A stretch of 46,974 nucleotides of DNA, from the IMG/VR virus record IMGVR_UViG_3300048586_000424, positions 1-46,974 of that record; one strand, 5' to 3'. This DNA is from a virus. Within the stretch, counting starts at the first letter, position 1. Each line of letters begins with the position of its first letter. Both the position numbers and the translations under genes were made by a program. A model generated the notes under the pieces. It made no database searches. It saw nothing but the letters and a program-made list of their open reading frames with translations, and had not been told where the DNA came from. This document shows positions 1 to 46,974 of the stretch, one piece after another.

Positions 1-186
1 GTGCACCACAGACAATAGTGAGGGGCACAGCACTGGGCTTCAACCAGACAGGGTGAGTGTAACTAATGAAGCGCTCGGCATTCTCCCTGTCGGTCTTATC
101 ATCGTGGCAGGGGTTGCACAGTGACTGGGTGTTGTCGTCGATATCCAGGCCACCCTGATGCAACGGCACGATGTGGTCAACCTGGT
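1..186. repeat. Terminal redundancy, left copy
   Basis: Bases 1-186 match 46789-46974 with one mismatch (G at 128, T at 46916). Joining the ends restores the HNH gene reading frame, so this is overlap of a circular or circularly permuted molecule. The mismatch is synonymous (Thr ACC/ACA on the minus strand), which points to population variation rather than random error. A true short direct terminal repeat cannot be excluded without read data. Confidence 0.95.
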
Positions 187-322
187 CGGCAGGTATCAGC
201 AGCCCCTTCTTCAGACACAGCTGACACAGGTACCTGTCCCGGGCCAATCGCCTGGCCCTCAGCTCAACACCCTTTCGCCCTTTGACCCGGGTGTTCTCGT
301 TGTCGGTGTATCTTCTGGACAT
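1..322 (-). CDS. HNH endonuclease-P-loop fusion, N-terminal part
   Basis: First 107 codons of a 271-residue protein that continues at the right end (46788 down to 46295). The ATG at 322 gives a start MSRRYTD. Residues 33-73 form a zinc-bracketed HNH nuclease: CxxC (C33, C36), DH at 49-50, N64, CxxCH at 69-73. Residues 106-114 are a Walker A loop, GAPASGKTT, so the second half is a P-loop NTPase or kinase-like domain. HNH proteins beside terminase genes are known to support cos cleavage and packaging in HK97-like phages; that role here is inferred from position. The partner P-loop domain is unusual. The gene follows the NusG-like gene on the same strand after an 82-base gap. Confidence 0.88.
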   Translation of the reverse strand, partial: MSRRYTDNENTRVKGRKGVELRARRLARDRYLCQLCLKKGLLIPADQVDHIVPLHQGGLDIDDNTQSLCNPCHDDKTDRENAERFISYTHPVWLKPSAVPLTIVCGA

Positions 323-404
323 GGCGGGGCAGAGTGACCTGTCAGAGGTCGGGAGGGTGGCCGGACGACTCGGAGAGCCCCATGCGATACACCCCAGTGG
401 ACGG

Positions 405-884
405 CTATAGAGCCATGGTCTGCAAAATAATCCGAGACACCACCATTGTCAACGGCCCATTGCCCCCTTCAACCGTGATTTTCACCACCTTCGGCAACGT
501 GGCCCGAACAGTGAATGGCAATCCAGCCCAGGGCCCCACCTTGATTTGCCCTTTTTCACCAACGTGCCAATTATACGTGGGCACCGGGGGCGCATCCTGC
601 ACCTCACCAGGCACAGGCAATGGCCACGGCACCAGCAGCGGCTTGTCCGTCCCCACCGCATTCAGGAACCGCAGTCGATACGGTCTCACAGCAGGGATGT
701 CCTCAGCACGCACAAACCCATACCCTGGGAAGGCGACCACCTTCTCCGCTACCTTCTTCTTGTTCTTTAGCCTCTTCAACACCTCGAGCCGTGGCACCAG
801 CACAACCTCGCCCAGGTCAAAGTCGATGTTGCGAAGAACGTAGGGTGACAACCCCCAGACAACCCCATATAGCTCTTTCTTCAC
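405..884 (-). CDS. NusG-like transcription antiterminator
   Basis: A 159-residue protein with the two-domain plan of NusG. The N-terminal part ends in a NusG signature: basic helix RLKNKKKVAEK followed by FPGYGFVR (about residues 37-59). The C-terminal part looks like a KOW motif, GEKGQIKVGPWAGLPF (about 109-124). NusG paralogues such as RfaH and LoaP ride on RNA polymerase and suppress termination of long operons. The GTG start at 884 has AGGAG seven bases upstream and lies about 18 bases after the predicted start site of the promoter at 909-937. It is the first gene of the roughly 22 kb late unit, suggesting a Q-like role in late antitermination. Sequence divergence leaves the function as a good inference, not proof. 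Confidence 0.75.
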   Translation of the reverse strand: MKKELYGVVWGLSPYVLRNIDFDLGEVVLVPRLEVLKRLKNKKKVAEKVVAFPGYGFVRAEDIPAVRPYRLRFLNAVGTDKPLLVPWPLPVPGEVQDAPPVPTYNWHVGEKGQIKVGPWAGLPFTVRATLPKVVKITVEGGNGPLTMVVSRIILQTMAL

Positions 885-897
885 AACTGCGCTCCTA

Positions 898-926
898 TTG
901 AGACAAACTTAATACTGTGATAGAAT
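898..926 (+). promoter_or_regulatory. Promoter for the 956 gene
   Basis: TTGAGA (898-903), a 17-base spacer and TAGAAT (921-926). It belongs to the family of plus-strand promoters with the same spacing seen before most early genes. It interlocks with the minus-strand late promoter, so both cannot be occupied at once. Confidence 0.75.
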
Positions 927-937
927 GACGAAGTCAA
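909..937 (-). promoter_or_regulatory. Late operon promoter
   Basis: On the minus strand: TTGACT (932-937), a 17-base spacer and TATTAA (909-914), placing the start site near 902 just before the NusG-like gene. No other convincing minus-strand promoter was noticed between here and the end of the late genes at 24685, although I did not scan every gap exhaustively. Confidence 0.7.
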
Positions 938-955
938 CCAACTGAAAGGACCTCG

Positions 956-1396
956 ATGCCCAAGACCCCAGAACAACTCGAGCGCCAGCGCCAACGCGCT
1001 GCAGCCCGCAAGGCTGCTCGAGCAGGCAACCCCGCACCGCCCACTACCTCCGCCCGCTCCACCCGACAACCCAGGGGCACCACCGAACCCCTGCCTGCCG
1101 ACCAGCGCATCGACTTCCTCCCGCACCGCGTCCCCCACCCCGAGTCCGCCACCGCCTCCAAGCGATACGCTCTCGACATGATTGAGGAGCTGGAGATACT
1201 CATCGACCAGAAGCCGAACTGGCTCCCCGGCGACAACTACGACCTGGCGGCAATCAACTACTGCCTCGTCCGCGCACTCAAGCACGCCGACAAAATCCTC
1301 GCCCGTCATACCGACCCCACTACGACTCCCGACGACTCCAAGTGGCGGGACCGCCGCAAGCGCAGCTACTGGAGACCTCCCATCGCCCTGCTCTAG
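956..1396 (+). CDS. Unknown basic protein
   Basis: A 146-residue protein I do not recognise. The first 50 residues are rich in Arg, Ala, Gln and Pro and look disordered or nucleic-acid binding; residues 80-125 look like a compact helical domain (KRYALDMIEELEILIDQKP, then NYDLAAINYCLVRALKHADK). The start is fixed by the conserved leader ACTGAAAGGACC five bases upstream of the ATG. It has its own promoter, diverges from the late operon and converges on the primase-helicase gene, so it is a single-gene unit. The position beside the late promoter would suit a regulator, but nothing in the sequence proves that. Confidence 0.8.
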   Translation: MPKTPEQLERQRQRAAARKAARAGNPAPPTTSARSTRQPRGTTEPLPADQRIDFLPHRVPHPESATASKRYALDMIEELEILIDQKPNWLPGDNYDLAAINYCLVRALKHADKILARHTDPTTTPDDSKWRDRRKRSYWRPPIALL

Positions 1397-1607
1397 CGGG
1401 CGAGGACGCGAGGAGGCGAGGACGCGCTCACGCATACGCGTAAACGAATTCGATTTTATGCGGCAACGGCAGCAAATATACAAACCGCATAAAATGAAAT
1501 GTATACGCGTATGCGCGGGCGCATTATACGCGCAAGCGCGAGGACGACGTCTGGACCCGGCATTAAATGCGGTCTGGAGCAAGGTTGCGGACCGCATAAT
1601 CATGCGG
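1397..1607. other. Structured noncoding block, possible origin
   Basis: Two nested perfect inverted repeats: outer arms CGCATACGCGTA (1431-1442) and TACGCGTATGCG (1504-1515), inner arms ATTTTATGCGG (1453-1463) and CCGCATAAAAT (1485-1495), around a 21-base A-rich loop. GCGAGGACGCG is directly repeated at 1400-1410 and 1416-1426, with a shorter copy (GCGAGGACG) at 1538-1546. ATGCGG or its complement occurs at 1458, 1485, 1567, 1592 and 1602; the last two form CCGCAT-AATC-ATGCGG. The block separates two convergent genes and adjoins the 3' end of the primase-helicase gene. It could be a replication origin with iterons, a bidirectional terminator, or both. There is no clear U-tract. Confidence 0.6.
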
Positions 1608-3474
1608 CAACCCAGCGATAAACGCCGCGTCCAGTGCGTTCGATGACACCGTCCTCAGCCAACTCCTTCATCCTCTTCTGCAGCGTTCGCTCCGAGCAGA
1701 CCGACGCGGTCTCCGCTAGCTTCACCAGTCGGTCGAACGTCAACTCACGGCCGCCCTGCAACTGCTCGCGCAGGAACTCACGGATGGGCTCGCCCTTGCT
1801 CGGTCGACCCTTGCCCGCTCCGTCCCCCTGTCCGCTGATTGACTTCAGGTAACCGGCGACCATGTCGTCCGCACTGCCGTCTAGCACTTCGGTGTTCCAC
1901 CTCAGCACAGGGTCGGTGTCGCGGCCGAACCCTTCCACATAGTAGCCGATGTTCTTGCCGCGCTTACTCAGGTTGTGCTTGCTGTGGACGAGGATTGAGG
2001 CGTTGTCCATGTCGTTGTCTTTGTCGGGCAGCACCAGCAACCCCGACCGGACTGCCGCGATGACCTCGGCCGAACCCATCCCCATGTTGATGGCGATTGC
2101 GTTGCCCGCCTTCTTGGTGGTGTGTCGCACGAGCACCGCAGTGCACCCTGTCTCCTTGCAGATGGCGTTGAGTTCGTCCATGCGGGGGCGCACTTCCTTG
2201 CCCTCATTCAGGTTGCCGCCCAGGAACGACGACAGCGGGTCGATGATGAGCAGCCTTGCCTCGGTCTGCCGTATCATCTTCTCAATCGCTTCGGCGTCCT
2301 CGTCGATGTTCAGGGTGCGCTTATTCACATATAGACGGCGGACGTCCCCGCCGTGCGCTGAGAAGCGGGGCAGGATGGTATACTCAGGGTCGTCTTCTGA
2401 GGTGACATACAGGACGTTGCCCCTGGGACACTTCTCGCCGTCGGGCCAATCTTCGCCAAGGGTCACATGGGCAGCGAGCTTGGTCATCAGGAAGGTCTTG
2501 CCTCGGTTGGGCATGCCGTCGACCAAGTTCATCTCATTCCGCACGAGGTATGGGTACCACAGGAACTGAGCGCGACGCGGGCGCAGGTCTGTGGCAAGGG
2601 TGAACTCCCCGCTGCCCTCGCTGCGCGCCTGTGCTCGCTCCTTGCGCTCGGCCTTCTTCTCAATCTTGGGCGCCGACTTGACGAACACGCGCTCGGCGTC
2701 CTTGCGCATCCAGGCTTCATCGTTCTTCGCCCACACTGTGCCCATAGCGACACTGACCGCTTCATCGACGGTCATTCCTAGGTCGAGCAGGCCCTGCCAC
2801 AGCTGACCCAGTGTGGTCGAGCGGTCCTGACCGACAATTCGCCTCTTCGCCTGCACAAGCGCACGCAGGGCACGAGGTGCTTTGGCGCTGTAGTGCAACC
2901 ACACCTCCCGACCGTCATGGGCGACCCCGTCTTCATCGTCGCCTTCGACCCTGGGAAGGGCGGCGTCGAGTTGGCGGTAGGTGTAAGCCTTGCCCTCGCC
3001 CCTCAGATGCACCTGCGGCTTGTCGGGGTACTTCCAGTTTACCGTCCCGGGCATTCGCAGCACCTGGGTCACATCCCAGCCGCCCTTGTCTGCACCACTG
3101 AAGTAGGTCATCCGCTTGTTGAGGGACTCAGTCGCCTGACCCTCACTCAACACCCACAGACCCGCCCATCGGCCAGGCGACGACTCAATCTGCACAGTGG
3201 GAGGGAACTTGAGGTCTCGCGGCGCGGCATAATCGAGGTCGGCCCAGAGCAGGGTGCCGAGCACCGCGAATTGCTTTAGTCGTCGGGGTCGACTGTAGCC
3301 ATGGGGACAGAAGTAGACGTCGCCCTGCTTGGCCCACTGCTTGGACTTCGCGGTCACCTGACCGAGTTCAGCCCGAGCGAAGAAGTGGTCTTTCCATTGT
3401 CCCCCCTGTTTCGTTGACACGCAGAAGTAGTCACCTGGCTGCTGTCTCCACAGCCCCACAATCAATCCGCTCAT
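1600..3474 (-). CDS. Prim-pol/RepA-like primase-helicase
   Basis: A 624-residue replication protein. The N-terminal region has archaeo-eukaryotic primase-polymerase features: LLWADLDYA (about 75-83, acidic metal-binding pair) and RMPGTVNWK (about 140-148). The central part is a RepA/AAA_25-type ATPase with Walker A near 320-328 (GMPNRGKTF) and Walker B in LLIIDPLSSFLG. The C-terminal about 80 residues look like a winged helix (FDRLVKLAETASVCSERTLQ). The ATG at 3474 is preferred over an upstream start at 3534 because it follows AAGGTG and lies downstream of the minus promoter at 3505-3534. It is the only replication gene on this strand and ends inside the inverted-repeat block. Confidence 0.85.
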   Translation of the reverse strand: MSGLIVGLWRQQPGDYFCVSTKQGGQWKDHFFARAELGQVTAKSKQWAKQGDVYFCPHGYSRPRRLKQFAVLGTLLWADLDYAAPRDLKFPPTVQIESSPGRWAGLWVLSEGQATESLNKRMTYFSGADKGGWDVTQVLRMPGTVNWKYPDKPQVHLRGEGKAYTYRQLDAALPRVEGDDEDGVAHDGREVWLHYSAKAPRALRALVQAKRRIVGQDRSTTLGQLWQGLLDLGMTVDEAVSVAMGTVWAKNDEAWMRKDAERVFVKSAPKIEKKAERKERAQARSEGSGEFTLATDLRPRRAQFLWYPYLVRNEMNLVDGMPNRGKTFLMTKLAAHVTLGEDWPDGEKCPRGNVLYVTSEDDPEYTILPRFSAHGGDVRRLYVNKRTLNIDEDAEAIEKMIRQTEARLLIIDPLSSFLGGNLNEGKEVRPRMDELNAICKETGCTAVLVRHTTKKAGNAIAINMGMGSAEVIAAVRSGLLVLPDKDNDMDNASILVHSKHNLSKRGKNIGYYVEGFGRDTDPVLRWNTEVLDGSADDMVAGYLKSISGQGDGAGKGRPSKGEPIREFLREQLQGGRELTFDRLVKLAETASVCSERTLQKRMKELAEDGVIERTGRGVYRWVAA

Positions 3475-3504
3475 GTTGTTCCCGCACACCTTTAAGGGAC
3501 GCGC

Positions 3505-3534
3505 AACATATCGCCCGCCCGCGCGCTGTGTCAA
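3505..3534 (-). promoter_or_regulatory. Primase-helicase promoter
   Basis: Minus-strand TTGACA (3529-3534), an 18-base GC-rich spacer and TATGTT (3505-3510; ATATGT with a 17-base spacer is an alternative). The predicted start near 3498 leaves a short leader before the ATG at 3474. Confidence 0.65.
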
Positions 3535-3565
3535 CTCGATGAATTGTCAAGGACAAAAGCCACCG

Positions 3566-3592
3566 TCTCGTCGACCGATGAAATCTCGTCGA
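3566..3592. promoter_or_regulatory. Operator-like direct repeats
   Basis: TCTCGTCGA occurs at 3566-3574 and again at 3584-3592, an 18-base offset; the second copy is also the left arm of an inverted repeat TCTCG...CGAGA. They lie between divergent promoters for the primase-helicase and the early plus unit, a usual place for a control site. Confidence 0.4.
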
Positions 3593-3608
3593 GGCGAGAG
3601 AGTTTTCC

Positions 3609-3637
3609 TTGAGCGCAGGTCACCACTGCCTTATGTA
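3609..3637 (+). promoter_or_regulatory. First early promoter
   Basis: TTGAGC (3609-3614), a 17-base spacer and TATGTA (3632-3637), in the context TTTTCCTTGAG...CTTATGTAG shared with the promoters at 6087 and 23240. It heads the run of small genes from 3676 to 6077. Confidence 0.8.
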
Positions 3638-3675
3638 GGTCATATTGAAACACACCAACTGAAGGGACCAACACC

Positions 3676-3891
3676 GTGCTGACCTACACCGCCAACCTCC
3701 CCGCCGACCTCCTCCCCGTCCGCGACTACTGGCCGGTCGAAGCTCACCCCGAGCTCCCTGCCCACATCGACTACCGCCTGACCTACGTGTGCCCCCGCTT
3801 CGTGAAGCACGAACTGGTCGACACCCGCACCGATACCGTCATCACCTGGGCCACCATGACCCTGGGTCTCGACTTCTCCCTCGTGAACTGA
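3676..3891 (+). CDS. Small early protein, unknown
   Basis: A 71-residue protein with a GTG start preceded by the conserved leader ACTGAAGGGACC. It is the first gene after the 3609 promoter. No recognised domain; the sequence is mixed aromatic and acidic (VRDYWPVEAHPELP) with no membrane segment. First-position genes of this kind in phages are often host-takeover proteins, but nothing here shows that. Confidence 0.75.
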   Translation: MLTYTANLPADLLPVRDYWPVEAHPELPAHIDYRLTYVCPRFVKHELVDTRTDTVITWATMTLGLDFSLVN

Positions 3892-3904
3892 AAGGAACTG
3901 ACCG

Positions 3905-4039
3905 ATGTCCCGCCTGACCGAACTTCGCTACCGCTGCGCCCAGTACCCCACCGAGTCGAACTTCAAGCTCGTCCGCGAGGAACTGAAGCGCATCCGCGCC
4001 GAACAGGGCGACCGCTTCAACCAACGGCCGAAGGACTGA
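3905..4039 (+). CDS. Small basic early protein
   Basis: A 44-residue frame starting MSRLTELRYRCAQYP and ending FNQRPKD. It has the leader CTGAAAGGAAC before the ATG and lies 13 bases after the preceding stop. The sequence looks like a single amphipathic helix rich in Arg, Lys and Glu. Function unknown. Confidence 0.7.
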   Translation: MSRLTELRYRCAQYPTESNFKLVREELKRIRAEQGDRFNQRPKD

Positions 4040-4042
4040 GCG

Positions 4043-4225
4043 ATGCGAAAAGCCGTGCACCTGCGGCGGGGCTACGGTCCCGTCAAACTATCGCTTATCT
4101 CCGGGCATCGACGCTTTGAAGTGCCGCTGACCGACGAGGAGGCTCACCGCCTCGCTTACCGCCTGATGTCTTTCGGGTCGGGTAACTACGGCGATGAGAT
4201 GGTCATCGACAAGGAGGCCGACTGA
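4043..4225 (+). CDS. Small early protein, unknown
   Basis: A 60-residue protein, three bases after the preceding stop, so probably translationally coupled. A basic N-terminus (MRKAVHLRRGYG) is followed by a strand-helix pattern FEVPLTDEEAHRLAYRLM. No domain recognised; no membrane segment. Confidence 0.7.
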   Translation: MRKAVHLRRGYGPVKLSLISGHRRFEVPLTDEEAHRLAYRLMSFGSGNYGDEMVIDKEAD

Positions 4226-4226
4226 C

Positions 4227-4400
4227 ATGCGCAGCCCCACCGGGCGACTGCCGTCGCAACCCAACCTGCAGCGCATCCCTGCGTCGCTCACACCCGCCGA
4301 CCGCTCGCTCGTGAACGGACTCAAGGCCTCTGCCCTGTTCGCCGTCCCCAAGCCCCGCTGCCCAGTGTGCGGTGCCCAGGGAGCTCCTCGAAGAGCTTGA
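4227..4400 (+). CDS. Small protein with C-terminal CxxC
   Basis: A 57-residue frame from the ATG at 4227, one base after the preceding stop. It ends in PRCPVCGAQGAPRRA, half of a zinc ribbon. QPNLQRIPA resembles the PolA sequence HPNLQQVPR but is too short to interpret. It overlaps the next gene by 29 bases. It may have lost the second CxxC by truncation. Confidence 0.55.
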   Translation: MRSPTGRLPSQPNLQRIPASLTPADRSLVNGLKASALFAVPKPRCPVCGAQGAPRRA

Positions 4401-4632
4401 CCCTGAGTGCCAATATGGCTGGGTGCCCATCGGTCACCTCGACGCCGAGGAAGCCCGCTCGCTGCTGACCGTTTGTGGGTGGCCCGAGTACCTGGTCGAC
4501 GCCCGAGTCTTCGTGGTGCTGGAATACACAATGCCACGGGGCTACTTCGTCGGCGCTCGAGCGCACGTCATTGACAATGGTCAGCATCTGACCGTAGTAC
4601 TCGCGGGTGACGGTGCAGGGCACGCTTTCTAG
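4372..4632 (+). CDS. Small early protein, unknown
   Basis: An 86-residue frame with a GTG start inside the end of the previous gene and no strong ribosome-binding site, so translation probably depends on coupling. Acidic N-terminus (RELLEELDPE) and a beta-rich second half. Function unknown; the exact start is uncertain. Confidence 0.6.
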   Translation: MPRELLEELDPECQYGWVPIGHLDAEEARSLLTVCGWPEYLVDARVFVVLEYTMPRGYFVGARAHVIDNGQHLTVVLAGDGAGHAF

Positions 4633-4685
4633 GGCCGTCATCCCATTCTATGGGACATCATCTGAAGGGACTCAAGGAGTAACTC

Positions 4686-4949
4686 GTGGCAAACATCACC
4701 CCGACCGAATTGCGCTTCTGCTTCAGGTGTGAGCACTATGGCAAGTATGGAACCTGCCGTCGCAAGCAGCGGCCCTCCCTCAACATAGTCACCGGCACAT
4801 GGGAGTCGGAGGGTGACCTGCTCTATGCCGACCGCGAGCGCCGAGCGCCCACCTTCACAGAACACCTCTTCCGAGTCGACAAGTGCGGTCCCAGGGGCAC
4901 GTACTTCGTCGAGCGACCCACACCAGCCCCTGCCGGAGAAGACGAATGA
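4686..4949 (+). CDS. Small Cys-rich protein
   Basis: An 87-residue protein, GTG start after AAGGAGTAACTC. Cysteines at about residues 12, 15, 23 and 67 (CFRCEHYGKYGTC and KCGPRGTYF) suggest a zinc-binding knuckle. It overlaps the next gene by four bases (ATGA). No specific function can be assigned. Confidence 0.7.
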   Translation: MANITPTELRFCFRCEHYGKYGTCRRKQRPSLNIVTGTWESEGDLLYADRERRAPTFTEHLFRVDKCGPRGTYFVERPTPAPAGEDE

Positions 4950-5215
4950 AGGAACCCATCACCTCAACCCCGGTGAGCGGCCTGTCGGCAGCCGAGCTTC
5001 AGTTGCTCGACAGCTTCGCAGCCGCGGCCATCACAGGCATCATGGCGAACCCCGAGCGGTGGAAGCAAATCGCCAAGGACTACAAGAAGGGCCGCAAGAC
5101 CTACGAGCAGTGCTCCGAGTCGAACGCGGTCAAGGCCTACAACATCGCCTGGGCCATGCTCAACGAGCACCGTCGCCAGGTCGTCATGGTCGGGAGCCCG
5201 AACAATGCAAACTGA
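4946..5215 (+). CDS. Small helical protein, unknown
   Basis: An 89-residue protein beginning MKEPITSTPVSG, coupled to the previous gene by ATGA and overlapping the next by 11 bases. Mostly helical, with a basic central part (KQIAKDYKKGRKTYEQ). No recognised family. Confidence 0.7.
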   Translation: MKEPITSTPVSGLSAAELQLLDSFAAAAITGIMANPERWKQIAKDYKKGRKTYEQCSESNAVKAYNIAWAMLNEHRRQVVMVGSPNNAN

Positions 5216-5660
5216 ACCAATCTCCGAACTCCTGCAGCGCTTGCCGGCCATGACCGAGGAACAACTCCGCGAGCAGCGGGAGTCGTATGTGCGGGGCGAG
5301 ATGGCCATGGGCAGCGACCGCATGGAAGCGATGCAGCGCACCCTGGCGAACGCCAAGCAGCTGACTGTGGTGCTGACCCAGTCGCTCAACAATGACATCC
5401 GCGGGTTCCCGCCTGGCTACCTGCGCATCGCGCGGGACACCATCGGCTTCCTGCTCGAGGAGGTCGACCGCAGCCACAAGCAACTGGCACAGGCCAGCGA
5501 GTGGTTCCTCGACTACGCCATCCACCACAAGCAGAAGGGCGACGAGGAGAAGGCGCAGCGCAACAGCGACCGAGCTGTGGCCTGCCGCGCGCCGCTTGCC
5601 ATTCGACCGACGGCACCGATTGCCGAAGCCCCGGCCGAGGGCGGGACCCGGGGCTACTGA
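5205..5660 (+). CDS. Coiled-coil-like early protein
   Basis: A 151-residue, strongly helical protein with heptad-like stretches (LREQRESYVRGEMAMG, LLEEVDRSHKQLAQASEWF) and a flexible Pro/Ala tail. The ATG lies inside the end of the preceding gene. No known domain; possibly a structural or inhibitor protein, which is only a guess. Confidence 0.7.
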   Translation: MQTEPISELLQRLPAMTEEQLREQRESYVRGEMAMGSDRMEAMQRTLANAKQLTVVLTQSLNNDIRGFPPGYLRIARDTIGFLLEEVDRSHKQLAQASEWFLDYAIHHKQKGDEEKAQRNSDRAVACRAPLAIRPTAPIAEAPAEGGTRGY

Positions 5661-5662
5661 CG

Positions 5663-5770
5663 GTGGGAGTTGAATTCGTAGGGTGGCTACTCGACCACGT
5701 CATCGAGATAGCCATGGTCACTGCGCTGCTGGGCATCTATTGCTTGGTGGAGGCCCTGCGTGGCGGGTGA
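5663..5770 (+). CDS. Single-span membrane peptide
   Basis: A 35-residue frame, GTG start two bases after the previous stop: MGVEFVGWLLDHVIEIAMVT then ALLGIYCLVEALRGG. Most of it forms one hydrophobic helix. It overlaps the next gene by 11 bases. The start lacks a strong ribosome-binding site and depends on coupling. Confidence 0.55.
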   Translation: MGVEFVGWLLDHVIEIAMVTALLGIYCLVEALRGG

Positions 5771-6077
5771 CCCGAACTGCCCGGCTTGTGGAGTCGCCTG
5801 TCTCCACAAGTCGGGCAAGCCCACCTGCATGGCGCACCTCAAGCTGAGCATCGCCGCTCGCAAGGTGCTCCGATACGTCGCGACGGTCGACCGACCTGTC
5901 GGCAGTCGAAGCCTCGGGCCGTTCTGGCGAGCCGCTCGCACAGAGCTGCAGTCGCTCGGCCTTGTGTCGATGAAGGTCAGGCATGGCACCCAGTACCGTG
6001 ATGTCATCCTGACCGACTACGGCGAGGCCGTCGCCCAGGGGCTGCTGAAAAAGCGCCCTATGACTTCGCATACATAG
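5760..6077 (+). CDS. Zinc-knuckle winged-helix-like protein
   Basis: A 105-residue protein with an N-terminal Cys cluster (C7, C10, C14, C23) followed by a winged-helix-like stretch: SIAARKVLRYVATVDRPVGS, then ARTELQSLGLVSMKV and DVILTDYGEAVAQG, which resembles the recognition helix and wing of MarR-type proteins. It may be a DNA-binding regulator. GTG start; last gene of the first early run, just before the promoter at 6087. Confidence 0.65.
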   Translation: MAGDPNCPACGVACLHKSGKPTCMAHLKLSIAARKVLRYVATVDRPVGSRSLGPFWRAARTELQSLGLVSMKVRHGTQYRDVILTDYGEAVAQGLLKKRPMTSHT

Positions 6078-6086
6078 AGATTTTCC

Positions 6087-6115
6087 TTGCAGCCCCCTGG
6101 CCACTGCCTTATGTA
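6087..6115 (+). promoter_or_regulatory. Early promoter before the DUF2786 gene
   Basis: TTGCAG (6087-6092), a 17-base spacer and TATGTA (6110-6115), with the flanking TTTTCC and CTGCC found at the 3609 promoter. It drives the gene starting at 6154. Confidence 0.78.
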
Positions 6116-6153
6116 GACGGTATCAACAACCGTCTACTGAAAGGCACTACCCC

Positions 6154-6912
6154 ATGGCTACCAACCCCGTCATCGACCGCATCCGCAAGCTGCTCGAAAT
6201 GTCGACAGCCAACGGTGCGACCGAAGCCGAAGCCGATACCGCGATGCGCCTTGCCGCAGGGCTCGCCGCCAAGCACGGCATCGAGCTGTCGACCATCACC
6301 GCAGGCGACGAAAAGGCGACTGAGGCTGTGAACGCCTTCTACCGCCGCGAACCCCTCGCCGTCTTCGAGGCGCTGCTCATCAAGGCCGCCGGCACCCTGT
6401 TCGGGGTCGAAGCCAACACCCCCAACTATGGCAAGCGGGGCTTCTACTTCATCGGCACCGAGTCCGACGTCGCCCTCGCTGAGGTGTTCTACCCCTACCT
6501 GCTCAACCAGGTTGAGGGCATCTACAAGGAGGCGCTGCCCAAGGGCCTGTCCAAGCGCGACCGCGCCGAATTCCGCACCAGCTTCAAGAACGGGTGCGCC
6601 CTGCGTGTGCTCGAAAGGGCCAAGGACCTCATCCGCGATATGTCGACCAACGAGGCCTCGGCCCAGGCATCGACCGGCCACAACGCCCTCGTCGTCGCTT
6701 CGCACTTCAAGACCAAGGCCGACGCAATCACCGCCTGGTGGGATGAGCGCCTTGCCGAAATCGACAAGCAGGCCGCCCAACGTGAAGCCGCAGGGGGCCG
6801 CAAGCCGAAGCCTCGCAAGGGTCGCCCGGGTCGCTCCGTGAAGATGGGCTACGGGGCTCGTGCAGGCTATCAGGCCGGCGACCGTGTCAAGCTCCGCGAA
6901 GAAATCAAGTGA
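6154..6912 (+). CDS. DUF2786-domain protein
   Basis: A 252-residue protein. Residues about 6-45 match DUF2786 (IDRIRKLLEMSTANGATEAE then AMRLAAGLAAKHGIELSTI), and the middle part resembles the domain that usually follows it in phage and plasmid proteins. The tail (about 205-252) is Lys/Arg/Gly rich and probably nucleic-acid binding. The biochemical function of the family is unknown to me. The ATG follows the conserved leader ACTGAAAGGC. Strong start, single promoter. Confidence 0.85.
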   Translation: MATNPVIDRIRKLLEMSTANGATEAEADTAMRLAAGLAAKHGIELSTITAGDEKATEAVNAFYRREPLAVFEALLIKAAGTLFGVEANTPNYGKRGFYFIGTESDVALAEVFYPYLLNQVEGIYKEALPKGLSKRDRAEFRTSFKNGCALRVLERAKDLIRDMSTNEASAQASTGHNALVVASHFKTKADAITAWWDERLAEIDKQAAQREAAGGRKPKPRKGRPGRSVKMGYGARAGYQAGDRVKLREEIK

Positions 6913-6913
6913 G

Positions 6914-6931
6914 GGACCCAGGGGGGTCCTT
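6914..6931 (+). terminator. Weak terminator-like hairpin
   Basis: GGACCC (6914-6919) pairs with GGGTCC (6924-6929), followed only by TT. It overlaps the -35 of the next promoter, so it may be an attenuator or operator rather than a true terminator. Confidence 0.35.
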
Positions 6932-6958
6932 GCAAACCCCCCGCCCTCTGCTTATGTA
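6930..6958 (+). promoter_or_regulatory. Early promoter before the 6990 gene
   Basis: TTGCAA (6930-6935), a 17-base spacer and TATGTA (6953-6958). The -35 is framed by GGGGGG (6921-6926) and CCCCCC (6937-6942), which could pair and hide it. Confidence 0.75.
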
Positions 6959-6989
6959 GTCGATACCAACCAACTGAAAGGGCCAACAC

Positions 6990-7517
6990 ATGGCACGGAA
7001 GCTCAAGTTCACCACCCACACTGCTGACCTTGACCAGGCGTTGAGCGAGGCACTGTCCGACCTGCAGTCGCTCCGCGACGAGGTCGCTGAAGTCCGCGAC
7101 AACCTCGAAGAGCACTTCGGCAACACCGACCGCTACCAGCGCTACTGCGACGCAGTCGACAACCTCGACGCTGCCGACGAAGAACCCGATGTGCCCGACT
7201 GCCTCGCTGGGGTAACTGTCACCTACACCACGGGCACCAAGGGCGGGCGCCGGGGCGACTCCCGGGCACAGCGCTGCTCCAACTACTGCGCGATGCTCGA
7301 TGCCGTGGTCTCGGCCTGTGAGCAGTGGCTCGAGGACAACCCTGAGCTCGACGTTCACGATGACGATGATGTCGTCGAGCCCGGCGAAGACCGCGTCACC
7401 GAGGACCAGGCCAGTGAGCGCACTGACCAGCGCAGCGAGGTCGAGACCTTCCGCGACGAAGTCGAAAACATCAAGTCTACCTGTGAAGGGACCGAGTTCC
7501 CTGGGATGTATGGCTGA
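6990..7517 (+). CDS. Acidic coiled-coil protein, unknown
   Basis: A 175-residue, very acidic protein. Residues 15-45 form a likely coiled coil (LSDLQSLRDEVAEVRDNLEE); the second half contains DVHDDDDVVEPGED. The overall charge resembles DNA mimics, but no known family is recognised. It follows the conserved leader ACTGAAAGGGCC and its own promoter, and its stop overlaps the next ATG. Confidence 0.75.
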   Translation: MARKLKFTTHTADLDQALSEALSDLQSLRDEVAEVRDNLEEHFGNTDRYQRYCDAVDNLDAADEEPDVPDCLAGVTVTYTTGTKGGRRGDSRAQRCSNYCAMLDAVVSACEQWLEDNPELDVHDDDDVVEPGEDRVTEDQASERTDQRSEVETFRDEVENIKSTCEGTEFPGMYG

Positions 7518-7717
7518 TGTTTGAAGCCGTCATCGGCAATCGCGTTCAGGGGCGCTTCACCGCAAAGGGTGCGGCGTCCTACGCCAGGGAAACGGGGTGG
7601 CGATGGGGCGGTGCCCTGCTCGACCACCTCGACCCCCTGATAGCGCATCTAAACGACACTGGGGAAGCCACCCTGACCGGCGACCGCTTCACCCTAACAA
7701 TCAAGAGGGTCTCATGA
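7517..7717 (+). CDS. Small protein, unknown
   Basis: A 66-residue protein coupled to the previous gene (TGATG overlap) and overlapping the next by four bases. Predicted strand-helix-strand (MFEAVIGNRVQGRFT, then ATLTGDRFTLTIKRV). Function unknown. Confidence 0.7.
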   Translation: MFEAVIGNRVQGRFTAKGAASYARETGWRWGGALLDHLDPLIAHLNDTGEATLTGDRFTLTIKRVS

Positions 7718-7980
7718 CACCCCTGCTCGCTCACAACCTCGAAGTCTTGGCCCGCGTTCACTGGTCGGCCATGCTGTCCTTTGCCTTCGTGTTCGTCGCC
7801 TGTCTCATCGGCATGGCCGCGGCACTTCGGTCCAAGGCGCTGACACTCGACCACTTCAGGACCGACCCGTTCGGCTTCATCGCTCCGACGCTGTTGGCGC
7901 TGATGCTCGCCATCCCGCTCGCCTGGTCCGGGGTCACCCTGGGACTGTGGCTCTTCGCCAACTACTGCTGGAAAGCTTGA
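7714..7980 (+). CDS. Two-span membrane protein
   Basis: An 88-residue protein beginning MTPLLAHNLEVL with two hydrophobic segments (about 19-38, MLSFAFVFVACLIGMAA; and about 58-80, IAPTLLALMLAIPLAWSG). Small two-span inner-membrane protein in the early region; it could alter host envelope or exclude other phages, but this is not shown. ATGA overlap with the previous gene. Confidence 0.7.
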   Translation: MTPLLAHNLEVLARVHWSAMLSFAFVFVACLIGMAAALRSKALTLDHFRTDPFGFIAPTLLALMLAIPLAWSGVTLGLWLFANYCWKA

Positions 7981-7981
7981 T

Positions 7982-8158
7982 ATGGACAACCGCTGGAACG
8001 ACCCCGAAGTTCGCGCTCGCCGAGTGGAGGCTGCGAACAACCCCGAACTGAAGGCTGCCCGCGCGGCCAAGATGAAAGCGCTGTGGGCCGACCCCGAGTG
8101 GCGCGCTCGCACCTCTGCCCGCATCGCGGCTGCGGCCAAGCAACGGAAAGGCAACTGA
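7982..8158 (+). CDS. Small basic repeat protein, NUMOD-like
   Basis: A 58-residue frame with a duplicated motif: WNDPEVRARR (residues 5-14) and WADPEWRART (about 35-44), separated by an Ala/Lys helix. Such W-DPE-RAR repeats occur in DNA-binding modules attached to phage HNH and GIY-YIG nucleases; here the module stands alone. One base separates it from both neighbours, so it is probably co-translated with the ADP-ribosyltransferase-like gene. Confidence 0.65.
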   Translation: MDNRWNDPEVRARRVEAANNPELKAARAAKMKALWADPEWRARTSARIAAAAKQRKGN

Positions 8159-8159
8159 C

Positions 8160-8777
8160 ATGCTGCTCTATCACGGCACCAGCCTCGCTCACTGGGAAGA
8201 CATCAAGCGCGACCGACAGCTGAAGGGCAGGGGGGCACTCAAGAACAAGGGCCAGTGGGAGCACACAGTGCCGAGCCACCCGCAGTGCGTCTACCTGACC
8301 GAGTGCTATGCCGGGTACTTCGCGATGAACGCAGGGGCCGGCCGCGACCAACACCACATCGCCCTGCTCGAGTTCAATACCGAGTTCATTGAGGGTCGCC
8401 TGGTGCCCGACGAGGATGCCGTGGAGCGAATGATGCGGGGTGAGGCACAGGAGGGCCGGGCAGCCCTCTACAGTCGAACCCGCAAGGCAAGGGCGGTACT
8501 CCACAAGTATGTCGGCACACCGACCTGGCGAGACAGCCTGGCGCTGCTCGGCACCTGTGCTCACTTCGGTCCCCTGGGACTCGAGCATTGCACTCGGGTC
8601 GCCATCATCGAGGTCGCCCAGCAGAAGTGGCTGTGCCGCGAGTGGCTGCAGCCGTCCATCACCCCGGCTAACCGCAAGTTCTGCTACGACCGCTACCTCG
8701 ACCTCACCGCCCGCTCGTTTCAATCGGGCCCCGGCATTGAGGTGCTCGACATGCGTCAAATGTTGACAAAAGCGTAG
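8160..8777 (+). CDS. ADP-ribosyltransferase-like protein
   Basis: A 205-residue protein. It opens with LYHGTS (residues 3-8) followed by a helix, then VYLTECYAGYFAMNAG (44-59) and HHIALLEF (65-72). This order matches NAD-binding ADP-ribosyltransferase folds of the His-Tyr-(Glu) class, including PARP-like, DarT-like and RNA 2'-phosphotransferase proteins: His5 would bind NAD ribose, Tyr45 would stack, and Glu71 is a possible third residue. Phage ADP-ribosyltransferases such as T4 ModA/ModB modify host polymerase and ribosomal proteins but have a different (R-S-E) signature. Target unknown. Its 3' end contains a promoter. Confidence 0.6.
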   Translation: MLLYHGTSLAHWEDIKRDRQLKGRGALKNKGQWEHTVPSHPQCVYLTECYAGYFAMNAGAGRDQHHIALLEFNTEFIEGRLVPDEDAVERMMRGEAQEGRAALYSRTRKARAVLHKYVGTPTWRDSLALLGTCAHFGPLGLEHCTRVAIIEVAQQKWLCREWLQPSITPANRKFCYDRYLDLTARSFQSGPGIEVLDMRQMLTKA

Positions 8778-8792
8778 CGCCGTCGATATATC
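8763..8792 (+). promoter_or_regulatory. Promoter of the leader RNA
   Basis: TTGACA (8763-8768), an 18-base spacer and TATATC (8787-8792; ATATAT gives 17). It lies in the last codons of the ADP-ribosyltransferase-like gene, with the start expected near 8799, giving a leader of about 120 bases. Confidence 0.65.
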
Positions 8793-8798
8793 AACTCT

Positions 8799-8921
8799 TC
8801 GACCCGGCGAGCAGGTGGTCTAAAACAGCTCGCAGGCGAGGCCCCGTCCTTTCAGGGGGTGACTCGTCAGTCGCAGGGGGCCGACTTAAACGTCCCCGCC
8901 ACTCAAGCCTAGGTGGCACCT
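8799..8921 (+). ncRNA. Structured leader or small RNA with anti-RBS loop
   Basis: Three hairpins can be drawn. Hairpin 1: GCGAGC (8807-8812) with GCTCGC (8828-8833), 15-base loop. Hairpin 2: GCCCC (8841-8845) with GGGGT (8856-8860), whose 10-base loop GTCCTTTCAG (8846-8855) is the exact complement of CTGAAAGGAC, the ribosome-binding leader present at 942, 20819, 21367, 21869 and 23305. Hairpin 3: GACT (8861-8864) with AGTC (8869-8872), then a weaker GGGG...CCCC pairing to 8897. No U-rich terminator follows, so it may be either a 5' leader of the 8922 gene or processed to a free RNA. No known riboswitch is recognised. Confidence 0.5.
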
Positions 8922-8996
8922 ATGCGCTTCACGTCGTGTCTGCAGCTTCTCGTCATCGCACTGCTCGGGGCATTCATCGGCTTCTTCTTCCTGTGA
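8922..8996 (+). CDS. 24-residue membrane peptide
   Basis: The frame reads MRFTSCLQLLVIALLGAFIG followed by FFFL. One hydrophobic helix with a Cys near the N-terminus (SCLQ). The stop overlaps the GTG of the next gene (GTGA), which supports it as a coupled gene or leader peptide. Very short, so uncertain. Confidence 0.5.
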   Translation: MRFTSCLQLLVIALLGAFIGFFFL

Positions 8997-9478
8997 ACAT
9001 CTTCGTCACCAGCCGCTCACCACTCAAAGCCGCCATGGCGCTCGACGACAAGCGAGTCATCAAGATGGTGCTTGAGTCGGTGCAGCTGCTGTCCAATGCC
9101 TGCGGTGGTCCATACAAGCCCACCCACACAGGTCATCCTTGCAGCAAGTGGGTGCAGGCGAACCCCAAGCACTACGCCTGGCTGTGGCACCACGCCGTGG
9201 CACTGGGCCAGGTCTACACTGACTGCGTCACCCCTGGGCGGGTGCATCGCTGCCTGACTCCCGAGGTGTTCGACCATCTGAAGGTGCCCGACTTCGACGC
9301 CGACGAGGTGCTGGCCATCCGCTTCCAGAACAGCGCGCGCCGCACGGACCAAGGCCTCGACTTCACCCACCTGCCACCCGTCAAGGCATACCGGGGCTAC
9401 CTCAACGTCAGGTGGCAGGGCGACAAGCGGGTGCCAGTGTGGTCAAACCGCGATGAACCGCGCTGGAAGCACCCCTGA
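8993..9478 (+). CDS. Conserved phage protein (MNIFVTSRSP family)
   Basis: A 161-residue protein starting MNIFVTSRSPLKAAMALDDK then RVIKMVLESVQLL. This opening (MNIF, AA, DK, V-KM-LE) is a pattern I associate with a widespread phage family of unknown function. It has several His/Cys and Trp positions (GHPCSKW, AWLWHHAVALG) that could form an active site. GTG start coupled to the small peptide; translation may be controlled by the structured leader upstream. Confidence 0.75.
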   Translation: MNIFVTSRSPLKAAMALDDKRVIKMVLESVQLLSNACGGPYKPTHTGHPCSKWVQANPKHYAWLWHHAVALGQVYTDCVTPGRVHRCLTPEVFDHLKVPDFDADEVLAIRFQNSARRTDQGLDFTHLPPVKAYRGYLNVRWQGDKRVPVWSNRDEPRWKHP

Positions 9479-9485
9479 GATGCGA

Positions 9486-9515
9486 TTAGAAGCGCATACG
9501 CCGCCGATGCGCATC
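9486..9515. promoter_or_regulatory. Palindromic motifs in a 145-base gap
   Basis: TTAGAAGCGCAT (9486-9497) also occurs, on the opposite strand, at 25816-25827 inside a long inverted repeat. A perfect palindrome GATGCGCATC follows at 9506-9515. The remaining gap holds the promoter at 9568. Possibly a control site. Confidence 0.35.
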
Positions 9516-9567
9516 GCTCTGGGGGTAACTACCGGTCGATATGAATTCCCGCCCTGTGCGTCGCCTA

Positions 9568-9597
9568 TTGACAACCGCGAACCCCCTGCCCTATCAA
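9568..9597 (+). promoter_or_regulatory. Promoter of the nucleotide-metabolism cluster
   Basis: TTGACA (9568-9573), an 18-base spacer and TATCAA (9592-9597), about 26 bases before the kinase ATG. Its CCCCCTGCCCTAT context resembles the 6087 promoter. The genes to 20683 are nearly continuous, so it may drive an 11 kb transcript. Confidence 0.65.
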
Positions 9598-9623
9598 CAT
9601 GACTGCCAGAGGAGCTGACATAC

Positions 9624-10121
9624 ATGATTATCATCGAGGGCGTTGATGCCACCGGCAAATCCACACTTGCCGAACACTTGGCAAGGTATAACGACCGAAA
9701 GACCGTCATCCAGGAAAGCGAAGGTCCCGCTCGTTCAATCGAGGAGATGACCGACCGCGTCGAGCGATACCGACTCCGGGAAGAGTGGGCTGAGCGCACT
9801 GGCCATGAAATCATCTTCGTCCGGCACCCGCTCATCAGTGAGCCGCTCTATGCCAACTTCGTGCATCGCCGTGAACCCCACGTGAAGCCCGAGGCCGTGT
9901 CCGCCCTGTATGACCGCCGGCCGCTCATCATCTACTGCGAGCCGCCGACCTTCCCCGTCCACCACGTGCTGAAGTCGACCGACACGCCCGAGTTCCTGGC
10001 GAAGCTCGAGGAGGGCAAGGCCCGACTGCTGCTCGGCTATCGGCAATGGGCCCTGTCCCGAGCTAATGTCATCTATCGCATCGGGGACGACATCCTGCAG
10101 ATTGCCCGCCTGTGCGTCTAG
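9624..10121 (+). CDS. Thymidylate-kinase-like dNMP kinase
   Basis: A 165-residue P-loop kinase. MIIIEGVDATGKSTLAEHLA (residues 1-20) is the Walker A loop in the form typical of thymidylate kinases (EGxDxxGKST). EIIFVRHPLISEPLYAN in the centre corresponds to the DR-type and lid neighbourhood, and IIYCEPP resembles the strand before the LID region. It is shorter than most bacterial Tmk (about 200-215). Its place ahead of MazG-like, three ThyA-like proteins and dCMP deaminase suggests phosphorylation of a modified dNMP, as T4 gp1 does. RBS AGAGGAG. Confidence 0.78.
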   Translation: MIIIEGVDATGKSTLAEHLARYNDRKTVIQESEGPARSIEEMTDRVERYRLREEWAERTGHEIIFVRHPLISEPLYANFVHRREPHVKPEAVSALYDRRPLIIYCEPPTFPVHHVLKSTDTPEFLAKLEEGKARLLLGYRQWALSRANVIYRIGDDILQIARLCV

Positions 10122-10585
10122 CCGACGGCATCTGTGAGCAGGCGCTCGAGGTCAGCGACAACTGCCTCGTCCCCTGGGTCCTCATGGGCGCATATGCCTA
10201 CTACATCTTGGACACCCCTATACTGTCGGACGCCTTCTACGACCGACTGTGCCGGGTGTTGTATCGCAAGTGGAAGAATATCCGCCACAGACACAAGTGG
10301 CTGATTGACCGCGGGGACTCGACCTGTCATGTGCTGCTTCAGGAAGAGGACTACCCCGAGATGGCCAAAGCAGCAGCAAGGCAGGTGCTCCATGTATCAA
10401 ATCTTCAAAGACGTCGCCGAGTTTCACGAAAGGTTCGGCCTCGAGTGGACAGGCCCGCTTCGGTTCCTGGACCCGGAGATGGCGAAGTTTCGGCACGGGT
10501 TCTCCGTCGAAGAGAGCGACGAATGGCTCGTAAAGAACGAGCTCGGACTGAAGCTCTCGCAGTCGGTGCCGGTCGCCAACGGTGA
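10112..10585 (+). CDS. LigA-Ia-like small protein, overlapping tail
   Basis: The first about 95 residues look real: AYAYYILDTPILSDAFYDRL then LYRKW and HKWLI. The YY--D-P--SD--YD pattern is that of the NAD-binding Ia domain of bacterial DNA ligase, found also as a stand-alone phage protein of unknown role. From 10392 on, the frame overlaps the next gene for 194 bases and turns into an Arg-rich low-complexity sequence, the look of an out-of-frame reading. Either the stop has been lost by an indel or the tail is a true overlap. GTG start, coupled to the kinase. Confidence 0.6.
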   Translation: MRLADGICEQALEVSDNCLVPWVLMGAYAYYILDTPILSDAFYDRLCRVLYRKWKNIRHRHKWLIDRGDSTCHVLLQEEDYPEMAKAAARQVLHVSNLQRRRRVSRKVRPRVDRPASVPGPGDGEVSARVLRRRERRMARKERARTEALAVGAGRQR

Positions 10586-10868
10586 CGACATGCTTGTCCG
10601 CGACGCTCTCGCCGAACAACTGGATGCCTTCGTCGACCAGCTCTACGTCATGGTCGGCACGATGTACCTCCAGGGCTTCACCGTCGAGCAATTCGAGAAA
10701 GCCTGGGAGCGAGTGCACAGCGCGAACATGACGAAGGTGAGGGCGGAGTCCGCAGCGGACAGCAAGCGGGGCTCGTCGTTCGATGTCGTCAAGCCCGCCG
10801 ACTGGGTGCCGCCCTGTCACCTCGACCTCATACCGGCCTACGTCGTGCCGTCGACCGATGAAGGCTGA
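10392..10868 (+). CDS. MazG-like nucleotide pyrophosphohydrolase
   Basis: A 158-residue all-alpha NTP pyrophosphatase of the MazG/HisE/dUTPase-like superfamily. FHERFGLEW near the start, the acidic ESDE box (about 44-48, FSVEESDEW), then LAEQLDAFVDQLYVMVGT and the phage-specific VHSANMTKV. These proteins convert (d)NTP to (d)NMP plus pyrophosphate. Between a dNMP kinase and ThyA-like genes it could play the part of T4 gp56 dCTPase, removing normal dCTP and supplying dCMP. Start at the ATG of MYQIFKD. Substrate not determinable here. Confidence 0.78.
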   Translation: MYQIFKDVAEFHERFGLEWTGPLRFLDPEMAKFRHGFSVEESDEWLVKNELGLKLSQSVPVANGDDMLVRDALAEQLDAFVDQLYVMVGTMYLQGFTVEQFEKAWERVHSANMTKVRAESAADSKRGSSFDVVKPADWVPPCHLDLIPAYVVPSTDEG

Positions 10869-11631
10869 CTGGCTCAGACATCTCAGGAAGCTGGAGGTCG
10901 GGAAGACTGACTCGACGGTCAGCGCCCGCAAGATTGTCCGGGGCGTCTCCCTGACCTTCAGCGCACCCTGTGACATCACGCTCGAGGACCTCGGTTACAC
11001 CAAGGCCAAGATGCGCAGCCTCTACAAGGGCTACATGGCCGAAGACAGCTATTCCGCTGCAATCGAGTTGTGGCGCAGTCGGCTGTCCCAGGGCAAGAAG
11101 CCGGGCAGTGTCGGGTTCCACTGCTACAATCACTTCGTGAAGGGGCACGCGACTTCGAGCCGCATTGCCAGTCACATCGGGCCCTGCTTGCAGGCGGTGA
11201 CCATCACACAGCTGGGCAAGGGTGCACTGGCCGTGGATGTGTTCTACCGCAGCACCGAGTTCTACATGAAGTTCCCGGCTGACCTCATATTCCTCGATGA
11301 AATCCTCCAGCCATTCGAGTTGCCAGAGGGCACAGAGGTGACCGCTCACTTTGCCAACCTGGCGCTCAATCCGATGTACTGGATTAAGATAGCGCCCCTT
11401 GTCGCTGACCCGGTTGGGCAGCTCGAGGCGATGCGCAAGGCGGACCCGAAGTACTGGCAACGGGTGCTGAAGTGGGTCTGGTACTACACCTCAGACCACG
11501 ACATCACGAAGAACTATGCACAGGCCGGCCGGGTCAAGGCGTTCACCGACAAGCGCCTGTCTGCTGACAAGGCTGCCGCGCTCGCGGCCTACGTCGACCT
11601 GCACTATCCTCGAGCAGGGGGGCAGGGTTGA
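10858..11631 (+). CDS. ThyA-superfamily paralogue A, dCMP-type
   Basis: A 257-residue protein of the thymidylate synthase fold. It has the active-site Pro-Cys (HIGPCLQAV, Cys110) and the phosphate-binding Arg-Ser (YRSTE, Arg131), 21 residues apart, close to the 20 in E. coli ThyA. Eleven residues after Arg131 is Asp142 (KFPADLIFL), the place of ThyA Asn177; Asp there selects dCMP in T4 dCMP hydroxymethylase. The next gene is a clear paralogue (both have SVGFHCYNH and GPCLQAVT), so this is a tandem duplication. Likely a pyrimidine nucleotide C5 methyl- or hydroxymethyltransferase. ATG at 10858 overlaps the MazG-like gene by 11 bases. Confidence 0.7.
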   Translation: MKADWLRHLRKLEVGKTDSTVSARKIVRGVSLTFSAPCDITLEDLGYTKAKMRSLYKGYMAEDSYSAAIELWRSRLSQGKKPGSVGFHCYNHFVKGHATSSRIASHIGPCLQAVTITQLGKGALAVDVFYRSTEFYMKFPADLIFLDEILQPFELPEGTEVTAHFANLALNPMYWIKIAPLVADPVGQLEAMRKADPKYWQRVLKWVWYYTSDHDITKNYAQAGRVKAFTDKRLSADKAAALAAYVDLHYPRAGGQG

Positions 11632-12389
11632 TGTTGAAGCAGTGGATAGCGCATTGCGCGCAGCTGTGCAAGCGAGAGCCAGACGGGGTGCTGAGCGGCT
11701 ACCAGAAGGTGTTCACCAACCTGGACATCGACTTCAAGCTCTATGCAGACTTCGACTACTCAGACGTCCACTACACCTCGGCCAAGGTCAAAGCGCTGTT
11801 CCGCAACTACTACGTTGAGGACAGCTTCCAGACGGCACTCGACCTGTGGCGCAAGCAGTCGCCCAAGGGCAAGTTCAGCAGCGTCGGCTTCCACTGCTAC
11901 AACCACCTGGTGAAGGCGCATGCCGGCACCTCGCCGCTCGCCAGCACCATCGGGCCCTGCCTGCAAGCGGTCACCCTCACCGCCGAGAGCAAGGGCAAGG
12001 CTCGAGTGGATGTGACCTTCAGAAGCACCGAGCTGTTCCGCAAGTTCCCCGCCGACCTGATATTCCTCAGCGGCCTCCTGCAGCAGTTCGACCTCGCCCC
12101 TGGGACGCCGATGCGTGTGCATGCTGCTAATGCGCATCTGCGGCCCATGTACTGGCTGCTCATCGCACACCACCACCCCGACCCGCTCGCCTGGATGCAG
12201 GACATGCGAAAGGGCGACCCGACCTGGTGGGCCGAAGTCATCAAGTGGAACCTGTTCCATCTCGACGACGAGGTGGCCAAGAACTACAAGCAATCCGCTC
12301 GCATCGGCAAGCGAGCAAGGTCCCGCCTCGACGCAACGACGCTGCGCCGACTGGAAGAGTATTGCCGAACGCATTCCCGCACCGTATAA
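11631..12389 (+). CDS. ThyA-superfamily paralogue B, dCMP-type
   Basis: A 252-residue paralogue of the preceding protein with the same landmark numbering: Cys110 (TIGPCLQAV), Arg131 (FRSTE) and Asp142 (KFPADLIFL). The N-terminal half matches over YVEDSFQTALDLWRK and SVGFHCYNHLVKAHA. The pair could form a heterodimer, or one copy could have a new substrate or be regulatory; ThyA enzymes are dimers in which each active site uses residues of both subunits. The ATG at 11631 overlaps the previous stop by one base (a TTG three bases upstream is the alternative). Confidence 0.7.
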   Translation: MLKQWIAHCAQLCKREPDGVLSGYQKVFTNLDIDFKLYADFDYSDVHYTSAKVKALFRNYYVEDSFQTALDLWRKQSPKGKFSSVGFHCYNHLVKAHAGTSPLASTIGPCLQAVTLTAESKGKARVDVTFRSTELFRKFPADLIFLSGLLQQFDLAPGTPMRVHAANAHLRPMYWLLIAHHHPDPLAWMQDMRKGDPTWWAEVIKWNLFHLDDEVAKNYKQSARIGKRARSRLDATTLRRLEEYCRTHSRTV

Positions 12390-12398
12390 GGAGTCCCC

Positions 12399-13235
12399 AT
12401 GCAGTTCTTTTCTAACTTCAGCAGCGCACGCGAGTCCCTCCGCAAGTCGATGCAGACCGCACAGATGGTCCACACAGGCACTTGGCAGGGAGTCGACATC
12501 AGTCATCGACCTGAAGCGAAGATGGCTGAAATCTGCTTCACTTCGTTCCAGGTGCCGATGACGCCGCTGCTCTTCGACAAGGAAGAGCTTGGCAAGCAGA
12601 CCGGTGCCAACCTGCCCTGGGCCGAGGACCACTTCCTCGAGCGGGTCTGTGGTGAGCCCATCAACCCAGGCATCCAGTGGGCCAAGTGGCCGTGGGGTCA
12701 CAGTGCCGACGGCTTCCGCGACGCCAACGGCCAGTTCAACCACAACTACATGGAGCGCTACTGGCCTCGGCAGGGCGGGATGTTTGAGATACCGACAGAC
12801 ACGCCCGAACAGTTCCAGGCCTCAGCCACTGAGGTCTGGGGCAACCGTCGCCCGGACAAGATGGGGCTTCGCTACCGCTACGGCGACCTCAACGACCTTG
12901 TGGACCTGTTCATCCGAGACCCGCTGACCCGGCAGGGCTACCTGCCAATCTTCTTCCCGGAGGACACCGGCGCACATCACGGCAGCCGCGTGCCCTGCAC
13001 CCTGGGCTACCACTTCATGCTGAGGCGCGACAAGCTGCACGTGACTTACTACATCCGAAGCTGCGACCTGTTCCGCCACTTCGATGACGACGTCTACCTG
13101 ACCGTCCGCCTGGTCTGGTGGCTGCTCGAACAACTGAGGGAAGCCGACCAGCGCTTCATGAAGGTTGTCCCGGGCTTGTTCATGATGCACATCGGGTCTT
13201 TGCATTGTTTCATCAACGACTTGAGGCAGCTGTGA
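12399..13235 (+). CDS. Third ThyA-superfamily protein, dCMP-type
   Basis: A 278-residue protein closer to classical ThyA: RVPCTLGYHF (Cys200), YYIRSCDLF (Arg220, exactly 20 residues later) and HIGSLHCFINDL near the C-terminus, at the place of the GD-H-Y box. At Arg+11 it has Asp231 (FDDDVYL) where ThyA has Asn177, again the dCMP-type choice. The residue after the catalytic Cys is Thr, not His. It probably acts on dCMP or a derivative, perhaps as a hydroxymethylase. Strong RBS (AAGGAG). The stop overlaps the deaminase GTG. Confidence 0.72.
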   Translation: MQFFSNFSSARESLRKSMQTAQMVHTGTWQGVDISHRPEAKMAEICFTSFQVPMTPLLFDKEELGKQTGANLPWAEDHFLERVCGEPINPGIQWAKWPWGHSADGFRDANGQFNHNYMERYWPRQGGMFEIPTDTPEQFQASATEVWGNRRPDKMGLRYRYGDLNDLVDLFIRDPLTRQGYLPIFFPEDTGAHHGSRVPCTLGYHFMLRRDKLHVTYYIRSCDLFRHFDDDVYLTVRLVWWLLEQLREADQRFMKVVPGLFMMHIGSLHCFINDLRQL

Positions 13236-13696
13236 GAATATCGCGCAACCAGATGTTCATGGAGATTGCACACGTCGCGGCCAAGCGCTCGACCTGTGCC
13301 CGCCTCAACGTAGGGGCCGTCATCGTCTACAAGGGCCGCATCGTCTCCATGGGGTGGAACGGTGCACCGTCCGGCGAGCCCCACTGCCACGAGCGACAGT
13401 GCCCACGCATCCCGGGCCTGTGCGTCACCGTGCATGCCGAAGCCAATGCAATCGAGTTTGCGAGGCGGCAACGGGTACCCCTGGGTGAGTGCACGCTCTA
13501 CGTCACTCACTCGCCCTGCCGCGACTGCTGCGAAGCTGTGCACCAGGCGGGGCTGAAAGCCGTTATGTTCGGGACCGCCTATCGAGACACGACGGCATTG
13601 ACATCGCTCATCTCGGCAGGTATCCAAGTATTCCAGGTGCTCCCCTGCGGATACGTCATCGACATCGAACGGGATGAACTGCTCAATGAAGGCTGA
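13232..13696 (+). CDS. dCMP deaminase-like zinc protein
   Basis: A 154-residue cytidine-deaminase-fold protein: VGAVIVYKGRIVSMGWNG, then the zinc and proton-shuttle motif VHAEANAI and the second zinc motif HSPCRDCC. ComE/dCMP-deaminase type, converting dCMP to dUMP, a substrate of normal ThyA. Its place next to dCMP-type ThyA proteins would let the phage balance dCMP between modification and dTMP synthesis. GTG start coupled to the preceding gene (GTGA). Confidence 0.85.
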   Translation: MRISRNQMFMEIAHVAAKRSTCARLNVGAVIVYKGRIVSMGWNGAPSGEPHCHERQCPRIPGLCVTVHAEANAIEFARRQRVPLGECTLYVTHSPCRDCCEAVHQAGLKAVMFGTAYRDTTALTSLISAGIQVFQVLPCGYVIDIERDELLNEG

Positions 13697-16106
13697 CCCA
13701 AACTGCCGACTCTGCAAACTGAGCGACAATGCAACCAAGGTTTGCGTGCTCGGCAGGGGCGAACGTGGTAGCGAAGTGATGGTGCTCACAGAGCAACCGG
13801 GTGACTACTCGCACCACCTACTCCAGCCTTTCCTCGACAGCACCGAAGCGTTCATCGCATCGGCCATCGCTTGCGAGGTGCCAGCGACGACCAAGCTGTC
13901 CAAGACTGCGGTCAAGGCCTGCAGCAAGTGGGTGAAGTATCAGGTCAACCGAGTGGCACCCCGATACGTCCTGCTCCTCGGCAATGTGCCGCTGCAGTCA
14001 GTCACTGGCGAAGTCGGTATCAGTCGCAAGCGGGGCAAGCCGTTTGAGCAGGACGGCATCATCTACCTGCCGACCTGGCACCCGAAGTACGTTGACTACG
14101 ACGAGCGACAGTTGCCCACCTTCCAGGCCGACCTCAACCTCTTTGCTGACATCATCGCGTTCGGCGGCATTCCCGAGGTCAAGGAACTCGACTTCCGCAT
14201 CGTCTACACCCAGGACGACTTCGATGCGTTGATTGACGACCTAGAGGGCGAGGTTGCTATCGACCTCGAGACCACCTGCCTCTACCCCTGGGACGGCGAC
14301 ATCATCAGCATTCAGTTCGGCACGGCTGAGCGGCAGTGGATTTTGCCCCTGCATGGCGCGGGGGTCATACCCATCAAGCGGCTCAACCGATGGCTCGACG
14401 TACTCGCCGACAAGCTGGCCGACACGTTCAACATCTTCCACAATGGCAAGTTCGACGCCCTCTGGCTTCGAGTCAAGTATGGGATGAAAGTTCGCATTGA
14501 CTTCGACACAATGCTTGCCGACTACATCCTCGACGAAAACAGGCGCCACGGCTTGAAGGAACTGGCCCAGCGGTTCTTCGCTGCACCTGACTGGGACGTC
14601 GACCTCAAGACCAAGACCACCTGGTCCGAACGCAACGCCAAGTATGCCGCCCACGACGTCTACTACACCCGGCGTCTCAAGGTCGAAATCTACGACCGCG
14701 ACCTGGCAAAGGACAAGCAGGTCGCCCTGGTGTTCCAACACGTGCTCATGCCCTGTGCCAACCTGTTCGTCGAAGTCGAATATGACGGCATCTACATCGA
14801 CATGGGCAAGATGCACGAAGCCGAGAAGTACCTACGGGAACAACTCGCCGAAGCCAAGACACAGCTCGATGCGATGGCGCCTGGCGTCAACTGGGGCTCA
14901 CCGGTGCAGGTGGCCAAGTTCTTCTTCGAAACGCTGGGGCTCGACCCGCTCGACAAGACGGGCACAGGCAAAGCCTCAACCTCCGAGTCTGTGCTGCTGC
15001 GCCTCGACCACCCTGCCGCTGCCCTCCTGCTCAAGTATCGCGCGGCCGACAAGCAGCTCGCCACGTTCATCGAGGGCTGGAAGCCGTTCATCGTTGACAG
15101 CTACATCCACCCGACGTTCAAGCTTCACGGCACCGTCACCGGTCGCCTGAGCTGTGAGCACCCCAACCTGCAACAGGTCCCGCGCGACAAGCGCATCCGC
15201 ACCCTCATCACGGCCCCCCCTGGGTGGACTTTGGTCGAAGTCGACCTCTCGCAAATCGAGTTGAGGGTTGCGGCTGAGATGTCGCGCGACCCGACACTCA
15301 TGGCGGCATACACCAACGGCGAGGACGTGCACTGGCTCACCGCCCTGCGTGAAATCGCCCGCGGTGGGGGCATGGCCGACCTGGTGACCAAGACGGCGAA
15401 GGCTCACACAGGCAAGAAGCACAGCTATGCCGAGGCAATCGACATTCTGCTGAAGATGGGGCCCGACACGGCGGCCGACCTCTTCGAGGAGTGGAAGGAG
15501 TTGAGGAAGAAGGCGAAGGCTACCAACTTCGGCTACCTGTTCGGCATGTGGTGGAAGAAGTTCAAGCTCTACGCTCGCGACAACTACGGCGTCCACCTGA
15601 CCGACCAACAGGCGAGGGAGTCTCGCATCGCGTTCTTCGACCTATACAGCGAGCTCGAGGACTGGCACAAGCGCCAGCGCAGGTTCGCTATGATGAACGG
15701 CTTTGTCCGCTCCCTGAGCGGTCGTAAACGCCGCCTACCGGCAGCCCTGAGCAGCAGGGACACCCCCGAGCGCGCGGAAGCACTGCGCCAGGCAATCAAC
15801 AGCCCTGTCCAGTCGTTCGCCAACGAGATAAACCTCATGGGGGCCATTCAGCTTCGGCAAGAGTATGGCCGCAACATCGTCCGACTGTGCGGCACCGTCC
15901 ACGACGCCTGCCTGCTCAGGGTTCGTGACCCTTGGGTCGAAGAGGTCACCCTTCGTCTCCAGGAAATACTCCGTAAGCCGAAGCTGTTTGAGCCGCTCGG
16001 CATCGAACTGTCAGTTCCAATCGAAGCAGACGCAAAGGTAGGGCCATGGGGCGCAGGAATAAGTCTGGACAAGTGGGTAAAGTCAAAGTCTCACAGTCCC
16101 GAGTGA
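13686..16106 (+). CDS. UDG-like domain fused to family A DNA polymerase
   Basis: An 806-residue replicative polymerase. Residues about 1-160 look like a uracil-DNA-glycosylase superfamily domain (CRLCKLS, VMVLTEQPGDYSHH, VLLLGN, TWHPKYVD), as in the SPO1-type fusions. A 3'-5' exonuclease follows (IDLETT near 192, HNGKFDAL, YAAHDVYYTRR). The polymerase has motif A VEVDLSQIELR (about 520), motif B KKAKATNFGYLFGM (about 606-620) and motif C GTVHDAC (about 738). Motif C has HDA where HDE is usual; the catalytic Asp is kept. About 40 extra residues lie between motifs A and B compared with E. coli Pol I. Start could also be 13674; overlaps the deaminase by 11 bases. Confidence 0.88.
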   Translation: MKADPNCRLCKLSDNATKVCVLGRGERGSEVMVLTEQPGDYSHHLLQPFLDSTEAFIASAIACEVPATTKLSKTAVKACSKWVKYQVNRVAPRYVLLLGNVPLQSVTGEVGISRKRGKPFEQDGIIYLPTWHPKYVDYDERQLPTFQADLNLFADIIAFGGIPEVKELDFRIVYTQDDFDALIDDLEGEVAIDLETTCLYPWDGDIISIQFGTAERQWILPLHGAGVIPIKRLNRWLDVLADKLADTFNIFHNGKFDALWLRVKYGMKVRIDFDTMLADYILDENRRHGLKELAQRFFAAPDWDVDLKTKTTWSERNAKYAAHDVYYTRRLKVEIYDRDLAKDKQVALVFQHVLMPCANLFVEVEYDGIYIDMGKMHEAEKYLREQLAEAKTQLDAMAPGVNWGSPVQVAKFFFETLGLDPLDKTGTGKASTSESVLLRLDHPAAALLLKYRAADKQLATFIEGWKPFIVDSYIHPTFKLHGTVTGRLSCEHPNLQQVPRDKRIRTLITAPPGWTLVEVDLSQIELRVAAEMSRDPTLMAAYTNGEDVHWLTALREIARGGGMADLVTKTAKAHTGKKHSYAEAIDILLKMGPDTAADLFEEWKELRKKAKATNFGYLFGMWWKKFKLYARDNYGVHLTDQQARESRIAFFDLYSELEDWHKRQRRFAMMNGFVRSLSGRKRRLPAALSSRDTPERAEALRQAINSPVQSFANEINLMGAIQLRQEYGRNIVRLCGTVHDACLLRVRDPWVEEVTLRLQEILRKPKLFEPLGIELSVPIEADAKVGPWGAGISLDKWVKSKSHSPE

Positions 16107-17071
16107 AGTCGTATCGGCTGTGCAAGCAGCAGCACTACTTCAGGTACGTTGAGCGCATCACCTCGAAGAAGGTCAAGCGGCCGTTCCAATTCGGTCGCAT
16201 CGTCCACAGTATCATCGAGGCGCATGCGAACGGCGAGGACGAACCGGTCGCTTTCGTGCTGGACAACTTCGACCTGAAGCAGCTCAAGGTCTTCGAGGCC
16301 GAGCGCGAGATGTATGGCGACATCCTCAACGACATCCGCATCATCATGACCGACTACTTCGACTACTGGCCCGATGACTCGTTCCTGTTCTCGAGGTATA
16401 AGGGCCAGGCGGCCGAGTTCCGCTTCGACCTCGACATGGGTGAGTTCATGGTGGTGGGCGTCATCGACACAGTGGGCAAGGCGAAGAGTCTCCGCTGGCT
16501 GGGCGAGCACAAGACGTTCACCCGGGCACCGAACGACGACGAACGGTGGAGGAACGTGCAGGGGTCAGTCTACATCCACGTCGCTCAGACCCTGGGATGG
16601 TTCGGCCGCATCGACGGCATCATGTGGAACTACATTCACTCCAAGCCGGCGCCTGACCCGAAGATGACTGACGGGGGCAAATGGTCGCTGGCACAGAAGT
16701 CGTTGACCCTGCCGGCGAAGGTGCGGGAGTTTGCCGAACGCAACGGCTACGACATGACCCCTGAGCTCCAGAAGCTCATCGAGGTATCAGGCGCGAAACG
16801 GGAGGACTACTTTCGCCGCGTATTCATGCCGGTGCCCAGGATGGTGGTTGACAACGTCTGGCAGGACTTTATGGTGACCGCCCGTGACATCGTGCATGAG
16901 GGGCACCGCAAGGAGAAGACCATCGGCCGGCACTGCAGCTGGTGTGACTACGAACCGCTGTGCAGGGCCGAACTGCAAGGCAGTGATGTTGAATTCGTCA
17001 AGGAAAGGCAGTACATTGAGAAAGCCGATGAAGAGGACTCTGTCAGCCGCGCCGAAAGCGACGGCGACTAA
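16046..17071 (+). CDS. Cas4/RecB-like PD-(D/E)XK nuclease
   Basis: A 341-residue nuclease. SYRLCKQQHYFRY near residue 24, FGRIVHSIIEAH (His), VVGVIDTVG (Asp) and LGEHKTF (Glu-x-Lys) give the PD-(D/E)XK core. One N-terminal Cys and three C-terminal Cys (HCSWCDYEPLC) match the iron-sulfur cage of Cas4 and AddB nucleases. Probably an exonuclease processing ends for recombination with the adjacent Sak4-like and ssDNA-binding proteins. The ATG overlaps polA by 61 bases; GTG at 16073 is an alternative start. Confidence 0.82.
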   Translation: MGRRNKSGQVGKVKVSQSRVKSYRLCKQQHYFRYVERITSKKVKRPFQFGRIVHSIIEAHANGEDEPVAFVLDNFDLKQLKVFEAEREMYGDILNDIRIIMTDYFDYWPDDSFLFSRYKGQAAEFRFDLDMGEFMVVGVIDTVGKAKSLRWLGEHKTFTRAPNDDERWRNVQGSVYIHVAQTLGWFGRIDGIMWNYIHSKPAPDPKMTDGGKWSLAQKSLTLPAKVREFAERNGYDMTPELQKLIEVSGAKREDYFRRVFMPVPRMVVDNVWQDFMVTARDIVHEGHRKEKTIGRHCSWCDYEPLCRAELQGSDVEFVKERQYIEKADEEDSVSRAESDGD

Positions 17072-17861
17072 GAAGCGCGAGGCGCCAGCGGAACTGAAGA
17101 CGACCAAGGTGGGCGACATCCAGAACGCCCGGTCCTGGGTGCTCTACGGTCGAAGCGGCACAGGCAAGACCACCCTGGCCGGCACCTTCCCGCAACCGCA
17201 TCTCCTGCTCGACGTGAAGGACGAGGGCACCGACAGCATCTCCGACGGCGGCGACATCGACGTCATGCACGTCAACGCCACCAGCGACATGGAGGAGGCC
17301 TACATGTACCTCCTCGCCAACCCGAAGCGCTACAAGACCGTCACCATTGACACAGTCTCCCAGCTGCAGCAGCTGGTCGTGTCCGAGGTGGCCGCCCGCA
17401 AGAACCGCAACTCTGACCGAGCCGGTGACTGGGGCACCATGACCAAGCAGGACTGGGGCGATGTCGCCAGTTACCTGAAGACCTGGCTGATGAACTTCCG
17501 GGACCTCGCCCGGGACCACGGCATCGAAGTCGTGTTCATCGCCCAAGACCGGGTCAATCGAGAAGACGACACGGACGACCAAGCCATCGCCCCTGAAGTG
17601 GGTCCGAGGCTGTCGCCCAGTGTCGCCGCGGCGCTCAACGCAATGGTGAGCGTCATCGGCCACACCCTTATCCGCGCAAAGGACAAGGTGGTGACCGACC
17701 CCAAGACAGGCAAGAAGCGCACTGTGCAGCGTGTGCAGTATTGCCTGCGTGTCGGACCCAATCCGACTTTCGTAACGAAGCTGCGCAAACCCAAGTCGAC
17801 GGAACTGCCCGAGTTCGTTGTGGACCCGGACTATGAGACCATCGTCGACCTTATCCAGTGA
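17028..17861 (+). CDS. Sak4-like RecA-family recombinase
   Basis: A 277-residue P-loop ATPase of the AAA_24/Sak4 type. Walker A is GRSGTGKTTL (41-50), followed by LLLDVKDEGTDSI, Walker B is KTVTIDTVSQL, and the C-terminal half has the VVFIAQDR strand typical of RecA-like cores. Sak4 proteins are single-domain annealase/recombinase partners of phage SSBs. The ATG lies in the end of the nuclease gene (44-base overlap) and the SSB gene is next, giving the usual nuclease-recombinase-SSB set. Confidence 0.82.
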   Translation: MKRTLSAAPKATATKKREAPAELKTTKVGDIQNARSWVLYGRSGTGKTTLAGTFPQPHLLLDVKDEGTDSISDGGDIDVMHVNATSDMEEAYMYLLANPKRYKTVTIDTVSQLQQLVVSEVAARKNRNSDRAGDWGTMTKQDWGDVASYLKTWLMNFRDLARDHGIEVVFIAQDRVNREDDTDDQAIAPEVGPRLSPSVAAALNAMVSVIGHTLIRAKDKVVTDPKTGKKRTVQRVQYCLRVGPNPTFVTKLRKPKSTELPEFVVDPDYETIVDLIQ

Positions 17862-17875
17862 GGAGTGAAGAACAC

Positions 17876-18709
17876 ATGGCACGCACACGCAGAGGGGCCG
17901 CTTCCAAGTCCGTCGTCTCGGTCGACTTTACCGGCGTCGAGAGCGGCGGCAGGGGCGCAATCCCGGAAGGCGACTATCGCTTCGAGGTGAAGGAGGCGAC
18001 CCGCGAGACCAGCCAGGCAGGGAACGACATGGTCAAGCTGACCTTCGCCGTTTCCGAGGCTGGCCCTTACAAGGGTCGCCAGCAGTGGATGTACTGCACC
18101 CTGGGCGCCGAGTCCCTGTGGAAGTTCCGCATGGTGCTCGAGGCGCTCGGCTTCGAAGTCCCCGACGGTCCGATGGACGTCGACCTCAACGAACTCGTCG
18201 GCGCTGAGCTCATGGGCTCGGTCATCCACGAGGACTATCAGGGCGAAGTCCGCAGCCGCATCGCCGAGGTGACCTCGCTCGAGGACGCCGAGGAAGCCGA
18301 AGAAGACGAGGAGGAAGAAGAAGCCCCGAAGAAGACCAAGGGCAAGGCCAGCAAGAAGAAGGCCGAACCCGAGGACGATGAAGAAGATGAGGAAGACGAG
18401 GAGCCCGCACCGAAGGCCAAGGCGAAGGCCAAGAAGGGCAAGTCCAAGTTCGAGCCGGTGACCGCCGAGGCGGTGCAGGCGATGGACGAAGATGAACTCG
18501 CCGACCTCGCCGAGCAAGCCGGCCTCGACTTCGACCCGGACGACTACTCGACCGTCCGCAAGATGCGCGCAGCCGTCATTGATCTGCTCGAGGAAGCCGA
18601 CCTCATCGCCGAGCCCGACTCCGACGAGGAGGACGAGGAAGAAGAGGAAGACGACTCGCCCGCCGCCAAGCGGAAGGCTCGTCGCGAGGCCCGCAAGGCT
18701 CGTGGCTAA
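17876..18709 (+). CDS. DUF669-type ssDNA-binding protein
   Basis: A 277-residue protein. The first about 130 residues match DUF669, an OB-like ssDNA-binding family: VDFTGVESGG, IPEGDYRFEVKEA, YKGRQQWMYCTLG, LGFEVPDGPMD. The rest alternates long Glu/Asp runs with Lys/Ala runs and has a small helical domain at about 198-240 (MDEDELADLAEQAGLDFD). An acidic tail is the usual protein-docking site of SSBs, but this one is unusually long and ends in a basic patch (KRKARREARKARG). ATG at 17876 follows AGGAG; a GTG at 17858 is weaker. Confidence 0.82.
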   Translation: MARTRRGAASKSVVSVDFTGVESGGRGAIPEGDYRFEVKEATRETSQAGNDMVKLTFAVSEAGPYKGRQQWMYCTLGAESLWKFRMVLEALGFEVPDGPMDVDLNELVGAELMGSVIHEDYQGEVRSRIAEVTSLEDAEEAEEDEEEEEAPKKTKGKASKKKAEPEDDEEDEEDEEPAPKAKAKAKKGKSKFEPVTAEAVQAMDEDELADLAEQAGLDFDPDDYSTVRKMRAAVIDLLEEADLIAEPDSDEEDEEEEEDDSPAAKRKARREARKARG

Positions 18710-19112
18710 GAAGCCCGAGAGCCGCCGCCAGCTGCGCATTCGCAAGGCGCTGAAGAAGGCTGTCGGCGGCAAATGGGTTAAGGTACATGGGGGGCCGTTC
18801 CAGGAGAGCGGCCTCCCTGACCTCATTGGGTGCGTGCAGGGTCGGTTCTTCGGCTTCGAGGTCAAGGAACCCACCGGCGAACCCACCGACATCCAACTCG
18901 CACAGCTCGAGGAATACCGAAACAATGGCGCGACTGCAGAAGTCATCGAGACCGCCGAAGAGGCAATCGAGCTTGTGGAACGCGCTCTCGCCGGAACAAA
19001 GGCAAGCCGTCGACTTCGCCCTAAAGAGGAGCGGGGCAGGGCTCTTCCTCGAGCAAGGGGTCGGAAAGACATGGGTACCCCTGGGACTACTCGACCAGGA
19101 CCGAAGCGCTAG
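18702..19112 (+). CDS. VRR-NUC nuclease with overlapping tail
   Basis: A 136-residue frame whose first about 90 residues are a VRR-NUC domain: GGPFQESGLPDLIGC (Asp40), FFGFEVKEP (Glu54, Lys56) and TDIQLAQLEEY (Gln). VRR-NUC proteins are Holliday-junction or flap nucleases and in phages often sit next to SNF2-like helicases, as here. From 18925 the frame overlaps the helicase gene for 188 bases and becomes Arg/Gly/Pro-rich, as an out-of-frame reading would. The natural stop may have been lost, or the overlap may be real. GTG start coupled to the SSB gene. Confidence 0.75.
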   Translation: MAKKPESRRQLRIRKALKKAVGGKWVKVHGGPFQESGLPDLIGCVQGRFFGFEVKEPTGEPTDIQLAQLEEYRNNGATAEVIETAEEAIELVERALAGTKASRRLRPKEERGRALPRARGRKDMGTPGTTRPGPKR

Positions 19113-20391
19113 AGACGCGCTGTTCGTCGTTCGCCTGGCCAACAAAGAGACCAGCTGGCAGGACGCGTTCACACAGTGGTTGCCCGACTGGAATGTGTGC
19201 CTCGACTGGGAAGCGTTCAAGGCCGCCCCTCAACCCCGCCTGCTCCTGCTGCACATCGAGGCGCTCAGGCGTCGCCGGCAGGGTGCAAGGGGTCGCAAGC
19301 GCGGGCTCATCGACAAGGTGGCCAAGCACCCCTGGGACCTGGTGACGGTCGACGAGAGCCAGTCAATCAAGGCGCGCAGCTCTGAGCAGTCGACCTCGAT
19401 AGCGAAGCTGGCGACGGCCAAGCGCCGCATCGCCTTGTCGGGCACACCGATGGATGCAGACCCCAGCGACTTGTGGGCACAGATGAGGTTTATCGAGCCC
19501 GACGAGTTCGGCACAGTATGGAAGGACTTTGACCTTGAGTTTCTCACGCAGCCGACGGTGGACCCCAAGAAATACAAGCCGGGCACGATGGCGTGGAAAA
19601 GGGCCATGCTCGCCCTACGCATCCAGAAGAACAAGGCAAAGCTGCGACCCGACAAGTCAGCAGAGTTCACCCGGCGACTGAAGAAGCACTGCCTCCGCAT
19701 CACCAAGGAAGTGCTGAACCTGCCGCCCTCCCGGGACATCCCTGTGCTGTTCGACCTGCTCGGCAACCAGCGCTGCCTATATGAGCAGCTAGAGTCGACC
19801 AGCCTTGCCACACTGCCCGACGGCGAAACACTGATGGCGGCGCTGGCGATTGTGAAGGACAGCAAGCTCGCCCAGGTGCCCGGCGGGTTCCTCATCGACG
19901 AGGACGGCGAGGTCCACACAGTGGGGAAGGGCAAGGTGCGACAGCTGGCCCTGCTCGTGCCTCGACTGCGGAAGCCGTTCGTGGTGTTCGCCCTATATCG
20001 CCAAGAGCTCGAGGTCATACGGCTGTGCCTCGAGTCCCAGGGCCTGAGGTGCGAGACCCTGAGCGGCAAGGTGAAGAAGGCAAACAGGCCGAGCCTCATT
20101 CGAGCCTTCCAGGCCGGGCAATTGGATGCCCTGATTATCCAATCCAAAACTGGAGGGGTTGGCATTGACTTGCAGGTGGCCGCCGATGCGGTCTTCTACT
20201 CCTTCTCGCATAGTTGGATTGATTTTGACCAGGCTAAGGCGAGGCTCGAGCGCAGGGGGCAGACACGGTCGATGAGATTTTTTTACCTGATAGCCAGAAA
20301 TACTGTTGACGAGGATAAGTGGACCTCTGTAAGCAGAAAACAGGCATTGTCATCCGCGACACTTGACCGCCTGAAGAGAAGGAGACTGTGA
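18925..20391 (+). CDS. SNF2-like superfamily 2 helicase
   Basis: A 488-residue DNA-dependent ATPase. LSPEQRQAVDFAL and GLFLEQGVGKTW (motif I) are followed by LVTVDESQSIKA (motif II, DESQ instead of DEAH), LSGTPMDADPSDLW (motif III), FVVFALYRQE (IV), IIQSKTGGVGIDLQVA (V) and DQAKARLERRGQT (VI). This order marks the SNF2/Rad54 branch, typical of phage helicases paired with VRR-NUC nucleases. The ATG at 18925 lies in the nuclease frame; TTG at 18974 would also be possible. The sequence near 20270 is AT-richer than the surroundings. Confidence 0.83.
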   Translation: MARLQKSSRPPKRQSSLWNALSPEQRQAVDFALKRSGAGLFLEQGVGKTWVPLGLLDQDRSARDALFVVRLANKETSWQDAFTQWLPDWNVCLDWEAFKAAPQPRLLLLHIEALRRRRQGARGRKRGLIDKVAKHPWDLVTVDESQSIKARSSEQSTSIAKLATAKRRIALSGTPMDADPSDLWAQMRFIEPDEFGTVWKDFDLEFLTQPTVDPKKYKPGTMAWKRAMLALRIQKNKAKLRPDKSAEFTRRLKKHCLRITKEVLNLPPSRDIPVLFDLLGNQRCLYEQLESTSLATLPDGETLMAALAIVKDSKLAQVPGGFLIDEDGEVHTVGKGKVRQLALLVPRLRKPFVVFALYRQELEVIRLCLESQGLRCETLSGKVKKANRPSLIRAFQAGQLDALIIQSKTGGVGIDLQVAADAVFYSFSHSWIDFDQAKARLERRGQTRSMRFFYLIARNTVDEDKWTSVSRKQALSSATLDRLKRRRL

Positions 20392-20392
20392 C

Positions 20393-20683
20393 ATGGCGAA
20401 GAACACCGACACGACCGAAGACCTGAAGTATGGCATCCCCGCCCTCGCCGAAGCCCTGGGCACCGAGCCGCACCTGGTGCGCGCCCGCCTGCGGACCGCG
20501 AAGGTCGCCAAGGCCGGCAAGAAGTATGGCTGGGCGACCAAGGCCGACTTCGATGCCGTGGTCAAGCAGCTGAAGGCCGAGCCGGCCGAGAAGCCCGCCA
20601 AGGCCGCCAAGCCGGCGAAGGCCGAGAAGGCCACCCCTGCCAAGGCGCCTGCGAAGACCGCCAAGGCGAAGAAGGCCGCCTGA
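20393..20683 (+). CDS. Small helix-turn-helix protein with H1-like tail
   Basis: A 96-residue protein. The N-terminal about 60 residues form an HTH-like module (GIPALAEALGTEPHLVRARL then KKYGWATKADFDAV); the tail is Lys/Ala/Pro-rich like histone H1 (EKPAKAAKPAKAEKATPAKA). The same VRAxLR module occurs in the C-terminal half of the 21385 protein. Probably a phage nucleoid-associated or DNA-binding protein. It begins one base after the helicase stop and ends before a strong terminator. Confidence 0.75.
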   Translation: MAKNTDTTEDLKYGIPALAEALGTEPHLVRARLRTAKVAKAGKKYGWATKADFDAVVKQLKAEPAEKPAKAAKPAKAEKATPAKAPAKTAKAKKAA

Positions 20684-20720
20684 CCCTACCCGTTCGCTGC
20701 GACCTACCAGCGCCACTCGA

Positions 20721-20755
20721 GCCCCCGGCAGCAACTCGTTGCCGGGGGCCTTTTT
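20721..20755 (+). terminator. Intrinsic terminator ending the replication operon
   Basis: GCCCCCGGCA (20721-20730) pairs perfectly with TGCCGGGGGC (20740-20749) around a 9-base loop and is followed by CTTTTTCT. It closes the run of genes from 9624 to 20683. Confidence 0.9.
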
Positions 20756-20768
20756 CTATGAGATTGCC

Positions 20769-20797
20769 TTGCACCCAGGGGCGACATGGCCTAGACA
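20769..20797 (+). promoter_or_regulatory. Promoter before the 20835 gene
   Basis: TTGCAC (20769-20774), a 17-base spacer and TAGACA (20792-20797), followed by AGGTGTATCGACA, a stretch shared with the 21035 promoter. Confidence 0.75.
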
Positions 20798-20834
20798 AGG
20801 TGTATCGACAAACACCAACTGAAAGGACCTACCT

Positions 20835-21008
20835 GTGACCATCAACCCCGAACTCGCCGCCCTCCGCGCCGCCGCCTACCAGGCCGTCGCCGACCACGAA
20901 GCCGACATGGCGAAGCCCGGTGCTGAGGGCGATGCCTACCGCGCCGAAGCCCGCCGCGAAGCGAAGCGCCAACGGGCCGCTGCCCGCCGTGCAATGGGTC
21001 GCGCCTGA
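20835..21008 (+). CDS. Small Ala/Arg-rich protein
   Basis: A 57-residue protein, GTG start after the conserved leader ACTGAAAGGACC: MTINPELAALRAAAYQAVAD, then an acidic stretch and a basic tail (RREAKRQRAAARRAMGRA). Probably one long helix with a DNA- or RNA-binding end. Function unknown. It has its own promoter. Confidence 0.7.
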   Translation: MTINPELAALRAAAYQAVADHEADMAKPGAEGDAYRAEARREAKRQRAAARRAMGRA

Positions 21009-21034
21009 AACTCGTTGACCCGCAGAGATATGCC

Positions 21035-21063
21035 TTGAGTCGCTAGGCGACCTGCCTTAGACA
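21035..21063 (+). promoter_or_regulatory. Promoter before the 21098 gene
   Basis: TTGAGT (21035-21040), a 17-base spacer and TAGACA (21058-21063). GTCGC-TAG-GCGAC (21039-21051) is a small dyad starting in the -35. Confidence 0.75.
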
Positions 21064-21097
21064 AGGTGTATCGACAACACCAACTGAAAGGCCCAAC

Positions 21098-21316
21098 ATG
21101 GAAAAGCTTCTCGCCCGCATCGCTCAAATGTTCACCGGCTCCCTGGTGACCAGCCTCCACTTCGACGAGGAAACTGAGACCTACACCGTGCTCATCGACG
21201 GCCACCTCTACGAGGCCGAAATTGGCTCCGATGATGACGACACCCTGTTCTTCTTCTGCGAAGCCCTGAACTCCTCGTTTGATGTCGAATACCTCGACTG
21301 CTTCGACGAGGAATAA
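21098..21316 (+). CDS. Small acidic protein, unknown
   Basis: A 72-residue acidic protein. Beta-rich centre (SLVTSLHFDEETETYTVLID) and acidic patches (GSDDDDT, DCFDEE). It resembles small phage DNA-mimic or inhibitor proteins in charge only. ATG after leader ACTGAAAGGCCC, own promoter. Confidence 0.7.
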   Translation: MEKLLARIAQMFTGSLVTSLHFDEETETYTVLIDGHLYEAEIGSDDDDTLFFFCEALNSSFDVEYLDCFDEE

Positions 21317-21320
21317 CACC

Positions 21321-21349
21321 TTGAGTCACCCGGCCCGTCCTCTTACGCA
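21321..21349 (+). promoter_or_regulatory. Promoter before the 21385 gene
   Basis: TTGAGT (21321-21326), a 17-base spacer and TACGCA (21344-21349). A perfect 8-base inverted repeat, GTCACCCG (21325-21332) and CGGGTGAC (21353-21360), brackets the spacer and -10: either an operator or a hairpin ending the previous transcript. Confidence 0.72.
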
Positions 21350-21384
21350 GGTCGGGTGACTACTGACTGAAAGGACCCACACCG

Positions 21385-21801
21385 ATGACTACCGAACCCA
21401 CCGCCGCGAAGACCGCCGTCCTGACCCGCTACAACGCGCTCAGGCAAAAGCTCGGTCTTGAACCCCTGCCCACCTGGACGGGCACCCCTGAAGAATTGCT
21501 CGAGGCAATCACCAAGCTCCAGGCGACGGTCGACAAGCCCGCCAAGGGCAAGGCCCAGGGGAAGGCGAAGAAGGCCGACAAGCCCGCCGCCCCTGCCAGC
21601 GATACCTTCACAGTCGCCGACCTGGCCCGCGACCTCGACCGCGACCCCAAGGTGGTCCGCGCAAAGCTGCGGGGCAAGGACCTGCCGCCGTTCGCCGGCG
21701 ACCGCAAGTGGACCTGGTCGAACGAGCACCGCGACCGCGTCGCTTCGCTCGTGAAGGGCACCGCCCCGAAGATGGCTGACGAAGGCGAAGCCAACTTCTA
21801 A
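21385..21801 (+). CDS. Two-module DNA-binding-like protein
   Basis: A 138-residue protein built of two modules joined by a Lys/Ala-rich linker (KPAKGKAQGKAKKADK). Module 1 (YNALRQKLGLEPLPTW, PEELLEAI) resembles the N-terminus of the 23321 protein. Module 2 (FTVADLARDLDRDPKVVRAK, then KWTWSNEHRDRV) resembles the head of the 20393 protein. A likely nucleoid-type or regulatory DNA-binding protein. ATG after leader ACTGAAAGGACC. Confidence 0.72.
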   Translation: MTTEPTAAKTAVLTRYNALRQKLGLEPLPTWTGTPEELLEAITKLQATVDKPAKGKAQGKAKKADKPAAPASDTFTVADLARDLDRDPKVVRAKLRGKDLPPFAGDRKWTWSNEHRDRVASLVKGTAPKMADEGEANF

Positions 21802-21810
21802 TTTTCTTCA

Positions 21811-21839
21811 TTGACAGGGGCAGGCACTCGCATTAGTGA
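21811..21839 (+). promoter_or_regulatory. Promoter before the DUF932 gene
   Basis: Consensus TTGACA (21811-21816), a 17-base spacer and TAGTGA (21834-21839). Nested dyads GACAGG (21813-21818)/CCTGTC (21844-21849) and CACTC/GAGTG overlap it, suggesting an operator. Confidence 0.72.
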
Positions 21840-21884
21840 GTGACCTGTCCCGAATTCCTCGAGACACACTGAAAGGACCTGAAC

Positions 21885-22964
21885 ATGGCTACCATCTACA
21901 AAGCTTCCCGCCAATGGGCCACCCGCCCTTCCGACGAGCGCTTCACTTCGCTCGATGACCTCGTGGCTCACACCCGCCACATCCGCAACACCTCTGCCCA
22001 ACGTGTGCTGAAGCCCACCCAAATCCGCGCAGTCGCCGAAAGCGACGAAGCGCTGAAGCTGCAGGGCCCGTCCGGCCACTCGGTCGACTTCACTCACTGG
22101 TCGTTCGGGCAGCTGTGCCGCACCGCAGGCGCTCCTGCCGCCTACCTGCGTGACCTGCCGGCGCCCCTCGCCGCCGAGTGCATCAACCACGGTCTCGCCG
22201 CCACCGACGAAGCCGAGCTCGGCATCCTGCTCCGCAATCAACCAACCCCCTCGCTGGGTGCTGTGACCGGCCCGTCCTATGGCCGCATCTGGAACGCCGA
22301 CGTGGCGAAGGCAATCCGCGACCGCTTCGGCAACGGCCTTGACGGCGACTTCCGCATCCCAGGGGAGTTCGGCAAGGCGGTGCCTGTGACCAAGCAGAAC
22401 ACCACCCTCTATGCCGGCGACCGTGACATGTTCGTCTTCCTCGCCGACGAGAACAACCGCATCGAGGTGCCCAACCGCCGCAACGGCCAGGCAGGGTCGC
22501 TCTCTCGGGGCTTCTTCGTTTGGAACAGCGAAGTCGGGTCTGCCTCCGTCGGCATCGCCACCTTCCTCTTCGACTACGTCTGCTCCAACCGCATCGTCTG
22601 GGGTGCGACGGAATACAAGGAAGTCCGCCTGCGTCACACCTCGGGCGCACCCAGCCGCTGGTTCGACGAGGTGATGCCGATGGTCGCCGACTACTCGAAA
22701 TCCTCGGCCAAGCCCGTCGAAGACCGCCTGCGTATCGCTCAGGCGACCGTGCTCGACGACGTGTCCGACTTCCTGGGTCGCCGCTTCACCAAGGCACAGG
22801 CCGAAGCCATCCTGCTCGCCCACCAGGCCGACGAGGGTCGCCCGATTGAAACGGTCTGGGATGCCATCACCGGCATCACCGCCTACGCCCGGGACATCGC
22901 CTTCGCCGACAAGCGGGTCGAAGTCGAACGCGAGGCCGGCAAGCTGTTCGACCTGGTCGCCTGA
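21885..22964 (+). CDS. DUF932 family protein
   Basis: A 359-residue protein of the DUF932 phage/plasmid family. Landmarks include HSVDFTHWSFGQLCRTAGAP, YLRDLPAPLAAECINHGL, GPSYGRIWNADV, then FFVWNSEVGSASVGIATFLF and VCSNRIVWG. Members are common in phages and plasmids and are of unknown biochemical function; some are proposed to bind DNA. ATG after leader ACTGAAAGGACC, own promoter, so probably strongly expressed. Confidence 0.85.
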   Translation: MATIYKASRQWATRPSDERFTSLDDLVAHTRHIRNTSAQRVLKPTQIRAVAESDEALKLQGPSGHSVDFTHWSFGQLCRTAGAPAAYLRDLPAPLAAECINHGLAATDEAELGILLRNQPTPSLGAVTGPSYGRIWNADVAKAIRDRFGNGLDGDFRIPGEFGKAVPVTKQNTTLYAGDRDMFVFLADENNRIEVPNRRNGQAGSLSRGFFVWNSEVGSASVGIATFLFDYVCSNRIVWGATEYKEVRLRHTSGAPSRWFDEVMPMVADYSKSSAKPVEDRLRIAQATVLDDVSDFLGRRFTKAQAEAILLAHQADEGRPIETVWDAITGITAYARDIAFADKRVEVEREAGKLFDLVA

Positions 22965-23019
22965 CCCATCCCAGGGGCGGCCCTCACCGGGTCGCCCCAC
23001 CTCTGCCGAAAGGACCCCC

Positions 23020-23208
23020 ATGCCGCTCACATCCCGCGACCTGCTGAACGCCCTCGAAGTGGGGCTCGAGGCATTCGATGACTTCGAGGTCGGCGACCCG
23101 ACCCTGCTAGGCGAAAGCCCTGCCTGGGACGGGGTCGCCGTCAAGGTCATGAACGACCGAGGCCAATGGCAATTCTTCGAGGTGAAGGTCACCGAGGTCG
23201 GCTCCTAA
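23020..23208 (+). CDS. Small acidic protein, unknown
   Basis: A 62-residue acidic protein (MPLTSRDLLNALEVGLEAFD then DFEVGDPTLLG) ending in a beta hairpin-like WQFFEVKVTEVGS. It follows the DUF932 gene by 55 bases containing a GGGGCG...CGCCCC dyad, and uses the leader CCGAAAGGACC. Function unknown. Confidence 0.7.
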   Translation: MPLTSRDLLNALEVGLEAFDDFEVGDPTLLGESPAWDGVAVKVMNDRGQWQFFEVKVTEVGS

Positions 23209-23220
23209 GAAAAAACTTCA

Positions 23221-23262
23221 GACAGCCACGAGTTTCTCCTTGAGACTCTGTGGCTGTCTTCT
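23221..23262 (+). terminator. Hairpin overlapping a promoter
   Basis: GACAGCCAC (23221-23229) pairs perfectly with GTGGCTGTC (23250-23258), 20-base loop, then TTCTTAT. It reads as a terminator for the 23020 gene but spans the -35 and spacer of the next promoter, so it could equally be an operator. Confidence 0.55.
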
Positions 23263-23268
23263 TATGTA
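23240..23268 (+). promoter_or_regulatory. Promoter before the 23321 gene
   Basis: TTGAGA (23240-23245), a 17-base spacer and TATGTA (23263-23268), with the same TCTCCTTGAG...TCTTATGTA context as the 3609 promoter. Confidence 0.78.
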
Positions 23269-23320
23269 TGGGTCATCGCCAAGGGGCTGTTCCCGAGGCA
23301 CACACTGAAAGGACCTGAAC

Positions 23321-23626
23321 ATGACCGACATCTACAACGCTCGCACCGCCGACCTGCTCGTCCGCCTGAACGCTGCCCGCGTGGCGCTGGGTCGCACCCC
23401 GCTGAAGGCCTGGAAGGCTTCGCGCCAGGAACTCATCAACCACGTCCTGGGCTTCGAAGCTTCCGCCGCGACCGCCGTCGTGAAGGCACCCGCCAAGGCC
23501 CGCAAGGCGAAGGCGACCAAGGCCGACCGCCGCGAGCGTCGCCGCTGGGCTGAAACCGAAGGGCTCGACCGCAAGGCCGCCAAGGTGCTGCGCGCCAAGC
23601 TCCGCAAGGCTGCCAAGGCCGCCTGA
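23321..23626 (+). CDS. Basic nucleoid-like protein
   Basis: A 101-residue, very basic protein. The N-terminal module (LVRLNAARVALGRTPLKAWK, then SRQELINHVLGF) is shared with the 21385 protein; the rest is Lys/Ala/Arg-rich (VVKAPAKARKAKATKADRRE) and ends with KVLRAKLRKAAKAA. Third member of a small family with the 20393 and 21385 proteins. Probably binds DNA. ATG after leader ACTGAAAGGACC. Confidence 0.75.
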   Translation: MTDIYNARTADLLVRLNAARVALGRTPLKAWKASRQELINHVLGFEASAATAVVKAPAKARKAKATKADRRERRRWAETEGLDRKAAKVLRAKLRKAAKAA

Positions 23627-23651
23627 ACCTCAACCCCTCCTCCCCCCTGAG

Positions 23652-23680
23652 CCCCCTGTCCTAACCGGCAGGGGGTTCTT
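23652..23680 (+). terminator. Terminator after the 23321 gene
   Basis: CCCCCTG (23652-23658) pairs with CAGGGGG (23669-23675) around a 10-base loop, followed by TTCTT. The 120 bases from here to the promoter at 23768 show no gene I can support. Confidence 0.7.
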
Positions 23681-23767
23681 CATGTGTGTCCCAGGGGTGC
23701 ACCCCCAGCGCTCGACCTATCGGCGGCCAGCCGGCTTCTAATGCGTTCCTGGCACCACGATTTATCA

Positions 23768-23796
23768 TTGAGTTACACATCGACCCCAGATATGTA
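23768..23796 (+). promoter_or_regulatory. Promoter of the last early unit, leaderless
   Basis: TTGAGT (23768-23773), a 17-base spacer and TATGTA (23791-23796). The ATG of the next frame begins seven bases after the -10, at the expected transcription start, and there is no ribosome-binding site, so the message would be leaderless. Confidence 0.68.
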
Positions 23797-23802
23797 GTTA
23801 AC

Positions 23803-23946
23803 ATGGATACCGCAATTCTTACCTTGACCTGGGCCCAGCACCGTTACCCGTGGTGCACCCCCAAGCGGGTGGGCATTGCCTTCCTCATCGCCAATGAGCT
23901 GAGGGGCTTGCTCATTGCTGGTGAAGTTTTCAAAGCCCTCTTCTGA
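23803..23946 (+). CDS. Small hydrophobic protein, leaderless start
   Basis: A 47-residue frame, MDTAILTLTWAQHRYPWC then TPKRVGIAFLIANELRGLLI and AGEVFKALF. A longer frame from 23686 exists, but the promoter at 23768-23796 lies inside it, so the ATG at 23803 is preferred. Amphipathic to hydrophobic helix at the end; function unknown. Followed by the membrane gene cluster. Confidence 0.55.
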   Translation: MDTAILTLTWAQHRYPWCTPKRVGIAFLIANELRGLLIAGEVFKALF

Positions 23947-23957
23947 GGAACACCGAC

Positions 23958-24164
23958 ATGGCTGAACATCAAGAGTCGAATGCCCGGCAGGGTCACCTCC
24001 TCACGGCGGGCATCAGCCTGACCCTGGGACTGGCCGTCGGGTTGCTGCTGGGGCTGAACGTGTTGGGCGACAGCCGCCAGGTCAATCAGACCACCACCGT
24101 CTACTGCGATGACACGGGCCGGCCCATCCAGGTCGAGCCGCTGCGAGTCCTGCCGGGGGAGTGA
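23958..24164 (+). CDS. Signal-anchor-type membrane protein
   Basis: A 68-residue protein with a polar start (MAEHQESNARQGH), one hydrophobic helix (LLTAGISLTLGLAVGLLLGL) and an outward-looking tail with one Cys (TTTVYCDDTGRPIQVE). The last codons CCG GGG GAG TGA contain a run of five G and the next gene starts in the -1 frame by GTGA overlap. Probably an inner-membrane protein working with the following genes. Confidence 0.7.
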   Translation: MAEHQESNARQGHLLTAGISLTLGLAVGLLLGLNVLGDSRQVNQTTTVYCDDTGRPIQVEPLRVLPGE

Positions 24165-24526
24165 CGGCCCCGCCCATCCCCGCCGAGGTGACTCGGTTGG
24201 GGTGGGACATCGGGGAACCCTCGCCCACACACTGGCCGCCTGCTCAGCCCTCGCCGATGCAAGGACCCCTGGGCCCCCCGTTCTTGCCTGAGCTCGCGCT
24301 CTACCCTGTGCCACAAGTCGAACCCCTCGCCTCGCCGGTGTGGGTCGCCTTCTGGCCGGGGTACTTCCCGCCCGGGGGCTTTGTCATCGACGGCGGTGGC
24401 GGGGGCACCGTGTCGCCCCCTGCCATCCCCGAGCCCGCGACCTGGGCAACCCTGCTCATCGGCTTCGGTGCCGTGGGCGTCGCTGCGAGGAGGAAGGGAT
24501 GGGCTTCATCATCGGCTTCGGGGTAG
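24161..24526 (+). CDS. PEPxxWA-CTERM-like tail-anchored protein
   Basis: A 121-residue protein, Pro-rich in the first 85 residues (WPPAQPSPMQGPLGPPFLPE), then a Gly stretch (GGGGGTV) and a near-consensus exosortase sorting signal: PEPATWA, a hydrophobic segment (TLLIGFGAVGVAA) and the basic stop RRK. In bacteria, especially sphingomonads, this signal marks exported proteins cut and anchored by an exosortase. Nine residues follow RRK, and there is no N-terminal signal peptide. It overlaps the upstream anchor gene in the -1 frame, so a frameshift fusion would supply the missing signal. Host-derived decoy or envelope protein; role unknown. Confidence 0.65.
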   Translation: MTAPPIPAEVTRLGWDIGEPSPTHWPPAQPSPMQGPLGPPFLPELALYPVPQVEPLASPVWVAFWPGYFPPGGFVIDGGGGGTVSPPAIPEPATWATLLIGFGAVGVAARRKGWASSSASG

Positions 24527-24612
24527 GGGGCCTCGTCGGGATTGCCATCGGCTTGATCGTCGGCATCACCATCGGGGTTCGCATCTTCGACATCATTCAG
24601 GGTCGGACCTGA
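24499..24612 (+). CDS. Glycine-zipper membrane peptide
   Basis: A 37-residue frame: MGFIIGFGVGGLVGIAIGLI then VGITIGVRIFDIIQGRT. Almost the whole peptide is one membrane helix with repeated GxxxG spacing, which favours oligomers. RBS GGAGGAAGG just upstream. It overlaps the end of the PEP-CTERM-like gene and is the last plus-strand gene. Possibly a small pore or holin-like protein; unproven. Confidence 0.65.
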   Translation: MGFIIGFGVGGLVGIAIGLIVGITIGVRIFDIIQGRT

Positions 24613-24661
24613 CATACCAAAAAGCCCGGGCAGCGAGAGCTACCCGGGCTTCCTGGTATGT
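24612..24661. terminator. Bidirectional terminator between early and late units
   Basis: Outer arms ACATACCA (24612-24619) and TGGTATGT (24654-24661) enclose AAGCCCGGG (24622-24630) and CCCGGGCTT (24643-24651). The A-run before the inner stem gives a U-run when read on minus. It lies between the convergent 24499 gene and the 24685 lipoprotein gene. Confidence 0.85.
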
Positions 24662-24684
24662 GGCGAAGGCGAGGCGCGCGAGTA

Positions 24685-25056
24685 CTACCAGCGCAGCTCC
24701 TCGGGCACCAGCTCGGCCGGCGGCAGAGGCAGCGTCCCCTCGGCCTGTGCTTCGGTCGCCGCGTCGGCCTGGCGGAACACCGTCACCTGCTCGGCGCTCA
24801 TCGGCACCATCGGGCAAGCCGCATTGACCTGTCCCAGGGTGAGCAGAGCCGCGTTGCGGATGAGCATCGCCGTCGCACAGTACTTCTCCGTGTCGGGAGT
24901 CTCAGCGCCCATCGGGCAAGTGGCGTCGATTGCGGCGATGGTGGTGAGGGCGGCCTGGCGAATGCCGGGTGCCTTCTCACAGGTCTGGCCGATTTGGGTG
25001 GTCGTGCAGGCGGTCAGCGCGAGCAGCGCCCCGACTGCGAACATCATGCTTCTCAT
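24685..25056 (-). CDS. Lipoprotein at the end of the late operon
   Basis: A 123-residue protein with a lipoprotein signal (MRSMMFAVGALLALTACTTT; lipobox LTAC, Cys17). The mature part has several Cys (TCEKAPG, TCPMG, YCATA, ACPMV) that may form disulfides in the periplasm, and a Pro-rich end (PLPPAELVPEE). Strong RBS (GAGGAGAGG). Placed right after the endolysin, it could be an outer-membrane spanin partner or a superinfection-exclusion lipoprotein. No spanin sequence is recognised, so the role is open. Confidence 0.75.
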   Translation of the reverse strand: MRSMMFAVGALLALTACTTTQIGQTCEKAPGIRQAALTTIAAIDATCPMGAETPDTEKYCATAMLIRNAALLTLGQVNAACPMVPMSAEQVTVFRQADAATEAQAEGTLPLPPAELVPEELRW

Positions 25057-25076
25057 ATTGCCTCTCCTCTGCCCGA

Positions 25077-25724
25077 CTAACGGAACAAGCGACGCGCTCG
25101 GGCCTTACGCGCTCGCCGGTCAGTGATACCGTTCGGCACCCCTGTTCTCTTGTTGATGCCATTGATGGCCGCGGAGATGGCCGTGGTCATCCCTCTGTCG
25201 GCCAGCTGGTTCAGGTTCAGCCCGTCACGCGTCCGCCGGTGTGTCCAGTAGGCGATGGCGATGCGGACTGAGTGGCGAGGCTGCTCGAGCATCTCAGGGA
25301 ACGCCTCGAGCGGCAGGTCAACCAGCTTGCCGTAGTGCCCGTAGTTCCACCGGCCGGTCAGCTGGATGAGCCCCCTGCCCCGATACTTGAACCCATCCCC
25401 AGGCTGATTGTTTCCCAGGGTCTCGCTGCCTTCATAGGCCCGCTGTGCGCGGGTCGGGCCCCACACCTCGACGTCGGCGTTGAAGCCGCTGCTCTCGTGG
25501 CCGATTTCGCCGAGCCACTCCACAAGGCGGTGCTCGTTATCGAGAATGCCACTCGAGGGCATGAGGTCTCGCAGGTGAGGAGCCAGCACAAGGGCGCGCT
25601 CAGGCCGGCACCCACAGTAGCGCAGGAGGGCAGTCCAGGTGCGAACGCCCCACTTGCCGTCAATGGGCCCGGGGTCGAACCCGTTGACCACTAGATTGCG
25701 CTGCATCAGCGATACATAGTGCAT
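25077..25724 (-). CDS. GH19-type endolysin
   Basis: A 215-residue lysis enzyme. The N-terminal about 35 residues look like a peptidoglycan-binding repeat (MQRNLVVNGFDPGPIDGKWG then VRTWTALLRY). The catalytic part is chitinase-19/lysozyme-like: WLGEIGHESSGF (catalytic Glu in GHES), YRGRGLIQLTGRWNY and HSVRIAIAYW. No signal peptide, so export depends on a holin. The ATG at 25724 is chosen because GGGAG lies before it; a frame extension to 25757 has no RBS and runs into an inverted repeat. Confidence 0.86.
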   Translation of the reverse strand: MHYVSLMQRNLVVNGFDPGPIDGKWGVRTWTALLRYCGCRPERALVLAPHLRDLMPSSGILDNEHRLVEWLGEIGHESSGFNADVEVWGPTRAQRAYEGSETLGNNQPGDGFKYRGRGLIQLTGRWNYGHYGKLVDLPLEAFPEMLEQPRHSVRIAIAYWTHRRTRDGLNLNQLADRGMTTAISAAINGINKRTGVPNGITDRRARKARARRLFR

Positions 25725-25746
25725 TCGATGCTCCCAAGAATTCGCA

Positions 25747-25826
25747 TAGAAGCGCATCAGCTAGGAAAGCGAGAGCGTAGGGTATGTACCTACAGCATTT
25801 CAATTCACCCGGCTGATGCGCTTCTA
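25747..25826. repeat. Long inverted repeat between holin-like gene and endolysin
   Basis: TAGAAGCGCATCAGC (25747-25761) and GCTGATGCGCTTCTA (25812-25826) are perfect 15-base inverted arms with a 50-base loop that holds a smaller dyad, GTAGG/CCTAC. It lies just upstream of the endolysin start on the minus strand, so in the late mRNA it could delay endolysin translation or protect processed ends. TTAGAAGCGCAT also occurs at 9486-9497. Confidence 0.7.
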
Positions 25827-25838
25827 AGGCGTCCTGAT

Positions 25839-26063
25839 TTATTCGTCGCCCTTCGGCGGTTCCTTCTTCGAGGCAACCAGGCCCCCGCCGACGGCAACGC
25901 CCCCGAGTAGGAACAGCATCACCTCTCGATAGTCGGCCCAGGTACCACCGAGGTGAAGGGCGGCAACCAGGAACAGGGTGCCACACACCCCGATGATTGC
26001 GAGCCCTGCCCAGGTCGACGGTTCTTGTGCTCGCATATTCAACCACTCCTTCATGTTCGACAT
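25839..26063 (-). CDS. Holin-like two-span membrane protein
   Basis: A 74-residue protein beginning MSNMKEWLNMRAQEPSTW with two hydrophobic segments (AGLAIIGVCGTLFLVAAL and VMLFLLGGVAVGGGLVA) and a charged tail (SKKEPPKGDE). Size, topology and position next to the endolysin are those of class II holins. Strong RBS (AAAGGAG). Family membership cannot be fixed by eye. Confidence 0.72.
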   Translation of the reverse strand: MSNMKEWLNMRAQEPSTWAGLAIIGVCGTLFLVAALHLGGTWADYREVMLFLLGGVAVGGGLVASKKEPPKGDE

Positions 26064-26075
26064 TGGTGTTCTCCT

Positions 26076-26390
26076 TTACTGAGGTGGGGTCCGAAGATGC
26101 GGCATGACCTTCTCGAGGAATACCCACACACTGCCCGCAAAAGTCAGCAAGGCAGTGCCGATGCCGGCCGCCCATTTGACGACCCCCAACATCACACCGG
26201 CTGCCTGCCAGGCTTCGACGAGTTCTTTCGTGTCACCCTCCAACTCCTTAAACTTGTCCTTGAGCGGCTTCAGGTCGTTTAGCTGGGTGGACATGTCCGT
26301 TTGGTTTTGAAGTACTTGGTTGAGCAGGTCGTGGATGACCTTATACTGCGCAGATATATCCGCCATCTTCTGACGGTCATCATTGTTCAT
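26076..26390 (-). CDS. Coiled-coil protein with C-terminal membrane helix
   Basis: A 104-residue protein: a long helical region (KVIHDLLNQVLQNQTDMSTQ, then LKDKFKELEGDTKELVEAW) followed by one membrane helix (GVMLGVVKWAAGIGTALLTF). Proteins of this plan are common in phage lysis cassettes, as holin partners or inner-membrane spanin-like components. It lies directly upstream of the holin-like gene on the same transcript. Function inferred only from context. Confidence 0.7.
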   Translation of the reverse strand: MNNDDRQKMADISAQYKVIHDLLNQVLQNQTDMSTQLNDLKPLKDKFKELEGDTKELVEAWQAAGVMLGVVKWAAGIGTALLTFAGSVWVFLEKVMPHLRTPPQ

Positions 26391-26474
26391 GGTTTTCTCC
26401 GTCAGTTGATGAGGATGAGCCGTCTCCGACCTGAAGCAGGAGGGGTCGGGTCAATGCTAAGCAATGCGGCAATC

Positions 26475-27620
26475 TTACTGAACCTCGCCAACCAGAGTGA
26501 AGCTTGCTAGGGCCGCGGTTGCGTCAGGAGTCGCAGGAGCTACGATCTTCAATCTGTCACCTACAACCAAGGATACAGCTCCACCAGCGGTGTTGAAGGT
26601 GAACGCGCCGCCGGTGGAAACGGTGATAGTTCCAACGCTTGAACCGTTGACTTGAACGTTCATCACAAAGCTTGACGTAGGGTTGGTTTCGATGTGGCCG
26701 ACGGATCCGGCAAAGTTATCAGGGAACGTGACATTAGCAGGAAGCGCGTGTATCAACAACACCTCGCTGGCCGTAGGCGTAGTGGTAAAAAACCCACCGA
26801 AGCGATACGCTCTGGTGAACGCGGCTACTTCGAAACCCTGGGACACTCCGCTAGACCACGCAGCTGGCACCCAGCGTTGTACATTGTACCACTTAGCTCC
26901 ATCTGACGAAGTTTGGAGCACCACAGCCGTCGGCATGTGGGTGGGCGAACCGGATACGGGCATGAGTTCGATTTCAGAAACGAATTTTGACGACCCGAAA
27001 TCAATCGCCCACCAGCAGGGGTCGTTACTTCCAGAAACAGTCCCCCACCAGGTAGCCGTATTTCCGTCTCGAGCTTTATTAGCCGAATAGGTTCCGGAAA
27101 ATTGACTTGAGGCCGAGGCTGTTCCTCCGGCAATGAGGGAACCTGCGTCATCTCTGAAGTAGATTTCAGAAATTGAGCAAAAGTTGGGATCTGATGTATT
27201 CTCGATGAACAGCCTGAGATACCGGGTGTTCAACATAAGAGATTTAGGACTGCTTCCACCGCCTCCAGAAGAGGCTTCAACCCAAGCAGAACCGTCATAC
27301 CGAATAAGGATGTCCTCATCGCGAACCCACAGCTCGGTGCCCTCCACCGCGACGGTGACGAACAGCCAGCCGTTGGTCGCGTTGACCCCCAGAGCAATCG
27401 CCAGTTTGCCCGCCTGCCCTGCCCACAGGCCGGTCGGTGAAGCGGCGATAAGGTACCGAGCACCGTCAGCACAGGTGCCGGGAGGCGCGGTGAGGTCGCG
27501 GTCCTGGATGGTGGACTTGACAGCGAAGGCGTCGAGGTACCGAAGCGCTTCGTTAACCGTGAACCACGGGGTCGACTGTGCTGCTGCCCACTCAGGGCCT
27601 CCGGTGATGGGAAGTGTCAT
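26475..27620 (-). CDS. DUF2793 plus F5/8C-like receptor-binding protein
   Basis: A 381-residue tail protein. Residues about 1-115 resemble DUF2793 (TVNEALRYLDAFAV, GWLFVTVAVEGTELWV, ILIRYDGSAW), found at the ends of alphaproteobacterial phage and GTA tails. After a Gly linker (SSGGGGSS) comes a discoidin/F5/8 type C-like domain (about 130-255: NTRYLRLFIENTSDPNFCSI, WWAIDFGSSKFVSEIEL, LQTSSDGAKWYNVQRW), a sugar-binding fold. The C-terminal part is a further beta domain. Base composition from about 26480 to 27240 is less GC-rich than neighbouring genes, suggesting acquisition of the binding part. Likely the host-recognition protein. Confidence 0.78.
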   Translation of the reverse strand: MTLPITGGPEWAAAQSTPWFTVNEALRYLDAFAVKSTIQDRDLTAPPGTCADGARYLIAASPTGLWAGQAGKLAIALGVNATNGWLFVTVAVEGTELWVRDEDILIRYDGSAWVEASSGGGGSSPKSLMLNTRYLRLFIENTSDPNFCSISEIYFRDDAGSLIAGGTASASSQFSGTYSANKARDGNTATWWGTVSGSNDPCWWAIDFGSSKFVSEIELMPVSGSPTHMPTAVVLQTSSDGAKWYNVQRWVPAAWSSGVSQGFEVAAFTRAYRFGGFFTTTPTASEVLLIHALPANVTFPDNFAGSVGHIETNPTSSFVMNVQVNGSSVGTITVSTGGAFTFNTAGGAVSLVVGDRLKIVAPATPDATAALASFTLVGEVQ

Positions 27621-27627
27621 AGTTTCC

Positions 27628-30600
27628 TCACGCTGCCTTCTCGGTTGCGAAGCCCCGGCCGACCACCGAGGACATCTGATACACTCTCACAGTCAGGGAC
27701 GTTTGAGCAGAGCCGAAGTCGGTGACCTGCTGCGCCTGCGTATAGGTGACGGACGGGCTGGTCGACGTCAGGGTGCGGACAACCGTCGAGCCGTTCATGA
27801 TGTCGACTTCATACGACTCGCTGGACTCACCCAGGGGCACGTCAGAACCGTTGATGTTGTTGCCGCCGATGCGAGTCCGGCGGACCCATTCGATGTCCCA
27901 GTCCTCGCTCACAGTGTCGCGGAGCAAGGTGACCTGGGCCGGGCTGTATGGCTTGTTGGCTGCACCCGTGAACGAGACCGAGCGGGTCAGTGCACCGTCA
28001 AAGCTTCGGCCGCTGGTGACCCCGCGGTAGTAATCGGTGTCCCCGAGTTCACCCGCGCCCATGGACCGCCGAAGCATCGACGAGTCGACCAGCATAAACG
28101 TGTCGCCCGGCAGGTGATTGACTGCCGAAGCTTCGGTGCCCCGCCGACCGCGAAGGAAGCCGGACAGGATATAGCTGCCATCGCCCTGAAGTGAAGCAGT
28201 GCGGAACTGCACAATCTCCGAGCCGATGATGGCAAGGTTGAGCATGTCGTCTTCGAGCAGCTCTTGCTGGGTGACCGACTCAAGCGACCCACTCCACAGC
28301 ACAACCTGCACAGTGTTGCCGTAGTCGAACACCTCGGGCACCGCGTCGCCGAGAGACCCCTGGGTGAACCCGATAGTTGCCGCTTGGTCAGAACTTGCAG
28401 CGGCCCAGCCGGGGTTGAAGTCTTCAGGCACGTTGATGTCCGCTTGCCAGATGTCAGCACCAGGCCAGGAGCCCGCACCCATCGGGCCCAACCCGAAGTA
28501 GAGGAACGGAGTCGTGGTGTCGTCGATATCCTGCACGAGCGGCACATCAGCGAGCACAAGCTGAGAGGGTGCGAAGACGGCAATGGTGTCCGGCGTCTGA
28601 CCCTCAGCAGAAGCGCCGCTGTTGCCCGACAGAAGGGCAAGCGACGGCGCATCACGGGTTGCCCTGAAGCTCAGGATGCCGTTGGCACCGACCTGCATGG
28701 TCTCGATACGGATGGTCCGCTCGAGGTCGTCGAGTTGAAGGGTGATGACGTCCGCAGGCTCGAAAGCGATGTAAGTGCGAGGCAGCGAGAAGTCATAGGC
28801 CTCCTGCTCATACCACCGACGACGGATGTACCGCTCAACCAACTGGATGGCGGTGTCCGGGTCTTCGGCATAGTTGTCAGCGTTGACGTTCGCAGTCCGC
28901 TGGCTGTCAGCCTGCCTACGGATGGCCGTCGCAGTGTTGGGCTGCTGGTCATTCATCGTGTCTGCGAAGGTGACATCCACACGCTGTGGCAGGTCGGTCT
29001 CGCTCGCGCGCTCAACCTTGTATCGGCTTTCACCCTCAACAACTAGTCGACGGGTAGGCACTGAAGTACCAGCCGCCGAACCCCTCACCACACCCTGGAG
29101 GCCGAAGTTATGGGGCCGGATGTCAGCGTCGTGCAGGGTGATGAGCGGCTCGAGGGTACTCTTCGCCGGCCCCTGGGTCGTGCTGAACCCCTTTATCGGC
29201 TGCGTGAACGCGGTATAGTCGGAGTCAGCTTCGGCATTGACCGCCTCGGCAATGTCCTCACAGATAGTCCGAAGCGTGGTGCCCTGCGGCGCGATGCGGT
29301 CAAGGAACCGGAACATCGCGCGGTTGCCGGTGTTCGGCCCCTGTGAGAAGAGCGCATTGATGGACGGGATGTAGAGCGCGTTATCGAGCGTCTCATTGCT
29401 CCAGTCGAGCCAGTCGATGATACGTAGTGGAGTCAGGGTCTCGAGGTCGAGCTCCATCTGCTGAAACGTTTCATACCCCGTCCAGAATGTGGGCCCGCCC
29501 CGATAGTTGTTCATCTGAGGAGATATACCAAAGACGTCCATCTCCAATGGCTCATATTGGAGCAGGATGTTGCCGGTGTCGGGGTCAACCTTGCAGAAGT
29601 AGCCATGCAGCGAGTCACGGACAGCAATAATCCAAGTGTCATCGGGCTCGTAGTAAATGACGCCCATGTTGACCCGCGAGGCGACGGCCATGGGCTCAGG
29701 CCATGTCACGGTGATTTGAGTGCCGACGGGGCCACCATAGACACAGAGCATCTCCAAGTCCGAAGTGCTCGTGGCGCCATGTGCACCGAAAGCCCAAATC
29801 TGGTCACCTCGGCGAGCGAAGAAAGCAGGGACGAAGTTGGTGTTTTCGTTGTAGACAAAAATGTTCAAGCCCGCATGATAGACTAAGCAGCGGTCAACCG
29901 GGCTTGCACCCCACATGCACACGAGCACTTGGCCCTCAATCTCAAAGAGCTGAACGCTGCCATTGACCAAGTTAGGCAGTTCGATAGTTTCGTAGAACTG
30001 GAAGTTGGGCCCGTAGAAGTGATAGAGCTCTTGAAAGACAATAGAGTCAGCTACCCATAAATCACCGTTGCTCTGGACGCCGACACAAGGATTGACGCTG
30101 ATGTCAATCGGCAGGGTGCCAAACTCGAGAACACTCTGAGTCACCATATCGAGGCGAGCCCAGTTGTTTTGAACTGCAACGAACAGGGTCTCAGTAGCCA
30201 AGTCAAGCCAAGTACCAAAAAGCCTGTTCATAGACGGCAGTAAAGAACCGCGCTCCGTCCCTGGGATGAAGGCGATGGGAAAGACGGCATCAGTGCCGCC
30301 CGTCACCTCAACCGACACGAGGGGCAGGCGGTTGCCGAACTTCTCGAGCGGTATCTCTTCGAACATGATGTAGGACAGGCCGCGATATGCAGGGCAGCTG
30401 TCTGCACCGAACTCGCCGTTGACCGTTGCCTCCATGCGGGGGTCGGGCAGCTGCGATGAGTCACCGTTGTAGATGCGGATGTTGTTCTGAATGCGCTTCT
30501 GCTGGCTCAGCTTCTCGCTGAATGTGAACGGGAACTGAGGCCCTGCTCCGGTGTTGTCGTAGATGAGGTGCTTGTCGAACCAAATCTTAGTGACGCCCTG

Positions 30601-30894
30601 GATTTCGTTGTCGCAGATGGCGACCGCCCACGTGCCGAAGTACTGGTATTCGTTGAACTTGCCGCCTTTGGTCTTGTTCCGCCTCTTGACTTCCTTCAAT
30701 GCCTCAGCGAAGAAGATGGTGCACTCGAGGCGCCGGGTGCCCCACATCTTCGGGATGACGGTGCCGTAGTCCGCTCCCGTGACATTGAGCTCCGACAGGC
30801 GCGGGCCTTCAAACTTCTGGCTCGCCGCAATCGCATACTGCGTCGCTATAAGCGCGGCAGTGATGACTGCTTTCGAGACGGGGTCAATCGCCAT
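27628..30894 (-). CDS. Tail hub/tip protein
   Basis: A 1088-residue baseplate hub of the GTA g15 / lambda gpJ type, the largest protein. The N-terminus (SELNVTGADYGTVIPKMWGT, RLECTIFFAEAL) matches phage tail hubs; the C-terminal third (RPHNFGLQGVVRG, YKVERASETDLPQRVDVTFA, EIVQFRTASLQGDGSYILSG) is the conserved hub core and ends in a fibronectin-III-like stretch. Residues about 215-540 look like a beta-propeller-type insertion (NRLFGTWLDLATETLFVAVQ, VQSNGDLWVADS) and are encoded by less GC-rich DNA. It probably carries the binding protein encoded next. Confidence 0.85.
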   Translation of the reverse strand: MAIDPVSKAVITAALIATQYAIAASQKFEGPRLSELNVTGADYGTVIPKMWGTRRLECTIFFAEALKEVKRRNKTKGGKFNEYQYFGTWAVAICDNEIQGVTKIWFDKHLIYDNTGAGPQFPFTFSEKLSQQKRIQNNIRIYNGDSSQLPDPRMEATVNGEFGADSCPAYRGLSYIMFEEIPLEKFGNRLPLVSVEVTGGTDAVFPIAFIPGTERGSLLPSMNRLFGTWLDLATETLFVAVQNNWARLDMVTQSVLEFGTLPIDISVNPCVGVQSNGDLWVADSIVFQELYHFYGPNFQFYETIELPNLVNGSVQLFEIEGQVLVCMWGASPVDRCLVYHAGLNIFVYNENTNFVPAFFARRGDQIWAFGAHGATSTSDLEMLCVYGGPVGTQITVTWPEPMAVASRVNMGVIYYEPDDTWIIAVRDSLHGYFCKVDPDTGNILLQYEPLEMDVFGISPQMNNYRGGPTFWTGYETFQQMELDLETLTPLRIIDWLDWSNETLDNALYIPSINALFSQGPNTGNRAMFRFLDRIAPQGTTLRTICEDIAEAVNAEADSDYTAFTQPIKGFSTTQGPAKSTLEPLITLHDADIRPHNFGLQGVVRGSAAGTSVPTRRLVVEGESRYKVERASETDLPQRVDVTFADTMNDQQPNTATAIRRQADSQRTANVNADNYAEDPDTAIQLVERYIRRRWYEQEAYDFSLPRTYIAFEPADVITLQLDDLERTIRIETMQVGANGILSFRATRDAPSLALLSGNSGASAEGQTPDTIAVFAPSQLVLADVPLVQDIDDTTTPFLYFGLGPMGAGSWPGADIWQADINVPEDFNPGWAAASSDQAATIGFTQGSLGDAVPEVFDYGNTVQVVLWSGSLESVTQQELLEDDMLNLAIIGSEIVQFRTASLQGDGSYILSGFLRGRRGTEASAVNHLPGDTFMLVDSSMLRRSMGAGELGDTDYYRGVTSGRSFDGALTRSVSFTGAANKPYSPAQVTLLRDTVSEDWDIEWVRRTRIGGNNINGSDVPLGESSESYEVDIMNGSTVVRTLTSTSPSVTYTQAQQVTDFGSAQTSLTVRVYQMSSVVGRGFATEKAA

Positions 30895-31312
30895 TCGTCA
30901 AACTCCGGAAGCGCCAGGCGCTGTGGATGGGCCACAGCCGAATTGCTGAGTCGAGTCGATGTTCACTGACGGTCTTGCCCACATAGCAATGTATCAGGGT
31001 CGAACCGCCGATGATACCCATATGCTGCGGCTTGCCGCCGAGGATAAGGAGCAGGACGTCCCCTGGGAGGGGGTTGTCCACAGGTGAGAGGGTTTCAGAC
31101 AGAGCCCGCTTCAAGAAGTCGGGGTCAACTCGGGGTGAGTAGTCGGCCTTCTTGAAGTGAGGGTGGTCGGCTTCGGGCAACCCCAGTTCGCGAGCGACCC
31201 CGGTGATGAGGCCCTTGCAGTCGCACCCGAGACCGCGGTAGTCGGCTTGCCAGCGAAACGGGGTGCCCAACCACAGCCGCGCCTGGTCGATGTAGTCTTG
31301 GCGGGTCGTCAT
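30884..31312 (-). CDS. NlpC/P60-type tail peptidase
   Basis: A 142-residue cysteine peptidase-like protein: ARLWLGTPFRWQADYRGLGC then DCKGLITGV (catalytic Cys in GCDCKG) and PQHMGIIGG (His). Family usual length. In GTAs and related phages (g14) it sits between DUF2163 and the hub and works in tail assembly or cell-wall penetration. It overlaps the hub by 11 bases and the DUF2163 gene by four. Confidence 0.86.
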   Translation of the reverse strand: MTTRQDYIDQARLWLGTPFRWQADYRGLGCDCKGLITGVARELGLPEADHPHFKKADYSPRVDPDFLKRALSETLSPVDNPLPGDVLLLILGGKPQHMGIIGGSTLIHCYVGKTVSEHRLDSAIRLWPIHSAWRFRSLTNGD

Positions 31313-32169
31313 TTCGGCACCGGGTAACGCAGGGTCTTGTCCGTGCCCGGGACGTCAGGGAAGCCGCCGAAGTTGAGGATGTTGCTTCGGTCCTTGCAAT
31401 CCTGCCGAGTCTTGCCACACCCGCGGAACAGCGTCACGTTGTCGCCGGGTGCAGGCAAGTCGGGCAGCGGCGACTCGAGGATAACCTGGCGGGTGGCCGA
31501 CGTCCACTTGAAGATTTGAGTCGAGCGAACGCCGACGAGGTCACCCGAGTCGAACTGAATGAGGCCGGAGTTGAAGTACCGGTCAGCAGGCACAGGGCCG
31601 CCGAAGCCGGTCACTGTTAGGGTCAGCAGGTCGGTCACCGTGTCAATCGTCAGGGCTTCGCTCTCGACGCTGTAGCCGCACCGTGAGTCCCCGAAGTCGT
31701 GTGAGCAGTAGGGCGAGATGATGCGACCGACGACCTGGTTGTAGCGGTCAGCCACAGAGCGAACCTCGAAGCGAAAAGCCCCGCCCTCCACAGTCGCCCC
31801 GCTGATGTAGCCCTTCATCAGCGGCACGTGCCCCTGGGCGAGGTTGTCCCAGCGAACATCGAACAGGCGCACCGTGGCCATGTCGAGGCGGCCACCGAGC
31901 ACCTGAGCGCGGGTCAGTCGAGCAGTCAGTGGGCCAGAGACCTCGAAGTTGTCAGCCTCGAGCCCGACCGAGAATTGAACGGCCGACGGGAAGATGCCAG
32001 TGTCTGCGTAGTAAGTCTGCAGGCCATCGCCCAAGTCATACTCGACATTCCGGTCGTGGTCCGTGATGCCGAGGGTCGTGCCGTCCAACATCTCGATGAG
32101 CATGCACCGAGTGAACTTCGTGCGGCCTGAAGCGATATGCGAGGCAAGCCCGCCAACACTGCGAGTCAT
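31309..32169 (-). CDS. DUF2163 tail protein (g13-like)
   Basis: A 286-residue distal-tail protein. Typical landmarks: MLDGTTLGITDHDRNVEYDL, then CSHDFGDSRCGYSVE and the Cys-rich end FRGCGKTRQDCKDRSNILNF with GGFPDVPGTDK. In RcGTA this family (g13) binds an iron-sulfur cluster and links the tail ring to the hub. Start overlaps the DUF2460 stop by four bases. Confidence 0.88.
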   Translation of the reverse strand: MTRSVGGLASHIASGRTKFTRCMLIEMLDGTTLGITDHDRNVEYDLGDGLQTYYADTGIFPSAVQFSVGLEADNFEVSGPLTARLTRAQVLGGRLDMATVRLFDVRWDNLAQGHVPLMKGYISGATVEGGAFRFEVRSVADRYNQVVGRIISPYCSHDFGDSRCGYSVESEALTIDTVTDLLTLTVTGFGGPVPADRYFNSGLIQFDSGDLVGVRSTQIFKWTSATRQVILESPLPDLPAPGDNVTLFRGCGKTRQDCKDRSNILNFGGFPDVPGTDKTLRYPVPK

Positions 32170-32768
32170 TCTTCCCGAACCTCTACAAGTCCAATGGTTT
32201 CAATCTTGTCCAGGTCTGCCGAGTACTGGTTCATCGTGAAGACCCCGTCGAACCGGACAGGGACATCGAACTCGCCAGTCACCGTCACGACTACGCCTGT
32301 GCCCGGAGGGCTGGTGAAAGTGACGAGGCCTGTGTCGTAGTTGACAGAAACGCCAGACGTCACCAGAGTGCCATCGCGGAACACCTGCACTGGGCTGACG
32401 GGCCGCGTTATCTTGCGGGCGAAGGTCTCGCTGCCCACAGTGTAGGACTTGGTTATCTGGAACTGAGTCTGTGAGGCGTTGCCAGTGCCGATGATAGAAG
32501 CCTCGAGCTTGTAGTCAGAGATGTCCCTGAAGCGAAACGGGTTGAGCGCACCCCGAGCAACCTTGTAGAAGTTGCGGACCTGGGTGTAGACTGAGCCTTC
32601 ACGCGTGGACATCGGGTAAGCGATTTCAAACTCGAGCAGGCTCTGGCTCTGCCTGGCGTTGCGGTGCTCCCACCCGCCGTCAGTGCGGACAATCTCGATG
32701 TCCTCTGGGTCCCGACGGATGGCCCCGATTTCGACTTGAGTCGGAAGGCGTTGGTTGATGAAGGTCAT
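32166..32768 (-). CDS. DUF2460 distal tail protein (g12-like)
   Basis: A 200-residue protein of the DUF2460 family, the distal tail ring of GTA-like tails: FINQRLPTQVEIGAI, then TDGGWEHRNARQSQSLLEFE and the central VRNFYKVARGALNPFRFRD. Length as usual for the family. Coupled to the tape measure gene by a four-base overlap. Confidence 0.88.
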   Translation of the reverse strand: MTFINQRLPTQVEIGAIRRDPEDIEIVRTDGGWEHRNARQSQSLLEFEIAYPMSTREGSVYTQVRNFYKVARGALNPFRFRDISDYKLEASIIGTGNASQTQFQITKSYTVGSETFARKITRPVSPVQVFRDGTLVTSGVSVNYDTGLVTFTSPPGTGVVVTVTGEFDVPVRFDGVFTMNQYSADLDKIETIGLVEVREE

Positions 32769-34582
32769 CCCACAATCCCCTGGCGGCGAGAGCGGTCAAG
32801 TTCGCGGCCGGCTTCAGCGGCAATCATCTTGCCGGTGCGCCGCGCGTCTCGGTCGTTCATGGCGCCGTTCACGTTGACGTTGAAGGTGTTGTTCGTCCCG
32901 CCCTGCGGTAGGTCCTTGTTGGCGATGACGTTCATCGGCGAGTTCTTGGCGTAGACAATCTCAGGCCCTGCCTCACCGACCACACCCCACTGACCCCTGG
33001 GAATAGTGCCGCCGCTGGCGAACCCGCCCGCAAAGCCGCCCCCGCCGATTGCGCTGCTGAGGGCACCGAAGATTTGCTTGGTGATGAACTGCCTCACGAA
33101 AAGCTGGGTCAGTTCAGCAAGCAAGTTCTTCGCCGCATCGCCGAGAGACTTGAATTGCAGGATTGAGTCTTCCACAGCGAAGGCGACACTGCCGGCCACG
33201 CTGTCGGCGAACCTGACGCTCTCTTGAGTCGCGGCCTCGAAAGCATCAGTGGCGGGCTTGGTGACCGCGCCAATGCTGGCCTCATCGAACCCCTTGCTGA
33301 GGCTGCCCTCGTCACCAGAAGCGCCAGCGAGCACACCCTCGGCCTGGCCGAACAGGTCGTTGGCCAGTCGAGCTTTGAGCTCATCGAGTGCTGCGGTATA
33401 CTGGTCGGCCGTTATCTTGCCGGCTTTCAGCGACTTGTCGAGGACGGCCAAGTCTTCGTTAAACTGGCTCCGGGTTTCCTGGACCGGGTAGAGATTGCTC
33501 ATCAGCCGCTTGAGCGACTCCCCGAGTTCATCCACAGGGGGCTTGGCTTCGGCCGCGCTCTTGCCTGCGGACTTCGACGCCTTGCCAGCTTTCTCCAATG
33601 CTGCAGCAGCGGCATCGGCAGCAGCGCTGCCCGCCTTCTGTGCATCAATCAGTGCACGCTGCCGCTGAAGGTCGGCGAGAATTTCCTGCTCGCGACGAGT
33701 GCGGGCAATGTTGTCGTTGGTCTCGCCGGTGACGAACCGCTTCACTCGGCCGAAGAAACCGACGCCCTCTTGGGTCAGTCGAACGTTCTCTTGCCTAAGC
33801 GCCACAAGGTAGCCGATGGCGTTCGCTGCGGCGACAACCATTCGACCAAGAGCACCAGCAAGTGCATCGACAGCTCCGACGTTCTGAGACACGGCCTTGG
33901 CGAAGCTGACCTGCATGACCTGCTTGAAGCGGGAGATGGAGTCAGCGGCAATGTCCGCTTGCGAGATAAGCTCGTCGCTGAGGACAGCACCGGCTGCATC
34001 GGCTTCGGTGTAGAACTTGCGAAGGCCCTCGGCACCCTGGGACAGCAGGGGCAACATCTTCTGGCCGGCCTTGCCGAAGATGTCGACGGCCACCGCTGCT
34101 CGCTTGGCCGGGTCGTCGATACCTTGGATGGCATCGGCGACATCGAAGAGCACAGCCTCGGTGCTGCGAAGCGACCCGTCTTCGTTGCGAAGGCGGATGC
34201 CGAGGTCGGCAAAGGCCTTGTTGCCCTCACCGATTGACCGAGTGAGTCGAGCCAGGCCCTTCTCAACCTCTTCCGAAGTCAGGTTGACCTGAGTCCCCGC
34301 ATACCTAAACGTCTGCAGGGTGCGAGTGGTCACACCAACCTGCTCGGCGACTTCGCCGATGGAGGCAGCATAATCCAACGCACCCTGCACAGCAGCAGCA
34401 GTGAACATCGCGCCAGCCGCAACGGCAAGCGCACCCAGGGAACGACCGAGGGCCCCAGCACCCTTGCCGATGTTGCCGAACGCGGTCTTGGCCCGCATCT
34501 CAGCTTTCGACAAGCCATCATTAAAGCCACCGCTGTCGATACCAAGCGCGATGCGCAGAGCACCGATAAGACTGTTGGCCAT
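32765..34582 (-). CDS. Tail tape measure protein
   Basis: A 605-residue tape measure. The N-terminus (IALGIDSGGFNDGLSKAEMR) and central repeats of helical, hydrophobic segments (AGALGRSLGALAVAAGAMF, LVALRQENVRL) and the DUF/TMP motif GVTTRTLQTFRYAG are typical. The C-terminal end (GGFAGGFASGGTIPRGQWG then VVGEAGPEIVYAK) matches lambda- and GTA-like tape measures. By the usual 0.15 nm per residue, the tail would be about 90 nm. Confidence 0.9.
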   Translation of the reverse strand: MANSLIGALRIALGIDSGGFNDGLSKAEMRAKTAFGNIGKGAGALGRSLGALAVAAGAMFTAAAVQGALDYAASIGEVAEQVGVTTRTLQTFRYAGTQVNLTSEEVEKGLARLTRSIGEGNKAFADLGIRLRNEDGSLRSTEAVLFDVADAIQGIDDPAKRAAVAVDIFGKAGQKMLPLLSQGAEGLRKFYTEADAAGAVLSDELISQADIAADSISRFKQVMQVSFAKAVSQNVGAVDALAGALGRMVVAAANAIGYLVALRQENVRLTQEGVGFFGRVKRFVTGETNDNIARTRREQEILADLQRQRALIDAQKAGSAAADAAAAALEKAGKASKSAGKSAAEAKPPVDELGESLKRLMSNLYPVQETRSQFNEDLAVLDKSLKAGKITADQYTAALDELKARLANDLFGQAEGVLAGASGDEGSLSKGFDEASIGAVTKPATDAFEAATQESVRFADSVAGSVAFAVEDSILQFKSLGDAAKNLLAELTQLFVRQFITKQIFGALSSAIGGGGFAGGFASGGTIPRGQWGVVGEAGPEIVYAKNSPMNVIANKDLPQGGTNNTFNVNVNGAMNDRDARRTGKMIAAEAGRELDRSRRQGIVG

Positions 34583-34585
34583 GTG

Positions 34586-34897
34586 CTACTTCCCTCGTTT
34601 AGACTTCGGCAGCGGCAGACCCTTGCGGGCCGCCTCGGCTTTCATTTGAGCGATAGCGCTTCGAGTCTCAACGTCCCGGGTTTCCTGACCAAGCACAATC
34701 GCCTGGAGGTCCTTGCGGATGTTGGGCATTCGCTTGTAGCGAGCGTAGTTAGCAGATAGCCATGCACCCCACATGACCCTCGCCGAGTCTTCTCGCTGCC
34801 GCTTCTCGAAGCCCTTGGTGTAGGAGGACAACTCGCGCAGAGTGTAGTCGTTGACCTCAGAAGGTGACAGGCCAAGGCGGCCTGCCGTCTCCATCAC
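34586..34897 (-). CDS. Second tail chaperone-like protein (g10.1-like)
   Basis: A 103-residue protein located where RcGTA has the small g10.1 (Phage_TAC type) protein. Helical and charged (LSSYTKGFEKRQREDSARVM) with a basic tail (LPLPKSKRGK). The start overlaps the previous stop (GTGATGG). It may be translated by coupling or by frameshift with the preceding gene, as is usual for tail chaperones; no clear slippery site was found. Confidence 0.75.
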   Translation of the reverse strand: MMETAGRLGLSPSEVNDYTLRELSSYTKGFEKRQREDSARVMWGAWLSANYARYKRMPNIRKDLQAIVLGQETRDVETRSAIAQMKAEAARKGLPLPKSKRGK

Positions 34898-35265
34898 TCG
34901 GTCGGTTGTCCAGGGCTCATAGGGCCCAGGGGTGCCCCATTGGCCGGCCCCCTGTCTTCGTCGGGCAGAGCCCCGATAAGCGCCAGGGTGATAGACCGCT
35001 GGATTGCTTCGAGGCTCTCGGCTTCGTCGAGGATGTCAAGGACAGCTTCCTTGGTCATCTCGCGGTGGTGGGTTCTGAGCCCTGCCCACAGGATGCCCAC
35101 CAGGTCGTCAGCCGACAGCTGCTCGTCCAAGGTGTTCATCTTGTCGCTGACTTCCTGGAAGCTCTTCACACCCCAGTGGTCTTGAAGGGCGGCCATGGCT
35201 CGCACGCTGAAGCGCATGGTGTAGTCACGGCCGCCCAGGCGGATAGTCCGGTCAGCGAGGCTCAC
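34894..35265 (-). CDS. Tail assembly chaperone (g10-like)
   Basis: A 123-residue protein of the GTA g10 chaperone family: RTIRLGGRDYTMRFSVRAMA, LSADDLVGILWAGLRTHHRE and the acidic, Gly/Pro-rich end. It guides the tape measure before tube assembly. Stop overlaps the next start; start overlaps the major tail gene by four bases. Confidence 0.8.
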   Translation of the reverse strand: MSLADRTIRLGGRDYTMRFSVRAMAALQDHWGVKSFQEVSDKMNTLDEQLSADDLVGILWAGLRTHHREMTKEAVLDILDEAESLEAIQRSITLALIGALPDEDRGPANGAPLGPMSPGQPTE

Positions 35266-35717
35266 GGGTAGGTGGACACGATGCTGGACGCAACCTTGAA
35301 GGTCATGGTTGCAGTCTTGACGACCTCGGTCTCGATGTCAGCCAGGGTGAAGCTGACCGACTTGATGTCGAAGTCATGAGTGGCCACTTGCGTGTAGCCG
35401 TCGAACTCGACGATGCGCGCGGCGTAGGTGTCGTCTGCACCGGTGAGCGCGCGGATGGCGAGGTCGGTTGCCGACCCAGGGACATAGTTGAGCTCGACTT
35501 CGTAGTCGGTATCCGTGCGGAACCCGCGGACGAACTCACGGCGACGGTCAGGGCTCTCGAGGTGGGTGGCCTCGATTTGCTCGTAGGACTCGTCGTTCGG
35601 CAGGCCGATGCGCTTGACTTCGACCAGCTTGATGAGGGTGGGCGGCGAAGTCTGAGGCGAGACGCTCAGGTCTTCGATGTAGAACTGGCTGAGATAGCCA
35701 ATCGTTGCTTCGGTCAT
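35262..35717 (-). CDS. Major tail tube protein
   Basis: A 151-residue beta-rich protein located immediately before the chaperones, the position of RcGTA g9. FYIEDLSVSPQTSPPTLIKL, VELNYVPGSATDLAIRAL and FDIKSVSFTLADIETEVVKT fit the tube-protein fold. Good RBS (AAGGAGAG). Assignment rests on size, position and fold pattern. Confidence 0.8.
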   Translation of the reverse strand: MTEATIGYLSQFYIEDLSVSPQTSPPTLIKLVEVKRIGLPNDESYEQIEATHLESPDRRREFVRGFRTDTDYEVELNYVPGSATDLAIRALTGADDTYAARIVEFDGYTQVATHDFDIKSVSFTLADIETEVVKTATMTFKVASSIVSTYP

Positions 35718-35729
35718 TGCAGTCTCTCC

Positions 35730-36236
35730 TTAGTTGCTGCTGCGTCGTGCGGCACGTTGCGCCTTAGCCGCGAGGCGCTTGGCTGCTTTGTCGATTTGCT
35801 CAGCCAATTCTCGTTTTGCCATCTCCAAGGCATCGTTCTTTTTCATGTCCCAGGCCGGCCTCATGAAGGGCTGCGGTGCCTGGTTCGCAGTGCCGAATTC
35901 CTGCAAGACGCCGGAAGGCGGCGGAGCTCGCTGCCCACCCTTGGCTGACGGACCCACAAACATCTCAACCGTAGTCTTGGCTTCGGAGCGGTAGCCGTTC
36001 GCAGTCTTGACCCTGTTAGACGCCCCTCGCTGACGACGGGTCAGCTTCTGGCTCGAGGTCACCGACTCCTTCAGCACGCCGGTGTCTTCTGGTGCCCTGG
36101 GCTGTGCCTCGTTGACGAACAGGTCAGCCATGCTGGTCAGGGTTCGCTTCAGCACGTTGCGGCTGGTAGCCTTGGGCAACTGCTGCAGGGCTGACTGCAA
36201 TTCGCGCAGACCCTCGATGCGAGTCTTAAACTTCAC
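35730..36236 (-). CDS. HK97 gp10-like tail-completion protein
   Basis: A 168-residue protein matching HK97 gp10: VKFKTRIEGLRELQSALQQL (initiator GTG at 36236), APEDTGVLKESV and the motif LQEFGTANQAPQPFMRPAWD near the C-terminus. It joins the tail to the neck. A longer frame to 36287 has no homology. It overlaps the DUF3168-like gene by 11 bases. Confidence 0.85.
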   Translation of the reverse strand: MKFKTRIEGLRELQSALQQLPKATSRNVLKRTLTSMADLFVNEAQPRAPEDTGVLKESVTSSQKLTRRQRGASNRVKTANGYRSEAKTTVEMFVGPSAKGGQRAPPPSGVLQEFGTANQAPQPFMRPAWDMKKNDALEMAKRELAEQIDKAAKRLAAKAQRAARRSSN

Positions 36237-36648
36237 GGTACCACACAGTGTAGTCGACGCGGTGGCGGTAGAGCCGAGAGGGTTCATCCCAGCCGTCGGC
36301 CTCAGTCACGAAGAAGATGCCGTGAATGGCCACCGATTGCTGCGGGCTATCGGCGCCATAGGACACCTCACCGCTGAACCCTGCGAGCACCGACCGCACA
36401 GCCTTGGACAGGGCGTTGGCCGCGTCGAGCGTCTTGGCCCAGGAGTCGACCTGGATGCGAAGCTGAGGCAGGTTGCGCTGACCCTCGAGCGTGGTCTCAT
36501 CGAACGAGGACACTCGGTTGATAACGACCGAGGGTTCCTTGACCCCCTGCTGAAGGATGACGGGGTAGACCCGCTCACCGTCCACAAGGCTGAAGACGAC
36601 GACGTCGCCGAGAAGGACTTCGCGGAGTGCTGCTCGAATGTCGCCCAT
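36226..36648 (-). CDS. DUF3168 tail-terminator protein
   Basis: A 140-residue protein of DUF3168/tail-terminator type: MGDIRAALREVLLGDVVVFS, RNLPQLRIQVDSWAKTLDAA and the end YRHRVDYTVWYRE. RcGTA g8 and SPP1 gp17 analogues close the tail tube. Overlaps the next and previous genes by one and 11 bases. Confidence 0.82.
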   Translation of the reverse strand: MGDIRAALREVLLGDVVVFSLVDGERVYPVILQQGVKEPSVVINRVSSFDETTLEGQRNLPQLRIQVDSWAKTLDAANALSKAVRSVLAGFSGEVSYGADSPQQSVAIHGIFFVTEADGWDEPSRLYRHRVDYTVWYREV

Positions 36649-37025
36649 TAGTCTGCCTGCCTGCTTGCCACAATCTTAATCCATTCGCGGCGACCCACCT
36701 CAGCGACCGAGATGATGTCGTAGACCTGCCCAGGGCCCGGCTCAGGCACCGGAGAAACGCCGTCGGGGCGGGCGGGGTAGATGATGCGGTCCTTGGGGTT
36801 TACATCGGCCACAAGGCTCGAGAAGCGGATGTAGATGTCGACCTGCTCGCGCGCTGCCCATTGCGGAGCGTTCACCCGCTCGGTGCCGCGCACCGGGTCA
36901 ACAGAAGCAGCACGCTGAATAGCCAGCGGGACCCAGGTCATCACAGGTTCGCCGCTGTCCGACTGGGCGATGGTCGCGCGCTCGATGTCGATGCGACGGT
37001 CAAGCCTGGATACGTTGACCTTCAT
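36648..37025 (-). CDS. Head-tail joining protein
   Basis: A 125-residue protein of the phage head-tail joining (HK97 gp7/ SPP1 gp16-like) type: MKVNVSRLDRRIDIERATIA, then ADVNPKDRIIYP and VYDIISVAEVGRREWIKI. The ATG at 37025 lies in the end of the glycosyltransferase-like gene (26-base overlap). Family length is as expected. Confidence 0.8.
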   Translation of the reverse strand: MKVNVSRLDRRIDIERATIAQSDSGEPVMTWVPLAIQRAASVDPVRGTERVNAPQWAAREQVDIYIRFSSLVADVNPKDRIIYPARPDGVSPVPEPGPGQVYDIISVAEVGRREWIKIVASRQAD

Positions 37026-37764
37026 GGAACCTCCCGTAGTGCTGTCGGACCCAATCGAAGCTTTGCGGAACAGAGTCCCAGGGCTTACCGGCTCGGCCGT
37101 GAAAACTGAAGATGCGGGCATCCTCGGGCAGTGGGGCTTTTGCTCCGTGCCGGCGGACGTGGTCGTGGAAGAAGTAGACCCCATCTCCACCAGGGCCTGC
37201 CTTCCACTTGCCCGCCCCTGGGAGCTTATACCCCAGCCACCCTTGGTCGCTGCCGAAGAAGCCGGCGGATGCGGCCTTGCGCGGACTGCTGTTTGGGTCG
37301 AAGTCTTCCCACACCTGGGCTTCAGCGCCAGGCGTGAGCAGAACCATTGACCCGTTGACCGGGATGTTGGGCACCTCGGTCGACAGCAGCACGACAGACT
37401 CGGTGCGGGACAGCATCGGCGCCAGGTCCCGGGTGACCATCATATCGAGGTCAAGCCACAGGACGCGGCTACCGAATACTGCCTCGGCTTGCTTCGAGAA
37501 AAGCTTGAGGCGACGATAGCAGCGCGGTTCCCTTGCACCGTTCGGGTTGACGACCCCTGCGTGGTCTGACCAGAGTTCAATCGGGATGATGTCAGATGAC
37601 AGGCCGCGGCTGTCGTCGGTTACGCAGTAGAAGCGATGGGCGACGGACAGGTTGGCCCACACCATCTCGGACAATCGGTTGACGTGTGCGGCAGTGTAGG
37701 GCAGGACTCGAGAAGCGGGGTGCGGTTGCCACTTGAAACAGACGACGGAAAGCGGCTCCTTCAT
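37000..37764 (-). CDS. Glycosyltransferase-like protein 1
   Basis: A 254-residue GT-A-like protein. HRFYCVTDDSRGL, then CYRRLKLFSKQAE and VLWLDLDMMVTRDL, in which DLD is the metal and nucleotide-sugar DxD motif; NGSMVLLTPGAEAQVWEDF and GFFGSDQGWLGYKL follow. The 40515 protein is a paralogue with the same blocks in the same order. Such genes are common in head modules of alphaproteobacterial phages; sugar donor and acceptor (capsid protein or modified DNA base) are unknown. ATG at 37764 overlaps the connector by four bases. Confidence 0.75.
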   Translation of the reverse strand: MKEPLSVVCFKWQPHPASRVLPYTAAHVNRLSEMVWANLSVAHRFYCVTDDSRGLSSDIIPIELWSDHAGVVNPNGAREPRCYRRLKLFSKQAEAVFGSRVLWLDLDMMVTRDLAPMLSRTESVVLLSTEVPNIPVNGSMVLLTPGAEAQVWEDFDPNSSPRKAASAGFFGSDQGWLGYKLPGAGKWKAGPGGDGVYFFHDHVRRHGAKAPLPEDARIFSFHGRAGKPWDSVPQSFDWVRQHYGRFHEGQRIQA

Positions 37765-38081
37765 TTGGCAACGTGCCCCCTGATGAGACGCATCAAGTTG
37801 TGAGCGGGACCAAGCGGGTCTTCGCCGCGATTGTCCCACAGGCGCTTGAGCAGAATGAGCACCGCGGTCTTCGCTTCCTGCGGCACGTCATACATGGGCG
37901 GCGAGGTGACGGGCGAGGTGACTACCTCCCAGCGCTCAAGCGCCTTGTCGTCGTAAGCGAAGTAGATGGCTTCCGCCTGTGCCATCTTGTCGGCGAGGCC
38001 CATGTCGTCTTCGAGCGACTCCCCAGCGGGTGCCAGTCGAAGCGAAAGACGGGCTTCGGTTTCGTCGATGATGATACCCAT
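37761..38081 (-). CDS. Head-tail connector-like protein
   Basis: A 106-residue protein with the helical plan of HK97 gp6-like connectors: AYDDKALERWEVVTS, a Pro-rich loop and QEAKTAVLILLKRLWDNRGE with LMRLIRGH. Position between portal and head-tail joining protein supports the call. One-base overlap with the preceding gene. Confidence 0.7.
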   Translation of the reverse strand: MGIIIDETEARLSLRLAPAGESLEDDMGLADKMAQAEAIYFAYDDKALERWEVVTSPVTSPPMYDVPQEAKTAVLILLKRLWDNRGEDPLGPAHNLMRLIRGHVAK

Positions 38082-39106
38082 CAGAGGTTCCTTCCGTCGC
38101 GGCCCTTCTTGACCGCAAGCGTCCAGTCGTCGGAGTTGCCCGGCTTCTGGTCCGTCTCCTTGTTGGCGTGCCAGAGGGACCCGCCCAGGGTAACGAAGTC
38201 GCCCTTGGAATAGACCGTGTCGGGTTGCCAGATTTGCTTATACTCGGGGACATTGAGCAGCAGACCGAACTTGCGGACTTCTTCGCCACGGGTGAAGCAC
38301 AGGGTGACTTGGCGGCCCTCCTGCACGACTTCGAGGTCATCGAACCCAAGGCCGGGGTCACCAGGGTCACCGTCCCTGCCGACGACGCGGCCGAGCTTCT
38401 TGACGTGGCCGGTTGCGAGCACGACAGCCAGCTGCTTGTCTTCGTCGATGTAGGCATCCACAATGCTTGCACCGTCTTGACCTCGAAGAGCCTTGACAAA
38501 CGCTTCGTCTTGCTTCAGCGCCTCGGCAACCGTTTCAGCAGAGGGCGCCTTGCCGTCTTCGCCGACGACACAGCCAACGTCAACCTCGGTGCCGTCGGTC
38601 ATCCGCAGATAAAGGCTGCCGTCTTCATGAACGGTCGCCGCCTCAACACCGACCCCTGGGTCACCCTTCAGCGACTGGAGGAAGTCGGTGTCAGCACGCA
38701 GCGAGGTCACCACAGCTTCGGCGACCTGCTCAACCGTTGGCGGAGAAAGGGGCTTTGGCACAGGGATGAGCTTCGCCGCTTCGGCTGCAAGCTTCTCGAG
38801 GTCGACCGATGCGCTTTCGCCGACAACCCTGCCGAGTACCTGCTCGGTGCCGTCGGTGTAGTTCAGCACCAGGAAGCCGTCGTCGTTGATGCCGGCGCCC
38901 TCGATACCGCGACCGTCTTCCCCGTTCGTGACTTCGGGGATGACCACAGGTTCGATTGCCGCAGCAGTCGACCTAAGTTCGGCCAAGTCCCTTTGCAGGC
39001 TTTCGACCTGATTGACCAGCGCGCCTATTTCAGCACGCAAGTACTCTTTGACCATCAAGGCCAGAGTCATTCCCAGGGCTTCATAGTCCATTCCGCTGGT
39101 CCTCAT
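38081..39106 (-). CDS. Collagen-like protein with carbohydrate-binding-like end
   Basis: A 341-residue protein. The N-terminal 60 residues are coiled-coil (EIGALVNQVESLQRDLAELR), followed by repeated beta units of the form G(E/D)DG--I--A-I-DDG-L-L--TDG (about residues 62-240) and Gly-rich turns (GRDGDPGDPGLG). The last about 50 residues (WQPDTVYSKGDFVTLGGSLW, then W-LAVKKGRDG) look like a chitin-binding-type CBM5/12 module. Probably a head fibre or decoration that sticks to sugars; position next to portal supports a virion role. ATGA coupling with portal. Confidence 0.72.
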   Translation of the reverse strand: MRTSGMDYEALGMTLALMVKEYLRAEIGALVNQVESLQRDLAELRSTAAAIEPVVIPEVTNGEDGRGIEGAGINDDGFLVLNYTDGTEQVLGRVVGESASVDLEKLAAEAAKLIPVPKPLSPPTVEQVAEAVVTSLRADTDFLQSLKGDPGVGVEAATVHEDGSLYLRMTDGTEVDVGCVVGEDGKAPSAETVAEALKQDEAFVKALRGQDGASIVDAYIDEDKQLAVVLATGHVKKLGRVVGRDGDPGDPGLGFDDLEVVQEGRQVTLCFTRGEEVRKFGLLLNVPEYKQIWQPDTVYSKGDFVTLGGSLWHANKETDQKPGNSDDWTLAVKKGRDGRNL

Positions 39107-40518
39107 TGCCGATAGAGCTCGAAGCGGAAAGCCTTGAGCACCTGACTCATGGCGTCCCGTTCTTCGGTTTCATTGCTGTCGTCGTCTTCCTCATTCTGCT
39201 CTTCTTCTTCGACCTCGTCGTCTTCCTCTTCGGGCTCTTCCTCTTCAGGCAGGGGCGCGGGAGGCGGCGGCAGCGTCTGGTTCTTGAGGGCAGACAGCGG
39301 GTAGTACTGCTGCTGCACATAGATTTCATCGCCACCGTCGGTCGGCTCGAGGCCGAGACGGGTGCGAGCCTCGTTGGTCTTCATCAGCTGCCCCTTCACT
39401 GCGCTGGTGAGCGCATCGACGTGGGTCTTGAAGTCCATGCGAATGAGGTCAGACAAGTCGAACTCGACGCCTCGCGTAACGCCGTCCAGGCCGAGCCCCT
39501 CGTCGAGCAGCCTTTCGACATCCTCGATAAGGGTCTGCAGGCAGTCGCTGTAGTAGATTTGGTTGAGCACTGCCGCGTTCTGATAGTTCGGCATCACGCC
39601 CTGGCCAATCTTGTAAGGCGGGACGTGGAACGCGGAGCAGATGTCGATAGCCGTCCACTTCAGCTGCTCGATGAGTTGGGCGTCCACAGGGTTGACAGAC
39701 ATGGAGGCATACTCGAGTCCGTCGCCGAGGACAGCCACCCGGCCTTGGTTGTCGCCGCCGTAGTTCTTCTCCCATTCCTCCTTGAGCCGCGCAGCCGTCT
39801 CGTCAGAGATAAGCCCAGGGGCGGTCAGGATACCGCCAGGCCGCGAGCCATTGCGGAAGAACTGGGTGCTGCTCTTCTGAATGGCCAGGCCCTGAAGCGC
39901 GGCAAGACCGCAAGCAGTGATGGGCGAGACACCGACGAGCGGGTGATAGAGGGGCACCATCACGTCGTGGATGATTTCGCTCGAGGGCACATAGACGACT
40001 TCCTGCGTCAGCCCGCTGAGGTTGTCTCGCTGAAGGCCGTAGAACACAGTGCCGTCTGGGCTGACGTATGTCTTGACACGAAGCGGGTCGAGCGGGTAGA
40101 GGCCGACCACCACGTTGCGCTGGTCGCGCTCTTTCAGGATATACGAGTTGCCGTGGATGAGCTTCAGCACAATCCAGTGCTCGATGAACTTCTTGAAGTT
40201 CTGGTACCGGTTCGGCTTGCGAAGCACCGGGGAGTAAGCCGCGCTGTCACGGGACGGCACCCACACCTGCTCCTTCTTCTCGACCAGGCGAATGGCCATC
40301 TTCGAGATGTCCGACGCAATCAGAGTCACGCAGGAATAGAGCGGGGCGTAGGTCAGGCCGCTGGCAACGTCGATTTCGATGTTCTGCTGCCAGGCGCCGG
40401 AGTAGCTCTCCATGATACGGCGCAAGCCACCTCCCGTCTGAGCGACCTCGCCGGTTACCCGGGCGGTGGAGATGTTCTTTCGGAAGAGGGTCGGCAGTTT
40501 CAAGGCGAGTCTCCTCAA
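39103..40518 (-). CDS. HK97-family portal protein
   Basis: A 471-residue portal: SGLTYAPLYSCVTLIASDIS, KFIEHWIVLKLIHGNSYI, SGLTQEVVYVPSSEIIHDVM and LLDEGLGLDGVTRGVEFDLS. About 50 residues at the C-terminal side are a low-complexity Pro then Glu/Asp run (LPPPPAPLPEEEEPEEEDDE), which is longer than usual and may face the capsid lumen or dock terminase. Length fits the family. Overlaps its neighbours by four bases. Confidence 0.9.
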   Translation of the reverse strand: MRRLALKLPTLFRKNISTARVTGEVAQTGGGLRRIMESYSGAWQQNIEIDVASGLTYAPLYSCVTLIASDISKMAIRLVEKKEQVWVPSRDSAAYSPVLRKPNRYQNFKKFIEHWIVLKLIHGNSYILKERDQRNVVVGLYPLDPLRVKTYVSPDGTVFYGLQRDNLSGLTQEVVYVPSSEIIHDVMVPLYHPLVGVSPITACGLAALQGLAIQKSSTQFFRNGSRPGGILTAPGLISDETAARLKEEWEKNYGGDNQGRVAVLGDGLEYASMSVNPVDAQLIEQLKWTAIDICSAFHVPPYKIGQGVMPNYQNAAVLNQIYYSDCLQTLIEDVERLLDEGLGLDGVTRGVEFDLSDLIRMDFKTHVDALTSAVKGQLMKTNEARTRLGLEPTDGGDEIYVQQQYYPLSALKNQTLPPPPAPLPEEEEPEEEDDEVEEEEQNEEDDDSNETEERDAMSQVLKAFRFELYRQ

Positions 40519-41456
40519 GCCGCGGCTTGGTCGAGTTGGAAGCGGTCAGGGCCACACACTTCCAGGCTGTCAAAGCCGTGCATGATTGCAAGTCGGCGGG
40601 CTTGGCTTTCGGTTGGCACAATGGCGAGCGGCTTGCGGGGCCAGTGCTTAGCAGCTTCGGGCGAAGCGATGATGCCATGCACAGGGCCGCGGTGGAAGGC
40701 GTCGTCGACATCGGACCACAGGTTCTGGCCAGTGCCGAGGTATAGGGCTCGACCTCCTCGGCCAGACAGTCGGTAGTTCTCGACCGCCCAGGGGTTGCCC
40801 TCTGCGACCAGGTCCCACGGCTTGGGGTTGCCGAAGAAGAAGGTCAGCAGCGGAGGCTTGGGCGAGCGGTATGCGCTGCGATACCCGACCACCCCGTCTG
40901 CTTCGCTCCAAGTCTTTTCGCCGAACCCGAGCACCTGGCTTATCCAGGCTTGGTCGCTACCCAGGAAACGGCGCCCTGCCATGATGGCCTTGTGCGGCGT
41001 GAACTCAGTGAACACCTGAGGACGAGCACCCGCAGTCATCATGACCATTGAGCCGTTGTAAGGGCGACTGCGGTGAGTGCCCCGATACATCATGAAGTCG
41101 TGCGGCCGATTGAAGAGGGTATCCAGTTCACCCTCGATGATGCAGTCCATGTCCATGGACACAAAGCGAGGGCCGAAGATATCAGCAGCATCGGGTCGAA
41201 AAAGGGACAGGCGGCGAAAGCACTGGGGCTTGTCCGCCTGCCAAGTGGGGATGACCGTGTCGCGATAGTCATCCGGTGGAGTTACCACTTCAATGTTACC
41301 GTCCAGGCCTTCCGGCATGTCGGTCACACAGGCCAGAGTGTGAGGCATGCGAAGATGCCGGTCTACCATCTCGGCCCAGATGTTCACGTGGTGAGCAGTG
41401 TAAGTTGCCCGCCCGCCTGGCTGTGCCCACAGCCAAGTCATCACCTTCAACATCAA
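40515..41456 (-). CDS. Glycosyltransferase-like protein 2
   Basis: A 313-residue paralogue of the 37000 protein with the same blocks: YTAHHVNIWAEMV, HTLACVTDMPEGL, CFRRLSLFRPDAADIFG, FVSMDMDCIIEGEL (DMD as DxD motif), NGSMVMMTAGARPQVFTEF and RFLGSDQAWISQVLG. It has about 60 extra C-terminal residues (EAAKHWPRKPLAIVPTESQA). Two GT-A-like copies in one head module suggest two sugar steps or two acceptors. ATG follows the 41453 gene with a four-base overlap. Confidence 0.75.
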   Translation of the reverse strand: MMLKVMTWLWAQPGGRATYTAHHVNIWAEMVDRHLRMPHTLACVTDMPEGLDGNIEVVTPPDDYRDTVIPTWQADKPQCFRRLSLFRPDAADIFGPRFVSMDMDCIIEGELDTLFNRPHDFMMYRGTHRSRPYNGSMVMMTAGARPQVFTEFTPHKAIMAGRRFLGSDQAWISQVLGFGEKTWSEADGVVGYRSAYRSPKPPLLTFFFGNPKPWDLVAEGNPWAVENYRLSGRGGRALYLGTGQNLWSDVDDAFHRGPVHGIIASPEAAKHWPRKPLAIVPTESQARRLAIMHGFDSLEVCGPDRFQLDQAAA

Positions 41457-41755
41457 GCCTGCCTTTCAAGCAGTGCCTTGAGTTCTTTCATCCGCGCGTC
41501 CATTCGCTTGCCGAAGTCGAACATCGCTCGAAAGTTCTCATAGAGCTGGGTCTTCTCGGGGCCGTCGGGAAGTCGGTCGACAAGCTGCCACGAGTTGCGG
41601 ATGGTGTCACACAGGGTTAGTCGGTGGCCACCGTCATACGGGTTTATCTGGTACTTCCTCTGTGGTGCCGAAGCCTTGATTGCCTCAGCAAAGGTCATAC
41701 CCCTGGGAACGAGGCCCAGGTTCGTGATGCCGGTTTCAGGGTGATGGCGAGGCAT
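41453..41755 (-). CDS. Small head-module protein, unknown
   Basis: A 100-residue protein: MPRHHPETGITNLGLVPRGM, GHRLTLCDTIRNSWQLVDRL and a helical end (FGKRMDARMKELKALLERQA). No family recognised. It is coupled on both sides in the head module; since it directly precedes the glycosyltransferase-like gene, the two may act together. Confidence 0.7.
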   Translation of the reverse strand: MPRHHPETGITNLGLVPRGMTFAEAIKASAPQRKYQINPYDGGHRLTLCDTIRNSWQLVDRLPDGPEKTQLYENFRAMFDFGKRMDARMKELKALLERQA

Positions 41756-42162
41756 CAGCCAGAGTGCCCCGTCCGAGCCCTTTCAATCTTGCGCTTCAGG
41801 GTGCGGGTGCCCCAGCGCTGGTCGACGGGCAAACCCGTCAGCGCCTCGAGTTCCCTGCGGAGCCGGCTGACCGCCGTTTCACCCTCGCCGGTGTCAACCC
41901 CCGCCCCTGCGTCAATCGGCGGCTGGCCGGCTTCTGTGAGCGTCTCAGCGGTATTCCGAGGTTGGGGCTCGACCTTTTCAGCGAGCTTAGCCGTCTTGGC
42001 GGGGATGGGCGGCACCGCAACAGTGCCACGGGCTTCGGCTGCGGTGGCACGACCGAGGCGGGTGAGCAGGTTGGCGTCCCGGGGGTTCGCCGTGAATACG
42101 TCACCAGCCTTCAAGGCACGAGTGCCATAGCGCATGTTTTGCTTCGCGATAAGTTCAGGCAT
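41755..42162 (-). CDS. Small head-module protein, unknown
   Basis: A 135-residue protein. Residues 1-40 (IAKQNMRYGTRALKAGDVFT, DANLLTRLGRA) form a small beta-helix unit seen in head proteins; the centre is Pro/Ala-rich and disordered, and the end (VSRLRRELEALTGLPVDQRW, GTRTLKRKIERA) is an SAP-like helical pair that could bind DNA. Position just after the capsid gene suggests a head protein. The 117-base gap before it holds only a short palindrome. Confidence 0.7.
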   Translation of the reverse strand: MPELIAKQNMRYGTRALKAGDVFTANPRDANLLTRLGRATAAEARGTVAVPPIPAKTAKLAEKVEPQPRNTAETLTEAGQPPIDAGAGVDTGEGETAVSRLRRELEALTGLPVDQRWGTRTLKRKIERARTGHSG

Positions 42163-42279
42163 TCGATGTCTCCCGCAATTTGGATGGCAAGGGCCGACAG
42201 AGTGATGCGGGAAAGCTCACCCTGTCGACCCTCACCGACTCAAGACTGGGACCCAGTCAGCCCTGAGTAGTCCCAGGGG

Positions 42280-44265
42280 TTAGGACGCCGGGACGGCGCC
42301 ACCCCATTCGACGCTGCTCAGATAGGCCACCGACTGGGCGCGACGGCGAGCCCAGTTGATGGTCCGCTCCGCGCGGAAGGCGACGCTGTTGGTCTGGAAC
42401 ATCGAGACCATGGACGTGGCCGTCGGGGTGACGGAGTCGTTGGTCGGGTTGTCCAGCATCTGCAGCGAAGCTTCGCGGGACAGGTCGATGGCCAGGCCGC
42501 CTTCGTCGCCGAGGTAGATGTCGCTCGCATTCACGAGCGCCACCACATCGCCGATGTACTGCGACACGATGACCGGCAGGCCTTCGAACGTTCCACCCAT
42601 CATCGAGATGCCGGGGAACTCGCGCTGACCCAGCGGGTTCAGCAGGAGCGACAGCGCCAGGGCGTTCGTCGCCGACATCACCCACACACCGGACATGGGC
42701 GGGTTGTTGGCGTCGATGAACTTCTGGAACACTGCCCGGACATCCAGGCGAACGGCGTCGGCGTCGGTGCCCGTGGACACGACGGACGGCGCCAGGTTCA
42801 GGATGGACGCCGGCGACACACCGGACACAGCCGCCTTGGCCGGGTCGATGAAGTCGACGTCGAGGCGAGCGGCCACGGCAGCGCCGAGCTGGTCGCGGAC
42901 CCACGCTTCGGCGGACGGCGAGGAGTCACGGATGACCTCTTCCGTCAGCACAGCGATAGTCGCCACCTTCAGCGGCTCGAGCGTGGTGCGCGCACCGTCG
43001 AACTTGGTCAGCGGCTTCGGCTTGCCCTCGCCGACCCAGTAAGCGTCACCGCCCGAGGTCTGCGAGATGAGCGGCACCCGGAACGGGATGTTCCGCAGGG
43101 CCGGCACGCCGCCCACGCCGAAGCGACCAAGGATGGTCATCGGACGCAGGAACTCGACGAAGTCGGCGAAGACCGAGGTTTCGTCCCCGACGAGGAAGCC
43201 CGCCCAGGTCGAGTTGTCGGTCGAGCCGGCAGCAACCGCCGCCTTCAGCACACCGACCACGAGGTCATCGTGCTGATACCGCTGCTTGGCGATTTCCAGC
43301 GCCTGCATCGTGTTGCCCTTGGCCATGCCGAGGCACTTCACGAAGCGAGCGAACCGGATGCCCTTCTCGGCGCTGTCCCGCATGCGGGCCTGGGCCGGGA
43401 TGGTCACGCCGCCGTCCACACCGCCGCGAGCACCAGCGGCAGCCGCCGGGGTCGTGATGGTCTTGGCAACCGGGACCGCCATCTTCTCGTTGGCGGCCTT
43501 CAGCACCTGCAGACGGGCCATGTGCTTGTCGAGGTTCGCCACTTCGTCGGAGAGAGTGTCATACTCCTCCGAGGCTTCGGCGTCGAGCGTTTCGCCGGCA
43601 GCCGCCGACTTGCTCATCAGTTCTTCCATGCGGGCGAGCTTCGCGGTCTTCGAAGCCTCGGCCGCCTGGATTTGCTCCAGGATGTTCATCGTCTTGTCCT
43701 TCTTCACCTTGAGGGATACTGCCGAAACGCCGGCAAGGGGTTTGGCCGAGGCGCCGGCCGGTTCGCCCGTCCCAGGGTTCAGCTTCTTCAGCATCTCCTG
43801 GTCGAGAGATTTGATGCGGTCAATCGTTGCTTCGGCCTGAGCCGGCACGGTGACCACGGAAAGCTCCAGCCACTCCCACACCTTGAAGTGGATGCCGCTG
43901 TTGTCTTCGAGGTAGTTCAGTTCCAGGGCGCGGAACCCGATGCTGACGCCTCGCACGATGCCAGCCTTGATGGACTGCCACGCTTCGTCAAGCCGGTCTT
44001 TCAGGATGCCAGGCTCGGTGACCTTGGCAAGACGGGCACGGAAGCGGATGCCCCCCTTCTCGACCTTGGCAAACTCGACGTTGCCAATGGGCGCGCTGCT
44101 GTTGTGCTGCCACAGGAGGGGGACAGGCAGGGCGAACTTGGCGCCTTCCGGTTCGACGACATCGCCCATACGGTCGGGCGTGGGGGTCGTGGCGATGCCC
44201 TCGATGATACGTTCGTCCTCGTCATAGGACTTGATTTCGAAGACAGAGTATGCGCGGTTCTGCAT
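42280..44265 (-). CDS. Fused prohead protease and major capsid protein
   Basis: A 661-residue HK97-type fusion. Residues about 1-170 are an S78/U35-type prohead protease (IIEGIATTPTPDRMGDVVEP, LLWQHNSSAPIG with the catalytic His, VRGVSIGFRA with the Ser). A linker and a coiled-coil scaffold follow (ILEQIQAAEASKTAKLARME, YDTLSDEVANLDKHM), then the capsid domain (FAGFLV-type GDETSVFADFVEFLRP, VGEGKPKPLTKFDGA, AVLTEEVIRDSSPSAE, LLLNPLGQREFPGI). An internal ATG at 43689 with AAGGA upstream could give a separate scaffold-capsid product of 469 residues. Confidence 0.9.
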   Translation of the reverse strand: MQNRAYSVFEIKSYDEDERIIEGIATTPTPDRMGDVVEPEGAKFALPVPLLWQHNSSAPIGNVEFAKVEKGGIRFRARLAKVTEPGILKDRLDEAWQSIKAGIVRGVSIGFRALELNYLEDNSGIHFKVWEWLELSVVTVPAQAEATIDRIKSLDQEMLKKLNPGTGEPAGASAKPLAGVSAVSLKVKKDKTMNILEQIQAAEASKTAKLARMEELMSKSAAAGETLDAEASEEYDTLSDEVANLDKHMARLQVLKAANEKMAVPVAKTITTPAAAAGARGGVDGGVTIPAQARMRDSAEKGIRFARFVKCLGMAKGNTMQALEIAKQRYQHDDLVVGVLKAAVAAGSTDNSTWAGFLVGDETSVFADFVEFLRPMTILGRFGVGGVPALRNIPFRVPLISQTSGGDAYWVGEGKPKPLTKFDGARTTLEPLKVATIAVLTEEVIRDSSPSAEAWVRDQLGAAVAARLDVDFIDPAKAAVSGVSPASILNLAPSVVSTGTDADAVRLDVRAVFQKFIDANNPPMSGVWVMSATNALALSLLLNPLGQREFPGISMMGGTFEGLPVIVSQYIGDVVALVNASDIYLGDEGGLAIDLSREASLQMLDNPTNDSVTPTATSMVSMFQTNSVAFRAERTINWARRRAQSVAYLSSVEWGGAVPAS

Positions 44266-44274
44266 GTCAACACC

Positions 44275-45801
44275 TCACAGGAAAAGCATCTGGTATTTCT
44301 TCTTCTCTTGCGGAGCTTCGGCCTTAATAGGCATGACGCCGAAAGCCATTGTCAGCGAGACCATACCGTCGATGCGCCCGGTTGCTCTCGTCTTCTCAAA
44401 CTTGCGGTTGCTCTCGTCGCCCTTCACTTTCGCGTTGGCCGCACACATAGCAAGCACAGGGTGGTTGCCGTGGTGAAGCTTGTTCTCGAGCAGGGCGACT
44501 TCGAGTTCCCGCATAGCCGGGGTCATCGACATCGTGCCCTGGCCAAAGCTTACGAACAGTTCTGCGATACGCTCTTCCGTGAACCCCGCCTCCAACAGCC
44601 AAGGCTTGAGGTGAGCAAAGGCCCATCGGTCGAACGCAATCTTGGCCACCCGGTGCTTCTGGTCGAAGTCATACAGATAAGAAGCGATGTACTTATACTG
44701 AATGGTCTTGCCAGGCGTGGCGTTGAGAAAGCCTTGCTTGTGCCAGACATCGTAAGGCACTCGGTCTTCGAGCGATTTCTCTCTCAATCCAAACTCAGGC
44801 ACCCAGAACTGAGGGCGGGTGTGGAAGAACCCGTCGATTTCCCACACAGGCACGAAGGCCGTCAAGTCGTTGACCGACGAAAGGTCGAGCCCCGCGTATA
44901 TCAGGGCCTCCCCTGGGTCCTGTGCTTCGCCGCCGTTCGCTTCCCACACACTTCGCGTCACGAAGGGCGAGGTCGCTTCGACCCGTTGGTTCAGCACCAG
45001 GTTGCGAAACGACGGCTCGCGAGACGGCATGCGCTTCGCCGTCTCCGCCATCTTCAGAACTTCTTTCGCGTTCTGGAAGTCTCCGTAGGCTGGGTTGGCC
45101 TGTTTAATGCTCTCGACAGCAAAAGGGTCACAATCAATCGGAGCAGCATACAGGGACAAGACGGTTGATTTGTCTTCCTCGGTTAGAGCGTCGTCGATGA
45201 GGATAGACAGCAGGTCGCCGTCAGTCCTGGCTTGGGTTGATATGATGATAGACAGCGGATTGTCATGTGCAGCCGAGGCGGTCTCAAGTGCGTCGTAGAG
45301 TTCAGAGTGCGGGCCCCTTACCTGACCAAGTTCGTCATGGACGACGAACACAGGGGAGAAGCCGTAGGCAGTTGTAGCTTCGGCCGACAGCGCGCGGTAG
45401 AGCGTGCCGAGGTCGGGGCAGAACAGCTGCTTGATAGTATCGCGGACGATGACGTAGGGCGACAGCTCAGGAGACAGACGCACGCACTTAGCCGCAAGGC
45501 TGAAGAGAATGGCCGCCTGCTCCTTCGCTTGCGCGGCGGACAGCAGTTGGCTGTTCGGCACAGCCTCAGGTCCGACGAGATGCAACAGCAGCAGGAACGC
45601 GGCCAGGGCTGTCTTGCCGTTCTTACGGCCGAAGCTGATGATCGCGCGCCGGGTGCCGTGCGGGTTGTCGTAAATCTTGCGGAGTTCGCGCTTCTGCCAG
45701 TCCCTCAGTCGAACCTGCTTGCCAACATCCTTGCCTTCCGGAACGTAACAGTTGTTCTCAATCCAACGTATGTTCCGTTCTGCGCGACTCAGCTTTCCCA
45801 C
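44275..45801 (-). CDS. terL: Terminase large subunit
   Basis: A 508-residue packaging ATPase-nuclease of the HK97/Terminase_1 type. VRLRDWQKRELRKIYDNPHG, then Walker A-like ISFGRKNGKTALAAFLLL (SFGRKNGKT), Walker B FVVHDELGQVRG, motif III STQARTDGD, nuclease Asp in YAGLDLSSVNDLTAFV and the C-terminal nuclease part (IAFDRWAFAHLK, GRIDGMVSLTMA). Length is typical. It overlaps the small subunit by 13 bases. Confidence 0.92.
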   Translation of the reverse strand: MGKLSRAERNIRWIENNCYVPEGKDVGKQVRLRDWQKRELRKIYDNPHGTRRAIISFGRKNGKTALAAFLLLLHLVGPEAVPNSQLLSAAQAKEQAAILFSLAAKCVRLSPELSPYVIVRDTIKQLFCPDLGTLYRALSAEATTAYGFSPVFVVHDELGQVRGPHSELYDALETASAAHDNPLSIIISTQARTDGDLLSILIDDALTEEDKSTVLSLYAAPIDCDPFAVESIKQANPAYGDFQNAKEVLKMAETAKRMPSREPSFRNLVLNQRVEATSPFVTRSVWEANGGEAQDPGEALIYAGLDLSSVNDLTAFVPVWEIDGFFHTRPQFWVPEFGLREKSLEDRVPYDVWHKQGFLNATPGKTIQYKYIASYLYDFDQKHRVAKIAFDRWAFAHLKPWLLEAGFTEERIAELFVSFGQGTMSMTPAMRELEVALLENKLHHGNHPVLAMCAANAKVKGDESNRKFEKTRATGRIDGMVSLTMAFGVMPIKAEAPQEKKKYQMLFL

Positions 45802-46253
45802 GGTCGGCCGCTTCCACCCGACTTGCCAATCTGTCGGTTGAGGCTACGCTGAGCACGCACAGGGGTGTAGCGAGACTGGTTGGTGATGCGGAGCTTCGTC
45901 GCCTTCTTGCTGATGGCGTCGCTCTCACGGTCTCTCATCATCAACAACTTGTTGTAGTCTGCCAGGTCGGTCAGCTTCAATCCGCCCTTCCTGTTCTCAA
46001 TGCGTTCAATGAACGACGTCAGCTTCTCGAACGTCTCACTATGCGCACAGTACTCAGCCAACAGCAGCTGAAGTGCCGGCGTCACAAACATGTCCTCGGC
46101 CTCAGTGTTGACGACCTCATTCCAAATCTCGGCTTGCCGCTTGGTGAGGCGAGGATGGGGTGCAGGACGGCCTGGCCGAAGCGGCCCGACCTTTCCTTCG
46201 TTCTCCGCAACCAACGAAAGGAATGCGGCTGACTTTCTTCCACGTGTTGCCAT
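45789..46253 (-). CDS. terS: Terminase small subunit (P27 type)
   Basis: A 154-residue protein of the P27-like small terminase family: MATRGRKSAAFLSLV, RPAPHPRLTKRQAEIWNEVV and a helical oligomer region (LLLAEYCAHSETFEKLTSFI), with a basic C-terminus (PVRAQRSLNRQIGKSGGSGR). It recognises the packaging site and recruits the large subunit. It follows the HNH-kinase gene by 41 bases, in the typical HNH-TerS-TerL order of HK97-like phages. Confidence 0.88.
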   Translation of the reverse strand: MATRGRKSAAFLSLVAENEGKVGPLRPGRPAPHPRLTKRQAEIWNEVVNTEAEDMFVTPALQLLLAEYCAHSETFEKLTSFIERIENRKGGLKLTDLADYNKLLMMRDRESDAISKKATKLRITNQSRYTPVRAQRSLNRQIGKSGGSGRPWES

Positions 46254-46294
46254 GGGTCCTATCTCCAGAAGCTATCTCGGCAAAGTTAGGCTTT

Positions 46295-46974
46295 TCATTT
46301 TTTAGCTCCACCCCGCTGGGGTCCAGACAGAGAGTTGGAGTATTTCTCCCCTCCCCCCCTGGTATCGGATGAGCCCCCAGAGTCCTCTGGCCACCCATCC
46401 AGACCTATGCGCTTCCTACCAGCACCACGTAGTTCTTCACCCCACCATTGGTTGGGAGAGTACCATCGTTTGATTGCGGAGACGAGCTCCGGAGTTCCCC
46501 TGTCGATTGCACGTTGGATGCAAACGCTTTCCCCTGGGTTGAGGAGATGCACTGTTCCGTTCAGCTTCCCTGCCCACCAATCGCGCTCAGCCTTTGTCGG
46601 TGCCGACACGATGAAGAACGCAGCGCCAGACTTACGCAGGTGCAGAGTGCCGAGCAGCGTGTTCCGCTTCCGGAGCACGTCGCTCAAGTCCTTCTTCTGC
46701 ACCCTCCTGCCTGCTATCGCATCGAGGTCGATGACAACATCAGCAGGTCGCGCCCTCTCAGTCACCCATGTGGTCTTGCCCGAGGCAGGTGCACCACAGA
46801 CAATAGTGAGGGGCACAGCACTGGGCTTCAACCAGACAGGGTGAGTGTAACTAATGAAGCGCTCGGCATTCTCCCTGTCGGTCTTATCATCGTGGCAGGG
46901 GTTGCACAGTGACTGTGTGTTGTCGTCGATATCCAGGCCACCCTGATGCAACGGCACGATGTGGTCAACCTGGT
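46295..46974 (-). CDS. HNH endonuclease-P-loop fusion, C-terminal part
   Basis: Continuation of the gene at 1-322. In the joined circle the protein has 271 residues and ends at 46295. This part carries the end of the HNH domain (LCNPCHDDKT), the Walker A GAPASGKTT, VVIDLDAIAGRR, HLRKSGAAFFIVSAPT (Walker-B-like strand) and WWAGKLNGTVHLL with a hydrophilic C-terminus (GGSSDTRGGGEKYSNSLSGP). The second domain resembles zeta-toxin or polynucleotide-kinase-type P-loop proteins (GxPxSGKTT, then V--D-D). It immediately precedes the terminase genes. Confidence 0.88.
   Translation of the reverse strand, partial: QVDHIVPLHQGGLDIDDNTQSLCNPCHDDKTDRENAERFISYTHPVWLKPSAVPLTIVCGAPASGKTTWVTERARPADVVIDLDAIAGRRVQKKDLSDVLRKRNTLLGTLHLRKSGAAFFIVSAPTKAERDWWAGKLNGTVHLLNPGESVCIQRAIDRGTPELVSAIKRWYSPNQWWGEELRGAGRKRIGLDGWPEDSGGSSDTRGGGEKYSNSLSGPQRGGAKK
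46789..46974. repeat. Terminal redundancy, right copy
   Basis: Repeat of bases 1-186 with one mismatch at 46916. See the left copy. Removing either copy leaves a 46,788-base circle. Confidence 0.95.

Follow-up and report, generated by a model that had tools for sequence, protein, structure and literature searches.

We found that a phage operon for nucleotide metabolism places a dCMP-type ThyA-superfamily enzyme (protein C) beside a pair of proteins (A and B) from a family that has retained from ThyA exactly its four pyrimidine-activating residues and little else. A and B belong to a widespread sister ThyA-fold family and represent a new variant within the superfamily. Our favored reading, to which we give somewhat better than even odds, is that the operon supplies DNA synthesis with a deoxycytidine nucleotide already modified at C5, following T4 logic, with C as the hydroxymethylase and A/B as accessory or second-step enzymes. 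The window is the whole stretch of DNA analyzed, 46,974 nucleotides of IMG/VR record IMGVR_UViG_3300048586_000424, and the genes in question are as follows:

9624..10121, plus strand: P-loop dNMP (thymidylate-like) kinase (phrog_761, E 2.5e-8); candidate kinase for modified dCMP
10392..10868, plus strand: MazG/PRA-PH-type nucleoside triphosphate pyrophosphohydrolase (PF01503 above cut-off; phrog_671, E 1.4e-21); candidate dCTPase/dUTPase
10858..11631, plus strand: protein A, ThyA-fold family, 257 aa (Tyr59/Cys110/Arg131/Asp142; fold; hhalign)
11631..12389, plus strand: protein B, paralogue of A, 252 aa (Cys110/Arg131/Asp142 intact)
12399..13235, plus strand: protein C, dCMP-type ThyA-superfamily enzyme, 278 aa (phrog_160, E 6.5e-25)
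13232..13696, plus strand: dCMP deaminase (PF00383, E 1.5e-24; phrog_174, E 1.3e-52)
13674..16106, plus strand: DNA polymerase A with an N-terminal uracil-DNA-glycosylase domain (UDG-PolA; PF00476, PF01612, PF03167)

The open reading frames of A, B and C are consecutive, overlapping or separated by a few bases, and the UDG-PolA gene is syntenic with the cassette. The first-pass annotation had described three consecutive ThyA-like genes with the landmarks Cys110/Arg131/Asp142 (A and B) and Cys200/Arg220/Asp231 (C), the Asp lying 11 residues beyond the Arg in each. Recomputation reproduced both statements exactly, and family invariance together with hhalign against shuffled controls placed the spacing above chance. 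The MazG-like, kinase-like and dCMP deaminase neighbors that it had named were likewise borne out by profile matches.

Protein C is a known kind of enzyme, and the only one of the three recognizable as hydroxymethylase-type. Its AF2 model has a ThyA fold (pLDDT 92.2) with 396 PDB matches at E<=1e-3, headed by MilA, dCMP hydroxylase and ThyA. The best PDB match was the MilA CMP hydroxymethylase (E 2.8e-13), and T4 dCMP hydroxymethylase was also matched; profile searches found MilA, dCMP hydroxylase, N229D ThyA and T4 gp42. The residues that define its active site are encoded at the following positions:

12747..12749, plus strand: Tyr117 codon, aligned with EcThyA Tyr94 and SPO1 YGERL
12996..12998, plus strand: Cys200 codon, the nucleophile by alignment
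13056..13058, plus strand: Arg220 codon, RS motif, by alignment
13089..13091, plus strand: Asp231 codon, at the position of EcThyA Asn177 and T4 gp42 Asp179
13203..13205, plus strand: His269 codon, at the position of EcThyA His207

Cys200, Arg220 and Asp231 are invariant in 64 C-family proteins, and in a wider alignment of 85 rows Tyr117, Cys200, Arg220-Ser221, Asp223, Asp231 and His269 are each kept in 83-85. Asp231, present in 84 of these 85 relatives, occupies the position at which Asp is the cytosine determinant (PMC6400193, PMC5175136). The Asp at the pterin position (RSCD) is also kept in 84 of 85 rows, the remaining row having Glu. Ser221 and Arg178 match the deoxy-preferring pair known from work on MilA (PMC5175136), and C carries the dCMP/deoxyribose residue set. 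In the helix matching the folate-activating Glu58/Glu60, His78 and Glu81 of C are invariant but lie one turn away, in an uncertain register, which counts against the favored reading. Both features of thymidylate synthase proper are absent: Asp231 stands in place of Asn177, and the protein stops 9 residues past His269, lacking the C-terminal closing tail. Judged from its fold and residues, C is probably a dCMP 5-hydroxymethylase of a T4-like pathway.

T4 gp42, which acts with gp56, gp1 and cd, shares with C the ThyA fold, the Cys/Arg/Asp179 pattern and the lack of a C-terminal tail, and T4 has the same set of neighbors (pyrophosphohydrolase, kinase and dCMP deaminase). By contrast, the two proteins are only about 14% identical over the fold, C has TRQ instead of RR and a long insert (about residues 124-154), and no A/B-like gene accompanies gp42. 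MilA (PDB 5jnh, 5b6d), the best solved match to C by both profile and structure, shares the cytosine Asp but has Ala176 and Lys133 where C has Ser221 and Arg178. SPO1 gp29 and the ViI-type dUMP hydroxymethylases share the TRQ motif and the general alignment; however, at the position of Asp231 they carry Asn, preceded by a one-residue insertion, indicating uracil rather than cytosine as their base. In the MetaGPA work (eLife 2021, PMC8670742), Asp177 ThyA homologues are found alongside PF01503 and dCMP deaminase in contigs bearing modified cytosine, as in our cassette; that work reports carbamoyltransferases, which are absent here, and in the part covered describes no A-type second ThyA family.

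Proteins A and B matched no Pfam family. Nevertheless, the AF2 model of A has a ThyA fold (pLDDT 91.6), and a Foldseek search with it returned 9iqu as the best PDB match (E 8.5e-6, prob 1.00), with the remaining matches listed all belonging to the ThyA family; TM-scores to ThyA were modest (0.37-0.47). The model was made for A, and we assign the same fold to B because the two are 43% identical. Among 57 members of the A family, which are 13-45% identical to A, the sole invariant columns are these four, and they are again the only ones in a wider alignment of 71 diverse rows:

11032..11034, plus strand: Tyr59 codon, aligned with EcThyA Tyr94
11185..11187, plus strand: Cys110 codon, aligned with the EcThyA nucleophile Cys146
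11248..11250, plus strand: Arg131 codon, aligned with EcThyA Arg166
11281..11283, plus strand: Asp142 codon, aligned with EcThyA Asn177

These correspondences come from hhalign, in which the A profile scored 37.4 against the ThyA-superfamily profile, whereas the highest-scoring of 40 column-shuffled controls reached 21.0. The pterin-position residue of A is Glu in 67 of 71 rows. The alignment has no conserved equivalents of Glu58, the Arg126/127 phosphate pair or His207/Tyr209, although a structural equivalent placed elsewhere is possible. Other comparisons were negative: the A profile had no match among PDB sequences; the profile comparison of A with C was not significant, although the two aligned at the motif; a degenerate-pattern scan with a 10-row A alignment gave no conserved stretch; and a scan with A alone as query confirmed no relative, whereas B and C queries were successful. 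We rejected the idea that A is a degenerate pseudo-enzyme, because invariance in the family is confined to the catalytic residues. A and B are sisters (support 100/98), and on their sequences they are a lineage-specific local duplication within the separate family. Of the earlier proposal of three synthase-like enzymes, the hydroxymethylase-type assignment holds for C, and A and B are instead a duplicate pair of another ThyA-fold family. A third A-like family (D), retaining Cys/Arg/Asp, recurs in five other loci. Annotations of A-family members read "hypothetical protein" or, when automatic, "pyrimidine hmase synthase"; our literature search found no characterization of the family.

In the pathway that we favor, the MazG-type enzyme would destroy dCTP; Cys200 of C would attack C6 of dCMP while Asp231 protonates the ring nitrogen; methylene-tetrahydrofolate would donate the carbon that yields 5-hydroxymethyl-dCMP; and the kinase would charge the modified nucleotide for the UDG-linked PolA, with dCMP deaminase feeding dUMP/dTMP synthesis. 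A and B retain the half of the active site that activates the pyrimidine (Tyr, Cys, Arg, Asp), with no recognizable folate and 3'-OH half. The weakest step is their role: most likely they modify C5 of the same cytosine nucleotide, in a second step or as accessory enzymes, and are not obligate partners of C. Besides its fold and invariant residues, A has in its favor that it adjoins C in 18 of 18 phage records from tblastn and has been duplicated locally with its residues intact. They may add a second chemical step, and successive steps by the three synthase-like proteins are possible. A more specific and rather unlikely version is that A, B and the related D are folate-free ThyA-fold enzymes, in which the Cys-C6 adduct and the cytosine Asp re-activate 5-hydroxymethyl-dCMP: water would leave, an exocyclic methylene would form, and another nucleophile would then be attached. 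If true, the resulting cytosine hypermodification would be new and would be installed on the mononucleotide.

We also considered that C, possibly along with A, is a 5-hydroxy-dCMP synthase of the flavin-dependent kind found in RB69-type phages, placing OH directly on C5. This enzyme is a ThyA-superfamily member according to PMC13390438; it shares the fold and the cytosine Asp, RB69 ORF048c has an HxF motif in common with C, and the phage HY126 dCMP hydroxylase (AfhB; 9iqu/9iqc) ranks near the top of the structural matches for C and comes first among the PDB matches for A. However, the position of the pterin-binding Asp169 is Asn in RB69 ORF048c (RSQN) but Asp in C and Glu in A, an observation on one enzyme that is no proven diagnostic. 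In addition, C scores better with MilA than with 9iqu, the synthase retains a Glu-x-x-Trp helix that A lacks, and neither flavin reductase nor arabinose genes were recognized near the cassette. We consider this reading improbable. Slightly less probable still is that C is a dCMP methylase like that of Xp12, giving phage DNA with 5-methylcytosine. Xp12 has a natural dCMP methylase (PMC5175136), and Asn-to-Asp ThyA methylates dCMP, as quoted in PMC8670742. On the other hand, C and T4 gp42 lack the C-terminal tail present in ThyA, C has the TRQ of hydroxymethylases, and the genome shows no CpG depletion (ratio 1.01), which is a weak test.

The distribution of the genes, counted over 68 homologous loci, bears on whether C pairs with A (or B) in an obligate hetero-oligomer whose subunits complete each other's active sites like two ThyA protomers. 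In ThyA-type sites the partner protomer contributes the phosphate arginines (PMC6400193, PMC5175136); the Arg pair is missing from A, C has Arg-Gln there, and the genes are tightly adjacent. A-family genes accompany C in 60 of the 68 loci; however, C occurs without A in the other 8, and Arg-Gln is also found in SPO1 and ViI-type enzymes, which have no annotated A-like neighbor. The covariation of A with C, corrected for other genes, was negligible (partial correlation 0.03, versus 0.63 for A and PolA). The hetero-oligomer suggested in the first-pass annotation thus found no covariation support, and we regard it as about as improbable as the methylase. Since A covaries with PolA, A may belong functionally with replication, a point against our favored reading. 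Homologues of the kinase (61/68), MazG/PRA-PH enzyme (60/68) and UDG-PolA (60/68) are similarly frequent, and the cassette of C (kinase, MazG/PRA-PH, dCMP deaminase, UDG-PolA) is found again in proteobacterial and actinobacterial phages. Ordinary dTMP synthesis, with C a divergent thymidylate synthase and A/B relics, fits the dCMP deaminase, dUTPase-like and thymidylate-kinase-like neighbors, the GenBank label of C (thymidylate synthase) and the lack of a second ThyA or any ThyX in the genome besides the cassette genes, but is very unlikely: the uracil/cytosine position holds Asp in every A row and in 84 of 85 C rows, C is tail-less, five A-bearing cassettes have a separate ThyX for dTMP, and the catalytic residues of A are invariant.

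The modified cytosine by a T4-parallel route proposed earlier thus agrees with the dCMP-type ThyA enzymes in a T4-like cassette and with PMC8670742, but the possible glycosylation included in that proposal does not. Instead of two glycosyltransferase-like genes we found one weak candidate (40515-41456; phrog_1962, E 2e-5), located in a virion-structure (head/portal) cluster with no link to the cassette. The genome has no PF00535 or PF02543 match, and no downstream glycosyl- or carbamoyltransferase was found; T4, by contrast, uses glucosyltransferases. Because those families are missing and the sole candidate sits in the head/portal cluster, glycosylation of cytosine is not supported by the predicted gene content, although a glycosyltransferase of another fold may be present. 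Our literature search found no nucleoside data for this phage or close relatives and nothing on modified DNA in phage Muddy; no modification data appear in the Serbin paper, nor did a term search find any in the paper on Y. enterocolitica P744.

If the A family acts on cytosine nucleotides, modified cytosine would be expected in many cultured phages (Serbin, PMBT14, Gordonia phages), with consequences for the restriction and sequencing of their DNA. An apparent fusion of D with a deaminase in PMBT14 was rejected, the annotated CDS being in a different frame from the D open reading frame. Cultured relatives include Brevundimonas phage Strzyga, Serratia phage Serbin, Pseudomonas phage PMBT14 and Gordonia phages; in Mycobacterium phage Muddy, at least the gene for C is present.

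We recomputed the Cys, Arg and Asp positions that the first-pass annotation had assigned to three neighbouring ThyA-like proteins, A, B and C, and found them to be exact (Cys110/Arg131/Asp142 in A and B; Cys200/Arg220/Asp231 in C). The gene order is:

9624-13696, in order:
P-loop kinase
10112-10585, ORF overlapping the MazG gene, with likeness restricted to the LigA N-terminal NAD-binding domain (PF22745, E 2e-8)
MazG/PRA-PH protein
10858-11631, A
11631-12389, B
12399-13235, C
dCMP deaminase
then 13674-16106, DNA polymerase A (PolA) with a uracil-DNA-glycosylase domain at its N-terminus (PF03167, E 6.9e-10)

Three tandem ThyA-like genes are indeed present, but they comprise one C and a duplicated A, because A and B are sisters in the tree (support 100/98).

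Family matches of C are weak (PF00303, E 0.005; phrog_160 thymidylate synthase, E 6.5e-25), and it aligns to the ThyA reference profile with E 2.5e-18. Compared with PDB sequences, the C profile reached MilA, the dCMP hydroxylase entries 9iqu/9iqc, N229D L. casei ThyA and T4 gp42, and MilA is the top structural match of the AlphaFold model (pLDDT 92.2, pTM 0.91). Tyr117, Cys200, Arg220, Ser221, Asp223, Asp231 and His269 are each kept in 83-85 of 85 relatives, with the register of Tyr117 on Tyr94 taken from the SPO1 and E. coli ThyA alignments; no position equivalent to the catalytic Glu58 could be assigned in C. Asp231 aligns with the Asn177 position, where T4 gp42 also has Asp, whereas Asn occupies it in SPO1 gp29 and the ViI-type enzyme. 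Asp at this position has been linked to cytosine (PMC6400193, PMC5175136), and PMC8670742 describes enrichment of Asp177 ThyA homologues, together with PF01503 and dCMP deaminase domains, in modified-cytosine contigs. Ser221 and Arg178 match the pair that the MilA study (PMC5175136) links to a preference for the deoxy form, the TRQ signature is common to C and known hydroxymethylases, and the chain ends shortly past the His269 motif, as in T4 gp42. Based on these fold and profile matches, residues and the short C-terminus, we read C as a dCMP 5-hydroxymethylase, an enzyme of a kind already known. One locus (L095:4779-5495) has a degenerate extra C copy (Cys to Thr, Asp to Asn) adjoining an intact C.

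Building on the demonstrated folds, residues and synteny of the cassette, the pathway would comprise dCTP removal, dCMP hydroxymethylation by C, phosphorylation of the product by the cassette kinase and incorporation of the modified nucleotide by PolA, with A/B possibly having a second role directed at C5. The main rival products are 5-methyl-dCMP and 5-hydroxy-dCMP, the latter being made by an RB69-type enzyme (PMC13390438). At the pterin position RB69 ORF048c has Asn and C has Asp, which favours a folate enzyme on the basis of one residue and one reference.

A and B matched no Pfam family and came near no NCBIfam cut-off, and the sole PHROG match of A is phrog_34294, a group annotated as being of unknown function. 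By contrast with the 21.0 maximum among 40 shuffles, the A-ThyA profile alignment scored 37.4, placing Tyr59, Cys110, Arg131 and Asp142, the only four residues invariant across 57-71 A relatives, onto ThyA Tyr94, Cys146, Arg166 and Asn177. The A model (pLDDT 91.6) matches ThyA-superfamily structures, dCMP hydroxylase 9iqu foremost; among viral models, an uncharacterised relative from Pseudomonas phage PMBT14 came first, followed by two more uncharacterised proteins and then ThyA/dCMP-hydroxymethylase proteins. Protein A has a short N-terminal part and a helical C-terminal 80 residues, and the Arg126/127 pair and His207/Tyr209 show no conservation in the alignment. The only name of the A family, "pyrimidine hmase synthase", comes from automatic annotation of two records; a literature search, with the most relevant 2025 paper outside its scope, found no published characterisation.

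A/B relatives were found by tblastn in 18 phage records, all 18 with a C homologue close by, and a divergent relative likewise fills the slot upstream of C in Gordonia and Streptomyces phages. Among 68 loci flanked on each side by 3 kb or more, A occurs in 60, the kinase in 61, a MazG-type gene in 60, the deaminase in 63, PolA in 60, ThyX in five and canonical ThyA in none. The presence of ThyX in some cassettes suggests that neither A nor C supplies dTMP. C occurs without A in eight of the 68; in three A-less loci the place directly upstream of C is taken by a putative DNA methyltransferase-like ORF, so classed from its sequence (L069:4111-4992, L070:3893-5011, L072:4093-5001). Distance-matrix covariation was strongest for A-PolA (partial 0.63) and nil for A-C (0.03), a hint only, because pairwise distances are mutually dependent. 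C relatives are almost restricted to viral contigs, with six matches among 84,980 species genomes, every one on MAG contigs.

A further A-like group and third ThyA-like family, D (~185 aa, Cys and RS-Asp(+11) kept), is found at five other loci, in each case downstream of C:

L075:6017-6586, D
L093:5806-6498, D
L052:7198-7740, D
L071:5771-6319, D
L085:5747-6310, D (PMBT14), in frame conflict with the annotated dCMP deaminase CDS

ThyA homologues with Asp at the Asn177 position (RSSDxFVGLPYD) adjoin a HAD hydrolase and a dCMP deaminase in Pamexvirus phiH2 (L102:1117-1980) and Bosavirus DoCa6 (L105:4647-5597), making these candidate dCMP-modifying phages.

The window record, 46,974 bases long, carries no completeness flag in IMG/VR. 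Comparison of its ends showed them to be direct repeats of 186 bp that differ by a single mismatch (1-186 and 46789-46974), and the window is therefore probably a complete phage genome of ~46.8 kb. The gene at 40515-41456 (minus strand), which has portal and head genes on either side, encodes a glycosyltransferase-like protein whose DMDC motif is DxD-like; EBPR siphovirus 3 and Tetraselmis virus S20 carry relatives of it close to a head-closure gene, and it is therefore probably not DNA-directed.
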